Assembly (NCBI GenBank): GCA_030145055.1
Contig: JAQYWK010000005.1
Location: forward strand, 186,001 to 250,000
Source of the DNA: Desulfovibrio sp.
GTDB lineage: Bacteria > Desulfobacterota > Desulfovibrionia > Desulfovibrionales > Desulfovibrionaceae
Direction of reading: 5' to 3'
Length of the DNA stretch: 64,000 nt
Within the stretch, counting starts at the first letter, position 1. The number at the start of each line of letters is the position of its first letter. A model generated the notes under the pieces. That model worked only from the letters and a program-made list of their open reading frames with translations. It did no database searches and was not told where the DNA came from. The position numbers were made by a program, and so were the translations under genes. Below, piece after piece: positions 1-64,000 of this stretch.

Positions 1-2663
1 TCATCTGGTCTTGAAGAGGGCAGCGAAAAGACTCCAACACTGATTGATCCTGAATCTGTAAATTTGATTGCATTACCAATTAGGTTGAAGAGTATCTGAC
101 GAATTCTTCCTTCGTCTCCCACATAACAGTTTTTAGTTTCAGGACTGATATATGATTTTAAAATGATTCCCTTGTGGTCTGCTTGAACTTTAAAAAAGTT
201 GAGGCACTGCTTAATCAGTTCTTCCAAGTCAAACGGTTCACTATAGATATCAAGCATACCTGCTTCAATTTTTGTGAAGTCCAAAACGTCATTCAAAACT
301 CTCAATAAATTGCGAGAAGATTGAAGTGCTGTGTCAATGTGTGAGAGCTGTTCGGCATCAAGTTTGGTGACCTTAAGGAGTTGTAGCATCCCCATAACCC
401 CATTAAGAGGTGTTCTTATTTCGTGACTGATATTTGCCAAAAATTCATCCTTTGTTTTGTTGGCAAGCTCAGCCGCTTCTTTTGCTTCCGAAAGTTCTGT
501 TTGGCTCTTTAAACGTTCAGTAATATCATGGACAATTGAAATAAGTCTGATTTTGCCGTTTACCTCAAATGGTCCTGAAAAAATCTCAACATTACGCAAC
601 TCTCCATTTGATATCCTGTGCCTGCCTATTATATTGGTTAGCCTTTTTTTAGTAATTTCAGCAATTATTTCTATGACTTCTTCTTCTGGTAACGAGTTGA
701 TGTCAGAAATTTTCATTTGAAGTAATTCTTCTTTCGAATATCCGTAAAAAGCTTCAGCAGCCTTATTTGTGTCTAGTATTCTCCCGTCCAAAGTATCAAG
801 AATATACATGACAGAGTGGTTGTCTTCAAAGAAAGCACGGTAGTGCTCCTCACTTTCGCGTATGGAAAGTGCTGCAGATTTTTGTTTGCTAATGTCTTCA
901 AACGCGACTCCCAACTTATCCCCTGGGAGGAAAAAGGTGCGAACTCTGTATGAGTTTAGTACATTATTAACTACATGTTTAAATGGAAGGTCTTCGGCTA
1001 AGAAGTCTTGCCTTGTGTGCAGAGGGGATAGGAAGTTGTCTAGAATTCCTTGCTCGCTCGAACCAGGCCATATTTCTTCAAAATCGCGCCCTTTCCAATC
1101 TTTCAGCTTACGTCCGGTAATGTTTTCCGCAGCAGGGTTGGCATCAACTAGTATTAGCGAGTTCGGAGCCTTGTATTGATATATAAATAGCCCGGAAGGG
1201 ATTGTTTGAAAAATGTCACGTGTCGATCTGGATAGCTCATCAAATCGCTTACGTTCAATAGCAAGTGCAATCTGATCTGAGCAGGCAGCAAAAAGCTGCA
1301 AATCTTCCGGAGTATATTGGGTCGGATTGTCGTAATCTTGAATGATTAAGAGGCCTATTGGCTTGCCTCTGACACGAAGGGGAACACCTAGCCAAACCTC
1401 AGGTATGATTCCTTGTACCTCGAGTGTCCCTGCTTGTTGAAGCTCAATCAATCTCTCTTTGGTAAGATGAACAGTTTTGTTGGTGTTGATAGGTAGAAGG
1501 CTGAGCCTCTTATTAGTATTTGATGAAATATTATTAACAGTCGGACATGATTTTGTAGTTTTATCTACGCAGTATTTATATTCCAAAGAATTCTGTTCTT
1601 CGTTAATTAGAGCTACAAGGAAGTTCTCTGCTCGAAGCTCCTTAATCATAATACCGTGGATAGATTTCAGAAGGTCGTCAATGCTGTCTGAAGATTGAGC
1701 GTGGCTGGTAATGCTATATAAAACTGTTTGGATATGGCGGGTGTGTTCGAGTTCTTTATCTTTGCGAAGAATGTCAGAAATGTTTTCAGCATATATTGCG
1801 ACACGCGTAACTTCTCCATCTTCTATGATTGGGTAAACATTATGAAGAAAGCTTAGTTCTCCTCTTTCGTCTCTGAATGAAAGAGGTTTTTTACTCACTA
1901 GTACTTTTGCTAACTGGTTGCGTCTGTGCTCAGTTACGTGGTCAGGCATATAATCAGTGATATTCTTTCCTATCATATTGGAATGCCCATCCCCGAGGCT
2001 TTCCAAGACAGTTTTATTTAGATGGATAATTGTACCATCTAACTCCAAAAGAACAATTGATTGGCTACTCGCATCTAGTAGCGCTTGGATGTTTTTTTCA
2101 GTCTTTTTTGCGTTGATTTCAGCTTTATTTCGTTCTTCAATTTCGATCTTAAGTTGTTGATTAATAATTTCTAGTTCGTGAGTTCTTTCCGCAACACTCC
2201 GTTCGAGTTGTTTTAGGTAAGTTTTTTGTATTTTTTCAGCGTTTTTACGTGCAGATATGTCGCGCGCAATAGACAGGATCATTGGTACGCCTTTAAATTC
2301 GAACTTTCGCGCACGAATTTCAACCGGAAGGAGTGTGCCGTCTTTTGTGACAAGGTTTGTTTCAAATCGCGCCTTCTTTTCACTGCCGAATAATTTTTCG
2401 ATTTTTAAATTAGCTGAGTGTTTAGTTTTTACAAGAAGGTCTTGGGCTGGCATAAGTAAAAGTTCATCTTTGGTGTATCCTAGAGATTCACATGCAGCAT
2501 CATTTATATGGCGAATCGGGCCACGCTCACCATTCGGGAGGACTTCAAACATAATAATGGAGTCTTCAATGCCACCAAAGAACTGACGAAACTGATTTTC
2601 GCTTTGAGTTAGGTCAGCTTTAAGCTGTTCAATATACGATTTTTCTTTTTCTTCACTATTCAT
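1..2663 (-). CDS. Multi-PAS/GAF sensor histidine kinase, C-terminal part beyond the window
   Basis: About 887 residues are visible and the gene runs off the left edge. Reading from the ATG at 2663, the order is PAS (about 20-135), a coiled linker, PAS (185-300), GAF (310-460), PAS (480-600), PAS (600-715), then HisKA. The H-box reads NISHEIRTPLNG near residue 744, and the N-box with NLIGNAIKFTDSG appears just before the window edge, so the protein enters the ATPase domain. No membrane segment is evident, which suggests a cytoplasmic sensor. In this family the kinase phosphorylates its own H-box His and passes the phosphate to a receiver. Whether a receiver is fused at the C-terminus cannot be seen. 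Its GAF resembles that of the GGDEF-EAL protein at 34836-37958. The input signal is unknown. Confidence 0.9.
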   Translation of the reverse strand, partial: MNSEEKEKSYIEQLKADLTQSENQFRQFFGGIEDSIIMFEVLPNGERGPIRHINDAACESLGYTKDELLLMPAQDLLVKTKHSANLKIEKLFGSEKKARFETNLVTKDGTLLPVEIRARKFEFKGVPMILSIARDISARKNAEKIQKTYLKQLERSVAERTHELEIINQQLKIEIEERNKAEINAKKTEKNIQALLDASSQSIVLLELDGTIIHLNKTVLESLGDGHSNMIGKNITDYMPDHVTEHRRNQLAKVLVSKKPLSFRDERGELSFLHNVYPIIEDGEVTRVAIYAENISDILRKDKELEHTRHIQTVLYSITSHAQSSDSIDDLLKSIHGIMIKELRAENFLVALINEEQNSLEYKYCVDKTTKSCPTVNNISSNTNKRLSLLPINTNKTVHLTKERLIELQQAGTLEVQGIIPEVWLGVPLRVRGKPIGLLIIQDYDNPTQYTPEDLQLFAACSDQIALAIERKRFDELSRSTRDIFQTIPSGLFIYQYKAPNSLILVDANPAAENITGRKLKDWKGRDFEEIWPGSSEQGILDNFLSPLHTRQDFLAEDLPFKHVVNNVLNSYRVRTFFLPGDKLGVAFEDISKQKSAALSIRESEEHYRAFFEDNHSVMYILDTLDGRILDTNKAAEAFYGYSKEELLQMKISDINSLPEEEVIEIIAEITKKRLTNIIGRHRISNGELRNVEIFSGPFEVNGKIRLISIVHDITERLKSQTELSEAKEAAELANKTKDEFLANISHEIRTPLNGVMGMLQLLKVTKLDAEQLSHIDTALQSSRNLLRVLNDVLDFTKIEAGMLDIYSEPFDLEELIKQCLNFFKVQADHKGIILKSYISPETKNCYVGDEGRIRQILFNLIGNAIKFTDSGSISVGVFSLPSSRPD

Positions 2664-3076
2664 TTAATCCCCGCCAGCATGTGAATTGTGTAGTCTTATC
2701 TTGATGATACGTTTAATTAATACTCCAGTATATGTTTTTTTACTACTATCTCTTTGGTTATACTATTTGTAAATACTCTAGGTGATATTCCTATATTTTC
2801 ATGTGTGTTATATAAAAATTGATATGAATGATGTTGCTCGAGAAGTTGTTTTTTTTGATATATGGTTTTATTCTTTTTTAGAATAGATTAGAGCGTTATT
2901 TGAGTTAATATTCTTCGCCAATTGTGGAGCAATAGTTGTTGTCGATTTGGCCTACGCAGATAATATTATATTAAAAATGTAAATATGTGATTACATCATT
3001 GTCATACTGAAAAAGATTATTAAGTAATTTATTGTTAAATTTGAACTTATACATTTGCAGAAGGCAGGAGACTGGG
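2664..3076. other. AT-rich intergenic region between divergent genes
   Basis: About 410 bases separate the kinase start from the EVE-domain gene on the other strand, so promoters for both presumably lie here. I see no coding frame with a ribosome binding site, no clear hairpin with a T-run and no RNA gene. The only local signal is the AGGAG at 3066-3070 that serves the EVE gene. Confidence 0.6.
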
Positions 3077-3541
3077 ATGACGAAATTTTGGTTGATGAAA
3101 TCGGAACCGGGGTGTTTTTCGATTGATGATCTTGCTGAATCTGAAAACCAAACGACCCCTTGGGATGGCGTCCGCAATTATCAAGCGCGTAACTTTATGC
3201 GTGATCAGATGGAAATTGGCGACCATGTCCTTTTTTACCATAGCGTGAAGAATCCTTCTGTTGTTGGAACTGCTGAAGTTGTTAAAGAAAGTTATCCTGA
3301 TTTTACAGCATGGGACCCAGATGATCCTCATTTTGATCCTAAATCATCGGAAGAGAATCCACGTTGGTTCATGGTAGATATTAAGCTTTTAGAAAAATTT
3401 TCAAATCCTGTTCCTCTTAAATTTTTGAGAACAGTTGGCGGGCTTGAGGGGATGGAACTACTTCGAAAAGGGTCCAGATTGTCGGTTATGCCTGTTGCGA
3501 AAGATGAATTTAAGATTATTTGCAGGATCGGAAAAGAATAA
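3077..3541 (+). CDS. EVE domain-containing protein
   Basis: This 154-residue protein begins MTKFWLMKSEPGCFSIDDL, a typical EVE-domain opening, and contains DGVRNYQARNFMR, which belongs to the ligand pocket region of this PUA/YTH-like fold. The whole protein is one domain of normal family length. EVE domains are thought to bind modified bases in nucleic acid, and bacterial single-domain members have no settled role. The start at 3077 is preferred over the upstream in-frame ATG at 3032 because AGGAG ends six bases before it and the family sequence begins there. It stands alone between a divergent kinase and a Cys-rich small protein. Confidence 0.9.
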   Translation: MTKFWLMKSEPGCFSIDDLAESENQTTPWDGVRNYQARNFMRDQMEIGDHVLFYHSVKNPSVVGTAEVVKESYPDFTAWDPDDPHFDPKSSEENPRWFMVDIKLLEKFSNPVPLKFLRTVGGLEGMELLRKGSRLSVMPVAKDEFKIICRIGKE

Positions 3542-3758
3542 TTGTTATAATCGTGCGTAATCTTCTTTGATTGCAGCATACTTTCTGAATTGGTGTAGAT
3601 TGTTTATTAGTGTGACACTCCTGTCGTTTACAATTTATGCAATTACAACGTATAGTGAATGGCTTCTCTTAGGGGTGGTTTCAATTTTTCAGTTGTTTAA
3701 TCAAAAAGAAGTTTTGGTTGAGCAGTGTGGTAACAATTATTTCTGAATGGAGTTTTTT

Positions 3759-4013
3759 GTGTCTACTAAACCATGTGTTGGTTGCGGTTGGTGCTGTATT
3801 TCTGATCCCTGTGAAGTTTCTCATAGGAAATATGGTTACATGGCCCGTTGCCCTGATCTTTTCTGGGATGAGAAGATGAATCGTTATCTCTGTCTTATTA
3901 TGGGAGACCCTGTTGAGGGCGATGATGCTCGTCGTTCGCTATTTGAAGGGCAGGGCTGCTGCGCTCCGCTGTTGACCTGGAGAGATGACGTTCGAAATCG
4001 TGATGATGATTAA
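3759..4013 (+). CDS. Cysteine-rich small protein (CxxCxxCC), GTG start
   Basis: This is an 84-residue protein with nine cysteines, beginning STKPCVGCGWCC after a GTG start. The CxxCxxCC cluster followed by spaced cysteines is like that of YkgJ-type metal- or cluster-binding proteins, and a larger YkgJ relative lies at 41431-41925. An in-frame ATG at 3747 has no ribosome binding site. Its own bases supply a GGAG at 3749-3752, six bases before the GTG at 3759, so GTG is the better start. The cysteines probably bind zinc, iron or an Fe-S cluster, which is inference. The diguanylate cyclase starts about 56 bases downstream and may be co-transcribed. Function unknown. Confidence 0.75.
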   Translation: MSTKPCVGCGWCCISDPCEVSHRKYGYMARCPDLFWDEKMNRYLCLIMGDPVEGDDARRSLFEGQGCCAPLLTWRDDVRNRDDD

Positions 4014-4069
4014 AATGTTTTGGCGTGATCTATGTTGTTTTTAGAAATATATTAGGAATGAATTTAACG

Positions 4070-6112
4070 ATGATGATTAAACTGCGTATGAGAAATATTG
4101 ATAGAAATGTCATTCTGGTTGTGTTCGCCTCTGTGATGGCGGCGGCACTACTGGTTTCTCTTTTTTTGGCAGTGTATCTAAACGCTTCTTATGCAAAAGC
4201 ACAGTTTTACAGCTCTCAGATAAGTAATGCTGCCGTTAGATGTCAGGCTCATCAGGACGCATTTGTGCATACGAAAGAGATTGAGGACGTTGCAGGGTTC
4301 TTACATAGCTACGATGACCTCGTTCACAATTTAGAACTGCTGGCCGGAGAGAGTGATGTTCTTTCCGAGTCCGAAATTATGCTAACTCAGATCAAAGTTC
4401 GGGATTATCGGGATTTGTTTATAGCCTACAAAGAAAAGCAGATGGTTATTGGTTTGGCAGAAGGATTTGGGGAACATGGTGTTTTGCTCAGGACCGCTCT
4501 TTCAGTGGAAAAGAAACTCGGTAATGCTGGCGAATACCGCTTGCTTTCTATGTTTACTACTTGTCGTCGGAGTGAAAGTAGTTTTATCCAGCATAAGAAT
4601 CTGGCGGCTGTCGAGGACTTTAAAAAAGATTATGCCGCACTGGTTGATGCTGTGAAAGAAGGCGATCTGAGTCCTCAGCTTAAAGGCGAGGTTTTAGCTC
4701 AGCTACATCACTATCAGGAAAATTTTTATATTTTAGTTACACACATGAAAGAGGTCGGCCTTAAGTTTGGAGAAGGGGTTAGCGGGAACCTTCAGATGGC
4801 CTTGCTTGGTATCAATAAACAAGTCTCCTTTATTCAGGCTACAGTGCTTACCCGTTTAGGAAAAACAATCCAGACTATCTACTGGGTATTGTGTATTTCC
4901 TCGGCGCTTATTTTAATGGTCCTTTTCCTTGGTGTCCGGCTAATCAGATATAACTTACGCCTTGTCAGTGAAGTTCATAAGCGTCAGGTGGTGGAAGAAG
5001 AACTTGCAAAAGTTAATACAAATCTTGAGCGTACTGTGCAGAACCGAACTCAAAAAATTGCTAGTCAGATTAAGGATCAGGAGCGAATTAACAAAGAAAT
5101 TTTGACTCTGAATGAGTTTAGCGATTATTTGCAGAGGTGTAATTCTACCGCTGAAGCTCTCCATATTATACGTGAATATGCAAAGCGCCTATTTCCTAGG
5201 GATGTTGGAGCCTTATATTTATTTGATGAGGATAGAAATCTCTTAAATAAGATGGCTAGCTGGGGCAATAGAGATGAGATCTTTAAAGATAGCTTTGTTC
5301 CTGATGAGTGTTGGGGATTACGCATGGATAAATTCCATTACGTTTCTCGTGACGCACAGGGGCTTAATTGCGATCACTTTTCAGGAGAAGTCAGCACCTG
5401 TTATATTTGTGTTCCGATGCACAATCAGGAACAATTAATTGGGCTGATGCTTCTTGTTTGTGACCAGAAGGCGTGCATAGCGGACGAGTCGAAAAAAATA
5501 TGCACAGGCAAAGAGCGCCAGCGTTTAGTGGTTACCATTGCGGAACATTTTTCTTTGGCATTATCTAATATCCAGTTGCGTGAAAATCTGCGTGAACAAT
5601 CTGTACGCGATCCACTTACCGGCCTTCATAATAGACGGTATATGCTCGAAAGCATTGACAGAGAAGTTTCACGAGCGACTCGTCGCAATGAATCGTTGGC
5701 CGCTGTTATGATTGATATAGATTTCTTTAAAAGGTTCAATGATACCTACGGTCATGAGGCCGGTGACGAAGTCTTGAAACGGGTCGCGGAAGTTCTACTT
5801 AGGCAAGTTCGTGATGAGGATATTCTTTGCCGTATGGGAGGCGAGGAATTTTTAGTAGTTATGACAAGCATTAGCCGTGATGTCGTCATTAAGCGAGCCG
5901 AGGCGTTACGTGAATCTTTTGAATGTGTAGATCTACAGTTTGGTTCATCCCGCAGAGAATCAATTACAGTCTCAGTTGGGATTTCTTTTTATCCAGATAA
6001 CAGTAGAGACATTAATGCCGTTATTGACCTTGCAGATAAGGCGCTTTATTCAGCCAAAAATACAGGCCGCAACAAGGTTGTTGTTTTCAGTGAATATATG
6101 CTTGAGTCTTAA
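4070..6112 (+). CDS. Membrane-bound GAF-GGDEF diguanylate cyclase
   Basis: The protein of about 680 residues has a transmembrane helix near 15-38, a periplasmic helical sensor region, a second helix near 270-293, a coiled coil, a GAF domain (about 350-495) and a C-terminal GGDEF domain (515-680). The active-site motif is intact as GGEEF near residue 590. An RxxD inhibitory site (RDED) lies at the usual spacing before it, so product feedback is expected. It should make c-di-GMP from two GTP at the inner membrane. The start is uncertain: ATG 4070 has AGGA twelve bases upstream. ATG 4058 directly abuts that AGGA, and GTG 4025 extends the frame without a visible ribosome binding site. Confidence 0.9.
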   Translation: MMIKLRMRNIDRNVILVVFASVMAAALLVSLFLAVYLNASYAKAQFYSSQISNAAVRCQAHQDAFVHTKEIEDVAGFLHSYDDLVHNLELLAGESDVLSESEIMLTQIKVRDYRDLFIAYKEKQMVIGLAEGFGEHGVLLRTALSVEKKLGNAGEYRLLSMFTTCRRSESSFIQHKNLAAVEDFKKDYAALVDAVKEGDLSPQLKGEVLAQLHHYQENFYILVTHMKEVGLKFGEGVSGNLQMALLGINKQVSFIQATVLTRLGKTIQTIYWVLCISSALILMVLFLGVRLIRYNLRLVSEVHKRQVVEEELAKVNTNLERTVQNRTQKIASQIKDQERINKEILTLNEFSDYLQRCNSTAEALHIIREYAKRLFPRDVGALYLFDEDRNLLNKMASWGNRDEIFKDSFVPDECWGLRMDKFHYVSRDAQGLNCDHFSGEVSTCYICVPMHNQEQLIGLMLLVCDQKACIADESKKICTGKERQRLVVTIAEHFSLALSNIQLRENLREQSVRDPLTGLHNRRYMLESIDREVSRATRRNESLAAVMIDIDFFKRFNDTYGHEAGDEVLKRVAEVLLRQVRDEDILCRMGGEEFLVVMTSISRDVVIKRAEALRESFECVDLQFGSSRRESITVSVGISFYPDNSRDINAVIDLADKALYSAKNTGRNKVVVFSEYMLES

Positions 6113-6215
6113 TTATATTTTCTAGCTGATTTCCCCACAAAGTTCTTAATCGTAATGCTTGCCTTCCTATTTCATTTTAATCCCCCATTGACATCTGTTG
6201 TGTACATGTTATTTT

Positions 6216-6230
6216 ATTATTAGTAATAAT
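6216..6230. promoter_or_regulatory. Perfect palindrome upstream of msrAB
   Basis: Seven-base arms (ATTATTA and TAATAAT) flank a single G, ending about ten bases before the AGGA ribosome binding site of msrAB. A TTGACA at 6188-6193 lies upstream, though no good -10 box sits at 17-base spacing. The palindrome could be an operator for a small repressor, but low-complexity AT sequence forms such arms easily. Confidence 0.35.
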
Positions 6231-6248
6231 TATTAATAAGGAAGTAAC

Positions 6249-7304
6249 ATGAGCTATAAAATGATAAGCGCTGCAGCAATTGCTGCTCTCTTTATATTAT
6301 CTTTAAGCTTTTTCTTTGTTTGGTCTGAAAGCCCTACGGAGGCCGGAATGAATAATGAATCAACGCTTGCTATTGCTACTGTTGCGGGTGGCTGTTTTTG
6401 GTGCGTAGAATCGGACCTTGAAAAGGTTCCCGGTGTAGATAAGGTTGTATCCGGCTATATCGGCGGGCATGTGGATAATCCAACCTATGAACAGGTTAGC
6501 TCAGGTACAACAGGGCATCTGGAAGCCGTTCAAATTTATTTTGATCCACAGCAGGTCAGCTATGCTCAAATACTTGATGTCTTCTTAAGGCATCATGATC
6601 CTACTGATGCGGGCGGGTCATTTAATGATCGAGGCGTTCAGTACACTTCTGCTATTTTCTATCATGATGAAAAGCAGAAGGAGATTGCAGGGAAGGCGCT
6701 TGTGCAACTCGATGGTTCAAAGCGTTTTGAAAATCCTGTTGCCACCAAGCTGATTCCGTTTACCACGTTTTTTGAAGCTGAAGATTATCATCAGGATTAT
6801 TACAAGAGGAACCCTGTTCGGTATAACTGGTACAGATTCAGTTCTGGGCGTGATTCTTTCATCAAGGAACACTGGGGTGATGAAGCGAATGAGCTAGAAA
6901 AGACACTTACCCCGTTGCAGTTCAAGGTTGTCCGCGAGAATGGGACAGAACCAGCCTTTTCTAATGAATATTGGGATAACCACCTAGATGGAATATATGT
7001 GGATGTTGTCTCAGGTGAGCCACTATTTAGCTCTGCGGATAAGTTTGAGTCCGGCACTGGCTGGCCTAGCTTCACACGTCCTCTTGAGAAGAAGAATGTA
7101 GTGGAAGTTGCGGACGATACTTTCTTTATGAAGCGGACAGAGGTTCGTTCCTTTGATGCTGATTCCCATTTGGGGCATGTTTTTTCAGATGGACCGGCTC
7201 CAACTGGACTCCGTTACTGTATAAATTCAGCTTCTTTACGGTTTATTCCTAAGGAGGAGTTGGAAGAGCAGGGTTATGGGAAGTATTTGGAACTCTTTAA
7301 GTGA
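6249..7304 (+). CDS. msrAB: Membrane-anchored bifunctional methionine sulfoxide reductase MsrA-MsrB
   Basis: The 351-residue fusion begins with a hydrophobic helix (about 5-25), so both enzymes are exported or anchored facing the periplasm. MsrA follows with GGCFWC (catalytic Cys49). MsrB occupies the C-terminal part with GTGWPSF, the HLGHVF stretch and [11 protein letters not shown] (catalytic Cys near 324). Together they reduce the S and R forms of methionine sulfoxide in proteins, repairing oxidised envelope proteins. The MsrB part reads SGEPLF where zinc-binding forms have CGxPLF, so it looks like a zinc-free MsrB. AGGA precedes the ATG at good spacing. A strong terminator follows at 7329, so it is probably a single-gene unit. 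Confidence 0.95.
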
Positions 7305-7328
7305 TTCAAATTAAATTGATTGTCATTG

Positions 7329-7352
7329 GGCCACCTTCGGGTGGCCTTTTTT
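7329..7352 (+). terminator. Rho-independent terminator after msrAB
   Basis: A seven-base stem, GGCCACC with GGTGGCC, closes a TTCG tetraloop and is followed by six T. It lies 24 bases after the msrAB stop. Confidence 0.9.
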
Positions 7353-7472
7353 GTTTATGTTTATTGCGACAATTAGGAAACTCCATTAAACAAAAGGCTA
7401 TAGTGAGGTTTCTGGAGCTTCATGAGAGTTTATACTTAACTTGTATTCTTTTCTGCAAGGGACACTTTCCTT

Positions 7473-8297
7473 ATGGCGTTACTCTCGATTGTTGTTCCCA
7501 ACTATAATTATGGACACTTTGCAGATAGATTTTTCGGCTCAATTCTCACCCAAACTCTTGGGCTTGATGATGTTGAAATTATTTTCGTAGATGATGGCAG
7601 TGATGATGATTCCCTTCAGTTTGCTCAGAAATGGGCTGATAAAATTAAGTGCGACCGGTTTGAAATTTTAACACCTGCTCGGTGCGGAAAACCTGGTCCT
7701 GTTCGCAACTACGGGCTTGAGAGAGCTAAGGGCAGATACTTAATTTGCCTTGATCCTGATGATACCTTAGAGCCTAATTTTCTATTAGCTTGTATCGAAA
7801 CTCTTGAACTAAACCAAGAACTCGATCTCGTTTACACAGACTATAATGAAAACAGTGCGGATGGGTCGCGGGTAGTTCACCTCCCCAAATTCAGCCCCGC
7901 TCACTTGCGAAGTCAGAATACCGTATCGCCTTCAGCTCTTTATCGGCGCAAACTTTGGGATGCTGGAGTTAGATATCGTGATAATACTTCCTATGAAGAC
8001 TGGGATTTCTGGGTTCAATGCTTGGTAGCTGGTGCAAAATTTCAATTAATCCCGCAGGCCTTATATAATTACGAAGTGCATGGAACTAATTTTTCGCTTC
8101 AAGCCGTTAAAAGCGATGGAGCCGCCAAGGCGCAAATTGTACTTAACAATCCTTCCTTTTTCGGCTCCATTGTTTACGAATGGGCGGGTGCTCATCTGCG
8201 CGGCAGACTTCATGCCTCAGCCTTTCAGCGAGGTTGTATACCGCGTCCAGTTGATATAAAAGCCCTCTTGCTCAAAATGGATAGCGGAGAAATTTAA
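7473..8297 (+). CDS. Family 2 glycosyltransferase
   Basis: This is a 274-residue GT-A fold enzyme. It opens LLSIVVPNYNYG, has FVDDGSDD in the nucleotide-binding part, DPDD as the DXD-type metal-binding motif near residue 97, and YEDWDFW as the likely catalytic-base region. It would transfer a sugar from an activated donor to an unknown acceptor, perhaps an envelope polysaccharide. No membrane helix is visible. An AAGGGA ten bases before the ATG is a usable but loosely spaced ribosome binding site. No other polysaccharide gene is nearby, so donor and acceptor cannot be predicted. Confidence 0.88.
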   Translation: MALLSIVVPNYNYGHFADRFFGSILTQTLGLDDVEIIFVDDGSDDDSLQFAQKWADKIKCDRFEILTPARCGKPGPVRNYGLERAKGRYLICLDPDDTLEPNFLLACIETLELNQELDLVYTDYNENSADGSRVVHLPKFSPAHLRSQNTVSPSALYRRKLWDAGVRYRDNTSYEDWDFWVQCLVAGAKFQLIPQALYNYEVHGTNFSLQAVKSDGAAKAQIVLNNPSFFGSIVYEWAGAHLRGRLHASAFQRGCIPRPVDIKALLLKMDSGEI

Positions 8298-8346
8298 TAG
8301 TAAATGCCTGATAAGATTTAACCTTGTCGTAATCGGTCTTATTCAT

Positions 8347-9279
8347 ATGAAAATAATAATGATAGGCGTCTTGGCCGCACTCTTTTTTAGCACAACTTTT
8401 GTACTGAACAGAGCAATGAGTCTTGAAGGCGGACACTGGGTATGGTCTGCAAGTTTGCGCTATTTCTGGATGCTAGGCATTTTGTCCGTGGCTCTCTTTG
8501 CCGTCCGGCGCGATCTTTTTATTGAGTCATTAAAACTTTACGCGCGCCACTGGTTATTCTGGACTGCGGCTGGTGGAATTGGGTTCGGGCTATTTTACGC
8601 GTTACTTTCATTCAGTGCTTCTTACGCGCCCGGATGGGTTGTTGCGGCTACTTGGCAGACCACTATTCTCGCTACGCCTATAGTCCTGCTTGCTTTCGGT
8701 AAAAAAATTCCGTTGCGGGCCATGCTATTGACTTTAATAATCTTCGCGGGAGTTTTACTGATAAATGTTGAGCGCGCTGGGACTGATTCCTTAGCTGATA
8801 TTTTATTAGGTGCAATCCCTGTATTTATTGCCGCGTTTGCTTTTCCTTTCGGAAATCAGCTCGTTTGGGAGGCCCGGCAGGGTGGCACACGGCTAATACC
8901 GCACTTAGCCAGCCCAGCCATGGACGATCCTTTTTGCCGTGTATTGCTTTTGACACTAGGGTCATTGCCTTTGTGGGCTTTATTAATACTGGTCCTTTCT
9001 CCGCCACCGCCTGCTATGGGGCAGGTGCTCAATACCGCCTTAGTTGCACTGTTCTCTGGTATCGTGGCAACAAGTCTTTTCCTTTATATTCGCCACAAAG
9101 CCACGTCGGCCTCAGAGCTCGCCGCTGTAGATTGTACTCAGTCCATGGAAGTGGTTTTCTCTCTGCTCGGCGAAGTAGCCTTGCTTGGAGGTCTATTGCC
9201 CGGTTTACTCGGATGGGCAGGTATAGCCTTAACCATGCTTGGATTAGTGCTGTATATTAGAGTGCAGAATGTACGTTAA
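8347..9279 (+). CDS. DMT-superfamily (EamA-like) multidrug/metabolite transporter
   Basis: The 310-residue protein is almost entirely hydrophobic, with about ten predicted membrane helices in two similar halves. It resembles the multidrug-efflux branch of the drug/metabolite transporter superfamily. Motifs near the N-terminus (FFSTTFVLNRAM) and the C-terminal half (SMEVVFSLLGE) fit. It should export a small compound across the inner membrane, substrate unknown. Its stop overlaps by 23 bases, tail to tail, with the remnant of a cysteine hydrolase on the other strand. A spacer of about 50 bases separates it from the glycosyltransferase. Its ribosome binding site is weak. Confidence 0.85.
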   Translation: MKIIMIGVLAALFFSTTFVLNRAMSLEGGHWVWSASLRYFWMLGILSVALFAVRRDLFIESLKLYARHWLFWTAAGGIGFGLFYALLSFSASYAPGWVVAATWQTTILATPIVLLAFGKKIPLRAMLLTLIIFAGVLLINVERAGTDSLADILLGAIPVFIAAFAFPFGNQLVWEARQGGTRLIPHLASPAMDDPFCRVLLLTLGSLPLWALLILVLSPPPPAMGQVLNTALVALFSGIVATSLFLYIRHKATSASELAAVDCTQSMEVVFSLLGEVALLGGLLPGLLGWAGIALTMLGLVLYIRVQNVR

Positions 9280-9541
9280 ATTCCTCTGTTGTAATCATTT
9301 CCGCATATACCGCACCAAGAGCGGCCATGAATGACGCATGCACTTTGTCTGACGGAACTTTCACTCCGTTAAATTCGAGGGAAGCTGCTGCGCACGCATC
9401 ATGGATGACGGTGCAAGTGAATCCTAAATCGAATGCCGCCCTTGTGGTCGCATCTACGCACATATTGCTCATCATGCCGACGATGGTCAGTTTGGTGATA
9501 TCGTGGTCGCTCAGTGTTTTACTTAGCCCTGTTTCACGAAA
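9257..9541 (-). pseudogene. Cysteine hydrolase (isochorismatase family), 3' remnant
   Basis: Reading leftwards from about 9541, the frame gives FRETGL, then TIVGMMSNMCVDATTRAA, then EFNGVKVPSDKVHASFMAAL. This is the C-terminal part of an isochorismatase-like cysteine hydrolase and includes the nucleophile-containing MSNMCVD motif. The first 100 or so residues, with the catalytic Asp and Lys, are absent. The frame stays open beyond 9541, but the residues no longer fit the family. From the same point the other strand encodes a truncated GlxA-like regulator. The remnant has no plausible start before the MM at 9475. It is best read as a decapitated gene, the product of the same deletion that truncated its neighbour. 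Confidence 0.75.
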
Positions 9542-10293
9542 TTCCGCCTGTATTTGGCGATTTGGATGTTCTTCGAAGTAATGTTGATCTCATAAAAACA
9601 ATACAGAACGCCAGCCGTGATGGCGCTATAATTGCGACCATTTGTGCGGGGTCCTTTCTGCTTGCCGAAACAGGCTTTCTTGATGGTAAAGTTGCTACTA
9701 CATACTGGAAATTAACCCGCGAATTTATGAATAAATACCCCGAAGTTGATCTTCAATCAGATCAGATGTTGATAGATGGTGGTAATTATATCTGCGCTGG
9801 TGGCGCTATGGCGTGGCAGGATTTGGCTTTGCACATAGTCGCACGATTTATGAGCAAGGATGTAGCTTCGCAATGTGCGAAGGTCTTGGTTATGGACAGC
9901 ACTCGTCATGTGCAGACTCCATATTTCATGTTTGATCAGCATCTTGAGTTCTCATCCGGTTTTACGGATAAGAACATTGTTAGCGCTCAAAAATGGATGC
10001 AGAAAAATTACCATCAAGCTGTGGATCTCGGGAAGCTTGCAGAAATAGCCGAGGTGGGCGTGCGCACTTTTTTGCGTCGCTTTAAGCGGGCAACCGGAGT
10101 TACGCCATTGCAATATTTACAGCAGTTGCGCATCGAGTCCGCAAGGCATTTGCTTGAAGTCAGCACAAAAAATATTGAAGAGATTACTGGAGCGGTTGGG
10201 TACGAAAATACTTCGTCATTTCGAAGGTTGTTTAAGAAGGAAACAGGTCTTACGCCTGTAGAATATAGAAAGAAATTTAGCAGATTAACTTAG
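9541..10293 (+). pseudogene. GlxA-family (DJ-1/PfpI + AraC HTH) transcriptional regulator, N-terminally truncated
   Basis: The recognisable protein starts near IPPVFGDLDVL, followed by IATICAGSFLLAETG, the cysteine elbow of the DJ-1/PfpI-like domain. Two AraC helix-turn-helix units complete the C-terminal half (GVTPLQYLQQLRIESARHLL and NTSSFRRLFKKETGLTP). Intact family members run about 310-330 residues. Here the first 70-90 residues, including the beta strands opening the amidotransferase-like fold, are missing. The open frame extends upstream to a GTG at 9514, but that stretch overlaps the hydrolase remnant and has no ribosome binding site. The DNA-binding half is intact, so a short product could still bind DNA. 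I favour pseudogene. Confidence 0.7.
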
Positions 10294-10307
10294 ACATTGA
10301 AGTTGTT

Positions 10308-11117
10308 CTATTGCTTCTCGATATCCAGTTCTCGCTTGGTAGAGTAAAGAAACCGCACTAGGTCATACTCGAATGGTGAACCCGTTTGATAGTAGCGGAA
10401 AGGCTGTTTTTCTCGCAGGTTCAGACCACGTATAGTGGCTTCTCCAGCACCGATCAGGGTTCTTCCATCTTTTACACCTAGAACATCGTAAACAAAGTTC
10501 ATTTCGGCCCATAGCAGAGCAGAATCTCCGGCAAGTCCGGCTGCATCTCGTACGGATGATGGCCCAAACATTGGCAGCACAACATAAGGTCCGGGGCTAA
10601 TTCCCCAAACTCCCAGTGTATCGGCCGTAGATGTGACAACTCTTTTTATGCCCCAGTCTTCTGCCACATCCATTATTCCCAGAATTCCTACCGTGGAATT
10701 TATGATCAGCCGATAGCAGGACCGCAGTAATTTTTCGCCTCTTCCCTGCAGGGTGCTGTTAATGATGGAGTTAAGCTCATTTAGATTATTGACGGCATTG
10801 CTAACGCCTTTTCTGACAGGTTTGGGGAGTACTGTTGTGTAAAGATTCAAGGTCGGAAGATATACCGCACGGTCGAATTCTGCGTTGAAAGAATAGACAT
10901 GTCTGTTCATCGGTCCCCACGGATCGTAAACATCAAGAAATTCCAAGTCAGCTTGCTTGCGCATAATATTAGTAGGTGAAGGCGCATGTGATACAGGCGT
11001 CATAAAGCCTGTCGGCGGTAGAGTCATGTCGGGGTCTTCTTTCTTTATGGTCGCGCAGGACGGGATAAGCAGAAGAACTAAAAATAGCAGTAGGTATTTG
11101 AATTGCGAATTAATCAT
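10308..11117 (-). CDS. mlaA: MlaA (VacJ) family phospholipid-transport lipoprotein
   Basis: The 269-residue protein has a lipoprotein signal with lipobox IPSC (Cys21), then the MlaA core: DPWGPMNRHVYSFN, a PKPVRKGVSNAVNNLNEL helix and GPYVVLPMFGPSSVRD. MlaA sits in the outer membrane and removes mislocalised phospholipids from the outer leaflet, passing them to the MlaC/MlaFEDB system. None of the other mla genes is in this window. Its ATG overlaps the stop of the upstream hydrolase in an ATGA, so the two are translationally coupled. The C-terminus nearly meets the AraC-type remnant, with 14 bases between the stops. Confidence 0.93.
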   Translation of the reverse strand: MINSQFKYLLLFLVLLLIPSCATIKKEDPDMTLPPTGFMTPVSHAPSPTNIMRKQADLEFLDVYDPWGPMNRHVYSFNAEFDRAVYLPTLNLYTTVLPKPVRKGVSNAVNNLNELNSIINSTLQGRGEKLLRSCYRLIINSTVGILGIMDVAEDWGIKRVVTSTADTLGVWGISPGPYVVLPMFGPSSVRDAAGLAGDSALLWAEMNFVYDVLGVKDGRTLIGAGEATIRGLNLREKQPFRYYQTGSPFEYDLVRFLYSTKRELDIEKQ

Positions 11118-12409
11118 TTCAACATCTCCTGCGCCTTAAGAGCGTAGGGGCCGAACATGATATTTCCGCAATGGCCGCCTCGTGAAAAGAATACAGCCCG
11201 ATTTCCGAAAGTTTTGCGTAGGAAGGTTACTTCTTCTTCGTCAAGAATGATGTCATCGGAATTGCCGAGCACGAAAATTTTATCCGATTTTGCGAGGTAT
11301 TCTTCGATACTTTCAAGACTGCATCGACGGATCAGTTCCTCTTTTGTGATGCCGGGTGTGATGAATTGCTGATACGGAAGCAAATATTCATCAATATAGT
11401 CTTCGAATTTTATTGCTGCTGCGACTTTGGTGTAGGGTAGGAGATTGTCACCAATGGCTAACGTCTTGCTAACGGGGACAATATATCCGGCATTGATACA
11501 GACATCTGATGCGAAAAGCATGTTTGCAGAGCTTAGTCTGAACGATGCCGCAATGATCGCCCGAAGGTCCATGTCAGAAATGCTGTCATGCTGCGACAGT
11601 CCATAGAGAAAGTTATCATCGAAGTCAGTTACATCTGTATGGAGATACATTTCAGAAAATGATTGGATGAGATTATCAATAACTTCACGCGGTTTTTTAT
11701 CACCGAGGTTCGACGGACTGAGCCATGAGTCAAATCTCTGCGCGGATGTGTAAAGGGATACAGGCGGATTCATCATCAGTACTTTATCAAATGAAAAGTC
11801 GCCGCGTTCTTCATCTAGTTTAGCTAGAAATGCCGAATGCATTGCGCCTAAGCTATAACCAGTGACATTATATCCACTTATTTTGTAGTCTTCTTCAAGG
11901 TCAGCTTTGATCCACTTCATCACTCTGTATAAATCTTCTACGTCATTTGGCGCATAGCCCGGTGCTCCGTATCTTGAAGCACTGACAACGAAGTTCATAT
12001 GCGTGGGAGAAGAAATTGCTACAACGTGAAAGCCTGATTCATAAAAAAGCTGAGTCAGAAACTTCATTTTGGTCGAGTCATGCTCTGACCCTGTTCCGGC
12101 GATTATGAAGAGAAGCGGAGCTTCTTCTTTCTGCATGGCTGTGGTGTAATAAAAATCTTCACTGTACCAGAAAATCTCCGGAATTCTGCGATCTTCAATA
12201 CTAATTTCGCATGGCTTGGTGTCAATAGGATTTGCGAAAGTGTGAACTAAATCAGGGGGCGTGCCAAATATCGTCGCTTTGTATGGATCGGCTATGGGGA
12301 ACTCGGAAGTTTCGGCAAAAGCGTTCAAGCTGGAAAAAAGTGTAAAAAAGAGCATCGCAAGAAATGTTGCAAAATTGAACTTATCTATATGATGTCCCTT
12401 TTTAAGCAT
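11114..12409 (-). CDS. Exported alpha/beta-hydrolase-fold protein coupled to mlaA
   Basis: The protein has 431 residues with an N-terminal signal helix (about 12-32, ending NAFA). The body has the alpha/beta hydrolase pattern: LLFIIAGTGSEHDS for the oxyanion region, then GYSLGAMHS, a nucleophile elbow with Ser as nucleophile. Near the C-terminus FVLGNSDDIIL supplies a candidate acid, and RGGHCGN a His. It therefore looks like an active periplasmic serine hydrolase. Coupling to the MlaA lipoprotein by a four-base overlap suggests a role with phospholipids or the outer membrane, possibly lipase-like. That role is inferred from context only. Confidence 0.8.
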   Translation of the reverse strand: MLKKGHHIDKFNFATFLAMLFFTLFSSLNAFAETSEFPIADPYKATIFGTPPDLVHTFANPIDTKPCEISIEDRRIPEIFWYSEDFYYTTAMQKEEAPLLFIIAGTGSEHDSTKMKFLTQLFYESGFHVVAISSPTHMNFVVSASRYGAPGYAPNDVEDLYRVMKWIKADLEEDYKISGYNVTGYSLGAMHSAFLAKLDEERGDFSFDKVLMMNPPVSLYTSAQRFDSWLSPSNLGDKKPREVIDNLIQSFSEMYLHTDVTDFDDNFLYGLSQHDSISDMDLRAIIAASFRLSSANMLFASDVCINAGYIVPVSKTLAIGDNLLPYTKVAAAIKFEDYIDEYLLPYQQFITPGITKEELIRRCSLESIEEYLAKSDKIFVLGNSDDIILDEEEVTFLRKTFGNRAVFFSRGGHCGNIMFGPYALKAQEMLK

Positions 12410-12546
12410 ATTTGTTTGATATCAGTCTGTATAAAATTTGTAAATGTGACGGATTTATTGAAGAAACGAGTTAACCCCGTATCGGGTCTTTGGCCCGAAA
12501 ACTTTAATAGCGCGTTAGGTCTTTTAGCGCTCCAACTTGTGAGCGT

Positions 12547-12966
12547 TTATGATAAAACGTGCGGCTCCGGCAGGTATTCAACAATCCACTTGGTCCATGC
12601 TTCCGGCTCTACAAGTTCTGTAATTTTAGCGGAAATTTCAAATGGCGCGAAAGGTTCTTTGAAATCGTCCAATATAATTGGTCCTTTGAATACCGGAGAA
12701 AATTCTCCGCGACAGTACGGCTCAATTGTAAAGTTGAACATATCAATCAAATATCCATCAAGATCGCCATTAGCTATCCAGTCGAAACAAATCTCAAATC
12801 CGGCCTTGCTGTGCCTCGAGAATCCAAGGACATAGGCTTCTTTCTCGATACCTTTGTCCTCATCTCCGATATTGAAGGTGGAACTGAGCACTTCGACATA
12901 CGGTTGCAAAGAGATGACCTCTTTTGCGATATCTTGGAACTGCTTAAGCGTTAAAACCTTTTTCAT
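12547..12966 (-). CDS. Hypothetical protein, about 139 residues
   Basis: The start at 12966 (MKKVLTLKQF) is preferred because AAGGG lies eight bases upstream. A longer frame to 13002 lacks a site. The protein is acidic and soluble with no signal peptide. It has a helical start, then alternating strands with several aromatic and acidic residues (FEICFDWIANGDLDGYLIDMFN). I do not recognise a family. It lies upstream of the hydrolase-mlaA pair on the same strand with about 137 bases between. That gap holds two small GC-rich dyads (12495-12525) but no clear T-run. Confidence 0.6.
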   Translation of the reverse strand: MKKVLTLKQFQDIAKEVISLQPYVEVLSSTFNIGDEDKGIEKEAYVLGFSRHSKAGFEICFDWIANGDLDGYLIDMFNFTIEPYCRGEFSPVFKGPIILDDFKEPFAPFEISAKITELVEPEAWTKWIVEYLPEPHVLS

Positions 12967-13442
12967 ATATGGAACCCTTGGGTAGCGTGATGTCGTTGTC
13001 AAATTCAGTTCGCTTTGAATACAGGTTTATGCCCGTCATGCCAATCAGCATATGGCTCTAAAACTTAAAATGAGACAATTAGTTTTGCCTGCCGATTCGA
13101 TGTTCAGCCTGTGATAAGGTTTTTTTCTAGAAGAATGCGTGATTAAAATATTATAATATGAATAAACGTCTGTATTTTAAGTTAAAACTGGAGTTGTTTC
13201 TATAACTGACCACTCCGCTAATGGGGTATTGTTTGAAAACATATTGTTTAATGTGTGAAACTTTGTGCTCTAAAGTGACTTTTGCGTAAAATAACCCCAC
13301 TTTTAATAAGTTTAGATGGACTTATTAATTTTGTAATAATAATGTCAAAGTTCGCAACATTCGAGGTGGTCACTAAGGCGTTATTTTATATCATTTGTTC
13401 AGTTCATCTGGATTACATTAGCCTTCGACGGGGGGACAAGTT
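12967..13442. other. Intergenic region upstream of a chemoreceptor gene
   Basis: About 475 AT-rich bases lie between the divergent hypothetical gene and the chemoreceptor at 13443. Both promoters should be here. I found no convincing sigma-70, sigma-28 or sigma-54 box by eye and no supported coding frame. GGGGGGA at 13431-13437 serves as ribosome binding site of the receptor. Confidence 0.5.
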
Positions 13443-15332
13443 ATGTTCACTTGGATATCAAAAAGTCTTTTGAGAGTTATTTTACTTCCCACCATAATTT
13501 TTATCAGTTTGGGCATCGGAGCTTTGCTCTTTTATGTTCAAAGCTCCTCCTACAATATGGTTTTAAAAAATGAAGTCCGCTCGGCTACTAGTTTGGCTGA
13601 GGGCGTAGCATCTTCATTAGAAATGTTCATTAATAGTAACGTTTCTTCTGTTCAATCCCTTTCATCGCGCCCAGAGGTTCTTTCTCTTTTTGAGGGGAAA
13701 CCCGGAGCAGCTGAAAAGTTCTTTGAACAAAAAGTGAAAACAAGCCCGGATATCTGGGGCGTGCTCGCTTTTGATACTAACGGTAAGATACTCGCTGGGA
13801 GTAACTCCGAAGGTCAAAATTTGACTGGGGTTGATATTAGTTCCAGAGGGTATGTTGCCGCAATTCTAAGTGGTGCAAAGAAATACATCGCGGAATCAAT
13901 TATCAAGTCCAAAAGCAACGAGGACTTATTATTAGGAGTCAGTGCTCCTGTTTATAGTAATGATGGCGCACTCCTCGGCGGAATTGCGATGTTCGGAGAT
14001 TGGCGGAGATTTACATCTACTTTCGTAGCACCTATTGTGATTGGTAACGAAGGGTATGGCTTTGTTGTGGATGCCTCAGGAAAGGTTTTGTACCATCCTG
14101 CTAAAACTCTTTTGCTCAAAGATTTGAGTGCTGAATCATTTGTTTCTGATATGCTTGCCCAAAAGAATGGCGTTTCCTTTTACGATTGGCAGGGGCGTTC
14201 AAAAGTTATGACTTTTAAAACTGACCCTGCTACTGGATGGATCGTTTCACTGACCGCATATGAAAGTGACTTAGCTTCCGAAGCTGTGCATCAGCGCAAC
14301 GTACTGACTGGAGTTGGTCTACTTATTATTTTGAGTGTCAGCGGAATTATTTTCTTCGCAATAAAGACATTGGTTGTTGGCCCTGTCAGAGACGGGGTGT
14401 CCGCTTCTCAGAGTATGGCTGCTGGAGATTTAACTAATTCTATATCAAGCGACTCTTCAAATGAAATCGGCCTTATGATGAAAGCTCTAGGTAGTATGAT
14501 CGGATCTTTGCGCAATGTTGTTTCCGGTGTAAAAAACGCCACTTATCAAGTTTCGTCCGGCAGTCAGGAAATTGCTGCTGCTTCCGAAGAATTATCGAAT
14601 GGAAGTACAGAGCAGGCGGCGGCTGTCGAAGAGGTTTCCGCTGCGATAGTACAGATGAACAGCAATCTTGAAAGGTCTACGGGACTTGCGGAAGAAACCC
14701 GTACCATAGCCGTAAAAACAGCTAAGGAAGCAATCGAAGGCGGGGAAGCTGTCACCAAGACTGTTGCCGCCATGCGCGATATTGCTGAACGCACTTCTAT
14801 AATTGAAGAAATTGCGCGCCAGACAAATTTGCTAGCGCTGAACGCCGCCATTGAAGCCGCAAGAGCTGGCGAACATGGTAAAGGGTTTGCCGTCGTAGCA
14901 TCCGAAGTGCGTAAGCTCGCTGAAAGGAGCGGAGTTGCCGCTGGTGAGATTCGCGAGCTTACTGGATCTAGTCTAATCGTGGCCGAGCAAGCGCGAACAA
15001 TGCTTGATGGAATAATCGTAGATATACGAAGCAACGAAGAGCTAGTTTCAGAAGTCGTTGCGGCAAGCAAGGAACAGCATGAAGGCGGTGAGCAGATTTC
15101 GATTGCTGTCGGCCAGCTTGATGAAGTCGTTCAGCGTAATGCCGCTTTCGCTGAGCAGTTGTCGTCCACCGCGCAGGAGCTTTCTGCTCAGGCTGTAAGG
15201 CTAGAAGAGGAGATGCAATTTTTCAACGTAGATAAGGGTGTTAGTGTGGAAGCTCACGTTCTTCGCAGTAATGTTAATTCCGCACCGAAGTCACTTCCTT
15301 CCTCAAGTATGAAAGGGTTTGAACGCATGTAG
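13443..15332 (+). CDS. Methyl-accepting chemotaxis protein with periplasmic Cache domain
   Basis: The 629-residue receptor has a transmembrane helix near 10-31, a double-Cache-type periplasmic sensor (about 35-280), a second helix near 290-312, HAMP (313-365) and a cytoplasmic signalling domain. The conserved hairpin tip is present ([20 protein letters not shown], then [18 protein letters not shown]). It should sense a small periplasmic ligand and control CheA through CheW. It is paralogous to the receptor at 21826: the Cache parts share the pattern of FDTNG followed by a conserved Ser-Arg pair, and GYGF. A GGGGGGA tract precedes the ATG and a terminator follows at 15360. Confidence 0.95.
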
Positions 15333-15359
15333 TTAATATTTAAAAATATTCGTAATTAG

Positions 15360-15400
15360 CGCGGTAGTTTCTTTTCGGGACTGCTGCGTTTTTTTTTTTA
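15360..15400 (+). terminator. Rho-independent terminator after the chemoreceptor gene
   Basis: GCGGTAGT (15361-15368) pairs with ACTGCTGC (15380-15387) through two G-T wobbles, extended by one C-G pair. Eleven T follow. Confidence 0.75.
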
Positions 15401-15491
15401 CAAATAAAGAACTGCCGGGTGACTTTATGTCAATAATAATTACCCTATTAGAAGGAGGAATAGTCTTTTTAGATTTCCTCGGGGAGTGGTT

Positions 15492-16055
15492 ATGAATAAG
15501 CTTACTTTGACAACTATACTGATGATATTAATGCTGGTGTTTGCGGCAAGTCCGTCTTCCGCAACAACATATAGTTTTGGAAACTCGAATTACTGGGTGG
15601 TTCGGGCAAAGGGCATGGATTGGGATTCTGCGAAGGTGCTTGCTGAAGCAGCTGGTGGTCATTTGGCAACAATCACTTCTGCGGCTGAAAATACATATGT
15701 ACAGCAGAATGTTCTGAAGTCCCGTAAGGGTGAATACTGGCTTGGTGGATTCCAGACCAGTGATCCCGGTGGAAGTGCCCCTGCTTCCAATTGGGAATGG
15801 GTTACCGGAGAGGCGTGGAGTTTCACCGATTGGCAGCCCACAGAACCCAATAACTATCTTGGTCGTGATGAGATGCATCTTGGAACATGGAGTAAGAATG
15901 ATTGGAAGTGGAATGATGAAGGTTACTTAAACAATATTACTGGTTTCGTCGTAGAACAAAGTACTATGCCTCCGGTGCCAATTCCTGCAACCTTCTGGTT
16001 GCTTAGCTCTGCACTGCCTGGGCTGGTTCTGGTAAGGCGTTATGCTCTTAATTAG
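15492..16055 (+). CDS. Secreted C-type lectin-like protein with VPxPA-CTERM sorting signal
   Basis: The protein is 187 residues, starting at ATG 15492 with GGGGAG five bases upstream. A signal peptide ends near residue 23. A C-type lectin-like domain fills the body: WDSAKVLAEAAGGHLATITS at the start, EYWLGGFQ, the central WEWVTGEAWSFTDWQPTEPN and the closing WNDEGY. The last 26 residues read VPIPATFWLLSSALPGLVLVRRY, a Pro-rich motif, hydrophobic helix and basic end. This is the layout of PEP-CTERM/VPxPA-CTERM tails, which exosortases recognise and cleave. The protein is probably processed at the envelope and displayed or shed with exopolysaccharide. No exosortase is in the window. It lies between two terminators and is probably monocistronic. 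Confidence 0.88.
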   Translation: MNKLTLTTILMILMLVFAASPSSATTYSFGNSNYWVVRAKGMDWDSAKVLAEAAGGHLATITSAAENTYVQQNVLKSRKGEYWLGGFQTSDPGGSAPASNWEWVTGEAWSFTDWQPTEPNNYLGRDEMHLGTWSKNDWKWNDEGYLNNITGFVVEQSTMPPVPIPATFWLLSSALPGLVLVRRYALN

Positions 16056-16094
16056 ATGTCTCATGTCTTAAGGGATAGATCACTGCTTGTCTTG

Positions 16095-16130
16095 GCGGAG
16101 TGCGGTATTAACCGCGCTCCGCTCTTTTTT
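16095..16130 (+). terminator. Strong Rho-independent terminator
   Basis: A twelve-base stem combines GCGGAG with CTCCGC and inner GCGGT with ACCGC, around an ATTA loop. CTCTTTTTT follows. It ends the lectin gene just before the convergent hydrolase gene. Confidence 0.9.
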
Positions 16131-16134
16131 CTGT

Positions 16135-17151
16135 TTATTCGTGTGTGTTTTGGTAACTCTTGATTCGTTCTGCCGCATTTGCTTTGAGGTTTTCGAAGAA
16201 TAGTGAGTAGTCATAAACATGATAAACTCCTTCACCGAAGGGCAGTCGTTTCATCAGTTCAGGGCTTTTAGTTTCGATGACAATTCCGCCATCTGTATTT
16301 TGTGCTGAGCAGTATTTTGGGATTTCTGCAGTTACTTCACCTTTATTATTAAAAAAGACCGCTCCCATGTTTTGGCTGGCAGGAACTTTTTCGGAATTAG
16401 TGGTCCAACTTAATGGATTCACACTGATTGATCCCGGCAGGATTGTAGGAACATCTTTTTGATGCCCTTCTGCAACGGTATTGTAAGTGACAATACAGCC
16501 TGTTTGATCAGGAGTTTCACATATTTTTAGGAAGGTGTAATTGTCTAAATCCGCCTGAGTCACACTCCATCCAATGGTGTATGATGCTATCATTTTGTCC
16601 CGCAATTCAGGTTGCTCCATTAGCTCTTTTATCAACGTCAGCGCTATCACTGAACCTTGGCTGTGCGAGGCAATTATGAACGGTCTGCCGTTGTTTAATT
16701 CACGTAAGTAGTGGTTGAAAGCTGCACGCACATCATATTTGCCGACGCTTAAAAATTGATCTTTATGCAGATCATCTAGCGCAAGGACTGAAATATTAGC
16801 CTGTCTGTAAAATGGGGCGAAAATATTGGCGCTGTTAGCGAATGCTGCTGCCTGTGTTATTATGGTTAGTTTTGCTCCTGCCACCATTTGAGGCTCATCT
16901 ATGGCTGCAATAGGATTTTTGCCCGTGTATACTGTGGGGTAAATCCAAAAGACATCCACATCTTTATCTGTAGATGCGGGGAGCGAAAGCCAATTTTCTG
17001 ATTTTGAATAGTCGGGATCTATAGTCGGTTCTGGACGGAGTGCTTCTGGGGTAGTTGATTTAGCACAATAGGCCGTTCCGGCGGGCATGAATGAAATAAA
17101 ACTTAATAATATTACGATCAAAACATTAAATTTTAGGCAAAACCGTTTCAT
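16135..17151 (-). CDS. Secreted DUF3089-type alpha/beta hydrolase
   Basis: The 338-residue protein has a signal peptide (about 1-30, ending AYCA). The pattern matches the DUF3089 family of serine hydrolases: DVFWIYPTVYTG near the N-terminus, APFYRQANI, the DVRAAFNHYL helix and ASHSQGSVIA with the nucleophile Ser. Substrates of the family are not established, but the fold suggests a lipase or esterase acting in the periplasm. It is convergent with the lectin gene, separated by a strong terminator, and has about 240 bases of upstream DNA. It appears complete. Confidence 0.85.
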   Translation of the reverse strand: MKRFCLKFNVLIVILLSFISFMPAGTAYCAKSTTPEALRPEPTIDPDYSKSENWLSLPASTDKDVDVFWIYPTVYTGKNPIAAIDEPQMVAGAKLTIITQAAAFANSANIFAPFYRQANISVLALDDLHKDQFLSVGKYDVRAAFNHYLRELNNGRPFIIASHSQGSVIALTLIKELMEQPELRDKMIASYTIGWSVTQADLDNYTFLKICETPDQTGCIVTYNTVAEGHQKDVPTILPGSISVNPLSWTTNSEKVPASQNMGAVFFNNKGEVTAEIPKYCSAQNTDGGIVIETKSPELMKRLPFGEGVYHVYDYSLFFENLKANAAERIKSYQNTHE

Positions 17152-17308
17152 TTGGCGTTCCTTTGCGAATAATTAAAATTGCTGTTTATACTCTCTTGAA
17201 CCTATGTAACGATATAAGAACCTAAGAGCAAGGATGATTGAATTGCAATTAAGGTAAAATTAAGGGCTAGTTGGCGATTAATTAAATTCTAGTTTGCATT
17301 AATTAATT

Positions 17309-17326
17309 GCTTACAGTATCGTAAGC
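17309..17326. promoter_or_regulatory. Short inverted repeat in a divergent promoter region
   Basis: GCTTAC and GTAAGC are separated by AGTATC in the AT-rich region between the DUF3089-type gene and the solute-binding gene. It could be an operator or a small RNA hairpin. No binding protein can be named. Confidence 0.25.
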
Positions 17327-17394
17327 ACGTGGAAATTTATGAAGGATGTACTGTTTTGATTTAAGATATAATGCGCGTGGTTTTGGAGGTTTGA

Positions 17395-18147
17395 GTGAAT
17401 CTTTTTTCGCGATTGAAGAAAGTTATCTATACTGCGCTTTTTTTCTTTGTCCTGCTCAGCCCTGCTCGAGCTAGTCGTACGGTTGTGCTCAGTTCCTTAG
17501 AATGGCCTCCTTACTCCGGGGCTAGTCTTCCCGGAAATGGCGACAGTGCTATAGCTGTGCGCGAAGTCTTTGCTGCGATGGGGTATAAATTAGTCATTCG
17601 CTATATGCCCTGGAAAAGGGCTATACTAACCGCAAAAACATCACCTTTGGTAGTGGGATTTTTTCCAGACTACTATTCAGAATCACAGGAAAAGGAATTT
17701 ATATATTCAAATCGTATTGGGTATAGTTCGCTTGTGTTGTTATCGCGAAAGAAAGATCCGATTGTGTGGGACAAATTAGATGATTTGGCTAAGTACAAAA
17801 TTGGTCTAGTTTCCGGCTATATCAACACTACATCCTTTGATAATTTGGTGGCTACAGGGAAGATGAGTATTGATTACGGGCCGAACGATAAAACCAATAT
17901 AAAGAAGCTAATCCGGGGGCGCATTAAAGGGGCTGTTATTGATGCTAGTGTTTATAACTATATTTCAACAACGTCTGAGGATTTAGCTAAGCATAGAAAA
18001 GATCTGACTTTTTCCGGCAAGTTACTAGGCATAAATAAACTATATGTCTGTTTTTCAAGAGACGCCGAAGGGGCAAGGTTTGCGCGCATCTTTAACGAAG
18101 GTCTGAAAAGAATAGGATCAGGTAAATTTAATGAGGTCTGCGATTAG
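17395..18147 (+). CDS. Periplasmic solute-binding protein (SBP_bac_3 type)
   Basis: The 250-residue protein starts at a GTG with GGAGG five bases upstream. A signal peptide ends near ARA. It then shows the family-3 binding-protein pattern: SSLEWPPYSG, a regulator-like helix, YMPWKRAILTAK, and a hinge around YKIGLVSGY. Such proteins bind amino acids or other small polar ligands in the periplasm. No ABC permease or ATPase is adjacent, so it may feed a distant transporter or act as a ligand sensor. The protein at 32408-33157 shares the PWKRA motif and length and is a paralogue. Confidence 0.85.
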   Translation: MNLFSRLKKVIYTALFFFVLLSPARASRTVVLSSLEWPPYSGASLPGNGDSAIAVREVFAAMGYKLVIRYMPWKRAILTAKTSPLVVGFFPDYYSESQEKEFIYSNRIGYSSLVLLSRKKDPIVWDKLDDLAKYKIGLVSGYINTTSFDNLVATGKMSIDYGPNDKTNIKKLIRGRIKGAVIDASVYNYISTTSEDLAKHRKDLTFSGKLLGINKLYVCFSRDAEGARFARIFNEGLKRIGSGKFNEVCD

Positions 18148-18151
18148 CGCA

Positions 18152-18173
18152 GGGTATGATAAAATTCATACCC
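18152..18173 (+). terminator. Hairpin between convergent genes, possible terminator
   Basis: GGGTATGA and TCATACCC enclose TAAAAT just after the solute-binding gene. The T-run after it is poor (CGCTTTCTAG), so termination may be weak. Confidence 0.5.
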
Positions 18174-18210
18174 CGCTTTCTAGTAAATTTAGTTTTGTTT
18201 TCTCACAAAT

Positions 18211-18978
18211 TTAACTTTGTTGTTTCGCAAATATCATGTTGTCACGGTGAGCTTTTTCGTAGAATTCGCCCATATTTTCAGCCAAATATACTTCTGCACC
18301 GTTTAAAATTGCTTTTAAATAATTAATATTTTCAGTCAAAATTTCAGGTCCGCCAATTTTTCCATGAGCAGGAATGACCGTTTTAAGGCCTTTCGTCGCT
18401 CGCCATTCTTCCAGTTTTTCTATCCAATTTGCGACAGGAGAATTTTCATTTAAACATGGAAAAGGAGTTTCCACAGTATCACCTGCCAGCAGGATTCCTT
18501 TCTCTGGAATATAAGCCACGATGGAATCTTCGGTGTGTCCCAATAGTGGAGACAGTTGAACCGTTATTCCGCCAAGGTCAATTTCAAGCTCTGAATCAAT
18601 CGAAATATTCGGTGCGATTAGCTTTACTGGACCATATAATTCCGGCTGCCTCTTTTGGAAATCTTTTAAGACTTCAGGTACGTCACCCGAGAATCTTTTG
18701 AGACCGTTTTTGTGAGATATTATTAATTTAGTTTGAGACTTAACCCCCGCCGTTCCCCATATATGATCCCAATCAGCATGGCTGTAGACAATGATTACCT
18801 TGCGGTCTCCAATTAGTTCTTTGTAGCCGATCATGTCATCGGGGCGGGATAGGGTGTCAAAGATAACAGCTCTGTCGGTACCTAGAATCAATCCTCCGCG
18901 AACGTCGTACCCATCTAGTATCACATTCTTTATGTATAGCTCGTCATCTATGCGTTCGAATTGATTTGAAATTTTCAT
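18211..18978 (-). CDS. Metallo-beta-lactamase-fold hydrolase
   Basis: The protein has 255 residues and no signal peptide. Metal-binding motifs are visible in order: SHADWDH (the HxHxDH motif in HADWDH form), GHTEDS, GDTVE and PAHGK. The first motif has Ser-His-Ala-Asp, so the usual first His is replaced or shifted. This family includes glyoxalase II, lactonases and beta-lactamase-like hydrolases, and the sequence does not settle the substrate. The gene is convergent with the solute-binding gene and divergent from the orphan gene at 19168. Confidence 0.88.
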   Translation of the reverse strand: MKISNQFERIDDELYIKNVILDGYDVRGGLILGTDRAVIFDTLSRPDDMIGYKELIGDRKVIIVYSHADWDHIWGTAGVKSQTKLIISHKNGLKRFSGDVPEVLKDFQKRQPELYGPVKLIAPNISIDSELEIDLGGITVQLSPLLGHTEDSIVAYIPEKGILLAGDTVETPFPCLNENSPVANWIEKLEEWRATKGLKTVIPAHGKIGGPEILTENINYLKAILNGAEVYLAENMGEFYEKAHRDNMIFAKQQS

Positions 18979-19167
18979 ATGTGTCTCATGCGTTGGTTAT
19001 TATATGTCTCTTGCATTCATTATTTAATGATGCATTCTTCATGCTGAACTAAATTTGCGGCGATCGTTTGATTCATTCTTCCATTTTCAGGTGCAACAGG
19101 TTAACTGCTATTCGAGGAATAAAAACGTTATGAGATTGGTTTATATACAGTAAAAAGGACATTGCCA

Positions 19168-19809
19168 ATGTTTTCAGATGCATTAACCATGCTGAGTTTC
19201 GAAAGGCCAGCTCTAACTCTCACCGCACTGCTTCTTGATGAGAAAAGAACGTCCGCAGAGGGGGTTACGGTTCCCTCAGATATGGGGGGTTTAACTTTCA
19301 AGTCTATGGAATTGATTCAGGATCGCGGCAAAATGCCCGTGGTTATGATAGAGTTCTTGAACGAACAGAACCAATCCACGTGGAACTTTTCGTATTTCGG
19401 TCATATATCGCCATTAAAACTTAACTCCGTTAGCGTAGTATATGCTGACGGGACAACTGGCGGAAAAACAGACGAACTCACTTTTTCAGAGATGAATAAG
19501 TCCTATGGCAAGTCCGAAGCCGTTTACGTCGGGCCTGTAGATATAGGGTCCATTGATGTAAAACTTTTGTGTGGCAGTCTCTATTTATGGCGGTCATGCG
19601 TTGGGTTGCCAAAAGCTTGCGAAGAAGTCTTCGCTAAGTACTTTAGAAAAATGAAGCCTGTTTCAAGATATGAGTGGGAGCTGAGCGATTACTCGGTCAA
19701 CGGCGATGATGTCGTTGAGGAATGGAGTTGTGTTGTTCCTAGTGATGCTTACGGGGAAGGTGTTGTCGAAGTTACTGTTCAAAATGGGATTGTGATCAGT
19801 ATAATATAG
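19168..19809 (+). CDS. Hypothetical protein, 213 residues
   Basis: ATG 19168 has AAAAGGA eight bases upstream. A TTG at 19162 is less likely. There is no signal peptide. The sequence is mixed alpha/beta with several aromatic strands (TWNFSYFGHISP, YEWELSDYSV). Two cysteines lie close together in the middle (LLCGSLYLWRSCVG). I do not recognise a family. It stands alone, upstream of a perfect hairpin terminator shared with ettA on the other strand. Confidence 0.65.
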   Translation: MFSDALTMLSFERPALTLTALLLDEKRTSAEGVTVPSDMGGLTFKSMELIQDRGKMPVVMIEFLNEQNQSTWNFSYFGHISPLKLNSVSVVYADGTTGGKTDELTFSEMNKSYGKSEAVYVGPVDIGSIDVKLLCGSLYLWRSCVGLPKACEEVFAKYFRKMKPVSRYEWELSDYSVNGDDVVEEWSCVVPSDAYGEGVVEVTVQNGIVISII

Positions 19810-19870
19810 AGAAGCCGCGACACACATCACGACACATCTCGCGAAATATACCTCAAAATTATTATAAACT

Positions 19871-19919
19871 AAAAACGGCCCGCATGAATATTCATGCGGG
19901 CCATTTTTAGTTTTTTTAG
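19871..19919. terminator. Bidirectional terminator between convergent genes
   Basis: Two thirteen-base arms, GGCCCGCATGAAT (19877-19889) and ATTCATGCGGGCC (19890-19902), are perfectly complementary. An A-run lies on the left and a T-run on the right, so it can end the 19168 gene rightwards and ettA leftwards. The right T-run overlaps the last codons of ettA. Confidence 0.9.
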
Positions 19920-21598
19920 CGAGTCATTTTGCGGTACTTGATACGGTGAGGCTGGTCAGCGTCTTTACCAAGTCTTTTCTTCTTATCTTCTTCGTATTCG
20001 GAGTATGATCCTTCAAACCAGAATGTTGTTGAATCTCCTTCGAATGCTAGTATGTGTGTTGCTATGCGGTCAAGGAACCAACGATCATGACTGATACATA
20101 ATACACAGCCGCTGAAGTTGCTAAGTCCTTCTTCAAGCGAACGCATGGTGTTAACGTCAAGGTCATTTGTAGGTTCATCGAGCAGGAGTACGTTTCCGCC
20201 TTCCTGTAGCATTAGTGCTAGATGAACACGGCTGCGCTCACCACCGGAAAGAACAGAACATTTCTTCTGCTGCTCAGAACCAGTCAGGTTAAATTTACCA
20301 ACGTAGGCACGCGCATTAATTTCGCGTTCGCCAAGTTTGATGAATTCGTTGCCGCCGGAAATGACCTCGTAGACAGTCTTATCGCCATCAAGAGCGTCGC
20401 GGTGCTGATCGACATGCGTAACCTTAACGGTTTCACCAACGATCATTTCACCTGCGTCAGGTTCTTCAAGTTTTGCAATCATTTTAAAGAGCGTTGTTTT
20501 ACCCGCACCGTTAGGTCCGATAATACCGACAATTGCTCCCGCAGGAATGAGAAAACTTGAATCTTCGAGAAGCAGTTTGTCACCAGCAAGCTTACGTATG
20601 CCTACGGCTTCAATTACTTTCTTGCCAAGACGTGGTCCCGGTGGAATGTAAAGTTCAAGATCTTTTGCGCGCTCGTTAGAGTCCTGATTAGCAAGCTCTT
20701 CATATGCTTTAACACGGGCCTTACTTTTCGCGTGGCGTCCTTTTGGAGACATGCGAATCCATTCAAGCTCACTTGAGAGGGCTTTGATTCTTTTCGCGTC
20801 AGTCTTGGCTTCATTGGAGAGTCTCTTCTCTTTCTGCTCAAGCCATGAGGAGTAGTTGCCTTTCCATGGAATACCGCGACCTCTGTCCAGTTCCAGAATC
20901 CACCCAGCAACGTTGTCGAGGAAGTAACGATCATGGGTTACGGCAATGATTGTTCCTGCATAGTTCTGCAAATGTCTTTCAAGCCATGCAACAGATTCAG
21001 CATCAAGATGGTTAGTAGGCTCGTCAAGTAGCAGAATGTCAGGCTCTTGCAAAAGCAGACGACACATTGCTACGCGGCGTTTTTCACCACCGGATATGAC
21101 TGAAACGAGAGTGTCGCCCGGAGGACATCTGAGAGCGTCCATCGCCATTTCAAGTCTGGAGTCGAGGTCCCATGCACCTGCGGCGTCCATTTTTTCCTGA
21201 GCGGCGGCCTGCTTATCAAGCAGAGCGTCCATTTCTTCAGGTTCCATAGGTTCAGCGAATTTCTCATTGATGTCGTTGAAATTTTTGACGATAGCGAGAA
21301 CATCAGCAACGCCTTCTTCCACTACTTCGCGAACTGTGCGGCTTTCATCTACAAGCGGTTCCTGCTCGAGGAAGCCGATTGTGTAGCCTGGGGAGACGTG
21401 AGTTGAGCCTTCAAAGCTCTCATCTATGCCTGCTAAAATTTTAAGGAGTGAACTTTTACCTGAACCGTTAAGTCCTAGTACGCCGATTTTTGCTCCATAG
21501 AAATAAGAAAGGGAGATGTCTTTAAGAATCGGCTTTTTATCGTAATATTTGCTGACCCTGTTCATTGAATAAATGATTTTATCGGGTTCGGTGCTCAT
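19916..21598 (-). CDS. ettA: Energy-dependent translational throttle protein EttA (ABC-F)
   Basis: The 560-residue protein has two ABC ATPase domains and no membrane part. Domain one has Walker A GLNGSGKSS, signature SGGEKRRVAM and Walker B with LLLDEPTNHLDAESVAWLE. Domain two has GPNGAGKTT, LSGGERSRVHLAL and LLLDEPTNDLD. Between them lies a long basic linker (ELEWIRMSPKGRHAKSKARV), the EttA-type P-site tRNA interaction motif. Length and linker match EttA rather than Uup or resistance ABC-F proteins. EttA binds the ribosomal E site and gates the first peptide bond according to ATP/ADP level. AGAGGT precedes the ATG. Confidence 0.95.
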   Translation of the reverse strand: MSTEPDKIIYSMNRVSKYYDKKPILKDISLSYFYGAKIGVLGLNGSGKSSLLKILAGIDESFEGSTHVSPGYTIGFLEQEPLVDESRTVREVVEEGVADVLAIVKNFNDINEKFAEPMEPEEMDALLDKQAAAQEKMDAAGAWDLDSRLEMAMDALRCPPGDTLVSVISGGEKRRVAMCRLLLQEPDILLLDEPTNHLDAESVAWLERHLQNYAGTIIAVTHDRYFLDNVAGWILELDRGRGIPWKGNYSSWLEQKEKRLSNEAKTDAKRIKALSSELEWIRMSPKGRHAKSKARVKAYEELANQDSNERAKDLELYIPPGPRLGKKVIEAVGIRKLAGDKLLLEDSSFLIPAGAIVGIIGPNGAGKTTLFKMIAKLEEPDAGEMIVGETVKVTHVDQHRDALDGDKTVYEVISGGNEFIKLGEREINARAYVGKFNLTGSEQQKKCSVLSGGERSRVHLALMLQEGGNVLLLDEPTNDLDVNTMRSLEEGLSNFSGCVLCISHDRWFLDRIATHILAFEGDSTTFWFEGSYSEYEEDKKKRLGKDADQPHRIKYRKMTR

Positions 21599-21825
21599 TT
21601 TTTACCTCTTTATAATATGCGTTACGGGAGAACCATTGTATTTGGCAGAAAAACACACGACAGGCAATGGTTGATTGTAGCTGAAAATGTGTCTAATTTT
21701 TTTAGATTGTCGAATCAATATATTATACTTGAGCTTAAGCGTTGGTTTATGGTAGATTTAATTAATATTTTTTTTGAGTGTTGGTATTATTTAACAGAGC
21801 TTGATGTATAACAAAGAGGATCATG

Positions 21826-24141
21826 ATGATAAAAAGTATTAACACGGTTTTAAACATTATAGTTTTTGCTTTAATAGCAACGACTTTTACTGTTTGTATT
21901 TGGTGGGTAACAGGCAACACCTACGACTCTGTTTTTAAAGAGCAGAAAAATGCCATGATTTCGATGGTGGATGAATCCATGAGTGCCCTTGAGTTGTACG
22001 TAGGGCAGAGTTCTGATGTAACTCGCTTGCTTGCTAGTGATCCAAGCTCTGTTGATGCCCTCACAGGGGGCGATACTGCAAGGTCGGATGCTCTATTTAA
22101 ATCCTTGCTAGGAGCATCAAAGGATTATTGGGCTGCTTTCATTTTTGATACCAATGGAATAGTTGTCTCCGGGTTCAATGCTAATGGCAAGAACATGGCC
22201 GGAGCGGACAGATCTTCAAGAGAATACGTACAAAAAGTCCTTTCAGGTAAGGATTATTATGTTTCAAATAATGTGTTGAAATCTAAAAGCGGTGGCGGAA
22301 TTCTTATCTTCGCAATTGCTCACTCTATTCGCGACGCAAGCGGGAGAGTTATCGGTGGTGTGGGGGTTTTTCCAAAATGGGAAAGGTATACTTCTAGCTT
22401 CATTGATCCTTTCCGCATTGGTAAAGACGGGTATGGATTTATGCTGGACAGGAAAGGGCGTATTATTGCTCATGCTGTTAACAAAGATTTGTATTTAAAG
22501 GATCTTTCAGAATACGATTTCGTTAAAACCGCTCTTAATGAAAAGAACGGCGGAACTGCGTATGACTGGAATGGTCGTGCTAAATATATGGAATTTAAGA
22601 CTTTTCCTCAAACTGGATGGACCATGGTCGTAAGTGCTTATGAGGATGATTTGACCTCAGCGGCACTCCACCAGCGCAATGTTTTAATTGTCGCAGGAGT
22701 TGTTGTCGTTGTTTTGCTTAGTTTAATTATGGTCGTTTTGCTTAGAATTTTGGTCATTAAGCCGATTTCGCATATTCTCGAATTTTCTGGAGAAATTGCG
22801 GGTGGTAATCTCAAAGCTGAATTGGAAGGCACGTACAAATATGAATTTGAAGACCTTGCAGGAAAAATCAGCTTGATGGTTGATGAGCTTAAAGAGAAGC
22901 TTGGTTTCTCAGAAGGAGTTCTTAACGGACTGACTGTTCCTTGTGGGATTGTCGCACCTGACGGTAAAATGCTCTGGGTTAATAAACTGCTCTGTCAATT
23001 GATTGAGAGTGAGTATAGTCCTGAAAAGGCTGTCGGGCTTGGCGCCGGAGAATTCTTGGAACGCGATACAACGAAAGAGACCATGGCTCAGATTGCTATT
23101 CGGGAACGAGCAAAGAAAGAAGGGGAAATTGAGTACATAACGGCAACAGGGAACGAAAAAAACATTCAGATTTCGGCTACTCCGTTTTATGATATGGATA
23201 AGAATCTTCTAGGTTCGGTCACCGTCTGGATTGATATGACAGATATCAGGCAGCAGGCGTTAAAGATTGCAGCGCAGAACGAGAATATTACTCGTGCGGC
23301 TCTTGAGGCTGAGAAGATTTCTCAAAATCTTTCCAGTGCCGCAGAAGAGCTTTCTGCTCAGATTGAGCAGTCCAGCCGTGGCGCAGAAGAACAGCGTGAC
23401 AGAGTGGCAGAGACTTCTACCGCAATGGAAGAAATGAATGTTACCGTTCTGGAAGTTGCCCGCAATGCCGGAACTGCAGCTGAAGATGCTGATAGTGCCA
23501 AGGCCAAAGCTCAGAACGGTGAAAGTATTGTTCGCCGGGTGATTGAAGCTGTAGATGGTGTTAAATCTCAGGCTGATGGTCTTAAAGTCTCTATGGAAAG
23601 TCTTGGAGTAGAGGCGACAGAAATCGGTAATGTACTCAAAGTAATTAACGATATCGCGGATCAGACCAACTTACTGGCTCTTAACGCTGCAATTGAGGCT
23701 GCCAGAGCTGGTGAAGCTGGACGTGGGTTCGCTGTTGTAGCTGACGAAGTTCGTAAGCTAGCAGAGAGTACTATGGCGGCCACAAGTGAAGTCGGAAATG
23801 TGATTTCTAAAATACAGAATATGACGAAAGATAATATAAAGGCTACTGAGGATGCCGCTCAGTCAGCACATAGAAGTAGTGAACTGGCAAATGAGTCTGG
23901 GCAGACTTTAGAAGAAATAGTTAGTTTGGTTGAGAATGCCGCCGATCAGGTTAGAGGCATTGCTACCGCGGCTGAACAACAGTCTGCGACCAGTGAAGAA
24001 ATTAATAGGGCCACTGAGGATGTCAGTAGAATATCTATGGAAACATCACAGGTTCTCGAAGAAGCTGCAAAAGCGATTCAGGAAGTGGCATCAATGGCAT
24101 CCAAACTTAATTCAGTAATTGAAGATATTCAGTCTGATTAA
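21826..24141 (+). CDS. Methyl-accepting chemotaxis protein with Cache, HAMP and PAS domains
   Basis: The protein of about 771 residues has a transmembrane helix near 8-30, a double-Cache periplasmic sensor (35-280), a second helix (288-312), HAMP (313-365), a cytoplasmic PAS (about 370-480) and the signalling domain (510-765). The conserved tip is [20 protein letters not shown] and the following [16 protein letters not shown]. The PAS lets it sense a second, internal cue such as redox or a cofactor. The second of two adjacent ATG codons is chosen because AGAGGA lies five bases before it. The Cache domain is clearly related to that of the receptor at 13443. A terminator follows. Confidence 0.95.
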
Positions 24142-24168
24142 TAGTTAATGCAAATTGTTTTGGGACGA

Positions 24169-24205
24169 GAAGGCCTTCCTGCTAATGCGGGGGGGCCTTC
24201 TTTTT
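24169..24205 (+). terminator. Rho-independent terminator after the PAS chemoreceptor gene
   Basis: GAAGGCC (24169-24175) and GGCCTTC (24194-24200) form the stem, with extra pairing possible between TTCCTGC and the G-run in the loop. Five T follow. Confidence 0.75.
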
Positions 24206-24270
24206 ATGTAAGCAATCCTTGCATCTAAATGACAGTCCGTATAAAATTAATAATTAACCGGAGAATTGTC

Positions 24271-24606
24271 ATGAAAGATAAGCAGAAAGTTGAACTAAAT
24301 AAAAAGATAAAAAATGAAATAGAAACTCTTAAGCGGACGGTTGAAGAGCTAAAGGAAACTATTGATCCGGTTGCGCCTGATGATGCTATCGGGAGACTCT
24401 CCCGGCTAGATACCATGCTAAATCAGGGGATAAATAAGTCCTCAATATCTCAATCTCTCGATAGAATAATGAAACTTGGAAATGCGCTGATTCGTATAGA
24501 TGAAGATCCTTTTTTCGGGGAATGTCAGGAGTGTGGAGAGCAGATTCCGTTTGCCCGCTTGATTGCTCTTCCTGAAAGCAGGTTTTGTGTGGACTGTGCG
24601 GAGTAA
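24271..24606 (+). CDS. DksA/TraR-family C4 zinc-finger protein
   Basis: The 111-residue protein starts at ATG 24271 with GGAG seven bases upstream. The N-terminal half is a charged coiled coil (about 1-60). The C-terminal part carries a CxxC-x17-CxxC zinc finger (CQECG to CVDC), as in DksA and TraR. DksA-like proteins enter the RNA polymerase secondary channel and adjust initiation, often with ppGpp. This one is shorter than full DksA and its coiled-coil tip does not show a clear acidic pair, so its exact activity is open. It precedes the antiporter gene on the same strand by about 70 bases. Confidence 0.85.
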   Translation: MKDKQKVELNKKIKNEIETLKRTVEELKETIDPVAPDDAIGRLSRLDTMLNQGINKSSISQSLDRIMKLGNALIRIDEDPFFGECQECGEQIPFARLIALPESRFCVDCAE

Positions 24607-24674
24607 ATCAGGGTCAGTAAATTTAAATGATCATGCTTCTTTGCCCATGGAATGTTGCATTGTAGGGAGTCGTC

Positions 24675-26642
24675 TTGGGAATTGCATCTGATCTTGTAAT
24701 ACTTATTCTTGCTGGCTTGCTTGGTGGTTTTGCGGCTAGATTGCTGCGTCAGCCATTGCTGCTGGGCTATATTATTGCCGGTGTTGTTGTTGGCCCATAC
24801 ACTGGAGGCGTAACAGTTTCAGATGTTAACGATGTCGAGCGTCTGGCTGAAATCGGCGTTGCCTTGCTTTTGTTTACCCTGGGTATTGAATTTTCGATTA
24901 AGGAACTTAAGCCCGTCAAATATATTGCTTTGATCGGGACTCCTCTACAGATCCTCTTCACTATGACTTTCGGGTGGGGAGTTGGGATGTTTATGGGGTG
25001 GAGTTCGCATCTTTCGCTATGGTTCGGGGCGTTTATTGCTCTTTCCAGTACTATGGTTGTTCTTAAAACTCTCGAGAGTCGCGGTTTGGTGGGAACTCTT
25101 TCCAGCCGTGTTATGATTGGCATGCTTGTTGTGCAGGATATTGTTGTTGTTCCTCTGCTCATAATTATGCCGCAAATAGGATCAACAACTTTCGGTTTAG
25201 AGGCTCTTGGGCTTGCAGGTTTAAAAACCATATTGTTTATAGCATCAATGTTTCTGCTAGGAACACGAGTTATTCCCGTTGTGATGAAGATTGTTGCAAG
25301 CTGGAACTCACGTGAAACCTTTATGCTGACCTGTTGTGCTATCGGGCTGGGTATTGGGTACGCGACCCATATGTTGGGGCTTTCGTTCGCTTTCGGAGCG
25401 TTTGTTGCTGGAATGGTGCTCAGTGAATCTAAGTACGCCTATCAGGCTTTAAGCGACATACTTCCGCTGCGGGATGTATTTAGTTTGATATTTTTCGCAT
25501 CGGTTGGGATGCTGATAGATCCGATTTATATCTGGGAGAATCTTGGAACAGTTCTTTTGCTGACCACTTTTGTGTTGATAGGTAAGGGGCTTATTTTCGG
25601 TGGAATTTCTTATGTTTTCAGATACCGAAATGTTATTCCGATTGCCCTTGGGTTCGGTATGTTTCAGATCGGAGAATTATCTTTCCTGTTGCTGCAACAA
25701 GGAGCTGATTCCGGCTCTTTCCCTAAAGAATACTTCCCGCTATTTATGGGGACTGGAATTCTTACCATGCTTCTGACTCCTATTCTGTCTTCTTTTACTT
25801 CGCCGCTCTATGCTTTCTGTAGGGCGCACAAAAGCGGGAATATTCTCCAGACGGTTAATATTCCCGAAGATGGGCTGGATCAACATGTAGTAATTCTGGG
25901 GGGCGGACGCTTTGGGGCATATGTTGCCGAGGTTTTGGACCGCATAGATATTCCGTATGTAGTTATTGAAAATAATGCCAATAAGGTCGAACTGGCTGTA
26001 AGTAACGGGCAGAGTATCATCTATGGAGATGGCGCGCAGGAAGTCGTGCTTAAAGCTGCGGAAGTTTCACGCGCACGCATGGTGCTCATGACTATTCCTT
26101 CGATAAATGGATCTGGTGCAGTGGTTGATAAGTTAAGGCAGTTAGCCCCCGGTGCGCCGATCGTTGCTCTTTCGCGAAATCCAGAACACTTGGATGTTTT
26201 AAATGATCTGGGCGTGCACAATATTATTATGCCTGAATTTGAAAGCAGTCTTGAGATGATTCGCCAGATTTTGCGTCATTTCAGTCTGCCAGCCACAGAA
26301 GTACAAAATGTAATGGATTCCATGCGTAGAGATAGGTATACAACCGATGTTGAGCGGGAACGTCCAGAGCATGAGCTGCTATCCAGTTTAAGAGCTGCTA
26401 CGGAGTCTATCGCTTTGAACTGGGTTAAGGTTGAAACTGGAGCGCCACTTGTGGGTAACTCGCTTGCAGGAAGCCGCATTAGGTCCGTTACTGGAGTTTC
26501 TGTTGCCGGAGTTCTGCGTGATGGTAAGTTTAGTATTAATCCAGACGGTGACTTTGAATTTTTTGACGGTGATTTTGTTGGGGTTCTTGGTTCAAAAGGG
26601 AATGTTAGTAAATTCAGAAAGCTGGCGTCAGTCGATGATTAG
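24675..26642 (+). CDS. Kef-type monovalent cation:proton antiporter with TrkA-N and TrkA-C domains
   Basis: This 655-residue CPA2-family protein starts at TTG with GGGAG five bases upstream. Residues 1-380 form about 12-13 membrane helices, opening GGFAARLLRQPLLLGYIIAG. The cytoplasmic part begins with a Rossmann TrkA-N domain (HVVILGGGRFGAYVAEVL, about 405-520) and ends with a TrkA-C domain (575-655). It probably exchanges K+ or Na+ for H+ under control of NAD(H) or a similar ligand. It looks like YbaL/KefB, but there is no KefF/KefG-type ancillary gene nearby. Confidence 0.92.
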   Translation: MGIASDLVILILAGLLGGFAARLLRQPLLLGYIIAGVVVGPYTGGVTVSDVNDVERLAEIGVALLLFTLGIEFSIKELKPVKYIALIGTPLQILFTMTFGWGVGMFMGWSSHLSLWFGAFIALSSTMVVLKTLESRGLVGTLSSRVMIGMLVVQDIVVVPLLIIMPQIGSTTFGLEALGLAGLKTILFIASMFLLGTRVIPVVMKIVASWNSRETFMLTCCAIGLGIGYATHMLGLSFAFGAFVAGMVLSESKYAYQALSDILPLRDVFSLIFFASVGMLIDPIYIWENLGTVLLLTTFVLIGKGLIFGGISYVFRYRNVIPIALGFGMFQIGELSFLLLQQGADSGSFPKEYFPLFMGTGILTMLLTPILSSFTSPLYAFCRAHKSGNILQTVNIPEDGLDQHVVILGGGRFGAYVAEVLDRIDIPYVVIENNANKVELAVSNGQSIIYGDGAQEVVLKAAEVSRARMVLMTIPSINGSGAVVDKLRQLAPGAPIVALSRNPEHLDVLNDLGVHNIIMPEFESSLEMIRQILRHFSLPATEVQNVMDSMRRDRYTTDVERERPEHELLSSLRAATESIALNWVKVETGAPLVGNSLAGSRIRSVTGVSVAGVLRDGKFSINPDGDFEFFDGDFVGVLGSKGNVSKFRKLASVDD

Positions 26643-26693
26643 AGGTTTTTGCCTGCGGTCAGAGATATAGATAGCACATTAAACAGGAGATCT

Positions 26694-27482
26694 ATGAGTT
26701 TGTTGCGGAAAATTATATTGACACTTTTAGTCGGACTTAGTGTGACATTTTTTATGGGATGTGCGGTGATAAGCATTCCCACTCCTACGGGGATGCATGA
26801 TAGCCCTAAGGCTGGAGCTCCCGCAGATGAAGTATTGTCTTTTTTTGAAGGAGTCCCATACCGTGCTGATGGAGCCATAAACAGATCTGGAGAATTCACT
26901 CTCTTTGCTGACCAGCAGGCACGATTTAAATCACCGGGACTTAACTGTAGCGGATTTACAGTTGCTGGTTCCAGATATTTTTTTGAACGCGATTACGCTT
27001 TGGACGATGTGAATATTGATCGTCTCGCAGATAGTGGCCCTGACGCTGTGCGGGGTGAGGATTGGGATTTTGGATTCGATGTTATTTTAAATCTGACCGA
27101 AGGAATGAAGCGTAAAGTGATGCTTCCGTTTGGCCAGAAAACTAAAATTGTTGATGGCGACGGTGCTAGTCTTCGCGGCTTTGGGCTTCACGATATCAAG
27201 GCTTGGAATGATGTCATTTCCCAAATGACCGTTGGGAATGTTTATCTGTTCTCCATGAGCAAGCATGTAAAATTTAAAAAATATACAATTCTTCACCACC
27301 ATGTGGGGCTTATTATTCCAGAGAAAGATGGTCGCATCTGGTTGTGTCATGCTACGACCAAAGGTGGAGTTAATAAAGTTGATATTACGTCCTCCAAAAA
27401 CCTGAAACGTATTGTAGACGCTAATCCGGAAAACAGTTTAGGAAAACGGATGATTCTAATTGTAGAGGCTCCGTTGAAGTAG
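26694..27482 (+). CDS. Lipoprotein with NlpC/P60-like Cys/His motifs
   Basis: The 262-residue protein starts at ATG 26694 with AGGAG five bases upstream. A lipoprotein signal ends in FFMGC (Cys23). The mature part has LNCSGF with Cys85, placed like the nucleophile of NlpC/P60 cysteine peptidases (usual form DCSGF). LHHHVGLII near 200-202 sits where the catalytic His would be. A DFGFDVILNLTEG segment lies between them. I infer a papain-like fold, perhaps a cell-wall or amide hydrolase at the envelope, but I cannot assign a named family. It follows the antiporter by about 50 bases and may be co-transcribed. Confidence 0.7.
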   Translation: MSLLRKIILTLLVGLSVTFFMGCAVISIPTPTGMHDSPKAGAPADEVLSFFEGVPYRADGAINRSGEFTLFADQQARFKSPGLNCSGFTVAGSRYFFERDYALDDVNIDRLADSGPDAVRGEDWDFGFDVILNLTEGMKRKVMLPFGQKTKIVDGDGASLRGFGLHDIKAWNDVISQMTVGNVYLFSMSKHVKFKKYTILHHHVGLIIPEKDGRIWLCHATTKGGVNKVDITSSKNLKRIVDANPENSLGKRMILIVEAPLK

Positions 27483-27523
27483 GGCTATAGGTTTATCGTT
27501 AAATAATTTAGGGGACAGGTTGT

Positions 27524-28354
27524 ATGTTCGCTGAGAATGTTGTATTTGCGTTGGGTTTGACTTTGTTCGCAGGACTTGCCACTGGGATAGGCTCTGCTTT
27601 GGCCTTTTTTGCCAAAAAAACTAACACCCGCTTTCTTTCCGTATCCTTAGGGTTTTCGGCTGGAGTTATGGTCTACGTTTCCTTTATGGAGATCATGGTT
27701 AAAGCAAAGGATGCTTTGCAGGCTGACCTTGGGTATGTTGCGGGAACTTGGGCGGCGGTGGGGGCTTTCTTTGGTGGTATTTTGTTCATTGCACTGATCG
27801 ATAAGCTTGTACCCAGCTATGAAAATCCTCATGAAATGCATCGTATTGAAGAAATGAATACGGATTTAAGTGTAGATGATCCTTTTGCCGGAAAGAGTAA
27901 GGCTAAGCTTCTCCGCATGGGAACCATGACGGCTCTTGCGATCGGGATTCATAACTTTCCGGAAGGGCTTGCTACTTTTACCGCAGCGCTTAAAGATCCT
28001 AGCTTGGGCATTGCGATTGCCGTGGCAATCGCGATTCATAATATTCCAGAAGGTATCGCTGTTTCGGTCCCAATTTATCATGCCACTGGAAGTAAGAAGA
28101 AGGCCTTTATTTACTCATTTCTGTCTGGTCTAGCAGAGCCGGTAGGGGCGTTGCTTGGATATTTCTTACTCATGCCCTTTATGTCGGATACAGTTTTCGG
28201 AGTGATTTTCGCGGGCGTGGCAGGGATCATGGTATTCATCTCGTTTGATGAGCTATTGCCCGCCGCCGAAGAGTATGGAGAGCACCATCTGTCTATTTAT
28301 GGACTTATTGCCGGAATGGCGGTGATGGCGCTTTCTCTGCTTCTTTTCATATAA
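27524..28354 (+). CDS. zupT: ZIP-family zinc/divalent metal transporter ZupT
   Basis: The 276-residue protein has about eight membrane helices. The two metal-binding helices are clear: [10 protein letters not shown] and [12 protein letters not shown], the paired HNxPEG signature of ZupT-like transporters. The cytoplasmic loop between helices three and four is short and has few His residues. It should import zinc and perhaps iron or manganese. It lies on the plus strand between the lipoprotein and the flavin reductase. No Zur box is evident upstream. Confidence 0.93.
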
Positions 28355-28432
28355 AAAGGCGCTATTTTAAAGTTACTAGATATTTGTTGGTATACTATAT
28401 TTGATTAAATTATTTAGTTCTAAGGAGATATG

Positions 28433-28993
28433 ATGGAAAAAATTAATATCGGAGTTCAGGGTTTTACCCTGCCAATGCCTCAGACTATTCTGGGCTGTAA
28501 ACACGAAGGGCGTAATAATTTTATGGCGCTGGCTTGGGTTTCAAGGGTTAATTATAATCCTGCGTTGATTATGATTTCTGTAGGAAAAAAACACTTTTCA
28601 AATGTGGCTATAAAAGAGACAGGTGAGTTTAGCGTTAATATACCATCTATTGATATGATTGAAATCACAGATTTTGTTGGTCTCGTTTCTGGAAGTAAGC
28701 TGGATAAATCAAAGTTGTTTGAAGTGGATAAGGGCGAGCTTGAAAACGCTCCGATTATTAGTAGTTGTCCTGTTGGAATGGAATGTAAGGTTTACGATAC
28801 TGTCGAACTTCCTAATGACACTCTTTTTGTTGGAGAAGTTGTTGCCACATGGTGCAGAGAGGACGTTTTAACAGACGACATTCCAGATGTTAAAAAGGTC
28901 AACCCATTCACTCTTACAATGCCGGATAATCGTTACTGGGCTGTTGGCGAGTGTGTCGGCAGAGCGTGGCATGACGGTAAGAAATTAAAGTAA
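28433..28993 (+). CDS. Flavin reductase-like FMN-binding protein (flavoredoxin type)
   Basis: The 186-residue protein starts at the second of two adjacent ATG codons, five bases after AAGGAG. It fits the flavin reductase split-barrel family: MPQTILGCKHEGRNNFM near the N-terminus, a SVGKKHFSNVAIKETGEFSVN segment, and a C-terminal aromatic YWAVGECVGRAW. Members bind FMN and transfer electrons from NAD(P)H or reduced carriers. In Desulfovibrio, flavoredoxin belongs to this group, and a direct assignment would need comparison. A strong bidirectional terminator follows. Confidence 0.85.
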   Translation: MEKINIGVQGFTLPMPQTILGCKHEGRNNFMALAWVSRVNYNPALIMISVGKKHFSNVAIKETGEFSVNIPSIDMIEITDFVGLVSGSKLDKSKLFEVDKGELENAPIISSCPVGMECKVYDTVELPNDTLFVGEVVATWCREDVLTDDIPDVKKVNPFTLTMPDNRYWAVGECVGRAWHDGKKLK

Positions 28994-29031
28994 AAATACC
29001 CCTGAAACATAAGTTTCAGGGGTATTTTTTT
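28994..29031. terminator. Bidirectional terminator
   Basis: TACCCCTGAAAC (28997-29008) and GTTTCAGGGGTA (29013-29024) close an ATAA loop. Five A precede and seven T follow, so it can serve the flavin reductase and the convergent chemoreceptor. Confidence 0.92.
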
Positions 29032-29060
29032 GATCTTTGATTTGTGTTGTAAAGAGGGGA

Positions 29061-30782
29061 CTAATGGTAACCATTTTCATGCATGAATTTGGTGTATTTG
29101 TGATCAACAATCATGATGTGCTTGATCAGCCAGTCCTTCAAGAATCTGATAATGTCAGAGGAAGCAGTTACTTTTCCAGAATCCACATCTGTTTTAAATT
29201 CTTGAATCTTGCTTATAAATGAGCGGTGAAGTTTCTTGTGGGAATCTGTTTCAGGATATTTGTGCTTGTCGAATATCTTCTCTTCGTATCCGAAGTGGTA
29301 TTTTGTGTATTCAAGAAGTCGTTCGGATATTTCTCCGATAACCTCTCCTGCTTTGCGACTTTTCATCGCCCTGTACAGCTCATTTATAAGGTCCAGAAGA
29401 ACCATGTGATGCTCGTCAATTGTTCTTACGTCAACGGATAGGTCGTGAGACCATTCAACAATTTTACCTGAGCTGGTATCTATTACGCGTCCTGAAGATA
29501 TGCCTTGAACGATAGAGTCTAATTCTTCGATGATGCTTGCAATTTCAGTTAAGGCATGTGCTGAGGTGGACATCCCTTCGGAAGTCTCCTGAGCTACCCT
29601 TGCAACGTCGCTGAGGGCCATATTGATCTCTTCAGATGCGGCAGATTGCTCTTCACTTGCAGTTGCAATAGATTCCACTTGGGAGTTCGTATCGTCAACG
29701 ATCCCGACAATGGCAGTCATCAGTTCTCCTGATTTTGCTGCGGACTCGGTCGAATGAACAATTTCTTCCGCCGCAGATTCAACGGCTTTGATGTTCTCGC
29801 GAGCATTTGCTTGAATCTTAGAAACGGACTCGCCGACACCTTTTGTTGCATCCATGGTTTTTTCTGCAAGTTTGCGGACTTCATCAGCAACAACTGCGAA
29901 TCCACGGCCAGCTTCACCCGCCCTAGCAGCTTCAATGGCGGCATTAAGAGCTAGCAAGTTGGTCTGGTCTGCAATGTCAGTAATTACATTCATAATCTGA
30001 CCGATGCTGTCAGCTTGTTCGCCGAGAGTTCCCATGGTGACTTTCAAATTAAGAATCGTACCCTTGATCTGTTCAAAAGATTTGATAGCATTAGCAACGC
30101 CATCTGCGCCCATTTGAGCATTTTCTTTTGATTGGCTGGAGCTTTGCGCGGCCATGGATGCGTTCTGAGCAACTTCAAGAACAGTGCTGTTCATCTCTTC
30201 CATTGCCGTTGCTGTTTCAGTCACGCGGTCTCTTTGGAGATCCATCCCTTCGCTGACCTGATTAACCTGTGAACTGAGTTCTTCAATGCCGGAAAAAAGT
30301 TTTCCTGAAATTCCTTGCGCATTGGAAGCAGACTTGATGATGGCCTCCATGGCAGACTTCATGTCTTCGACTTCTTTTTGAGATTCTTTCAGTTCGTTTT
30401 CAGTTTCGCGTGATTTATTTTCTAATTTGCTGGTATCTTTTTTACTTTGCTCGTTTTTTTTCGCGAGCCATTCAATTGCTTTATGAATTTCTTTGCCTGC
30501 GACTAGAGCTTCATCACTCAGAGTTTCAGGAAGTGGTGCATTTAGAGCTCCCTTCTTGACATCTTTTGCATACTCTCCAAGCAGGTTCAGCTGATTCATA
30601 ACGCCTGAAAGAGACGCTAGCGCAGAAATTGTTCCCAGAATGGCGAGTATTAAGAATGAAATCTGCCAAACGAACATTGCTCCGTCTTTGGACGCTGCAG
30701 GGGATTGCGTTGAAGCAAACAATGCTGCGCCCATTAGAAATACAAATAGAATGGACATCGTAAGCTTGGTTTTAGACGTCAT
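29061..30782 (-). CDS. Chemoreceptor fused to C-terminal bacteriohemerythrin (DcrH-like)
   Basis: The protein has 573 residues. Two helices (about 5-25 and 35-60) leave almost no periplasmic sensor. A HAMP-like and coiled segment follows, then the methyl-accepting signalling domain with the tip [19 protein letters not shown]. Residues after about 435 form a hemerythrin domain with all expected di-iron ligands: His in TIDEHH, HFGYE (HxxxE), HKKLH (HxxxH) and HIMIVD (HxxxxD). Hemerythrin binds O2 at the di-iron site. In Desulfovibrio DcrH such a domain senses oxygen, so this receptor probably guides aerotactic escape. The lack of a large periplasmic domain distinguishes it from DcrH. Confidence 0.93.
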
Positions 30783-30957
30783 AGAAACTCCTTATGGTAA
30801 ACATAAACACTTTTAGTGCTTGTTCTGACTTTTTAAGTAAAAAAAAAAGTTAATGCAAGGGGGTAAAAAATATATATAACTCAATTTACATAATAAAAGA
30901 AGCATGTCTGTTGCAAAATTTATTGACTCTGTATGTGACTGTTAGAAAGGATTACGG

Positions 30958-31881
30958 TTACGCAGGAGGTAATGACTCCGCAACCTCTCGAATGATACCT
31001 CTCATCCAGATATGGGCAGGGTCATTGTCATTTAAAGTATGCCAATGTTGAAGCACCTCAAAAGTAGTGTTCTCTAAGGGCAGTTGAATAGTTCTAACAG
31101 GTAAAAAATTTGTATAAATCTGAGCCAGTCTTTCAGCCAGTGTGCCAACAAGGTCCGAAGAGCTGACAAGAGATGGAATAACTGCTTCCTGTTGAACAAT
31201 TACCTTGATATTTCTCTGGAAACCTTTTTGGCAGAGAAAGTCCTCTAGAAAGCCAAGGCCTGACTCTGATAGAGAAAGCGCAACAAATTCCGCGCTGGCA
31301 AGTTCTTCTTCCGTCATCACTTGCCCGGTTATGGGGTGACCATCGCGGATAATGCATACCTCACGGTCAAAGAACAGCCCTTCCCATAAAACGCCTGCTC
31401 CGTAATCTCTGGAACACCCTAGAAATATATCTAAGTTTCCATCTTGCAGCATTGCAGTACGTTTTTCGTAGGTAGCCTGAACTATGCGTAGCGTTATATT
31501 GGGCGCTTCTGCCCTGACTTTGGCGATTATTTGGGGAAGCAGAAGGTTACACAGGTAATCACTTAGCCCGATACAGAAGGTTCGTTTGGATGTTGCAGGC
31601 GAAAACTCTCCTCTGTCTTCAAGAGATTGGAGAATTATTTTTAAGGATGGATTCAGGCTGTGGTGGATGTTTTCACACAGCGGGGTGGGAACCATCATAT
31701 TACCGCGGCGGATAAAAAGGCGGTCTTCAAAATGATCACGTAGCTTTGATAAAGAGTGACTGACCGCGGATTGGCTCATGAAAAGTTTTTGACCGGCAAT
31801 TGTAAGATTGCGTTCGGCGAAAATTGTATCAAGTATGACCAGCAGATTCAGGTCTAGATTTGGAAGATTAGTTTTGCTCAT
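30958..31881 (-). CDS. LysR-family transcriptional regulator
   Basis: The 307-residue protein has the N-terminal winged helix-turn-helix (LDLNLLVILDTIFAERNLTIAGQ, then SQSAVSHSLSKLRDHFEDRLF) and a C-terminal ligand-binding domain of periplasmic-binding-protein fold. It is of normal length for the family. It is divergent from the half-size EamA transporter at 31987 with about 105 bases between, the usual arrangement for a LysR regulator and its target. The ligand is unknown. Confidence 0.93.
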   Translation of the reverse strand: MSKTNLPNLDLNLLVILDTIFAERNLTIAGQKLFMSQSAVSHSLSKLRDHFEDRLFIRRGNMMVPTPLCENIHHSLNPSLKIILQSLEDRGEFSPATSKRTFCIGLSDYLCNLLLPQIIAKVRAEAPNITLRIVQATYEKRTAMLQDGNLDIFLGCSRDYGAGVLWEGLFFDREVCIIRDGHPITGQVMTEEELASAEFVALSLSESGLGFLEDFLCQKGFQRNIKVIVQQEAVIPSLVSSSDLVGTLAERLAQIYTNFLPVRTIQLPLENTTFEVLQHWHTLNDNDPAHIWMRGIIREVAESLPPA

Positions 31882-31941
31882 ACAGGCAATGAATACCTTT
31901 CAGTGGTCAGGTTAAAAGAAGAAGAGTAGCAGTAAGATCGA

Positions 31942-31957
31942 ACTTCGCCAGTGAAGT
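31942..31957. promoter_or_regulatory. Dyad between the LysR and EamA genes, possible LysR site
   Basis: ACTTC and GAAGT flank GCCAGT in the short divergent intergenic region. LysR proteins bind interrupted dyads in this position. The match to the T-N11-A form is only approximate. Confidence 0.3.
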
Positions 31958-31986
31958 ACTAATACGTTATTTAAAAGGAAATTGGA

Positions 31987-32424
31987 ATGCTAGCTCTATA
32001 TGGTTCAATTGCGATGATTGTCGCTTCTTCTGTTATATATCACCTTGCTCAAAAAAGTATTTCCGGAGGTGGATCGCTGTTTGCCTCTCTGGCGTCTGCT
32101 TATGGAATGGCAATGCTATTTAGTTTGGCGGGTATGTTTTTACAAACTGGTCGTATAGATGTTGCGGAAATTTTATCCACGCGGAACTGGCAGGTATTGC
32201 TTTTAGGACTGGCTATTTTCGGGATTGAAATCGGGGTGCTCCTTACTTATAAGGCCGGTGCAAGTGTCAGTACGTTGCCGATCATTGTAAATGGAGTGGT
32301 TATGGCTTGTCTTATCCCGCTCGGAGTACTTTTTTATAGGGAACATGTGTCTCTAACCTCCTTGCTTGGCGTGATGCTTATTGCTTCAGGCGTGTGGGTG
32401 CTTTGTTCTACTGGGCATGCGTAG
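31987..32424 (+). CDS. Half-size EamA/DMT-type membrane transporter
   Basis: The 145-residue protein has about four to five membrane helices and is a single EamA repeat, half the length of the DMT exporter at 8347. Single-repeat members are thought to dimerise. AAGGA precedes the ATG. It is divergent from a LysR regulator that probably controls it, suggesting an inducible exporter. Its 3' end overlaps the solute-binding gene on the other strand by 17 bases. Confidence 0.85.
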   Translation: MLALYGSIAMIVASSVIYHLAQKSISGGGSLFASLASAYGMAMLFSLAGMFLQTGRIDVAEILSTRNWQVLLLGLAIFGIEIGVLLTYKAGASVSTLPIIVNGVVMACLIPLGVLFYREHVSLTSLLGVMLIASGVWVLCSTGHA

Positions 32425-33157
32425 GGATGTACTTTTTTCGTAATGAGTTCATGAAGAACCTGTTTTTCTTGATTTCTTTAAGTACGCGGCTGAACTCAGC
32501 GGCAAGAAGATCATTGCCCGGTTTCTTGGTGAAAGCCATGTACATTTCAGCCTGATGAACTGGGGTTGGGCTATAAGAAAATTTGTCGCTAAGATCTAAT
32601 TTGTAAAGAGTGTGAAGCCCTACGGGTCTAAAGGAAGCAACTAAATCAATACGTCCAGCTAATAGTTTCTGGAAGTTCTGTTTAAGGGAGCTGACTTCAT
32701 CTCGAATGAACAATGTGCTTTGATCAAAATCTTTTCCGTAATGATATCCTTTTACCGTTCCGACTCTTTTGCCCGCTAGAGATGAAAGATCTTTATATTG
32801 GAAATCTTCTTCTTTACGGTAAAAAATAACGACCTTCGTTATCATTATAGGTTCTTCAGGGAAGATCAGCCATTGTTCTCTGTCATCTGATTTAAGAACC
32901 CCTGGAATTGCATCTGAAACTTTATTTTTTGCGTTAAGAAGAGCTCTCTTCCAAGGTACAAACTTAATTTGGAAAGACCTATTCATCTTTTTTAATGTTG
33001 CGGCGACTAACTCATATTGTATTCCGTATGGTTTCCCGTCTTTTTCATAGTTATACGGAGGAAAGGGATCGGTGATTAGCAAGAGCTCTTGAGAAGCATT
33101 AGACGGCCCTGCTATGGATAAGAATATTATGGTTATGACTACTGATATAATTTTCAT
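32408..33157 (-). CDS. Periplasmic solute-binding protein (SBP_bac_3 type)
   Basis: The 249-residue protein has a signal peptide ending near SNA, then ITDPFPPYNY and KFVPWKRALLNAK. The hinge segment reads GKRVGTVKGYHYG. These match a family-3 solute-binding protein and its paralogue at 17395-18147. The ligand is probably a polar amino acid or similar compound, and no permease is nearby. It lies 49 bases downstream of the phosphate acyltransferase gene on the same strand, so read-through is possible. Confidence 0.85.
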   Translation of the reverse strand: MKIISVVITIIFLSIAGPSNASQELLLITDPFPPYNYEKDGKPYGIQYELVAATLKKMNRSFQIKFVPWKRALLNAKNKVSDAIPGVLKSDDREQWLIFPEEPIMITKVVIFYRKEEDFQYKDLSSLAGKRVGTVKGYHYGKDFDQSTLFIRDEVSSLKQNFQKLLAGRIDLVASFRPVGLHTLYKLDLSDKFSYSPTPVHQAEMYMAFTKKPGNDLLAAEFSRVLKEIKKNRFFMNSLRKKYIPTHAQ

Positions 33158-33206
33158 TTTTGCTCTTTATAATATAAAACAAGTTGAACCTTGATCAGCG
33201 TGCGAG

Positions 33207-34118
33207 CTAGCAGTTCGCTAAATAACAGGCCAGAGCTATGGAAATGAATTTGGATCTGTCAGAATCTCCTCTCGATGGCACAACTACGGGAACATCACTT
33301 CCTATCACTACACTTGCCATGGATTTACCCGCTATAGTTGTCAGAGCTTTATACAGGATGTTTCCGCTTTCGATATCAGGAGTGCAAAGGATATCAGCGA
33401 AGCCTGCAACAGGATTGGTTATACCTTTAAGCGCCGCCGCAGCCGGTGACAGGGCTAGATCGAGAGCCAGAGGGCCCGCGACAATTGCGTCGCCGAACGC
33501 TCCTTCGGAGGACATCTTTGAAAGGATGTCTGCGTCAAGTGTTGCAGGCATTGCCGGATAATTAACTTTTTCCGTTGCGGCCAATATCGCTGCCTTGGGT
33601 TTTTCAATTCCAAGCTTGCGAGCTACTTGCAGAGCGTTACGCAGTATGTCGGCCTTTCTTTGCAGGTTCGGCTTAATATTTACCCCGGCGTCGGTCATTA
33701 CGATTAGCCTATCTAAGTCGGGGGATTCAAAGACTGTTACGTGGCTGATTATTCCCTTGGGCGGAACTCCGGTCTCCTTGTTAAGGATTGCTTTAAGTAC
33801 CACGCTGGTACTTACAAGTCCTTTCATTATAAGAGCGGCTTTTCCTTCTTTGAAAAGAAGGACAGCTTTGGCAACCGCAAGTGTATCATCGTTTTCTTCG
33901 TAAAAATCGAAGCCCGAAATATTTAAGTTGTGTTCTTTGACCACTGCCTCCGTTTTTTTCAGATTACCAATAAAAATTGGTTCGGCAATGCCTTCTTCAA
34001 AGGCTGCAAGGGCGGAGCGTATGACAAATTCTTCGGCGCAAGGAGCTATGGCCACTTTGGGTTTAATTCCATGCTGGCGTACTTTTTCTGTGATTTCGTC
34101 CAGTGATGTTATTCTCAT
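33207..34118 (-). CDS. Phosphate acetyl/butyryltransferase family protein
   Basis: The 303-residue protein is of the PTA_PTB fold. It begins MRITSLDEITEKVRQHG and contains KGLVSTSVVLKAIL, HVTVFESPDLDRLIVMTDAGVNI and VAGFADILCTPDIESGNIL, all typical of phosphate butyryltransferase-like enzymes. It should exchange the CoA of an acyl-CoA for phosphate, giving an acyl phosphate usable for ATP formation by a kinase. No butyrate or acetate kinase is adjacent. ATG 34118 is chosen over the upstream ATG at 34154 because AAAGG lies at good spacing and the family begins there. It starts ten bases after ilvN ends. Confidence 0.85.
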   Translation of the reverse strand: MRITSLDEITEKVRQHGIKPKVAIAPCAEEFVIRSALAAFEEGIAEPIFIGNLKKTEAVVKEHNLNISGFDFYEENDDTLAVAKAVLLFKEGKAALIMKGLVSTSVVLKAILNKETGVPPKGIISHVTVFESPDLDRLIVMTDAGVNIKPNLQRKADILRNALQVARKLGIEKPKAAILAATEKVNYPAMPATLDADILSKMSSEGAFGDAIVAGPLALDLALSPAAAALKGITNPVAGFADILCTPDIESGNILYKALTTIAGKSMASVVIGSDVPVVVPSRGDSDRSKFISIALACYLANC

Positions 34119-34128
34119 GGGCGTACCT

Positions 34129-34608
34129 TTATTCGTCGCCTCGTTTAAGTGCAATCATGCCTGTCCGGCACATGCTTTTAATTCCGAGTGGTTCTAAAAT
34201 TTTGATAAGTCCGTCGATTCTTTCCTGATCTCCGCTAAGTTCTGCCGTGATGGTATTTTGTCCCATGCCTATTACGTCTGCTCTGAACACTTCAAAAATT
34301 TGCATGACTTGAGACATTGAATCTTTGTCTACAGCTACCTTTATAAGGACGAGCTCACGGTCTACGAAATCTTTACGCGCTAAATCATCAAGCTGTATAA
34401 CAAAATCCATTTCCTGAAGTTCTTTTGTCACTTTGGTAATGTCTTTGTCGCTACCTTCTGCGCAGATGACCATTCGGGATACTTCCATATTTTCAGTTTC
34501 ACCGCAGGATATGGAAGTAATATTGATGCCGTTTTTTTGAAATGCTGAAGATGAGTCCGCCAGTACACCGGCGCGGTTTTTAACTAAGGCAGAAATTGTA
34601 TGTTTCAT
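34129..34608 (-). CDS. ilvN: Acetolactate synthase small subunit (IlvN/IlvH-type ACT protein)
   Basis: The 159-residue protein has an N-terminal ACT domain (HTISALVKNRAGVLADSSSAFQKNG and NITSISCGETENMEVSRM), where valine binds in IlvH/IlvN. The usual C-terminal half contains QIFEVFRADVIGMGQNTITAELSG. The small subunit activates the catalytic subunit IlvB and gives valine feedback. No ilvB, ilvC or ilvD is in this window, so the gene is separated from its usual operon here. AGGAG lies just before the ATG. It is probably co-transcribed with the downstream phosphate acyltransferase gene. Confidence 0.85.
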   Translation of the reverse strand: MKHTISALVKNRAGVLADSSSAFQKNGINITSISCGETENMEVSRMVICAEGSDKDITKVTKELQEMDFVIQLDDLARKDFVDRELVLIKVAVDKDSMSQVMQIFEVFRADVIGMGQNTITAELSGDQERIDGLIKILEPLGIKSMCRTGMIALKRGDE

Positions 34609-34835
34609 TTGGAAGCTCCTTTATAATCTGGGATGGGTATCTCGAACCCGTGTAGCTCATTATACACTCTATTTATTCTGCTCACAAGCAGTAGGGAATA
34701 TGCAGTTTTGTAAGTATTTATGGGCATACTTAGTGCCTATGTATCCGTTTAGTCGGAAATAATTTGGATTGGAAATAGGTATGGTGCTAGCTTGCATGTG
34801 TAGTTGAGATGCGGAGATGCGGTAAACTTGAACTG

Positions 34836-37800
34836 CTAAAGTGAAGTGAGTCCTGGGGGACAGAATCCTTCAGACCTCATTCTAATCAAGTCTAACGCGA
34901 CTTCTGGAGGTTGCGGCTTATCAAAGTAGAATCCTTGAACACAATCGCATCCAATTTCTTTAAGCAGAACCAACTGCTCCTTGGTTTCAACGCCCTCAGC
35001 AATAACATCCATACTTAAGCTGTGTCCGAGAGCGTTCACCGCGCGGACAATCTCAAGAGATTCATTGTCTTCTGCCATACGGCTGATGAAAGATCTGTCA
35101 ATTTTCACAGTTGCGGCTGGAAATCTCTGGAGTTGCGCCAATGATGAATATCCGGTTCCGAAATCATCAACAGCGAGTTTAATGCCTAGGTCGCCAATTC
35201 TCTTGAGGTTCAATGTTGATGCCGCGTTCCTTTCCATGATTGCTGATTCTGTAATCTCCAGTTTAAGCATCTCGGGTGGGAATTTAGTCTCATCCAGAAT
35301 GTCAATGATTGCGTCGGCCAAGTCTGGCTTTGAAAGCTGGCGGGGGGATAAATTTACCGTCAGGAACATATCCTGTGCTGTGGGGTAAACTTCAAGCCAT
35401 CCGGAAAAGGCACGGCAAGCTTTTAATAGCATTAATCGGTCTAGCTTGACGATAAGCCCTGTCTCTTCCGCTACGGGAATAATTTGTCCGGGGGTAATGA
35501 ATCCTCTGTCCGGATGATTCCATCGGACTAACGCTTCAAAACCAGCGAGGCGTCTTGTCTGTAAGCAATAAATAGGTTGGAAGTACGGAATGAATTCGTC
35601 TTCCGGTAGTCCTTGTCTTATTTCAGTTTCAATTATCAGGTTTTGCATTGCTTTTTCATGCATTGCTTTGTTGAATACTTTAAATCTGTTCACACCCAGC
35701 TCTTTTGCCTTGTACATGCTAATGTCTGCATCTCGTAGAATGTGCTCTGGATGTTCGTAATCAGCTGTTTTAAAAACAATCCCAATACTTGAGCTGACAA
35801 CAACTTCTTTGTTGGCGACTTGAATTGGGTTATGAATAAGGTTCCTGATTTTTCTGATGATCTTTATGACCTGTTGCGGTGTTCTGAAATCTTCGATGAG
35901 AACAGCATACTCATCTCCGCCCATGCGGGCGACGGTATCAATTGGGCGCAGGCAGGTTTTGATGCGTTCACCGATTTTTATCAGAAGGGAATCACCCGCT
36001 TGGTGGCCCAGGCTGTCATTAATACGTTTAAACATATCAATATCAAGCATCATGACCGCAAAATTATGCTCAGGTTGTCTTTGAGAATGGGTAAGAGCTT
36101 GTTCGAGGCGCTCAAGGAAAAGAGTTCGGTTAGGAAGCCCTGTCAACGAGTCATGCAGGGACTGGTATGAAAGTCTACGTTCAAATTCTTTTCGATGTGA
36201 AATGTTATTATAAATGATGAATGTTCCGGAAACTTCACCATTGTATTCGAAAGGGTAACCTAGAATTGAGACTGGAATAAGTCTGCCGTTTTTGTGCTTT
36301 CGTAAATCTTCACATCGGAATGTTGCGCCTGCCAGAATCCGTTGTAAATTGGATTTAATTCTTCCTTCACCGCTCGGGCAAAGATTTTCACAGCATGGTT
36401 CCATCTGTTCGGTTGTGTATCCGAATAATCTTGTGAAGGCTTTATTCGTGTCTATTACAGAGCCCTCAGAATCAGTCAGAACAATCGCTTGCGGGGAACT
36501 CTCGAACAATTGTTTGAACCGGGATTTGTGTTTGACAACATTCCTCTCGGCAACAATGCCGGGGGTTGAGTCGAAGGCTGTGCCTGTGTAGGAACTTGGT
36601 TCTCCATTGTCGGCATATGTTACGCGGGCATTAACAGTGATCCACTTTTCGAGGTTTTCTTTATGACTAATACGAATGCGCGATCCGTTAACAGAGCCTT
36701 TGGTCAACAGCTCTTTCATCAGTTTTAGCCAAGCTTGTTTGTTATAGAAAAAATCTGATGAATGAGGATGGTCGCTTAGCATTTGCTGGACGGAGAAATA
36801 ACCCATTATACGGGCTGTAGCAGGGTTCGCTATCAGCATTTTGCCTTCAGTTGAAAATTGAAACATGGCTACTGTTACATTCTCGAATACTGAGCGAAAT
36901 TTTTGTTCACTGTCCTGAAGGGCTATTTCAGCTTTTCTACGCTGAATGGTGGCTGCAATCTGATCAGAAATTGCGACCATTAGATCTATGTCTTGTGTGT
37001 TGTAATTACTGGAGGAGTTGTATGACTGAATGGTCATAACTCCGATAACTTGGTTGTCATGTATTAGGGGAACACCCAACCATGATTTAACTAAAAAGTC
37101 TGGTTTGTTTAGTTCTTCTTGATTATAGCGCTTTAAATCATTTTCAAGGAGTAAAACCGGTCTTTGTTTTTGGATTACTTTGGAGCTTAAGAATCGCTCA
37201 TCCGTGATGTAGAACTTTTCATCGGGGGTTCTATGATCTTGCTCATCCTCATAATAGGGGAATGAAAGGGTTTGCTTGCTCTCGTCATAAAGAGCAACAA
37301 AGAAATTTTCGGCCTCAATTACCTCTTTGAGGCTTTCGTGAATAGCCTGGAACAGGGCATGTTCATTCGGGGCAGTTTTCAGTGCTGAAGAAATTTTGTA
37401 GAGAACCTGGTTAATATTTTCAGTTTGCTTGCGTGCGGAAATATCTCGTATGGATTCAATGGCACCTAATATTTCCCCAGAATCGTCTGTGATGGGCGCA
37501 GCTTGAATCCAGAGGTGTGTATTTTTTCTGTGACTGAGATTTTTAACTTTTATTTCTGCGGCGAGAGCTTTGCCGTGGCGACGGATGGATTGGTAATCTA
37601 AGGTGCCGGCTTCTTCAGAGCCTCTGACAATGTCTATCAGGCCCGGGCTTTTTTTACCGTGAATGATTTTGATGTATTCAAAATCACCTTTCCCTACGGT
37701 TGTTTCTGCGGGAGCACCGGTCATTTTTTCCATTGCCGGATTCCACGCAACGATAACGCCTTCTTTGTTTATGAGAAAGGTGGGATCTGGAAGAAAATTT

Positions 37801-37958
37801 AGTATTTTTATAAAAGGAGATTCAGGCGTTAGAAGGGATGCATCAAGGCTCGAGTAAGTTTTTTCAACAAGCTCTAGAAAAGAACTCAGTTCTTTTGTGA
37901 AATCGGATTCAACAGTGCCGATGGTGTTTTTGAGTTGTTTTTTGAGTAGGTTGTGCAT
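34836..37958 (-). CDS. PAS-GAF-PAS-PAS-GGDEF-EAL c-di-GMP signalling protein
   Basis: The protein has 1040 residues. Domain order: PAS (about 55-175), GAF (190-340), PAS (350-465), PAS (475-595), GGDEF (600-755) and EAL (770-1025). The GGDEF motif reads GGDEY near 680, a conservative change. The EAL domain keeps EALVRW, VNLSPRQL, the KLEITES glutamate, DDFGTGYSS and AEGVET, so c-di-GMP hydrolysis looks intact. It is probably a phosphodiesterase regulated by its sensors, with the cyclase part either weakly active or a GTP sensor. No membrane helix is seen. The GAF resembles the one in the kinase at 1-2663. Confidence 0.93.
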   Translation of the reverse strand: MHNLLKKQLKNTIGTVESDFTKELSSFLELVEKTYSSLDASLLTPESPFIKILNFLPDPTFLINKEGVIVAWNPAMEKMTGAPAETTVGKGDFEYIKIIHGKKSPGLIDIVRGSEEAGTLDYQSIRRHGKALAAEIKVKNLSHRKNTHLWIQAAPITDDSGEILGAIESIRDISARKQTENINQVLYKISSALKTAPNEHALFQAIHESLKEVIEAENFFVALYDESKQTLSFPYYEDEQDHRTPDEKFYITDERFLSSKVIQKQRPVLLLENDLKRYNQEELNKPDFLVKSWLGVPLIHDNQVIGVMTIQSYNSSSNYNTQDIDLMVAISDQIAATIQRRKAEIALQDSEQKFRSVFENVTVAMFQFSTEGKMLIANPATARIMGYFSVQQMLSDHPHSSDFFYNKQAWLKLMKELLTKGSVNGSRIRISHKENLEKWITVNARVTYADNGEPSSYTGTAFDSTPGIVAERNVVKHKSRFKQLFESSPQAIVLTDSEGSVIDTNKAFTRLFGYTTEQMEPCCENLCPSGEGRIKSNLQRILAGATFRCEDLRKHKNGRLIPVSILGYPFEYNGEVSGTFIIYNNISHRKEFERRLSYQSLHDSLTGLPNRTLFLERLEQALTHSQRQPEHNFAVMMLDIDMFKRINDSLGHQAGDSLLIKIGERIKTCLRPIDTVARMGGDEYAVLIEDFRTPQQVIKIIRKIRNLIHNPIQVANKEVVVSSSIGIVFKTADYEHPEHILRDADISMYKAKELGVNRFKVFNKAMHEKAMQNLIIETEIRQGLPEDEFIPYFQPIYCLQTRRLAGFEALVRWNHPDRGFITPGQIIPVAEETGLIVKLDRLMLLKACRAFSGWLEVYPTAQDMFLTVNLSPRQLSKPDLADAIIDILDETKFPPEMLKLEITESAIMERNAASTLNLKRIGDLGIKLAVDDFGTGYSSLAQLQRFPAATVKIDRSFISRMAEDNESLEIVRAVNALGHSLSMDVIAEGVETKEQLVLLKEIGCDCVQGFYFDKPQPPEVALDLIRMRSEGFCPPGLTSL

Positions 37959-38054
37959 CTAGCCATAAGATGTACTGCATTAATCAATGTGGTGCAAGGT
38001 ATGCGCTCATTTATTTCTGAGAAATGCAGTTATTCTGTTAGAGTATAGATATTA

Positions 38055-40271
38055 TCAGTGAGTACCTTTGAGTGGAATTACAGTGATTAATGGCTCTCCT
38101 TTTTTATTTCGCTTTCCGCTAATTAGGTAGTATTTATTGTTTGGAAGGGATATTTCCCATACGTTTTTATCGTTACATTTCCCTTTAATGGTTTTTTCAA
38201 CGATTTGGAAAAATGAATTATCGATTAGCTTTGAGATCGTGAAGTCTTTAAAATACTGCGCTTGCTCATCTCCTTCTGGAAATCCTGGCAGGCTGAATCT
38301 GTAGCTTCCCCATTTTGAGTAGTAAGTTGTACTAGTCTTCGTTGCATTCTGATTACCGAGATTTTTTGGGTTCTGAGGGTATAAGGGGGCCCATTTCTGC
38401 CCATTATAAAATTCTACCCAGCCCTGCTCATCAAGATATCTAGCTGGTATTCCCGCCGACCTGAGCGCGGCAACGGTAAATATGCCAATCTCCCCACTTC
38501 CAGAAGCTTGCTTCGAGTTTAGAACTCCTAGTGGTGTAATAGCTGATCCTATAGGGCCGCGCGCTATTTTTTGTATGCTTTGGGTAAATTTGTTTATTCT
38601 GGCAATTATCTGCGTAGACTTTTTGGAATCATATGCCTTGAAATATGTAGACAAAGGTTCGCGCCAAGGTTGGAACTGTTCGTACATAATCCGAGGATTA
38701 AGCACGTAGTTAACGAATAATTTATCGTCATATGCAAGCCCTGATTTCGCGATGTGGTCACGGGCAGTGAGAGCCAAGTTTACATTTGAAAGAAGCTCAT
38801 CTGCTTTGATTGTAATGAGATCGGCAATTTCCATATTACGAATGGAGTCAGCTAAATACTTTTTGATAGGTTCTGGGGAATTGTTTAGCGCGCTGAGTAT
38901 CTCAGGCGTATTAAGTCCTGCTTTTGAAATGTATGAAGCTAGCGATTTGTCAAACTGTTCAGCCCCGTTTTTCATTCCGTCCAATTTATCCATGCGGACT
39001 TGTTTTATATTTTCAAACTCAGACGTTCGTGCTCCTTCGGAATTTTTAGAGGGTGCGGTTTTGGCTAAGTCGTCTTTATAATCGAACCTGAAAAGAATCT
39101 CACCGCTTGGATCGTTGTTAGGGAACAGTTGCATGGTGATATTCTTACGGGTGTCTTGTTCTCCGGGAATCCACGTTGAAGCTATGTAGGCCGTAGAGTT
39201 GTTATGGTTAGCGGAAACAAGGACGGAACCCGGTCCTAAAAGTATGGAAGCTTTGCCGTCAACATCTGTTTCCTTCGCAGCTATTGGGCGAAAGGACGCA
39301 TAGTTAAAAACAGAGAAGTAAACTTTTACTCCGGCAAGAGGGGTATTCTTATTATCGGTCACGAGAATTTTTGTGCGGCTGGCGGGTGCGTACATGGATG
39401 TAGTGTTTAGCAGAGTGCATCCGACACGTTTGCCCAGTACCGGAAATTTCGGGCTCGGCACATTCCCATATGCGTATGAAATTACTAGCGGCGCTTTGCG
39501 AACCGAACCTGTGAACCATGCATGGTCAAGTCCATAGTCGGGGTTGGCTGATTCCATGTAATGCCAATTTCCGTTAATGAGCACCTCTGTCCACGTATGA
39601 TTGTCATTTGAGTGTTGCCAAGACGGAACCATTGCCTGACGAGCTGGAATGCCTACACTTCTCAGTGCGCTGACAGTAAAAATAACAGCTTCTTCACATC
39701 GGCCCCATCCTCTATTTATGGTCATTAAGGGATTCTGATCCCATCTTTGGGTCGATTGAAATCCTGTTTTTGAGTAGCACCAGAGATTAACCGCAAGTAC
39801 TGCCTCCTCTATGGTTTTGCACTCGGAGACTATAGGCAGTAGCTCTTGATAGAAAGGTTTACGCCATTTTACAGCCGTTTCCTGACTGACTCTGTGTGGC
39901 AGAACATAATTTTGAAAGTCAGACCATGCGACATCGTTACCCCATGCTGTGGAATCTTTGGCGAGAAATGAATATTTTAAATTTTCGATTAGCAGATCAC
40001 TTGATAGAGTTGAACTGTCGCAAGGGGGAAGGTTTGCGGTAATGAATTCTGCTGATTGTCGTTTTTCTGGATTGTCATTAAATGCGTTTAAAAATAATTC
40101 AATCTGGGCTTTATTTGAACCGGCGGTATCCAGAACCGTTTCAAGCTGAGTTATAAGCGGAGAATATAAGCCTGACCCTTGTTTCAAAGTCGTGCATCCT
40201 GTGGATAAAAAGAGCGATAAAAGCAGGAGGATGTTAATCGTGCGTAGTATTGATTTATTTAAATATGACAT
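38055..40271 (-). CDS. Lipoprotein with transglutaminase-like domain and degenerate second copy
   Basis: The 738-residue protein has a lipoprotein signal ending STGC (Cys26). A transglutaminase/protease-like domain follows with a plausible triad: Cys192 in GWGRCEEA, His225 in DNHTWTEV and Asp245 in ANPDYG. A beta-rich segment (about 280-370) with an Ig- or carboxypeptidase-like repeat (DNKNTPLAGVKVYF, then GKASILLG) comes next, then a helical stretch. Near 585-640 a second stretch repeats the core pattern (IFTVAALRSAGIPARY) but with Ser for Cys and Gln for His. The first domain may act on peptides or peptidoglycan. The second is likely non-catalytic. Localised to the envelope, role unknown. 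Confidence 0.8.
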   Translation of the reverse strand: MSYLNKSILRTINILLLLSLFLSTGCTTLKQGSGLYSPLITQLETVLDTAGSNKAQIELFLNAFNDNPEKRQSAEFITANLPPCDSSTLSSDLLIENLKYSFLAKDSTAWGNDVAWSDFQNYVLPHRVSQETAVKWRKPFYQELLPIVSECKTIEEAVLAVNLWCYSKTGFQSTQRWDQNPLMTINRGWGRCEEAVIFTVSALRSVGIPARQAMVPSWQHSNDNHTWTEVLINGNWHYMESANPDYGLDHAWFTGSVRKAPLVISYAYGNVPSPKFPVLGKRVGCTLLNTTSMYAPASRTKILVTDNKNTPLAGVKVYFSVFNYASFRPIAAKETDVDGKASILLGPGSVLVSANHNNSTAYIASTWIPGEQDTRKNITMQLFPNNDPSGEILFRFDYKDDLAKTAPSKNSEGARTSEFENIKQVRMDKLDGMKNGAEQFDKSLASYISKAGLNTPEILSALNNSPEPIKKYLADSIRNMEIADLITIKADELLSNVNLALTARDHIAKSGLAYDDKLFVNYVLNPRIMYEQFQPWREPLSTYFKAYDSKKSTQIIARINKFTQSIQKIARGPIGSAITPLGVLNSKQASGSGEIGIFTVAALRSAGIPARYLDEQGWVEFYNGQKWAPLYPQNPKNLGNQNATKTSTTYYSKWGSYRFSLPGFPEGDEQAQYFKDFTISKLIDNSFFQIVEKTIKGKCNDKNVWEISLPNNKYYLISGKRNKKGEPLITVIPLKGTH

Positions 40272-40323
40272 GGAGAATCTCTAACACAGAGCTTGCCGCC
40301 CTGTCATTGCGTGATAGAAATGG

Positions 40324-40356
40324 AAAAGGCCGAAGTATTAAATACTCCGGCCTTTT
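40324..40356 (-). terminator. Terminator after the IscA-like gene
   Basis: AAAAGGCCG and CGGCCTTTT pair around a short inner stem (AGTAT, TAA loop, ATACT) with one mismatch. Transcribed leftwards it ends in four T. It follows the IscA-like gene by about 20 bases. Confidence 0.7.
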
Positions 40357-40376
40357 GTGATCTTGTAAAGTGAGAG

Positions 40377-40709
40377 CTAGCCGCAACTTCCGCCGCATCC
40401 GCAGCTTCCGCAACCGCCGCCTTCGCCACCTTCTGGTTTTTCGTCAAATACTAAGGATGAGGAAACTTCAACACCCATTGGTGTTAAGTGGATTTCCATT
40501 GGTTTTGCCTGGTCGAGCAAATCCTTATCAAGAACAAAGTCAAAACCTTCTAGGTTGATGGTTTCATCTCCGTCTTTAGCTGCATCAAGCCCTAGAGCAA
40601 GACGGCTACCGCTACAAGCGGATGCAATGTATATGCGAATTGGTTCTTTATCTTTACCGTCAAAGTGCTGGTCGAGAACTTCTTTCGCTTCTGTAGTAAT
40701 TTTGAGCAT
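40377..40709 (-). CDS. IscA/HesB-family Fe-S protein with Cys-rich tail
   Basis: The 110-residue protein begins MLKITTEAKEVL and has SACSGSRLALGL, where Cys32 matches the first conserved Cys of the A-type carriers. The beta fold follows (IHLTPMGVEVS). Instead of the usual CGCG near the C-terminus it ends in a Gly-Cys tail, GGCGSCGCGGSCG, with four cysteines. A-type carriers deliver Fe-S clusters. The changed tail suggests a different cluster or metal site, and this form may be lineage-specific. A terminator follows. Confidence 0.85.
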   Translation of the reverse strand: MLKITTEAKEVLDQHFDGKDKEPIRIYIASACSGSRLALGLDAAKDGDETINLEGFDFVLDKDLLDQAKPMEIHLTPMGVEVSSSLVFDEKPEGGEGGGCGSCGCGGSCG

Positions 40710-40953
40710 TTATATTTCTCCTAATTTGGGTTGATTCTAAAATGATAGCCTTCATTTCATGTATGTCAACAGAGTTAGTTCAATTAATATGCAACTATTT
40801 GTGTTCTCGAACTCTTCGCCATAAACCTATCACTTTTGTCTATTCGTTGATGGAGGGTACTTTGAGACAACGTTTAGTTTCAAGTCACTCAGGAGATATA
40901 GTTCTTACACAGGTGAGCCGGCATAAATATGACTTTGGTCAAATAAACTGAAA

Positions 40954-41349
40954 CTAAACTAATTCGAGTTCAAATGAAGGAGTGTTAAGCAAGTGTTTTT
41001 TTACAGTACAAAGGTCGATTGTTCTGAGTAGTGCCGCTTTGTACTTTTCAGGGAATCCTTTAGGTAGAGTCAACTGGTACTGGATTTTGGAGATCATGGC
41101 TGTTTCCGGGTGCTGATCATATTCAACAGTAAGGCCCAGTCCGCTAATCGGAATGTTTTTGGACTCACAGAACTTTCTGGCGTAATGAGCTGCGCAAGTT
41201 GCAAGTGATGATATAAATAGATCCAGCGGGTTAGGGACGGAATCTGCAGTGTCTCCTGCAGCTGCCTGGTCGGTATTGATTACAAAATCTTCACCAGTTG
41301 CTATCAGTTTTTTACCACTGCCGAATTCAATATCAATTTTTTTAATCAT
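40954..41349 (-). CDS. OsmC-family protein
   Basis: The 131-residue protein has the OsmC pattern: NPLDLFISSLATCAAHYARKFC with the first redox Cys, and DLCTVKKHLL with the second. OsmC/Ohr proteins reduce organic hydroperoxides through this Cys pair. The SSLATC context and length fit an OsmC-like member rather than Ohr, and the substrate is not fixed by sequence. The gene stands between the IscA-like and YkgJ-like genes, all on the minus strand. Confidence 0.88.
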   Translation of the reverse strand: MIKKIDIEFGSGKKLIATGEDFVINTDQAAAGDTADSVPNPLDLFISSLATCAAHYARKFCESKNIPISGLGLTVEYDQHPETAMISKIQYQLTLPKGFPEKYKAALLRTIDLCTVKKHLLNTPSFELELV

Positions 41350-41430
41350 TAAAACTCCGAACTAAAATTATATGTAGGAAATAAATGTTTCCGAAAGAGG
41401 TATGGAATCTGCTTTAGTTGGTTAAAAAAA

Positions 41431-41925
41431 TCAAGAACACTTTTTGCTGGGTATTTTGATACTGTCGCTGCTGTGAATCTTTTCATCGTATTCAAGTCCA
41501 TCGTCATTTTCGCGTGCATCATCAAGCAGTTTTTCGAAGTCCATCTCGGTGGACATTCTAAAGCCGCACCCCTTGGGAAGTTGCCCGTGCTGGAAATATA
41601 TGGAGGTGGTTGGAAATCTCTTACACAGCAAAGGGCGACCCTTATAATCTGAGCATGTTCCGTTTTCGTTTAGTCTGGTGCAGGTAAATTTAAGGAACCC
41701 GTCATCAGTCTTACCGATTGGTTTGAAGTGATTCAGGTACGGGTTTTCGATAGCTTCTTTGCGGTGTTGTTTCTCTGTTCTTAGCCATTTTGAACCTACA
41801 TACAGGCACACTTCTCGACAGCATTGACCGCACAGATTGCAGGAGCCGCGAATGACAACAGTTTGCCTTCGTTTTTTTAGTCTCCACATGCGGAAATAAG
41901 AAGCTATATTGGAAAATATGGACAT
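41431..41925 (-). CDS. YkgJ-family cysteine-cluster protein
   Basis: The protein has 164 residues from the ATG at 41925. A TTG at 41952 would extend it by nine. It carries CNLCGQCCREVC near residue 30, the CxxCxxCC cluster of YkgJ/FliB-like zinc- or iron-chelating proteins. Later cysteines sit in FTCTRL, GTCSDY, LLCKRF and KGCGF. The cluster probably binds a metal or Fe-S centre. The small Cys-rich protein at 3759-4013 shares the core motif. Confidence 0.82.
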   Translation of the reverse strand: MSIFSNIASYFRMWRLKKRRQTVVIRGSCNLCGQCCREVCLYVGSKWLRTEKQHRKEAIENPYLNHFKPIGKTDDGFLKFTCTRLNENGTCSDYKGRPLLCKRFPTTSIYFQHGQLPKGCGFRMSTEMDFEKLLDDARENDDGLEYDEKIHSSDSIKIPSKKCS

Positions 41926-42004
41926 GTCGCTAATCGTGGTTGTAGGTTGCAATGATTAAGTTTTACTATTCATAATATTTACTCTTTGCAAGCTACAGGA
42001 TGAA

Positions 42005-42050
42005 ATAAAAACCCTGCTGATTCGGGATTTAAATCCTTATCAACAGGGTT
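42005..42050 (-). terminator. Terminator after the GNAT gene
   Basis: AACCCTGCTGAT (42010-42021) pairs with ATCAACAGGGTT (42039-42050) with one wobble pair, around a 17-base loop. On the minus strand five T follow, so it ends the acetyltransferase transcript about 75 bases after its stop. Confidence 0.75.
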
Positions 42051-42126
42051 CTTTGGTAGCTGCTTGGGGAATTAGCAACTACCACGGGCTCGTGGAGTGT
42101 GAGCTTAAATTTGTAAATGTTTTAAG

Positions 42127-42525
42127 CTAAAGAGAGCTAACGAACATCGGAGATTTGTCCGAATGGTGAGTGAATCCACAGTGTTCGTAGAAGCCTATTT
42201 TTTCATTCATAGAAATGAGAACTTTACGTGGTATATCACTGTATATTTCGAGCATGGTATCAACCAGTTGTTTGCCGATGCCATGACCTTGATAGTCTGG
42301 ATGAACAACTAAATATTGAAAATAGACAGTGAGAACTGTATCGGTCATGGAATTCATTAGTCCAATCAGTGTATCACCATCCCATGCCGTGAATACTTTG
42401 TGAGAGTTAAACATGGCTTTTTGCACTTTCTGAGGGTAATTTCCTGATTCCCAGTCAACTGAAAGAAATAGTTTTTCAAGGTTTTCTGCGCTGATATCTT
42501 TTGTCCAAGTGTATGTAATTCCCAT
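42127..42525 (-). CDS. GNAT-family N-acetyltransferase
   Basis: The 132-residue protein has the GNAT acetyl-CoA site, LVVHPDYQGHGIGKQL, with strands before it and the closing FYEHCGFTHH. It would transfer acetyl from acetyl-CoA to an amine, substrate unknown. It is of minimal single-domain length. It is divergent from csaA with about 125 bases between, and a terminator follows on the minus strand. Confidence 0.9.
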   Translation of the reverse strand: MGITYTWTKDISAENLEKLFLSVDWESGNYPQKVQKAMFNSHKVFTAWDGDTLIGLMNSMTDTVLTVYFQYLVVHPDYQGHGIGKQLVDTMLEIYSDIPRKVLISMNEKIGFYEHCGFTHHSDKSPMFVSSL

Positions 42526-42650
42526 AGTAGTGCTCCTTATTTTTGTCGTTAAGACAGTAATAAGTAAAACCGCTTCAACATGTCTAATATATAATTAGCA
42601 AGGCATTGAGACTTTAAATGTATTGATGGATCAGTGAGGAATTTAGCAAG

Positions 42651-42989
42651 ATGAAAGAGATAAGTTGGAATGAATTTGAACAGGTAGAACTTCGGGTGGG
42701 GACTGTTGTGAGGGTTGAAGAATTTCCAGAGGCGCGACATCCTGCCTATAAAGTATGGGTGGATTTTGGTGATGATATTGGGGTGCGCAAGAGTAGTGCG
42801 CAGGTCACTAAATTGTATTTACCTGAAGAGCTGCAAGGACGTCAGATTGTGGGAGTAGTTAATTTTCCTGTGAAGCAGATCGGCCCTATGCGCTCGGAAT
42901 TTTTACTGACCGGTTTTGTAGGGGAAGAGGGTGAAGTGGTTTTAGCTGTGCCGGAAAGGAACGTGAAAAATGGAGCTAAACTGGCGTAA
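42651..42989 (+). CDS. csaA: CsaA-type tRNA-binding-fold chaperone
   Basis: The 112-residue protein is a single OB-fold tRNA_bind domain: VELRVGTVVRVEEFPEARHP, DIGVRKSSAQVT, LQGRQIVGVVNFPVKQIGP and FLLTGF. It matches CsaA, which has been described as a dimeric export-related chaperone and tRNA-binding protein in other bacteria. It is complete and converges with the HDOD gene, 21 bases apart. Confidence 0.92.
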   Translation: MKEISWNEFEQVELRVGTVVRVEEFPEARHPAYKVWVDFGDDIGVRKSSAQVTKLYLPEELQGRQIVGVVNFPVKQIGPMRSEFLLTGFVGEEGEVVLAVPERNVKNGAKLA

Positions 42990-43010
42990 GGCGTAGGGGT
43001 AATTGCTGCC

Positions 43011-44744
43011 TTACTCCTCAGTTTCTTTCTCTTCTTCTTCAGTTCTATCGGACTCAACTTCAGTGAATTGTCTGTTTTCAGGGTCGTAGCTTTTTATAAT
43101 CTGATCAAAAGAGAACATATCCAGAGGTGCACGCAAACTCTTTGTGGATTTGTGTATTTTCTGGATGACAAGAATGTCGTTGACGCCACCATGAATAAAT
43201 ATTGCCGGAGAATTTTTATGTTCCGTGGCGGCCTTAATCATAAATTCCATTTCGACTGGTTGTAGTTCTTCAATGAAATCATAAACTATAAGGTCGTAAT
43301 CAGATTCAGGAATGCCTGTGATGCCAGCTACTGTGTATTTATAACTATTGTTGGATAGGTAAATACGGACATAGACGTTTGCAACCTGTGAGTTGCTGAG
43401 AACGAGAATGTGCATGTTCTTATTTGCAGGATCTGAATGCGCAGTTGCAGGCGATTGAGGGATTTTAAGCAAGCTGAAATAATCATGTAATTCTTTACGC
43501 ACTGCGGCCAGAAATGGTTCTGGAATGGTTTCGGAAAAACCTAATTTGGACCAAACAGCGTCTGGAACCGGGGTGACAAAGAAGTCACTACCACTACCGA
43601 GCATCATGGCTTTAGCAAGGTAGTTACTTACAAATACTATCGTCGCTAGGTTGAAGGTAGTTCCGCCATCCGGGAAACACCTTGCATAGTCGTGATGGTT
43701 TTTTATTGCATAAGTTATAGTGTCAGGAAATCTCCAGTTCTCTGCAATCTTTCCGCCAATGAAACTATGGTTTGTATCAAGAATTTCATTTTCAACATGA
43801 AACAAAATCTTTTTCTGCGTAGCGGCAATTCGAATGATTTTGTCATACTCCGCATTGAAGTAATCATCCATTATCATCTTACCTAAGTCATGCAAAACTC
43901 CACTTAAAAGTGCTGAGTCTAGGCGTGCATAGCCGATCTTCTTTGCCAGACATTTACAGATAATACCTGTGGCCAGAGAATGAATCCAGAATTGATACCG
44001 ATCAAAACCGAAGGTCTTATCTTTCTTGTCGAACAACTGATAAACCGCATGGACCATGCAAGTTTCTTTTGTCTCCTCAAGCCCTATGCGAACAATTGCA
44101 TTTTTTAAGGTCTGCACTTTCGGTGCTCCGCGATATTTTGCCACGGAATTACTGTGCTTCAAAATTGATGAGCTGAGAGCTGCGTCGGATTTAATTGGCT
44201 TAGCAATGTCAGAAGCACTGCTTCCGGGGTCAGAGCACAGAGACACCACTCTGGCTACGGTGTACGGCATTGCTTTAACTTCTTTAGCTTTTTCGAGCAC
44301 GGTAAGAATCTTTTCGATTCCAGTCATGCTTTCTTCGAGGCGAATTTGTTCAAGCTCTTCCCGGGAAGGTGGTATCTTTCCATGTTTTGCTAAAATACTA
44401 CTTATTTTTGCTAAGAATCTGCCCGGCTCAATTGAAGTTAAAATATAATCTAATGCGCCATCACGAACAGATTTAACGACCATGTCTTGCGTCGCATCAC
44501 TGTTTATTATTATGAACGGTATTTTGTTTGTCTTTGCGATGGTGACTAGGTCCTGCTCAGGATCAGTCTCGTTCGCAATGAAAGGTAGCAACATTATGTC
44601 GGGCTTTTTCGTGGCGAGGTGTATGAAACACTTATGGAGTGAAGTTGTTCTTTCGAACGAAAATTCTTTTAACACGTCGAATTTTTTATAGAAAAAAGAC
44701 ATTTTGAAGTAATCAAGCACTAATATTTTAATCGGCTGAGCCAT
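43011..44744 (-). CDS. HDOD signalling protein with receiver-like domains at both ends
   Basis: The 577-residue protein starts with a receiver-like domain (about 5-125) where the usual phospho-Asp position reads DIMLLPF, with Pro for Asp, and the conserved Lys is also lost. The centre is an HDOD domain (160-430) with YTVARVVSLCSDPG and SGVLHDLGKM. The HD pair is present, so metal binding is possible. A second receiver-like fold (about 450-560) has DLIVYDF with an Asp in the phospho-site position. HDOD proteins act as signalling adaptors and usually lack hydrolase activity. The C-terminus is very acidic. Confidence 0.82.
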   Translation of the reverse strand: MAQPIKILVLDYFKMSFFYKKFDVLKEFSFERTTSLHKCFIHLATKKPDIMLLPFIANETDPEQDLVTIAKTNKIPFIIINSDATQDMVVKSVRDGALDYILTSIEPGRFLAKISSILAKHGKIPPSREELEQIRLEESMTGIEKILTVLEKAKEVKAMPYTVARVVSLCSDPGSSASDIAKPIKSDAALSSSILKHSNSVAKYRGAPKVQTLKNAIVRIGLEETKETCMVHAVYQLFDKKDKTFGFDRYQFWIHSLATGIICKCLAKKIGYARLDSALLSGVLHDLGKMIMDDYFNAEYDKIIRIAATQKKILFHVENEILDTNHSFIGGKIAENWRFPDTITYAIKNHHDYARCFPDGGTTFNLATIVFVSNYLAKAMMLGSGSDFFVTPVPDAVWSKLGFSETIPEPFLAAVRKELHDYFSLLKIPQSPATAHSDPANKNMHILVLSNSQVANVYVRIYLSNNSYKYTVAGITGIPESDYDLIVYDFIEELQPVEMEFMIKAATEHKNSPAIFIHGGVNDILVIQKIHKSTKSLRAPLDMFSFDQIIKSYDPENRQFTEVESDRTEEEEKETEE

Positions 44745-44853
44745 TCTTTCTCCAGAAAATGTTTACTGTGCTTGAAGTTCTTCAGCTCGTCTTCCCATAA
44801 AATCTATCGGCTCCTGTACTGTAGATATAACTGACTCATGCATTGTCAGCAAG

Positions 44854-44896
44854 CCCCTGCTCAGCATTTACACACGTATGTAAATTTGAGCAGGGG
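44854..44896. repeat. Long two-part inverted repeat after an uncharacterised gene
   Basis: CCCCTGCTCA (44854-44863) and TGAGCAGGGG (44887-44896) are perfect complements. Inside them ATTTACA (44866-44872) and TGTAAAT (44879-44885) pair again. The stem is about 17 base pairs in total. Neither side carries a T-run, so it is not a simple terminator. It lies just after the stop of the gene on the minus strand and may protect or regulate the 3' end. Confidence 0.65.
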
Positions 44897-44911
44897 GTAA
44901 TAGGTCTATGA

Positions 44912-46717
44912 TTATTTAAGGTATTTTTTATAGCAGGCGATTGCATTCATAGCGAAAAGCGAAGTGGTGACTTCACTGCCGACAATTATGCGTGTCGGGT
45001 GGCGAACCATTGTCCATTCGTATGCTTTGTAAGGATGATTCTTTCTTCCTTCGCCCAAGTGATTGTGCAAAATGCGTATTCCGCGCTCGATTATTCCATC
45101 TTTTGGGGTTTGATAGCGGAGCAGGCTCAGTGTTGCGACCGCGAGGGATGCGTCAAACGGATTGAGCGTTTTGCCGAGCATATCAAATTTGCAATAATTA
45201 ATTGATAGATGACGGATATCTTCTATTTTTCCGTCTGGATCGATGATTTGCTGTTGATCTTTAGGAATGGTCAGCCATGTATCGTATAATCTTCCGGCAT
45301 AGCTTACGTATATTTCAGGCAGGTAGAACCGAACGGCGCTGTCTTGCTTGAAGTTTCCGCTGATGAATGCGTTGTGATGAAAGGTCAAAAAACGTTTTAC
45401 GGTTTCAAGGTTTTCACCTTCAAGCGCATTCCACTGTGCACGGTTGATCAGAATAGATTCGAGAATGTCCATGTTGTGACCGGGGCAGATCTCGTTGCCG
45501 AGAGTCTCGCGGATTATCCTTCCATTTTCTTTTTCGAATGGCTTATCAAACCATATATTAACAGCCCCGAAATAATTGAGCGGTCGGGTCATGGTTATGG
45601 TCGGTGGATTGGTTTTGTTGCCGCCGCCAATCTGGTATTCATTAATGATTTCTACCCACGGGAAATCAAGAAATTTTTCGCAGTTTTCCAGTAAAGAGTG
45701 ATCACATTTCAAATCTTTCTTCTTTACCAAATCAAGCCATTTGCGGCTCATGGCAAGGGCTAAATATGTGGTGTCTACATCTGGGACGTAATCATCGAAT
45801 CCAAGCTCTTTTTTTGCCTTCCAGTCTTTTGGTTTAAGGTTGCAGAGCGGTTCCCCATTTTCATCTTTCGGTAGGCAGGTGATGGCTGGGTGTTTGATGC
45901 CGGAACTTGGAGCTGTCAGCCATTCCATACTGGTTACGATCAGAAAGTGCAGAATGGATTCTAGCATTTCTTTCAATTTGGCCTGCTCATCCTGCGGCAG
46001 ATCTTCTAATACATATAGGTTGTAAATCTGCTCGAAAAAAATGTCGTCATAAAAGGCGGTGCGGTGCGTAATCCATGAAGCAGGCATACTGAGCGGTTCA
46101 GCCAGACCTTTCCACGGGCGGCGGAAAATTTTCATGGCGAGCGGATTGGCGTGTAGGAAACAGCGCATCAGCCCGAATAGCAGGTTGATGTTCTGAAATT
46201 CGTATGAACCGAGTCCGTTCATGATGTTCATGAAATTTTCGCCATTACAAACAGAGTCTCCGGGCATTAGAACCTGCGCGGAAACTGGAAAATAAGGATC
46301 GTCAGGATTTTTGTTCCATACTCGGTAAATGTCTTCTAAAACGGCTCGCAGAACCTCGTCTACATCTGAGTCATTGATTCGCGGCGGCTTGGTGTCTGCG
46401 ATGTGTCTGATGCGCCATTCGGGATCTTTAACTTTATTAAGGAGCGCGCCCAGTGGTGCGAAAGTTTTTTTCACCCATGCAGGGTTTTGCCAGTCCTCAT
46501 AGGTGGCGATCATGGCCTGCGACATCATGTTTTGGTAAAACTCTACTTTTTCTATAGGAATGTTCGGATGTGAGCACCAGCGCAAAATGAAATGTTTGAG
46601 CAGTGGATTGCCAAAAAGTTTACGATAAAGTTTGCGTAAATTCTTTCCCGGTTCGCTTATTCCTTGGGATTTTAGGATCGGACCATCGCAGATATTATAT
46701 ATAGTGGCGTGCTTCAA
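44912..46717 (-). CDS. Uncharacterised 601-residue protein, possible alpha-alpha toroid
   Basis: It starts at TTG 46717, with GGAG eight bases upstream. There is no signal peptide or membrane helix. The sequence is helical and rich in aromatic residues. DVDTTYLALAMSRKWLDLV near 310 and GSEVTTSLFAMNAIACYKKY at the C-terminus look like two turns of an alpha-alpha toroid, as in cyclase or prenyltransferase-like folds. An acidic, Gly-rich stretch with GGGNKTNPPTITMTRPLNYF lies between them. I do not recognise a named family. It is divergent from the PHP-UvrD helicase, about 195 bases apart. Confidence 0.75.
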   Translation of the reverse strand: MKHATIYNICDGPILKSQGISEPGKNLRKLYRKLFGNPLLKHFILRWCSHPNIPIEKVEFYQNMMSQAMIATYEDWQNPAWVKKTFAPLGALLNKVKDPEWRIRHIADTKPPRINDSDVDEVLRAVLEDIYRVWNKNPDDPYFPVSAQVLMPGDSVCNGENFMNIMNGLGSYEFQNINLLFGLMRCFLHANPLAMKIFRRPWKGLAEPLSMPASWITHRTAFYDDIFFEQIYNLYVLEDLPQDEQAKLKEMLESILHFLIVTSMEWLTAPSSGIKHPAITCLPKDENGEPLCNLKPKDWKAKKELGFDDYVPDVDTTYLALAMSRKWLDLVKKKDLKCDHSLLENCEKFLDFPWVEIINEYQIGGGNKTNPPTITMTRPLNYFGAVNIWFDKPFEKENGRIIRETLGNEICPGHNMDILESILINRAQWNALEGENLETVKRFLTFHHNAFISGNFKQDSAVRFYLPEIYVSYAGRLYDTWLTIPKDQQQIIDPDGKIEDIRHLSINYCKFDMLGKTLNPFDASLAVATLSLLRYQTPKDGIIERGIRILHNHLGEGRKNHPYKAYEWTMVRHPTRIIVGSEVTTSLFAMNAIACYKKYLK

Positions 46718-46912
46718 GCTGATTTCTCCATGTTACGATTCAATGATTATTGCAAAAAAGGGTTTAACAAAGCAGAGCTTGTCTTGCAATCCACCTTTGC
46801 TGAGGGTATGTCTGTTTCAGGTGTAAATGATTTTGAATAGAACTTGAGTAATCACTTGCGCCGAAACTAATGCATTAATAAAACAGTACTTATTAGGATA
46901 TTACGGTAGAAC

Positions 46913-49900
46913 ATGGAAAGATTTATAGCAGATCTCCACATACATTCCAGATTCACCCGCGGGGCGAGTAAAACGATTACTCCACGTCTACTTGCCGCGT
47001 GGGCAAGGGTTAAAGGGATAGATGTAATCGGTACGGGAGATTTTACTCACCCTGAGTGGTTGCATGAAATTAATACTCATCTTGTAGAAGACGGGTCCGG
47101 TTTACTTGCTCTTCGTGAGCCGCAAAATCTGGAAGATGAAATAAAATGGATGAGTGGACCTGTTGTAGGGCAGACCCGTTTTATGCTGCAAGCTGAAGTT
47201 GATTGCCGCTATAAAAGGTTTGGAAAAACTAGAAAAGTTCATAATCTGGTTTATATGCCTGATCTGGAATCAGTCCGTAAATTTAATGCTAAACTTGACC
47301 ACTATGGTAATCTCGAATCAAATGGACGCCCGAATCTCGGGATAGACAGCAAACACCTCCTTGAAATCGTTCTTGAAACAAGTGGCCGAGCCTTTCTCGT
47401 TCCTGCACATGTTTGGACTCCGATGTTTTCTATTTTTGGTTCTAAACAAGGGTTTGATAGTCTCGATGGTTGTTACGGAGATCTTGCTTCCGAAATTTTT
47501 GCGCTTGAAACTGGATTGTCTTCTGATCCTGAAATGAACTGGCTTATTTCATCCCTTGATAAATATCGCCTTATGGCCAACTCGAATGCTCATTCCTGTG
47601 AGGACATAGGCCGCGAGGCTAACATCTTCAGTGGGGACGTATCATACGAAGGTATTTATCGTGCTTTGCGCGGTGAAGGTCTCGGGCATAAATTTCTAGG
47701 TACGGTCGAATTTTTTCCTGAAGAAGGTAAATATCACATGGATGGTCATCGCCAATGTGGCGTGATGCTTGACCCGCATGAGTCCAAAATGCGTGGCGGG
47801 GTTTGTCCTGTGTGCGGAAAACCTCTGACTAAAGGGGTCTATTCACGAATTTTAGAACTATCTGATCGAGATGAGCCTATTCAGCCCAAGGGCCAACCCG
47901 GTTTTACCCCGCAGATTCCTCTTGCTGAACTGATATCCGAGGTCGTTGGGGCCAGTCCGAAATCCAAAAAAGTTATGAATATATACGGGCCACTGATTAA
48001 AGACTTTGGATCTGAATTCTTCGTACTTCAGCAGGCCACAGTAGAAGACTTAAAGCTTCATAATGGTCACCTCGCGGAAGGAATCCGAAGAATGCGTGAA
48101 GGGCAGGTTGTCAGCAATCCCGGTTTTGATGGACAGGACGGGACCATTTCCGTTTATTCTGCGCAGGAACGAGCAGAGCTACTTGGCGGGCCAAAATTTG
48201 AGGTGAGCCGCAGAGAAGTCGGTGATCTGGACGAGAGCAAAGGTCTTGCTAATGTATGTAAGGTCGGTGAGCAGGTAAACGACTGCAAAAATGGCACAGC
48301 TGTCGTGAAATTTAGTGATAGTCAGAAAAAGGCCATTGAAGCAGGACCTGCTCCTTTACTTGTTCTAGCCGGACCCGGTACCGGTAAGACTCAAGTTTTG
48401 ATGGGGCGCATAAAATTTTTGCTCGAGCGCGGAACTCGTGCACGGCGTATTCTAGGTGTGACTTTCACACACAAAGCGGCGCAGGAAATTAATGAGAAGA
48501 TGACTGCAATGCTTGGGGAGGACGAAGTTCTTCCGCGCATCGACACCATACATTCACTTGCATTTGAGTATTGGACTTCTATGTTTGATCAGGTCCCACT
48601 CATACTTGATGATGAGGCTGCACAAAAGGTATTTAGAAGAGCCAATCCGCAGATTAATGGACCGCGCCTTAAAGCCGCATGGAAAAGCTTGTGTCTTAGC
48701 CGTGAAAATATGGAATCGCTATCTGAGGGTATGGAAATACTATTTTCAACTTATTCTCAGCAGAAAGATCATCATAATCTTGTAGACTACACAGACATGC
48801 TGGAATTCTGGCTGGCTGAGCTTAATTCTGATAAATATGTCAGAAAATATACCCATTTTTTAGTTGATGAAGTTCAGGATTTATCTATTTTACAGCTCGA
48901 GATTATCCGCAAACTTGCCGAGGGCGAGGCTAAAAAGGATGGGGAAGAAAACGGTGAAGGTATTTTTGCCATTGGTGATTCTGAGCAGTCTATTTATGGA
49001 TTTAGAGGGGCTATCGGAGACGTTGCCGAAAAATTTAAAGAATATTGGCCCAATTTGATCGAGATGACTTTGGAAGATAATTACCGATCTGCTCAGGCCG
49101 TTTTGGATGTGGCCACTTTTGTTTTGGGGGATGCCGTCACTCTTAATGTTCATAATAAATATGAGTCTGAGGTTCATCTTTTCTCCGCTCCGGATAGTGT
49201 CCGCGAAATTTCTTGGATTGCTGAACGCATAAAGCATTTAATAGGTGCTACGAGCAATACGCTGGGAGATCCGGATGGGCATGGATCGCTTGATCCGGGA
49301 GACATTACGGTGCTCGTGCGCTTTAAGGACTTAATGGAGCCTATCCGAAGCTTGCTGAGGAGGCAGGGGATTCCGTGCAGTATGCCCGAAACTTCCATGT
49401 TCTGGCATGATTCGCGTGTTCAAATTTTACTTGGTGCGGTACGCAGAATGCTTGGCTTTGCCGAAGATATTGATGATGAAGCTCCTGAAGTTCCTGAGAA
49501 AATAATTGCTCGGGGGCCTATCGGGCTATCTGCTTATTTGAGTGAAATGCCGCCATTTGATCAAATGTTCTGGGAAAGTAAACCCTTTAGAGAAATGGTG
49601 AAAGGGTATGAGGATAAAGGCGGTTGGTCTGGTCTGATCAACTGGATACATATGCAAAGTGAGCTGGATCAAGTGCGAAACAAGGCCGAAAAGGTTCGCA
49701 TAATGACTATGCATGCTGCCAAGGGGATGGATTTTGAAGCTGTGTTTATTGCAGGGCTTGATGACGGAATTGTGCCGTTTATCGGAACTGATGTACTTAC
49801 AGGTAAATTTTCAGGGGGCGCAATTGCTGTTAGTCCAGACGTGGAGGAAGAGCGTAGGCTGCTATATGTTGGTATGACAAGAGCGAAGAAAAACCTCTTT

Positions 49901-50056
49901 TTATCACATTCAGCGAAAAGGCCTTTGTATAATCGCACCTTAAGATTGCCTGTCTCAAGGTTTTTAAAAGACATACCTGAAGAGCTAGTGACTAAATCTG
50001 CTATGGTTGCCAAAAAAATGCAGAAAGAGAAAGAAATAAGCTTGCTTGATATGTAA
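46913..50056 (+). CDS. PHP-domain and UvrD-type helicase fusion
   Basis: The 1047-residue protein starts with a PHP-like metal hydrolase (about 1-290): DLHIHS (His9, His11), GTGDFTHP (Asp43, His46), HVWTPMF and NSNAHS. A zinc-ribbon with CGVMLDPHES and CPVCGKPL follows (about 282-302). A superfamily 1 helicase begins near 470: Walker A GPGTGKT at about 488, FTHKAAQEIN, DEVQD near 652, GDSEQSIYGFRGA, and motif VI EEERRLLYVGMTRAKK. The PHP part may be a nuclease or phosphatase, and the helicase unwinds DNA in repair. The zinc ribbon suggests nucleic-acid contact. Complete and of clear domain order. Confidence 0.92.
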   Translation: MERFIADLHIHSRFTRGASKTITPRLLAAWARVKGIDVIGTGDFTHPEWLHEINTHLVEDGSGLLALREPQNLEDEIKWMSGPVVGQTRFMLQAEVDCRYKRFGKTRKVHNLVYMPDLESVRKFNAKLDHYGNLESNGRPNLGIDSKHLLEIVLETSGRAFLVPAHVWTPMFSIFGSKQGFDSLDGCYGDLASEIFALETGLSSDPEMNWLISSLDKYRLMANSNAHSCEDIGREANIFSGDVSYEGIYRALRGEGLGHKFLGTVEFFPEEGKYHMDGHRQCGVMLDPHESKMRGGVCPVCGKPLTKGVYSRILELSDRDEPIQPKGQPGFTPQIPLAELISEVVGASPKSKKVMNIYGPLIKDFGSEFFVLQQATVEDLKLHNGHLAEGIRRMREGQVVSNPGFDGQDGTISVYSAQERAELLGGPKFEVSRREVGDLDESKGLANVCKVGEQVNDCKNGTAVVKFSDSQKKAIEAGPAPLLVLAGPGTGKTQVLMGRIKFLLERGTRARRILGVTFTHKAAQEINEKMTAMLGEDEVLPRIDTIHSLAFEYWTSMFDQVPLILDDEAAQKVFRRANPQINGPRLKAAWKSLCLSRENMESLSEGMEILFSTYSQQKDHHNLVDYTDMLEFWLAELNSDKYVRKYTHFLVDEVQDLSILQLEIIRKLAEGEAKKDGEENGEGIFAIGDSEQSIYGFRGAIGDVAEKFKEYWPNLIEMTLEDNYRSAQAVLDVATFVLGDAVTLNVHNKYESEVHLFSAPDSVREISWIAERIKHLIGATSNTLGDPDGHGSLDPGDITVLVRFKDLMEPIRSLLRRQGIPCSMPETSMFWHDSRVQILLGAVRRMLGFAEDIDDEAPEVPEKIIARGPIGLSAYLSEMPPFDQMFWESKPFREMVKGYEDKGGWSGLINWIHMQSELDQVRNKAEKVRIMTMHAAKGMDFEAVFIAGLDDGIVPFIGTDVLTGKFSGGAIAVSPDVEEERRLLYVGMTRAKKNLFLSHSAKRPLYNRTLRLPVSRFLKDIPEELVTKSAMVAKKMQKEKEISLLDM

Positions 50057-50084
50057 GCTGGCTTTAGTTCATGTTTATGATTTT

Positions 50085-50231
50085 CTAAAGAAGGAACATT
50101 TTGTAGAGCAATTTCTCATAAACAGTTGACATTTTTCTCGCAGCAATAGCACTTAATCCCGCGCTCCTGAGTCTGCAAAATATATGCAGTGGATTTAGAT
50201 AATGTTGGAAAAACATTCTACAGCGTTTCAT
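50085..50231 (-). CDS. Small basic protein, 48 residues
   Basis: A 48-codon gene on the strand opposite to its neighbours. ATG 50231 is preceded by GGGAG at seven bases, a strong ribosome binding site. The sequence starts MKRCRMFFQHYLNPLHIFCRL, followed by RSAGLSAIAARKMSTVYEKLL. It is basic, probably two short helices. From memory it resembles small conserved proteins in Desulfovibrio with NPLHxxCRL, but I could not check this. A longer frame from 50279 exists but lacks a site. Function unknown. Confidence 0.6.
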   Translation of the reverse strand: MKRCRMFFQHYLNPLHIFCRLRSAGLSAIAARKMSTVYEKLLYKMFLL

Positions 50232-50333
50232 TTCCGTACTCCCGACATAAGTATATAGATTACGTCTAAACTGAAGCAATAAGCATGCCTGTTTTCAAAA
50301 ATATTTTAACCCTAGATTATTAGGGCGCGAGCA

Positions 50334-51155
50334 TTGGCTTTGCTCATGAAGGTAAACGTGGCTGAGGAAAAAACTTCCATATTTATTGACGGGCTGGCTG
50401 TTTCGTCTATTTTGGCCGGTAAAGATTTTCCGTACGTAGTCGCAGCTCCTTCGTGGGTTATTCCTGGAACAGTTGCCGAAAACTGCGAGCATCTGCAAGG
50501 GCGGGTAGACGAAGTGGGGCTGCTCTTTTTTGAAACTGCGGGTTCACTGGCATACACTGATGATGATCTGCCCGAAAATTTAGCGGATTTGGGGTTGTCG
50601 TTTCATATTCATCACCCCTTAGATTTGCCATGGGCTGATGGGGCTGTAAAAGTAGCTGGAATAATGCAGGCTTTAGCTACAAAAGTTGCGCACCTAAACC
50701 CTATTGCGCACGTTTTGCATCCTCCTGCGGATGGGCCCGATGCTGCACGGCTGCTTTTAGATTTAGCCGAAGAGCTTCGGGGAAGTGATGTTGTTCCCGA
50801 AAAAGTTTTTATCGAAAATATAAAAGAGAATAGCCTCGAAAATTTGATCGAAATTATCCGTAAATGCGGGTTTAAAATCTGTTTAGACCTAGGGCACATG
50901 CTGGTTTATCAACAACAAGGTTTGCTGGAGAGTGAAGGGCTTTGGAGCATGGTCACCATGCTGCATTTAAATGGTCCGGGCGATGGCGGAAAACATGAAA
51001 GTCTTTTAGCCTTAGATAGTCATGGGGTTGATATGCTTAAGTTATTCTTTAAAAATTTCCATAGCGGTGGCACAGTTGTTATTGAAGTTTTTGAGCAGGA
51101 TGGTTTTTTCAAGTCCCTGCAATACTTGGCTGAATATTGCGAGAAGCAGGATTAG
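50334..51155 (+). CDS. cbiR: CbiR-like cobamide remodelling phosphodiesterase
   Basis: The 273-residue protein has a TIM-barrel (AP-endonuclease-like) pattern. HIHHPLDLPW, VLHPPADG, EKVFIENIKEN, KICLDLGHMLVYQ, LHLNGPGDGGKHESL and VVIEVFEQDG place metal-binding His, Glu and Asp at strand ends. This is the pattern of CbiR, which cleaves the nucleotide loop phosphodiester of cobamides. The next gene is cobU, which supports the call, because freed adenosylcobinamide phosphate would be activated there for a new lower ligand. TTG 50334 has AGGG eight bases upstream. ATG 50346 is the alternative. Confidence 0.8.
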   Translation: MALLMKVNVAEEKTSIFIDGLAVSSILAGKDFPYVVAAPSWVIPGTVAENCEHLQGRVDEVGLLFFETAGSLAYTDDDLPENLADLGLSFHIHHPLDLPWADGAVKVAGIMQALATKVAHLNPIAHVLHPPADGPDAARLLLDLAEELRGSDVVPEKVFIENIKENSLENLIEIIRKCGFKICLDLGHMLVYQQQGLLESEGLWSMVTMLHLNGPGDGGKHESLLALDSHGVDMLKLFFKNFHSGGTVVIEVFEQDGFFKSLQYLAEYCEKQD

Positions 51156-51227
51156 TCACAGGTCCTTATCGTGCTGCGCTTGTGGTTGCAGTTATTGTCA
51201 TAAATAGAGTATGGGATAGGAGATTTT

Positions 51228-51734
51228 TTGATTACATTTATACTTGGGGGTAATAAGTCGGGGAAGTCCGATTATGCTCTTGAAATTTTTTCAAAATATT
51301 CCGGCAGGAAATGTTTTATCGCAACAGGAAAAGCCCGTGATATGGCCTTCCGTAAGCAAATTATGGATCATCGCCGGGAACGAGACCCCGCTATTCCCGT
51401 TTTTGAGGCCGGATCAGACTTGCATCAGGTTCTCGTTAGGGCTAGGAAGGAATACGATCATCTGTTGGTGGACAGTTTAGATTTCTGGATGTTCTCCTGT
51501 TTCGGACAATCGAATGGAGAGCAAATGGTCGGGGAGGTTGTTCGGCTTCTATCTGAATGGGAAGGGCCGGATGTTGTTTTGGTGTCTTGCGAAGTTGGTC
51601 TTGGGCCTCTCGCAATGTCACGTGAAGTTCGCGAGTTTGTTAGAGGACTCGGTGGACTTAACCGTAGAATTGCTGCAATTGCCGATGAGGCTTATCTTGT
51701 GGCTGCTGGGTTGCCTTTGACCCTGAAGAAATAA
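51228..51734 (+). CDS. cobU: Bifunctional adenosylcobinamide kinase/guanylyltransferase CobU
   Basis: The 168-residue protein starts at TTG with AGGAG about five bases before. GGNKSGKSDYALEI is the P-loop. DHRRERDP is the His-containing segment linked to guanylylation. LLVDSLDFWM, VLVSCEVGLGPLAMSREVREF and LGGLNRRIAAIADEAYLVAAGLPL match CobU throughout. It phosphorylates adenosylcobinamide and transfers GMP, giving adenosylcobinamide-GDP for CobS. It is slightly shorter than the enteric protein but complete. It sits between cbiR and a DHH gene, two bases apart from the latter. Confidence 0.93.
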   Translation: MITFILGGNKSGKSDYALEIFSKYSGRKCFIATGKARDMAFRKQIMDHRRERDPAIPVFEAGSDLHQVLVRARKEYDHLLVDSLDFWMFSCFGQSNGEQMVGEVVRLLSEWEGPDVVLVSCEVGLGPLAMSREVREFVRGLGGLNRRIAAIADEAYLVAAGLPLTLKK

Positions 51735-51736
51735 TT

Positions 51737-52732
51737 ATGGCTTATTTTAAAAAATTTGATGAAGAGCTTCAGGACTTGCTAGCGCTTTTTAAAAAAGAAG
51801 ATCGCTGGCTTATAGTTATTAACGCAGATCCGGATTCTCTGGCCTCTGCCATGGCACTTAAGCGTATCATGGGGCGCAAGGTTCAAGCGGTAGGGATTGC
51901 TCATATTAATGAAGTTAAGCGGCTTGATAATCTGGCCATGATTCATTATTTGCGTATTCCTGCCCGTAGAGTGATACCTACTTTGCTTGCACAGTATGAC
52001 AAATTTGCAATCGTAGACTCCCAGCCGCATCACCATCCGGATTTCGAACATATTAAATTTTCTGTGATAATTGACCATCATCCGTTTGCCCCAGAGCCTT
52101 ATGCGGATGCAGAGTATTCCGATATCCGCCCTGAGTACGGTTCTAACAGCGCCATGATGACAGAATATCTTTACAATTTGAAGATTCGTCCTGCAAAATT
52201 GCTTGCTACGGCTCTGGCTTACGGAATCAAAACAGATACTCAGAGTTTCGAACGTCCTTTTATTGATGCTGATATTAAGGCTTTCAGATATTTAACTAAA
52301 TATGCTGATATGGATATCATAAAACGCATCATGCGAAGTGAGATCCACCCTGATTGGCTTAAATATTTTTCCCGGGCTTTTTATAATCTGCGCAGGATCG
52401 GACCCGGTCTTTATTCTCATATCGGTAATGTGGAAAATCCCGATACTCTAGTTATTCTTGCGGACTTTTTTATGCGAGTTCATGATGTTTCTTGGGATGT
52501 TGTTTCCGGCATCTATGAGGATACCCTCGTGGTGATTTTTAGAGGGGATGGTTTGCGCAAAGATATGGGTAATATGGCCAGTTCTCTTTTTAATGAAATA
52601 GGTTCAGCCGGTGGGCATACTGCTGCTGCAAGAGCTGAAATCCCGCTTAAGGCACTCGATGGCGCCGACCCTGAAGACTTTGTGATCAAAAAACTCACAA
52701 AAGGTAAACGCCGAGCCATTACGCGCGTCTAG
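51737..52732 (+). CDS. DHH-family phosphoesterase (NrnA-like)
   Basis: The 331-residue protein has a DHH domain: VINADPDSLASA (metal-binding Asp pair), IVDSQ and IIDHHP, then the DHHA1-like C-terminus with GGHTAAARAEIP. This is the layout of NrnA/RecJ-like exonucleases or oligoribonucleases, some of which also hydrolyse pAp. It is most similar in form to NrnA, though specificity cannot be read from sequence. It starts two bases after cobU stops and leads to polA about 50 bases on, so it is probably in the same transcript. Confidence 0.88.
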   Translation: MAYFKKFDEELQDLLALFKKEDRWLIVINADPDSLASAMALKRIMGRKVQAVGIAHINEVKRLDNLAMIHYLRIPARRVIPTLLAQYDKFAIVDSQPHHHPDFEHIKFSVIIDHHPFAPEPYADAEYSDIRPEYGSNSAMMTEYLYNLKIRPAKLLATALAYGIKTDTQSFERPFIDADIKAFRYLTKYADMDIIKRIMRSEIHPDWLKYFSRAFYNLRRIGPGLYSHIGNVENPDTLVILADFFMRVHDVSWDVVSGIYEDTLVVIFRGDGLRKDMGNMASSLFNEIGSAGGHTAAARAEIPLKALDGADPEDFVIKKLTKGKRRAITRV

Positions 52733-52782
52733 TTTTATCCATTTTTAAGTAATTCCTAAGAACAAATCCCCAAAGGCTATAA

Positions 52783-55446
52783 ATGTCACTCAGCGAAAAA
52801 TTGAACTTTGAAAAAAGTCCTTTGTATCTTATAGATGGCTCCGCTTTTTTTTATCGCGGATTCCACGCGTATCCTGACCTTAAAAGGTCCGATGGCTTTC
52901 CTACCAACGCTTTATATATCGTCTTGCGGGTACTTTTAAAAGTTCTCAAAGAAGAAAAGCCCGAATATCTGGTCTTTATGCTTGATGGTAAAGGCAAGAA
53001 TTTTAGGCATGAGCTTTTTGATAAGTATAAAGCTCAGCGTCCGCCAATGCCCGACGACCTGAGGGTTCAGGTTGAGCCGCTGAAAGAAGCAATCAGAGCG
53101 TTGGGTGTTCCTCTTATCGTTTCAAGTGGTGAAGAGGCTGATGATTGCATCGCTTCCCTTGCTGCACGTTATAAAAAAGAGCGTCCAGTTGTCATTCTTG
53201 GAGCGGATAAAGATCTTAAGCAGTGTCTTGATGATAATGTCTACATGTGGGATCCCGCAGGGCGTGCTGAAAAAATTACTTCTCTTGCAGATTTTACAGA
53301 ATCCACAGGTCTTGAGCCTAATCAGTGGGCTGACTTTCAGGCCTTAATCGGAGACTCCGCAGATAATATTCCTGGTGTCCCTGGAGTCGGTAAAGTCACG
53401 GCCACCAAGCTAATGGCTAAATATCCGACCCTTGAAGATATTCGCGATAATTTTAAGTTTCTCCAGCCCAATATTAAAAAGAAGATGGAAGGCGAGCTGG
53501 AAAACATGTTCATGTACAGGGAGCTTACAAGGCTGCGTATAAATAGCTGCGCTGATCTTGAACTTGCTGATCTTAAAATCACTCCTGTCGAGCGCAAGGA
53601 TGTTGTTGAGTATCTGACAACGTATGAATTTCGTTCAATGATCAGAGACGTTAATGCGGCCTTTCCAGATGCTAACGCCACCCCGGAAAGCAAGGCTGCT
53701 CCGAAACCGAAAGCTTCTATAGCCAAGGCAAAGAAGCCCGAAGCCGGGCAGTTCTCACTCTTTGGTGATGCTACTCCCGTGACTGTTGAGACCCGTCTTG
53801 AATTTAAAAAAACGCAAGACGCTTCCGATCTTCCTGATCTTTCAGGTAAAGATATAGGCCTTGTGCGCGATGAGAACTCTTTCTATTTAGGCGTTGATGG
53901 CGATGAGTGGTTATGCAAGCTGCCGGTTGCGGACCTTGTTTCTGCTCTTCAGTCAGCTAGGAAAATCGCAGTTGCTGATGTTAAATCTTTTTTAAGATCT
54001 GACCCTGCGTGGAGCCAGATAACCTTATCAAAATGGTTCGATTTGAGTCTATCTGCATATTTGCTGAATCCTGAAGATCGTAATTACGGATGGGATAGGC
54101 TGCGTTCTATGCTCTATGCCGGAGATGAGCTTCCTGATGCTGTTGATGAGGTTCATCCTGAAGCACAGGGCATGGCCGCTCTTGCTTTGATGCATGTTCT
54201 GGCTCCGAGGATTGAATCCGCAGGACTTGCAGAGCTTGTAAGCGAGCTTGAAGTTCCGCTTATTCCAGTACTTGCAGACATGGAAGCCGCGGGTATTTCT
54301 ATTGATTTGGAATCTTTTGCGGAATTCTTAAAAGAAGTAAGTACACGTATTCATGAACTCACGAAAACTATTCATGAAAGGGCGGAAGAGCCGTTTAATA
54401 TTCGCTCAAGCCAGCAAATGAGTACTGTTCTCTTTGATAAACTTGGACTTAAGTCCGGCGGAAAGACTCCTAAAGGAGCGCTTTCAACCGCGAACTCTGT
54501 CCTTGAAAAGTTGAAGGGACAGCATGAAATTATCAAAGATATTTTAGAGTTCAGGAAAATGGAGAAGTTACGCTCCACTTATCTTGAACCGCTTCCAAAA
54601 CTTGTTGGCAGCGATGGACGAGTTCATACGAATTTTAACCAGCTTGCAACTGCAACAGGGCGACTTTCCAGCTCAGGACCGAACCTGCAAAATATCCCAA
54701 TTCGCGGAGATCAGGGCAAGCGGATGCGTGCCTGTTTTACTGCCGGAGAAGGAATGCGTCTGGCTGCAGCAGATTATTCGCAAGTAGAACTTAGAGTGCT
54801 AGCTCATTTTTCGGGAGATCCAACTCTTGTATCTGCATTTGAGCAGGATGAAGATATTCATTCACGTACGGCTGCTCTGTTATTTGATAAGGAACCAGCC
54901 GATATCACACGAGATGAACGAGGTAATGCCAAGACAATCAACTTCGGCTTGATTTACGGCATGGGCCCGCAAAAGCTCTCACAAGAGCTTGGTATAAGTT
55001 TGACTGAGGCTAAAGAGTTTATTGCAAAATATTTCGAAAAGCTTGGTGTGCTCAGAGACTTTTACGATTCTGTGGTCGAGACAGGGCGCGAGAAAGGTTA
55101 TGTCACAACTCTTTCAGGGCGCAGAAGGCTGATGCCGGAGTTGCATTCAGGCAATCCACAAATAATATCTCAGGCGCGCAGGCAGGCTATTAATACGGTC
55201 ATTCAGGGGAGTGCCGCAGATATTATTAAGATGGCAATGATCAAAGTTGCTGATAATTCAGCTATTGCACATCTCGGTGGCAGACTTATTTTACAGATAC
55301 ATGATGAACTTCTTGTAGAAGGTCCGGAGGAATCAATCGAAGAGATTGGTAAACTTTTACAGGAAGATATGCAGCTTGTTACTTCACTTGCAGTCCCGCT
55401 TAAGGTTGATTTGGGACTCGGTAAGAACTGGGCTCAAGCCCACTAA
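52783..55446 (+). CDS. polA: DNA polymerase I
   Basis: The 887-residue protein has the 5'-nuclease domain (about 1-300, YLIDGSAFFYRGFHA, VPGVGKVTATKL), a central 3'-5' exonuclease-like domain (330-480) and the polymerase domain. Motif A DYSQVELRVLAHF, motif B RDERGNAKTINFGLIYG and motif C QIHDELLVE are intact. In the central domain the DxE metal motif is absent (LVRDENSFYLGV), so proofreading is probably lost, as in several other PolA enzymes. It performs gap filling, primer removal and repair synthesis. It follows the DHH gene by about 50 bases. Confidence 0.97.
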   Translation: MSLSEKLNFEKSPLYLIDGSAFFYRGFHAYPDLKRSDGFPTNALYIVLRVLLKVLKEEKPEYLVFMLDGKGKNFRHELFDKYKAQRPPMPDDLRVQVEPLKEAIRALGVPLIVSSGEEADDCIASLAARYKKERPVVILGADKDLKQCLDDNVYMWDPAGRAEKITSLADFTESTGLEPNQWADFQALIGDSADNIPGVPGVGKVTATKLMAKYPTLEDIRDNFKFLQPNIKKKMEGELENMFMYRELTRLRINSCADLELADLKITPVERKDVVEYLTTYEFRSMIRDVNAAFPDANATPESKAAPKPKASIAKAKKPEAGQFSLFGDATPVTVETRLEFKKTQDASDLPDLSGKDIGLVRDENSFYLGVDGDEWLCKLPVADLVSALQSARKIAVADVKSFLRSDPAWSQITLSKWFDLSLSAYLLNPEDRNYGWDRLRSMLYAGDELPDAVDEVHPEAQGMAALALMHVLAPRIESAGLAELVSELEVPLIPVLADMEAAGISIDLESFAEFLKEVSTRIHELTKTIHERAEEPFNIRSSQQMSTVLFDKLGLKSGGKTPKGALSTANSVLEKLKGQHEIIKDILEFRKMEKLRSTYLEPLPKLVGSDGRVHTNFNQLATATGRLSSSGPNLQNIPIRGDQGKRMRACFTAGEGMRLAAADYSQVELRVLAHFSGDPTLVSAFEQDEDIHSRTAALLFDKEPADITRDERGNAKTINFGLIYGMGPQKLSQELGISLTEAKEFIAKYFEKLGVLRDFYDSVVETGREKGYVTTLSGRRRLMPELHSGNPQIISQARRQAINTVIQGSAADIIKMAMIKVADNSAIAHLGGRLILQIHDELLVEGPEESIEEIGKLLQEDMQLVTSLAVPLKVDLGLGKNWAQAH

Positions 55447-55458
55447 AAGGAGACCGTT

Positions 55459-55755
55459 ATGTCTGATGATAATAAATGTGGTTGTGGGTCCGACATGAAA
55501 GATATGCCCATTCCTGAAGTTAATTTTTCTACTTTTGTGATGTCTCTCAGTTCTTCAGCTATGTTTCATCTTGGCGAAGTGGCTGATCCTTCCACTGGCA
55601 AAATGGAATTTGCTCCTGCGCTTGCTAAGCACTCCATTGATATTCTTGCCCTCTTGCAGGATAAAATTAAAAACGGAATGACAAAGGAAGAAGAGAAGCT
55701 TCTTTGCGATTTACTATACAGTCTTCGAATGAAGTACGTAGATAAGACTAAATAG
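55459..55755 (+). CDS. DUF1844 family protein
   Basis: The 98-residue protein matches DUF1844: PEVNFSTFVMSLSSSAMFHLGEV near the N-terminus, APALAKHSIDILALLQDKIKNGMTKEEE and LLYSLRMKYV. The N-terminal Cys pair (KCGCGSD) may bind metal but is poorly conserved in the family as far as I know. The role is unknown. AAAGGAG precedes the ATG. It follows polA by 12 bases and is probably in its operon. Confidence 0.9.
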   Translation: MSDDNKCGCGSDMKDMPIPEVNFSTFVMSLSSSAMFHLGEVADPSTGKMEFAPALAKHSIDILALLQDKIKNGMTKEEEKLLCDLLYSLRMKYVDKTK

Positions 55756-55829
55756 AATCTAAGTGGTTTAAATATTATTAAAGATTGGTCAGTTCTAATC
55801 GAATGAGCCGTTTATAAGGAAGGGAAGAT

Positions 55830-56885
55830 ATGAGCGCTGGAATACCCGTCGGACTTGTTGGAGTCACTGGATACACAGGAATGGAATTAGCCCGGATTTT
55901 GAGCGGGCATGACGGTATGAACTTAATCCGCGTTACTTCCCGTGCAGAAGCTGGGAAAAAACTTTCAGACATCTACCCCTTCCTGCTTGGAATGGACCTT
56001 GGCGAACTTGAAATAACAGCACCTGACGTGGACGAATTAGCTGAGTCCTGTAAGCTCGTATTTCTTGCTGTTCCGCATAAAACGGCCATGGATATCGGCG
56101 GCAAGCTCTATGATAAAGGTATTAAAGTTGTTGATCTTAGCGCGGATTTTAGGATCAGAGATCGCGAAACATACGAAGAATGGTATAAGGTAGATCATAC
56201 CCGCGAAGACCTTCTTCCCAAGGCCGTTTACGGGCTTCCTGAATTTTATCGTAACCAGATTAAAGGCGCGTCCTTAATTGCGAATCCGGGGTGTTATCCT
56301 ACTTCGGTAATTGTCGGACTGACTCCTGCTATTTCCGAAAAATTTATTGAGACCAAAGACATAGTTATTGATTCAAAGTCCGGGGCTACCGGAGCAGGCA
56401 AAAAAGCCGCTGTCGGATCCCTTTTTTGCGAAGTATCTGATTCCTTCAGAGCGTACGGGCTTGGTGGACACAGGCATACTCCCGAGATTGAACAAGAGCT
56501 TTCCGTTGTTGCTAATGAAGACATTACGGTTTCATTTAATACTCACCTTTTGCCGATAAACCGCGGAATATTATCTACAATCTATACCAAACTTAAAGAC
56601 GGGATTTCTGCTCAGGATGTCCGCGCCGCTTATGAAAAAGCATATGGTGCTGAGAAGTGGATCAGAGTTTTACCCGAAGGTAAACTTCCTGAAACGCGCT
56701 GGGTGCGTGGGACGATGTTCTGTGATGTAGGGCTGGTTGTTGATCCTAGAACAAATCGCCTGATTATTGTTACTGCAATAGACAATGTATGCAGGGGCGC
56801 TTCAGGTCAGGCCGTTGCAAATGCGAATCTAATGTTAGGTATGAATGAAGGACATGGACTTAATTTTGCACCTTTGATGCCGTAA
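55830..56885 (+). CDS. argC: N-acetyl-gamma-glutamyl-phosphate reductase
   Basis: The 351-residue protein has the NADP Rossmann motif GVTGYTGMELAR, HKTAMDIG, LSADFRIRD and the active-site NPGCYPTS (Cys about 155). KSGATGAGKKA and the His of GGHRHTPE follow. It reduces N-acetylglutamyl phosphate to the semialdehyde, the third step of arginine synthesis. It matches the longer type-1 ArgC. GGAAGGGAAG precedes the ATG. It is the last gene of the plus-strand run starting at cbiR, without a clear terminator after it. Confidence 0.97.
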   Translation: MSAGIPVGLVGVTGYTGMELARILSGHDGMNLIRVTSRAEAGKKLSDIYPFLLGMDLGELEITAPDVDELAESCKLVFLAVPHKTAMDIGGKLYDKGIKVVDLSADFRIRDRETYEEWYKVDHTREDLLPKAVYGLPEFYRNQIKGASLIANPGCYPTSVIVGLTPAISEKFIETKDIVIDSKSGATGAGKKAAVGSLFCEVSDSFRAYGLGGHRHTPEIEQELSVVANEDITVSFNTHLLPINRGILSTIYTKLKDGISAQDVRAAYEKAYGAEKWIRVLPEGKLPETRWVRGTMFCDVGLVVDPRTNRLIIVTAIDNVCRGASGQAVANANLMLGMNEGHGLNFAPLMP

Positions 56886-57009
56886 GTTTAGTTCAATATT
56901 CCGGTTCTCATGTTATTTAATGTCATTGTCTGTTGATTCAATGGTGTCCATGATGTACATTATACTCAGACTACTGATATAGATAGTTTGATAACAATAG
57001 GACATGTGG

Positions 57010-58260
57010 ATGAGTACTTCCGAAGTCTTTTTAGAATCGTTTTTTGTAGCCAGACAGCCAGTTTTCACTCGAGAGCGAGCTGTTTGGGGCTATGAACTGC
57101 TATTTCGTAATTCCGAGTGCAGCATGGCTGCTGACGTTAGAGACGAAGACGCTGCAACCTCACAAGTTATAGCTGACGGCTTCGGCCTTATTCAGGAAGA
57201 TTTGGTCCACGGACAACGCCTCTTAGTAAATTTTCCGCGCAACATGATTTTAAGTGATGCCGCCGATCTTCTCCCTATTGATGTTTGTGTAATTGAAATC
57301 CTAGAAAATGTTGATCCTGACCCAGAAGTGATTGAGGCTCTTAAACTTCTTAAAGATCAAGGGTACACTCTTGCTTTGGATGATTACATAGGGCAGGAAG
57401 GATTTGAGAAATTTGTTGAAATAGCCGACATTATCAAAGTAGATTGCCTCGAATTATCTACTGAAAAACTTGAAGAAATAGTTGCCTTTCTGTCTAAATA
57501 TGATGCTCTTTTGCTGGCCGAAAAAGTCGAAAATAATGAAATGTTTGTTCAGTGTCTTGATCTTGGATTTAATCTTTTTCAAGGATTCTTTTTCAGTCGC
57601 CCAGAAATAATACCTGGCAAAAAGATGTCATCTAATAACCTGAACAAGATGCGGCTGCTCAGATCTATCAGTGGCTCTGATTTTAATGTCGAAGATCTAG
57701 CAAAGGCCATCAACTCTGATGTGTCCATCAGTTACCGCTTGTTGCGGTTTATGAATTCCCCCTCTTTTGGTTTGCCCAACGTAGTAAAGTCCATAAAACA
57801 GGCTGTTGCTTTAATTGGCTATAGAAAGCTTGCAGGTTGGCTTAGAGTTATTCTTTTATCAGATTTGAGCAGTTGTCCTGCCGGCAGTGAGTTGGCGTTT
57901 CTATCGATTAAAAGGGCAAAATTTTTGGAACTTCTGGCTCTTGATGCTGAACAGGTTAATTTACCTTCTGAATCCATGTTTTTGCTTGGTTTGTTTTCGC
58001 TTCTTGACGTTCTTCTCGGTAAGCCCATGACAGCCCTTCTTAAAGAATTACCAATTGAGGATGAATTGATGTCTGCTCTTTGCGGAAAAGAGAGTGATGC
58101 GTCGATTTGGCTAGAGCTTGTTGTTGCCTTTGAAAAAGCAAACTGGGAGGTCGTTAGTTCGATCATTGAAAAACAGAAATTGTCTCCTCTTGTTACTGCT
58201 CAGAATCATTTGGCTGCGATGCAATGGGCCAATGAAGTCGTGGTACTAAGTAAAGAGTAG
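57010..58260 (+). CDS. EAL-HDOD signalling protein (YuxH/CdgJ-like)
   Basis: The protein has 416 residues. The N-terminal half is an EAL-like domain with ELL instead of EAL (YELLFRN), IEILEN, LALDDYIGQ and LLAEKVEN. The normal DDFGTGYSS loop is replaced by DDYIGQEGF, so c-di-GMP hydrolysis is doubtful. The C-terminal half is an HDOD domain with AINSDVSISYRLLRFMNSPSFG and AVALIGYRKLAGWL. Such fusions are known in motility control. The second ATG is chosen because AGGA lies seven bases before it, while the first ATG at 57004 is only one base away. Confidence 0.9.
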   Translation: MSTSEVFLESFFVARQPVFTRERAVWGYELLFRNSECSMAADVRDEDAATSQVIADGFGLIQEDLVHGQRLLVNFPRNMILSDAADLLPIDVCVIEILENVDPDPEVIEALKLLKDQGYTLALDDYIGQEGFEKFVEIADIIKVDCLELSTEKLEEIVAFLSKYDALLLAEKVENNEMFVQCLDLGFNLFQGFFFSRPEIIPGKKMSSNNLNKMRLLRSISGSDFNVEDLAKAINSDVSISYRLLRFMNSPSFGLPNVVKSIKQAVALIGYRKLAGWLRVILLSDLSSCPAGSELAFLSIKRAKFLELLALDAEQVNLPSESMFLLGLFSLLDVLLGKPMTALLKELPIEDELMSALCGKESDASIWLELVVAFEKANWEVVSSIIEKQKLSPLVTAQNHLAAMQWANEVVVLSKE

Positions 58261-58389
58261 TGCCTTTTAACCATTTAGTATAAACAATTAAGTGTGTAAT
58301 GGGTGCTTTGATAAGTGCAATATGTTCGAGTTTGTTTTTGAACAATTGGTCTGAAGTGGATTCTGCCTGTTAAGTCTTACGGAGCTTGC

Positions 58390-59220
58390 ATGGATATTAG
58401 CAACAAAGAATTTGAATTGCTTAGTAAGCACATTTACGGGTTATGTGGGCTTATTATTGGAGAAGGAAAAGAGTATCTTGTTGTTAATCGCTTAAAGCAC
58501 CTTTTAAAGAATAAGGGATGTAAGTCGTGGTTAGAATTTTATAATGCTCTTCGCAGTGGTAATGAATCTTTGCGCGAAGAAGTTATCTCCGCGATAAACA
58601 CTCATGAGACAAGTTTTTTTAGAGACAATCACCCATTTAATGCAATACGTAAGACGATTATTCCTAACCTTGTCAAAATTAAAAAGCCAAACCGAAAGAT
58701 TCGAATCTGGTGCGCAGCCTCATCTACAGGTCAGGAACCTTACACTCTTTCCATGATTATTCACGATCTTGTTAATTCTGTCGGATTTAAAAATATCAGG
58801 CTTGAAGATTTCGATATAGTTGCGACAGATATTTCGAAGCATGTTATTGAGCAAGCTCGCAAAGGAGAGTTCTCAAAACTTGAAATATCACGGGGCTTAC
58901 CTGCTCAGTATGCAAAGTACTTTAAAGAGAAAGGATGTCGGTGGAAAGTGAGTGACTCTGTAAAGTCGCTGGTCACTTTTCAGAAGCTGAATTTATTGGA
59001 TTCTTTTGGGCCGCTTGGTAAATTTGATTTTGTTTTATGCAGAAATGTTTTGATTTATTTTGACGAGAAAACCAAGCTTAAAATTATTCATAGGATTCAT
59101 GCTTTACTCCCTGATAAAGGCCCATTGCTCCTTGGGGCAACGGAAACCCTTGCTGGACAAACTAATCGTTTTGTTTCGACTCTTGAGGGGCCAGTAATAC
59201 TATATCGGAAGAAAATTTAA
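58390..59220 (+). CDS. cheR: CheR-type protein-glutamate methyltransferase
   Basis: The 276-residue protein has the CheR N-terminal helical domain (HIYGLCGLIIGEGKEYLV), NTHETSFFRD, then the SAM-binding core IRIWCAASSTGQEPYTLSM, FDIVATDISKHVIEQAR and FDFVLCRNVLIYFDEKT. It methylates glutamates of chemoreceptors using S-adenosylmethionine. The GGAG at five bases supports the start. It is not within a larger che cluster here. Its neighbours are an EAL-HDOD protein and a single receiver on the opposite strand. Confidence 0.95.
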   Translation: MDISNKEFELLSKHIYGLCGLIIGEGKEYLVVNRLKHLLKNKGCKSWLEFYNALRSGNESLREEVISAINTHETSFFRDNHPFNAIRKTIIPNLVKIKKPNRKIRIWCAASSTGQEPYTLSMIIHDLVNSVGFKNIRLEDFDIVATDISKHVIEQARKGEFSKLEISRGLPAQYAKYFKEKGCRWKVSDSVKSLVTFQKLNLLDSFGPLGKFDFVLCRNVLIYFDEKTKLKIIHRIHALLPDKGPLLLGATETLAGQTNRFVSTLEGPVILYRKKI

Positions 59221-59338
59221 TTCGTTCGAAGGATAAAAGAAAAGAGTCTGTATTAGGATAAAACGAGAAGGGCTATCTAATCGCAACGGGGCGAACATTA
59301 GCAATGCGGGCTTGTTGGGCGGGAACCTTTCTTCGTAA

Positions 59339-59371
59339 CAAATATAGCATCAATGTTAGATGCTATATTTG
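59339..59371. repeat. Perfect inverted repeat overlapping the receiver gene stop codon
   Basis: CAAATATAGCATC and GATGCTATATTTG are exact complements with AATGTTA between. On the minus strand the last codons of the receiver gene form one arm and the TAA stop lies in the loop. No T-run follows, so it is more likely an mRNA 3'-end structure than a strong terminator. Confidence 0.7.
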
Positions 59372-59733
59372 CTTCCAAAAAGTGATTTAATTTTTTGAAT
59401 AAATATATTCATGTCTGCAACAGGTTTTAGCAGTACATTCTCTGATGATATTCCGAGGTTCCTTACATCAGGTGGAACAGCATAATCTACTGATCCTGTG
59501 TGGATGATAAAGTCCATGTCGGGGCGCAGTTCTTTCAATTTAATGATAAGGTCGTTCCCATGCATAACAGGGAGGCGCATATCAACAATTGCGACTTCCG
59601 CTTTTTCTGTCTTCATGAGCGTAATAGCTTCTTCTGCGCTACCAACTGAAATTACGTCAAGACCTTCGTCTTCAAGATAATCTACTAAATTTTCCCTGAC
59701 CATTTGCTCATCGTCTACAACTAAAATGCGCAT
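59356..59733 (-). CDS. Single-domain response regulator receiver
   Basis: The 125-residue protein is a complete receiver: LVVDDEQMVRENL with the acidic pocket, AIVDMRLPVMHGND with the phospho-Asp, IIHTGS with the conserved Thr/Ser, and NVLLKPV with the Lys. No output domain is attached, as in CheY-like or phosphorelay proteins. It converges with cheR at 58390-59220, so it might be a chemotaxis or relay component, though its partner kinase is unknown. The promoter would be in the AT-rich region to its right. Confidence 0.95.
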   Translation of the reverse strand: MRILVVDDEQMVRENLVDYLEDEGLDVISVGSAEEAITLMKTEKAEVAIVDMRLPVMHGNDLIIKLKELRPDMDFIIHTGSVDYAVPPDVRNLGISSENVLLKPVADMNIFIQKIKSLFGSKYSI

Positions 59734-60028
59734 GTGAACTCCACTTGATGTCTATCTTCTTGCGAAACGTAACTATATGATAAACATGATATAAATATAT
59801 TCTTTTAATAATAAATAATAATATAAAAGATAAAACATTTATAATCAATAAAAATGATTTATCAATGATTGTTAGTATAGCTATCAGTCCTTCCGCTTAT
59901 TGAATATAAGAACCGTAAGAGTCCTTTTACACAAGGTATTTCAATTTAATTTTCACCATCGGCGGATCTTTGTGTCGTGGCGTTGAAGGCTTTAAATGTG
60001 CTTGTGCATGCGTTCAGTCTGTTAGTTT
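59734..60028. other. AT-rich intergenic region
   Basis: About 295 AT-rich bases separate the receiver start from the nrdG stop, both on the minus strand. It should carry the receiver promoter and the nrdG 3' end. I see no coding frame with a ribosome binding site, no hairpin with a T-run and no RNA gene. Confidence 0.5.
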
Positions 60029-60694
60029 TTAGCCCGTTGTACTCGCATCATGAACTGCAAGGGCGGGGTCTCTCCTTGGAGGAACGTAAGTCTGAATTGT
60101 TAAGTCGAAGCCATCTGGAAGGTATCCGCGAGCCGTTTCAACATCTGCATCGTTAAGTATAGGTACTTTAGTAAGACGGAAGTAGAACGCATCGGGATTG
60201 CATTTTGCGATTTCAAACACACTTTCGAGGTTTTTTTTTGCTGATTCCGCCGTTACACCCTGCCCGGATAGAGCTGGATATTTCTCATATGGTCCTTTGA
60301 CGTCTATGGCGAATTTATCCACTAAACCTTGCTCAAGAATATTCTCTATAATTTCAGGAAACATTCCGTTGCTATCCATTTTTATGGGCAACTTTGAAAC
60401 ATTTTTGATCTCAAGTAGGATCTCCACGATGTTAGGAACCGTGGCAGGCTCACCTCCTGTGATGGTGATCCCGTCAAGCCATTTTGCTCGATTCCTAAGG
60501 AATTTTCCGATATCATTTCTAGATATAACGGGCAGTTTTTCCATATGCCAGGCAAGGTCGAAATTATGACATGTCGGGCAATATAGATTACAGCCGCCAA
60601 GAAAAATCACACAGCAGGTTTTTCCGGGCCAGTCACAAAGACTAAGCGGCTCTAGGCCGCGAACATGATCCCATCCAGCAGATTTATTGCTCAT
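60029..60694 (-). CDS. nrdG: Anaerobic ribonucleotide reductase activating protein NrdG
   Basis: The 221-residue radical SAM protein has the cluster motif CNLYCPTC (Cys35, Cys39, Cys42) preceded by SLCDWPGKTCCVIFLGG. TITGGEPATV is the SAM-binding GGE motif. The order and length fit the NrdG-type activator that installs the glycyl radical in NrdD, allowing dNTP synthesis without oxygen. No nrdD is adjacent. A related pyruvate-formate-lyase-type activase is a weaker alternative. It reads away from the divergent secreted-protein gene at 60950. Confidence 0.9.
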   Translation of the reverse strand: MSNKSAGWDHVRGLEPLSLCDWPGKTCCVIFLGGCNLYCPTCHNFDLAWHMEKLPVISRNDIGKFLRNRAKWLDGITITGGEPATVPNIVEILLEIKNVSKLPIKMDSNGMFPEIIENILEQGLVDKFAIDVKGPYEKYPALSGQGVTAESAKKNLESVFEIAKCNPDAFYFRLTKVPILNDADVETARGYLPDGFDLTIQTYVPPRRDPALAVHDASTTG

Positions 60695-60949
60695 AATAAA
60701 TTAACAAAATAAATTTTCAGTGTGATGATTAATAAGGAATTAAAGTTCATTTACGTGTGGATTAAGCATTAACAAGGACAATTCGTCCGTGAGCAGGACA
60801 TTAGCGCAGCATAAAAGAGTTGTACAGGGGCGGAGATAGGTTGCATATTCTAAAGCTTGCCTTGAGTATGTGCTGTGGAGTATATTGCATCTTTAATTCA
60901 AATAAATAGTCTTGACCGCTTTCATTGTTTATAAATGTGGGGAAATATG

Positions 60950-61486
60950 ATGAAAATTTTAAAATTGATGATGGTGATTGTGCTTATGTGCTTTATATGC
61001 ACTCCAGCCAACGCTGGGCGGAGTATGGAGCAGGAACGGGAGATGTGTATTGCTCTTAACGCGCTTGCCAGATCTCATTGTAAGAATCCTGCTCAGTTTA
61101 GCTATGTCGGGATGCAGGGAGATTCAATTTATATTTTTAACGCTTTTTATGGATCAAAATATACAGATTTCTTTTGCAAGGTTGATAGCGGTGAAGTGAT
61201 AATCATGTCACGCAAAAAGAAATACAGAAGAAGTGTTAAGTACTATATAGATGAAAATGAGTGTGGAATTATAGAATATTTCCCCGCAGCGTGCTCAGAG
61301 ACTCATTCAATACGTTGTTGTTATCCGAAGTCAGAAAAGGAATTGAAGGCCGACAAGGAACTAGAATTTTGGCAGAAGCCTATTCCTGATTTGTTACAGG
61401 AAGATCAGGACGCAGCAATGAAAGTTTTGCAGAATAAGACCGCTAAATCTTCCGAAACCAAGCCACAAGGCCAACCAGCGGAGTAA
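60950..61486 (+). CDS. Secreted hypothetical protein, 178 residues
   Basis: ATG 60950 is preceded by GGGGA at six bases. A signal peptide ends near ANA. The mature part has six cysteines (MCIAL, SHCKN, FFCKV, ENECG, AACSE, RCCYP), fitting disulfides in the periplasm, and a charged C-terminal tail ending PQGQPAE. I do not recognise a family. Its 3' end overlaps the zinc-ribbon gene on the other strand by 44 bases. Confidence 0.7.
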   Translation: MKILKLMMVIVLMCFICTPANAGRSMEQEREMCIALNALARSHCKNPAQFSYVGMQGDSIYIFNAFYGSKYTDFFCKVDSGEVIIMSRKKKYRRSVKYYIDENECGIIEYFPAACSETHSIRCCYPKSEKELKADKELEFWQKPIPDLLQEDQDAAMKVLQNKTAKSSETKPQGQPAE

Positions 61487-61748
61487 GAACATACAAGGGC
61501 CAGTAAACTTGCTGGTAAGTAAAAAAAACTACAGCTGCAAGAAGGAACAGTGAATAGACCCAAGCCTCGCCTTCTTTCGTATAGTCGTGTGAATTTTTCA
61601 GAGAAAGGTTGAAAAGGTCTTTGTTCTTTTTTGTAGATAAAGAAGGGTCTCCTATTCGCGCAAACCCTGATTGCAGTTTGTGGCTGCATTTCGAGCAATT
61701 TTGTTCGAAATCTCTATTTTTTTTTCCGCATCGTGTGCAAGTAATCAT
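61443..61748 (-). CDS. Zinc-ribbon membrane protein, 101 residues
   Basis: The 101-residue protein begins with a zinc ribbon (CTRCGKKNRDFEQNCSKC, two CxxC pairs) followed by a polar linker and two membrane helices (about 62-78 and 81-97). The N-terminal ribbon and C-terminal hairpin suggest a small membrane-anchored metal-binding protein. No family is recognised. It is convergent with the secreted-protein gene, overlapping by 44 bases. Confidence 0.7.
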   Translation of the reverse strand: MITCTRCGKKNRDFEQNCSKCSHKLQSGFARIGDPSLSTKKNKDLFNLSLKNSHDYTKEGEAWVYSLFLLAAVVFFTYQQVYWPLYVLTPLVGLVAWFRKI

Positions 61749-61960
61749 TACATGAAGCCTGTGTTTTCAATTTTAATAGCTAAGTTCTGAGTGTCTATAT
61801 CAAACTTGTTTGATTTGAAAATTGTTTTTTCATCTACCATCAATATATATCTGTAATCAGCTTATGCAAGAACATTACCATTAATAAGTAAAAACCTTGA
61901 CTTATGCTTTGATTTTGAGACAAATTACGTAATTAAGTTGGAATAAGTAATGGAGAATTC

Positions 61961-63541
61961 ATGAGCGGTGCGAATAGCGAACAATCTCAGGTGCCGGACA
62001 AAAATAAACGGCTAGAGTTTTACGTAAAAACTCTTAATAAACTCAAAGAACGCAGTACCTTGAGAGAAGTACTGGAACGCGAAGTGTTTCTTGAGTTTAT
62101 TAAATTTAATAATGGCCGAATTAATGAATTTCCTCTTCTTGAAAAACAGCAGAGCGGAATTATAGCTTTGTTATGTCATAGATCATTAGATTTACCTTCT
62201 CATGAATTCGTAAAAAAAACATTGAGTGAATTCATTCTTATGCTTAGCCGCTATGGCAAGTTAAAAGGTGGCAAAGATAAGGAAACTTTGGAAGCAATTC
62301 AGGCAAGCATCGTTAATGCTGAAACATTGCTCATCAAAACAGTGCAGGGAGTTGTTTATGCTTCATGTCTGATTTCTGATAATTTTGAAGAAGTTGCTTT
62401 GCGTCACTTTGGCGAGCCGGCCCTTAAGCGATATAATACGTTACTAGAACAATTTGAGATGAACACAGATTTTTGGCAGGCAATGATCGAGCAGTTCATA
62501 ACTCAAGAGGTCGAATCTGCCTTCGTAAAAGTGATTGGTGAGGATTCATACTCTCTCACGCGGGAAAAAAGTTATCTGGTTTTAAGGTTTCTTTTTGATG
62601 ATATTACAGGTCGTCTTTCATCCAAAAATCCAGCGATTGATAAGACCAGAATCCAAACTTCTTATGAACAAGTAGCATCAGATGATGAATCTGCTGCTAC
62701 ATTGAAGCTTACGTTAAAGTCTTTGCTTGAGGGCGGAGTTTTTATTCGAAGTGAAGGAATGACCAACGTAAACATTGAGCATATTGCTAGAATTGTTTGC
62801 ATCGACCCTGCTACAACGCAGTTTAGAATTGAGTTCCATGAAGCTATGGACCAGATACGGGAAGAGGGAAATAGCGATTCGGACAACGAAAGGGAAGAGG
62901 GGATTGTTCGCAAGATTCAATTTGCCCAAGATCAAATAGGAGCTTGCGCCATTGGTGTCAGCATGACTCTTGATATCGTTGTCAGAGATTTTATGATTGC
63001 TTTGAAAACTTTCACTGTTCAGGATGAGAAGAAGATTTCAGGGTTTTTACGTAGGTTAGAAGTTGATTCCTTAGATCGTCTCTTCTTCCATTTGATGGAA
63101 CTAAAATTTTCAGAACTGCTTAAGAAGAAAATACGCGGAGAGGAGAGCAAACTGCTCTTCAGGATTATGAAGCGTAGGCGAGCTTGTGTTTCTGATATTG
63201 CTGAACTTGATGCGTTAGGCATGAGTAAAATTAGAAAAGCGCGCCTTTGGTTGCGTGACTCAAGCAATGAAAACTGGTTGATATTTAAGCATGGTACAGC
63301 CAAAGAATTGTTAGCAGAAATGCAGATTTTAGCTCTCGAGCGTGATTTAATAGGCGCTATTCTCAAGTTATACGAGAAAGGTGATTTCAAAGTAGAATAC
63401 ATGGTTTTAGTCAGTTTACAGGCTATCGCAAAAGTGACTAAAGACATTCGTGGCAAGTTAAATGAGCTTCTTATCAGATTTGGGATTGGTGCACAGTCTG
63501 AAGCTGAAATATTGACAAAATTAAAATCTAAGCCGAAATGA
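61961..63541 (+). CDS. Uncharacterised 526-residue helical protein
   Basis: ATG 61961 has GGAG six bases upstream. There is no signal peptide or membrane helix. The sequence is mostly helical with many Glu, Lys and Leu. It includes a stretch with EGNSDSDNEREEG near 305 and a basic region with MKRRRACVSDIAELDALGMSKIRKARLW near 405-430. The latter looks like a small helix-turn-helix, but I cannot name a family. It stands alone upstream of the terminator shared with purU. Confidence 0.7.
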   Translation: MSGANSEQSQVPDKNKRLEFYVKTLNKLKERSTLREVLEREVFLEFIKFNNGRINEFPLLEKQQSGIIALLCHRSLDLPSHEFVKKTLSEFILMLSRYGKLKGGKDKETLEAIQASIVNAETLLIKTVQGVVYASCLISDNFEEVALRHFGEPALKRYNTLLEQFEMNTDFWQAMIEQFITQEVESAFVKVIGEDSYSLTREKSYLVLRFLFDDITGRLSSKNPAIDKTRIQTSYEQVASDDESAATLKLTLKSLLEGGVFIRSEGMTNVNIEHIARIVCIDPATTQFRIEFHEAMDQIREEGNSDSDNEREEGIVRKIQFAQDQIGACAIGVSMTLDIVVRDFMIALKTFTVQDEKKISGFLRRLEVDSLDRLFFHLMELKFSELLKKKIRGEESKLLFRIMKRRRACVSDIAELDALGMSKIRKARLWLRDSSNENWLIFKHGTAKELLAEMQILALERDLIGAILKLYEKGDFKVEYMVLVSLQAIAKVTKDIRGKLNELLIRFGIGAQSEAEILTKLKSKPK

Positions 63542-63590
63542 TTTATATTGTTTGATGAGTTCTAGTTGTACTAGATCTTGAAATTTCGTA

Positions 63591-63630
63591 AAAAAAACTC
63601 CTTGTGGTTTAACCACAAGGAGTTTTTTTT
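63591..63630. terminator. Bidirectional terminator between convergent genes
   Basis: ACTCCTTGTGG (63597-63607) and CCACAAGGAGT (63613-63623) enclose a short TTTAA loop, with seven A before and eight T after. It can end the 526-residue gene and purU. Confidence 0.92.
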
Positions 63631-63669
63631 ATTCATTTGAAAACTCTTCCATGCGGAATATGTAATATC

Positions 63670-64000
63670 TTAGATAAACACGACAGTTTTGTTACCGTCT
63701 ACAAGAACTCTCTCGGAAAGATGCCACTTAACTGCGCGGCTTAAGACTTGGCGTTCAATGTCGCGGCCTAGGACTTTTAGCTCTTCGATATCATGTCTAT
63801 GCGAAACGCGGATAACGTCCTGCTCGATGATAGGCCCTTGGTCTAGCTCTTCTGTTATGTAGTGGGCTGTTGCCCCGATTAGCTTAACACCGCGCTCACC
63901 AGCTCTGCGGTATGGGTCCGCACCTACAAACGCGGGCAGGAATGAGTGATGAATATTGATAATCTTGCTTGGGTACGATTCAATTAGTTTGGATGTAAGA
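63670..64000 (-). CDS. purU: Formyltetrahydrofolate deformylase PurU, 3' part
   Basis: The last 110 or so residues are visible and the 5' part lies beyond the right edge. Reading leftwards: [53 protein letters not shown] and [21 protein letters not shown]. This is the formyltransferase-like domain of PurU, including the catalytic HSFLP His and the late Asp in LDQGPII. PurU releases formate from 10-formyltetrahydrofolate. An alternative would be a PurN-like enzyme, but IIGATAHY and the C-terminus fit PurU. A bidirectional terminator follows the stop. Confidence 0.93.

Follow-up and report, generated by a model that had tools for sequence, protein, structure and literature searches.

A single deletion probably disabled two divergent genes, a cysteine hydrolase and an AraC-type regulator, in a Desulfovibrio genome

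Between the gene of an EmrE-type DMT exporter and mlaA, a Desulfovibrio genome carries two partial genes, one for an isochorismatase-type cysteine hydrolase and one for a DJ-1/PfpI-AraC regulator, which stand head to head at position 9541 of the 64,000-nucleotide stretch analysed (hereafter the window). Judged from sequence comparison, a single deletion that postdates the split from the nearest congener compared (G012) most likely, with a probability of about 90%, produced both remnants, which would be pseudogenes and would represent one of three separate losses of the pair in a small clade. The window lies on contig 7 of a genome (G000) of 3.9 Mb, assembled in 7 contigs and 99.99% complete, and its relevant features are collected in Table 1. 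The layout agrees with the initial annotation, which had placed the hydrolase (minus strand) and the regulator (plus strand) abutting head to head near 9541, and its landmarks, FRETGL in the hydrolase and IPPVFGDL in the regulator, were found as it stated. The first codons of the frame that opens at 9514 sit within the hydrolase remnant, on the opposite strand. Elsewhere in the window, positions 6249–7304 encode a 351-aa protein that by eye resembles a signal-sequence-bearing fusion of the methionine sulfoxide reductases MsrA and MsrB.

Table 1. Features of the exporter–mlaA interval, in window coordinates.
Feature	Position	Strand	Details
EmrE-type DMT exporter, intact, left flank	8347..9279	+	Pfam EmrE, E 1.6e-90; 91% identity to G012
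Remnant of isochorismatase-type cysteine hydrolase, without start or own stop	9257..9544	-	G012 residues 92 onward
Junction of second difference (64 bp) relative to G012, seven tied placements	9275..9281		
Junction of 640-bp deletion	9540..9541		
Longest frame able to express the regulator remnant	9514..10293	+	GTG start, 259 aa
Remnant of DJ-1/PfpI-AraC regulator, DNA-binding domain kept	9541..10293	+	G012 residues 82-331
mlaA, intact, right flank	10308..11117	-	Pfam MlaA, E 3.2e-55; 92% identity to G012

The divergent pair is complete in G012, where the hydrolase (182 aa) and the regulator (331 aa) lie between the same exporter and mlaA flanks. Alignment with blastn yielded two collinear blocks (window 9277–9541 = G012 locus L003 3151–2887; window 9541–11200 = L003 2247–588), and joint-breakpoint scoring favoured 9540/9541 as the junction, with 640 bp missing and zero inserted bases; about 1 bp is common to both deletion ends in present-day G012. 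Since 640 bp of the G012 sequence are missing where the two blocks adjoin at 9541, the alignments point to one deletion that accounts for both truncations, as the initial annotation had proposed. In G012 numbering, hydrolase residues 1–91 were removed, D10 and K86 among them, with C119 of NMCV retained, and regulator residues 1–81 of 331 were removed, with the CAGSF elbow and the DNA-binding domain retained. The 123 bp that separate the two start codons in G012 are absent from the window. Comparison with G012 confirms the earlier proposal that the N-terminal parts of both genes are missing; as for the shared promoter also said to be missing, the inter-start stretch is gone and must presumably have carried the promoters. 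In deletion-derived bacterial pseudogenes, a short deletion whose ends share little or no homology takes away starts and promoter. The present case is alike in all these respects and differs in that two divergent genes were struck at once, a neat geometry for a kind of event that is not new.

It is very unlikely that the junction reflects an assembly error in a genome that really carries the full-length pair, because the assembly consists of 7 contigs and is 99.99% complete, the junction lies far from the contig ends (C7:195541 of 315425), the roughly 1 bp shared by the G012 ends leaves no repeat to collapse, the missing DNA is absent elsewhere in the assembly and the 3′ end of the hydrolase is altered too. 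A whole-genome DNA search for the lost sequence plus short flanks returned the locus itself only and no second copy, which rules out a relocation of the missing part within the genome. Likewise, a protein search of the genome with the intact hydrolase ruled out an intact ortholog at another site, returning the remnant and just one paralog of 28% identity (C4:59617); five other regulator matches in this genome reach 29–37% identity. Two separate truncations that share an end base, or a rearrangement, could formally have joined the two 3′ parts, but nothing specific speaks for this course, which is exceedingly unlikely given that both sides are collinear with G012 and with each other and meet at one junction with no inserted bases.

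The hydrolase remnant covers an incomplete Isochorismatase domain (PF00857), matching the Pfam profile at positions 99–153 of 175 only (E 1.2e-16), whereas the full-length G012 hydrolase matches positions 2–154. Residues D10, K86 and C119 of the G012 hydrolase, which we take to be the Asp–Lys–Cys catalytic triad of isochorismatase-like cysteine hydrolases, align at the same three positions with 3lqy. Because the remnant begins at residue 92, Cys alone remains and two of the three are gone. A second lesion affects the 3′ end of the gene, where the window lacks 64 bp relative to G012, with seven equivalent junctions near the exporter TAAA. Because of this difference, the hydrolase frame is without a stop of its own, and it overruns the oppositely oriented exporter gene by 23 bases (window 9257–9281). 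Exporter–hydrolase spacing ranges from −4 to +66 in the ten congeners in which it is measurable, and the spacer of G013 is also long (66). The missing hydrolase stop favours a loss of the 64 bp in the window, as the probable direction of change, over a gain in G012.

Among 16 other congeners surveyed, 12 keep the divergent pair (G001, G002, G003, G004, G007, G010, G011, G012, G013, G014, G015 and G016), one has lost the regulator, two have lost both genes and one (G009; 84% complete, ~310 contigs, exporter cut at a contig end) was too fragmentary to be scored. In the 12 pair-keeping congeners, the genes lie on opposite strands with their starts facing, the hydrolases span 181–185 aa and the regulator frames 318–368 codons, and 336–372 bp separate the hydrolase start from the regulator codon at which the window remnant begins. 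The relatives with an intact pair that the initial annotation had called for thus exist, with G012 keeping it between the DMT exporter and mlaA, and a short regulator form conserved across species is ruled out, as all 12 orthologs are longer than the 264 codons of the window frame. The exporter adjoins the hydrolase in nine of the 12 and lies ~590 kb away in G015; in the protein comparison of congeners, no exporter match was present in G002 and G011. The regulator lies 1–2.4 kb from mlaA in several congeners, with other sequence in between. Identity to the retained regulator part is 87% in G012 and 76% in G014. The loci of these two relatives share with the window both genes, their strands and the adjacent DMT exporter, and differ from it in that their hydrolases (182 and 183 aa) and regulators (331 and 352 aa) are whole, the window lacking 640 bp relative to G012; G014 further differs by an extra gene between the regulator and mlaA. 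This gene (L004 2428–3642), which follows the regulator on the mlaA side, encodes a 404-aa protein of membrane-fusion (HlyD-type) appearance by eye. A wider contig search recovered four distant loci with 37–40% identity over the best segment, no congener among them, which were left unused. Among the literature matches listed, none was evidently a paper on this hydrolase–regulator pair.

The three congeners with losses resemble the window in that genes of the same pair were deleted between the same exporter and mlaA, and differ in that, in the window, a 3′ part of each gene has survived. In G008, the whole hydrolase is kept and the regulator is reduced to its final 18 codons, before mlaA (L024 2990–3133), by an independent deletion of ~1 kb, which joins at an AAAAA tract that is present at both ends in G014. 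Both genes are lost in G006, where eight regulator codons and the stop survive between exporter and mlaA (L026), and in G005, where no remnant was seen between the two flanking genes. The surviving regulator remnants identify the state of G008 and G006 as loss and not original absence.

To place these losses, a tree was built from the exporter and MlaA proteins of 14 congeners, three of the 17 (G002, G009 and G011) being dropped for want of a whole copy of one protein. Support was high for G000 with G012 (99/98), G008 with G014 (100/100) and G005 with G006 (98/96); the fork that unites the latter two pairs was weaker (86/87), which leaves the loss count unaffected. Scored as ‘pair intact here’, with the moved pair of G015 counted, the character requires four changes, three of which are forced by strongly supported branches alone, and this label was no more clustered on the tree than shuffled labels. 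Since every loss either sits beside an intact sister or occupies a supported branch of its own, the tree shows three separate losses in one six-species clade, unless the pair was regained. The pair is therefore dispensable in that clade, in all six members of which exporter and mlaA are kept.

Selection was assessed by pairwise comparison, relative-rate tests, parsimony counts, a five-taxon codon model and a six-taxon codon model run from several starts; the placement of G011, G013 and G016 in the codon models was assumed (G011 lies outside the tree), all p values are nominal and, for most outgroups, synonymous distances approach saturation. Between window and G012, omega was 0.185 for the hydrolase remnant and 0.106 for the regulator remnant, against 0.050–0.128 (six pairs) and 0.064–0.088 (four pairs), respectively, in the computable congener pairs without the window. 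For the hydrolase, a rise was only weakly indicated: omega on the window branch was estimated at 0.54 in the first, five-taxon fit (p 0.058) and at 0.93 against a background of 0.098 in the six-taxon fit (nominal p 0.021), and the relative-rate test (p 1.0, 0.039 and 0.774) was significant with one outgroup of three. The window-branch omega of the regulator hit the upper bound (LRT 5.89) and is not identifiable, the intact G012 gene fitting better as foreground (LRT 7.26). No rise in omega was detected for mlaA and the exporter (p 0.785 and 0.334). Both remnants remain open with no internal stops, which means that either the deletion is recent relative to the G012 split or the regulator part is still used.

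The regulator remnant matches HTH_18 over positions 1–79 of 80 (E 7e-25) and HTH_AraC in two stretches; the C-terminal AraC-type DNA-binding domain thus keeps its two helix-turn-helix motifs, which bears out the earlier claim that both were retained. The N-terminal DJ-1/PfpI domain is incomplete, as the remnant begins at G012 residue 82 of 331 and matches DJ-1_PfpI at profile positions 76–164 of 165 (E 4.8e-9), compared with 31–164 in the full-length G012 regulator. The best NCBIfam model for the regulator, FtrA, scored 183 bits, below the cut-off of 425, so the protein was given no named equivalog.

The complete HTH_18 domain and the open frame of 264 codons leave room for a reading in which the deletion is real and the hydrolase alone is dead, the regulator remnant still being expressed through read-through from the exporter, from GTG 9514 or TTG 9562, as a shortened, ligand-independent DNA-binding protein. 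We regard this as unlikely. Downstream of an in-frame stop at 9496, the common-type starts up to 9760 are GTG 9514, TTG 9562 and ATG 9727. The strongest anti-Shine-Dalgarno pairing of these starts is that of GGUGAU upstream of GTG 9514 (−8.4 kcal/mol), but this motif is 14 nt distant, and such a spacing between ribosome site and start is farther than usual. Six intact starts taken as a yardstick gave pairing of 0.1 to −7.5; the intact G012 regulator itself scored 0.1 (no pairing), so a missing good site would not prove silence. On the plus strand, no terminator-like site was found from the exporter end to 9514, and a promoter-like match lies at 9229–9258; it is one of 2 such sites in window 8200–10500, however, against 3.4 expected. 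G012 likewise gave 3 sites against 4.0 expected; of these, one (10 of 12) lies 6–34 bp upstream of the regulator start. As these matches fall below chance, they do not locate the lost promoters. Further points against expression are the two terminator-like plus-strand sites inside the regulator remnant (9660 and 9866), the loss of half of the DJ-1/PfpI domain and the loss of the whole or nearly whole regulator in three other congeners, which makes it dispensable in the clade. The open remnants and the 87% identity of the regulator part to G012 accord with continued use as well as with a recent deletion. There is only a slim chance that the deletion freed an AraC-type regulator from its ligand control and left a short, ligand-independent DNA-binding protein co-transcribed with the upstream exporter; if it did, one event would have destroyed an enzyme and rewired its regulator. 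As a separate observation, terminator-like sites exceeded the shuffled expectation in both stretches scanned, partly inside the regulator gene (7 against 2.6 in window 8200–10500; 6 against 2.0 in L003 1400–3300 of G012).

The preferred reading remains a single 640-bp deletion which, after the split from G012, took the 5′ parts of both divergent genes together with the inter-start stretch. It left head-to-head 3′ remnants: the hydrolase, deprived of its start, keeps one of three catalytic residues, and the regulator lacks its start along with residues 1–81. Both lack the start and 5′ end where their orthologs are intact, as expected of pseudogenes formed by deletion; neither gene would still function in its former way, and both are, most probably, pseudogenes. 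The event is one of the three separate losses of the pair in the six-species clade, unless the pair was regained.

Collectively, these results describe ordinary gene erosion caught part-way, a known kind of event. For annotators, the two open frames here are best treated as remnants and not as short functional variants. The locus shows cleanly, in a natural case, how a single deletion can disable two divergent genes, and its small clade also contains an intact sister species and other stages in the loss of the pair; the retention of the exporter where the pair is lost suggests that the exporter may be independent of the regulator.
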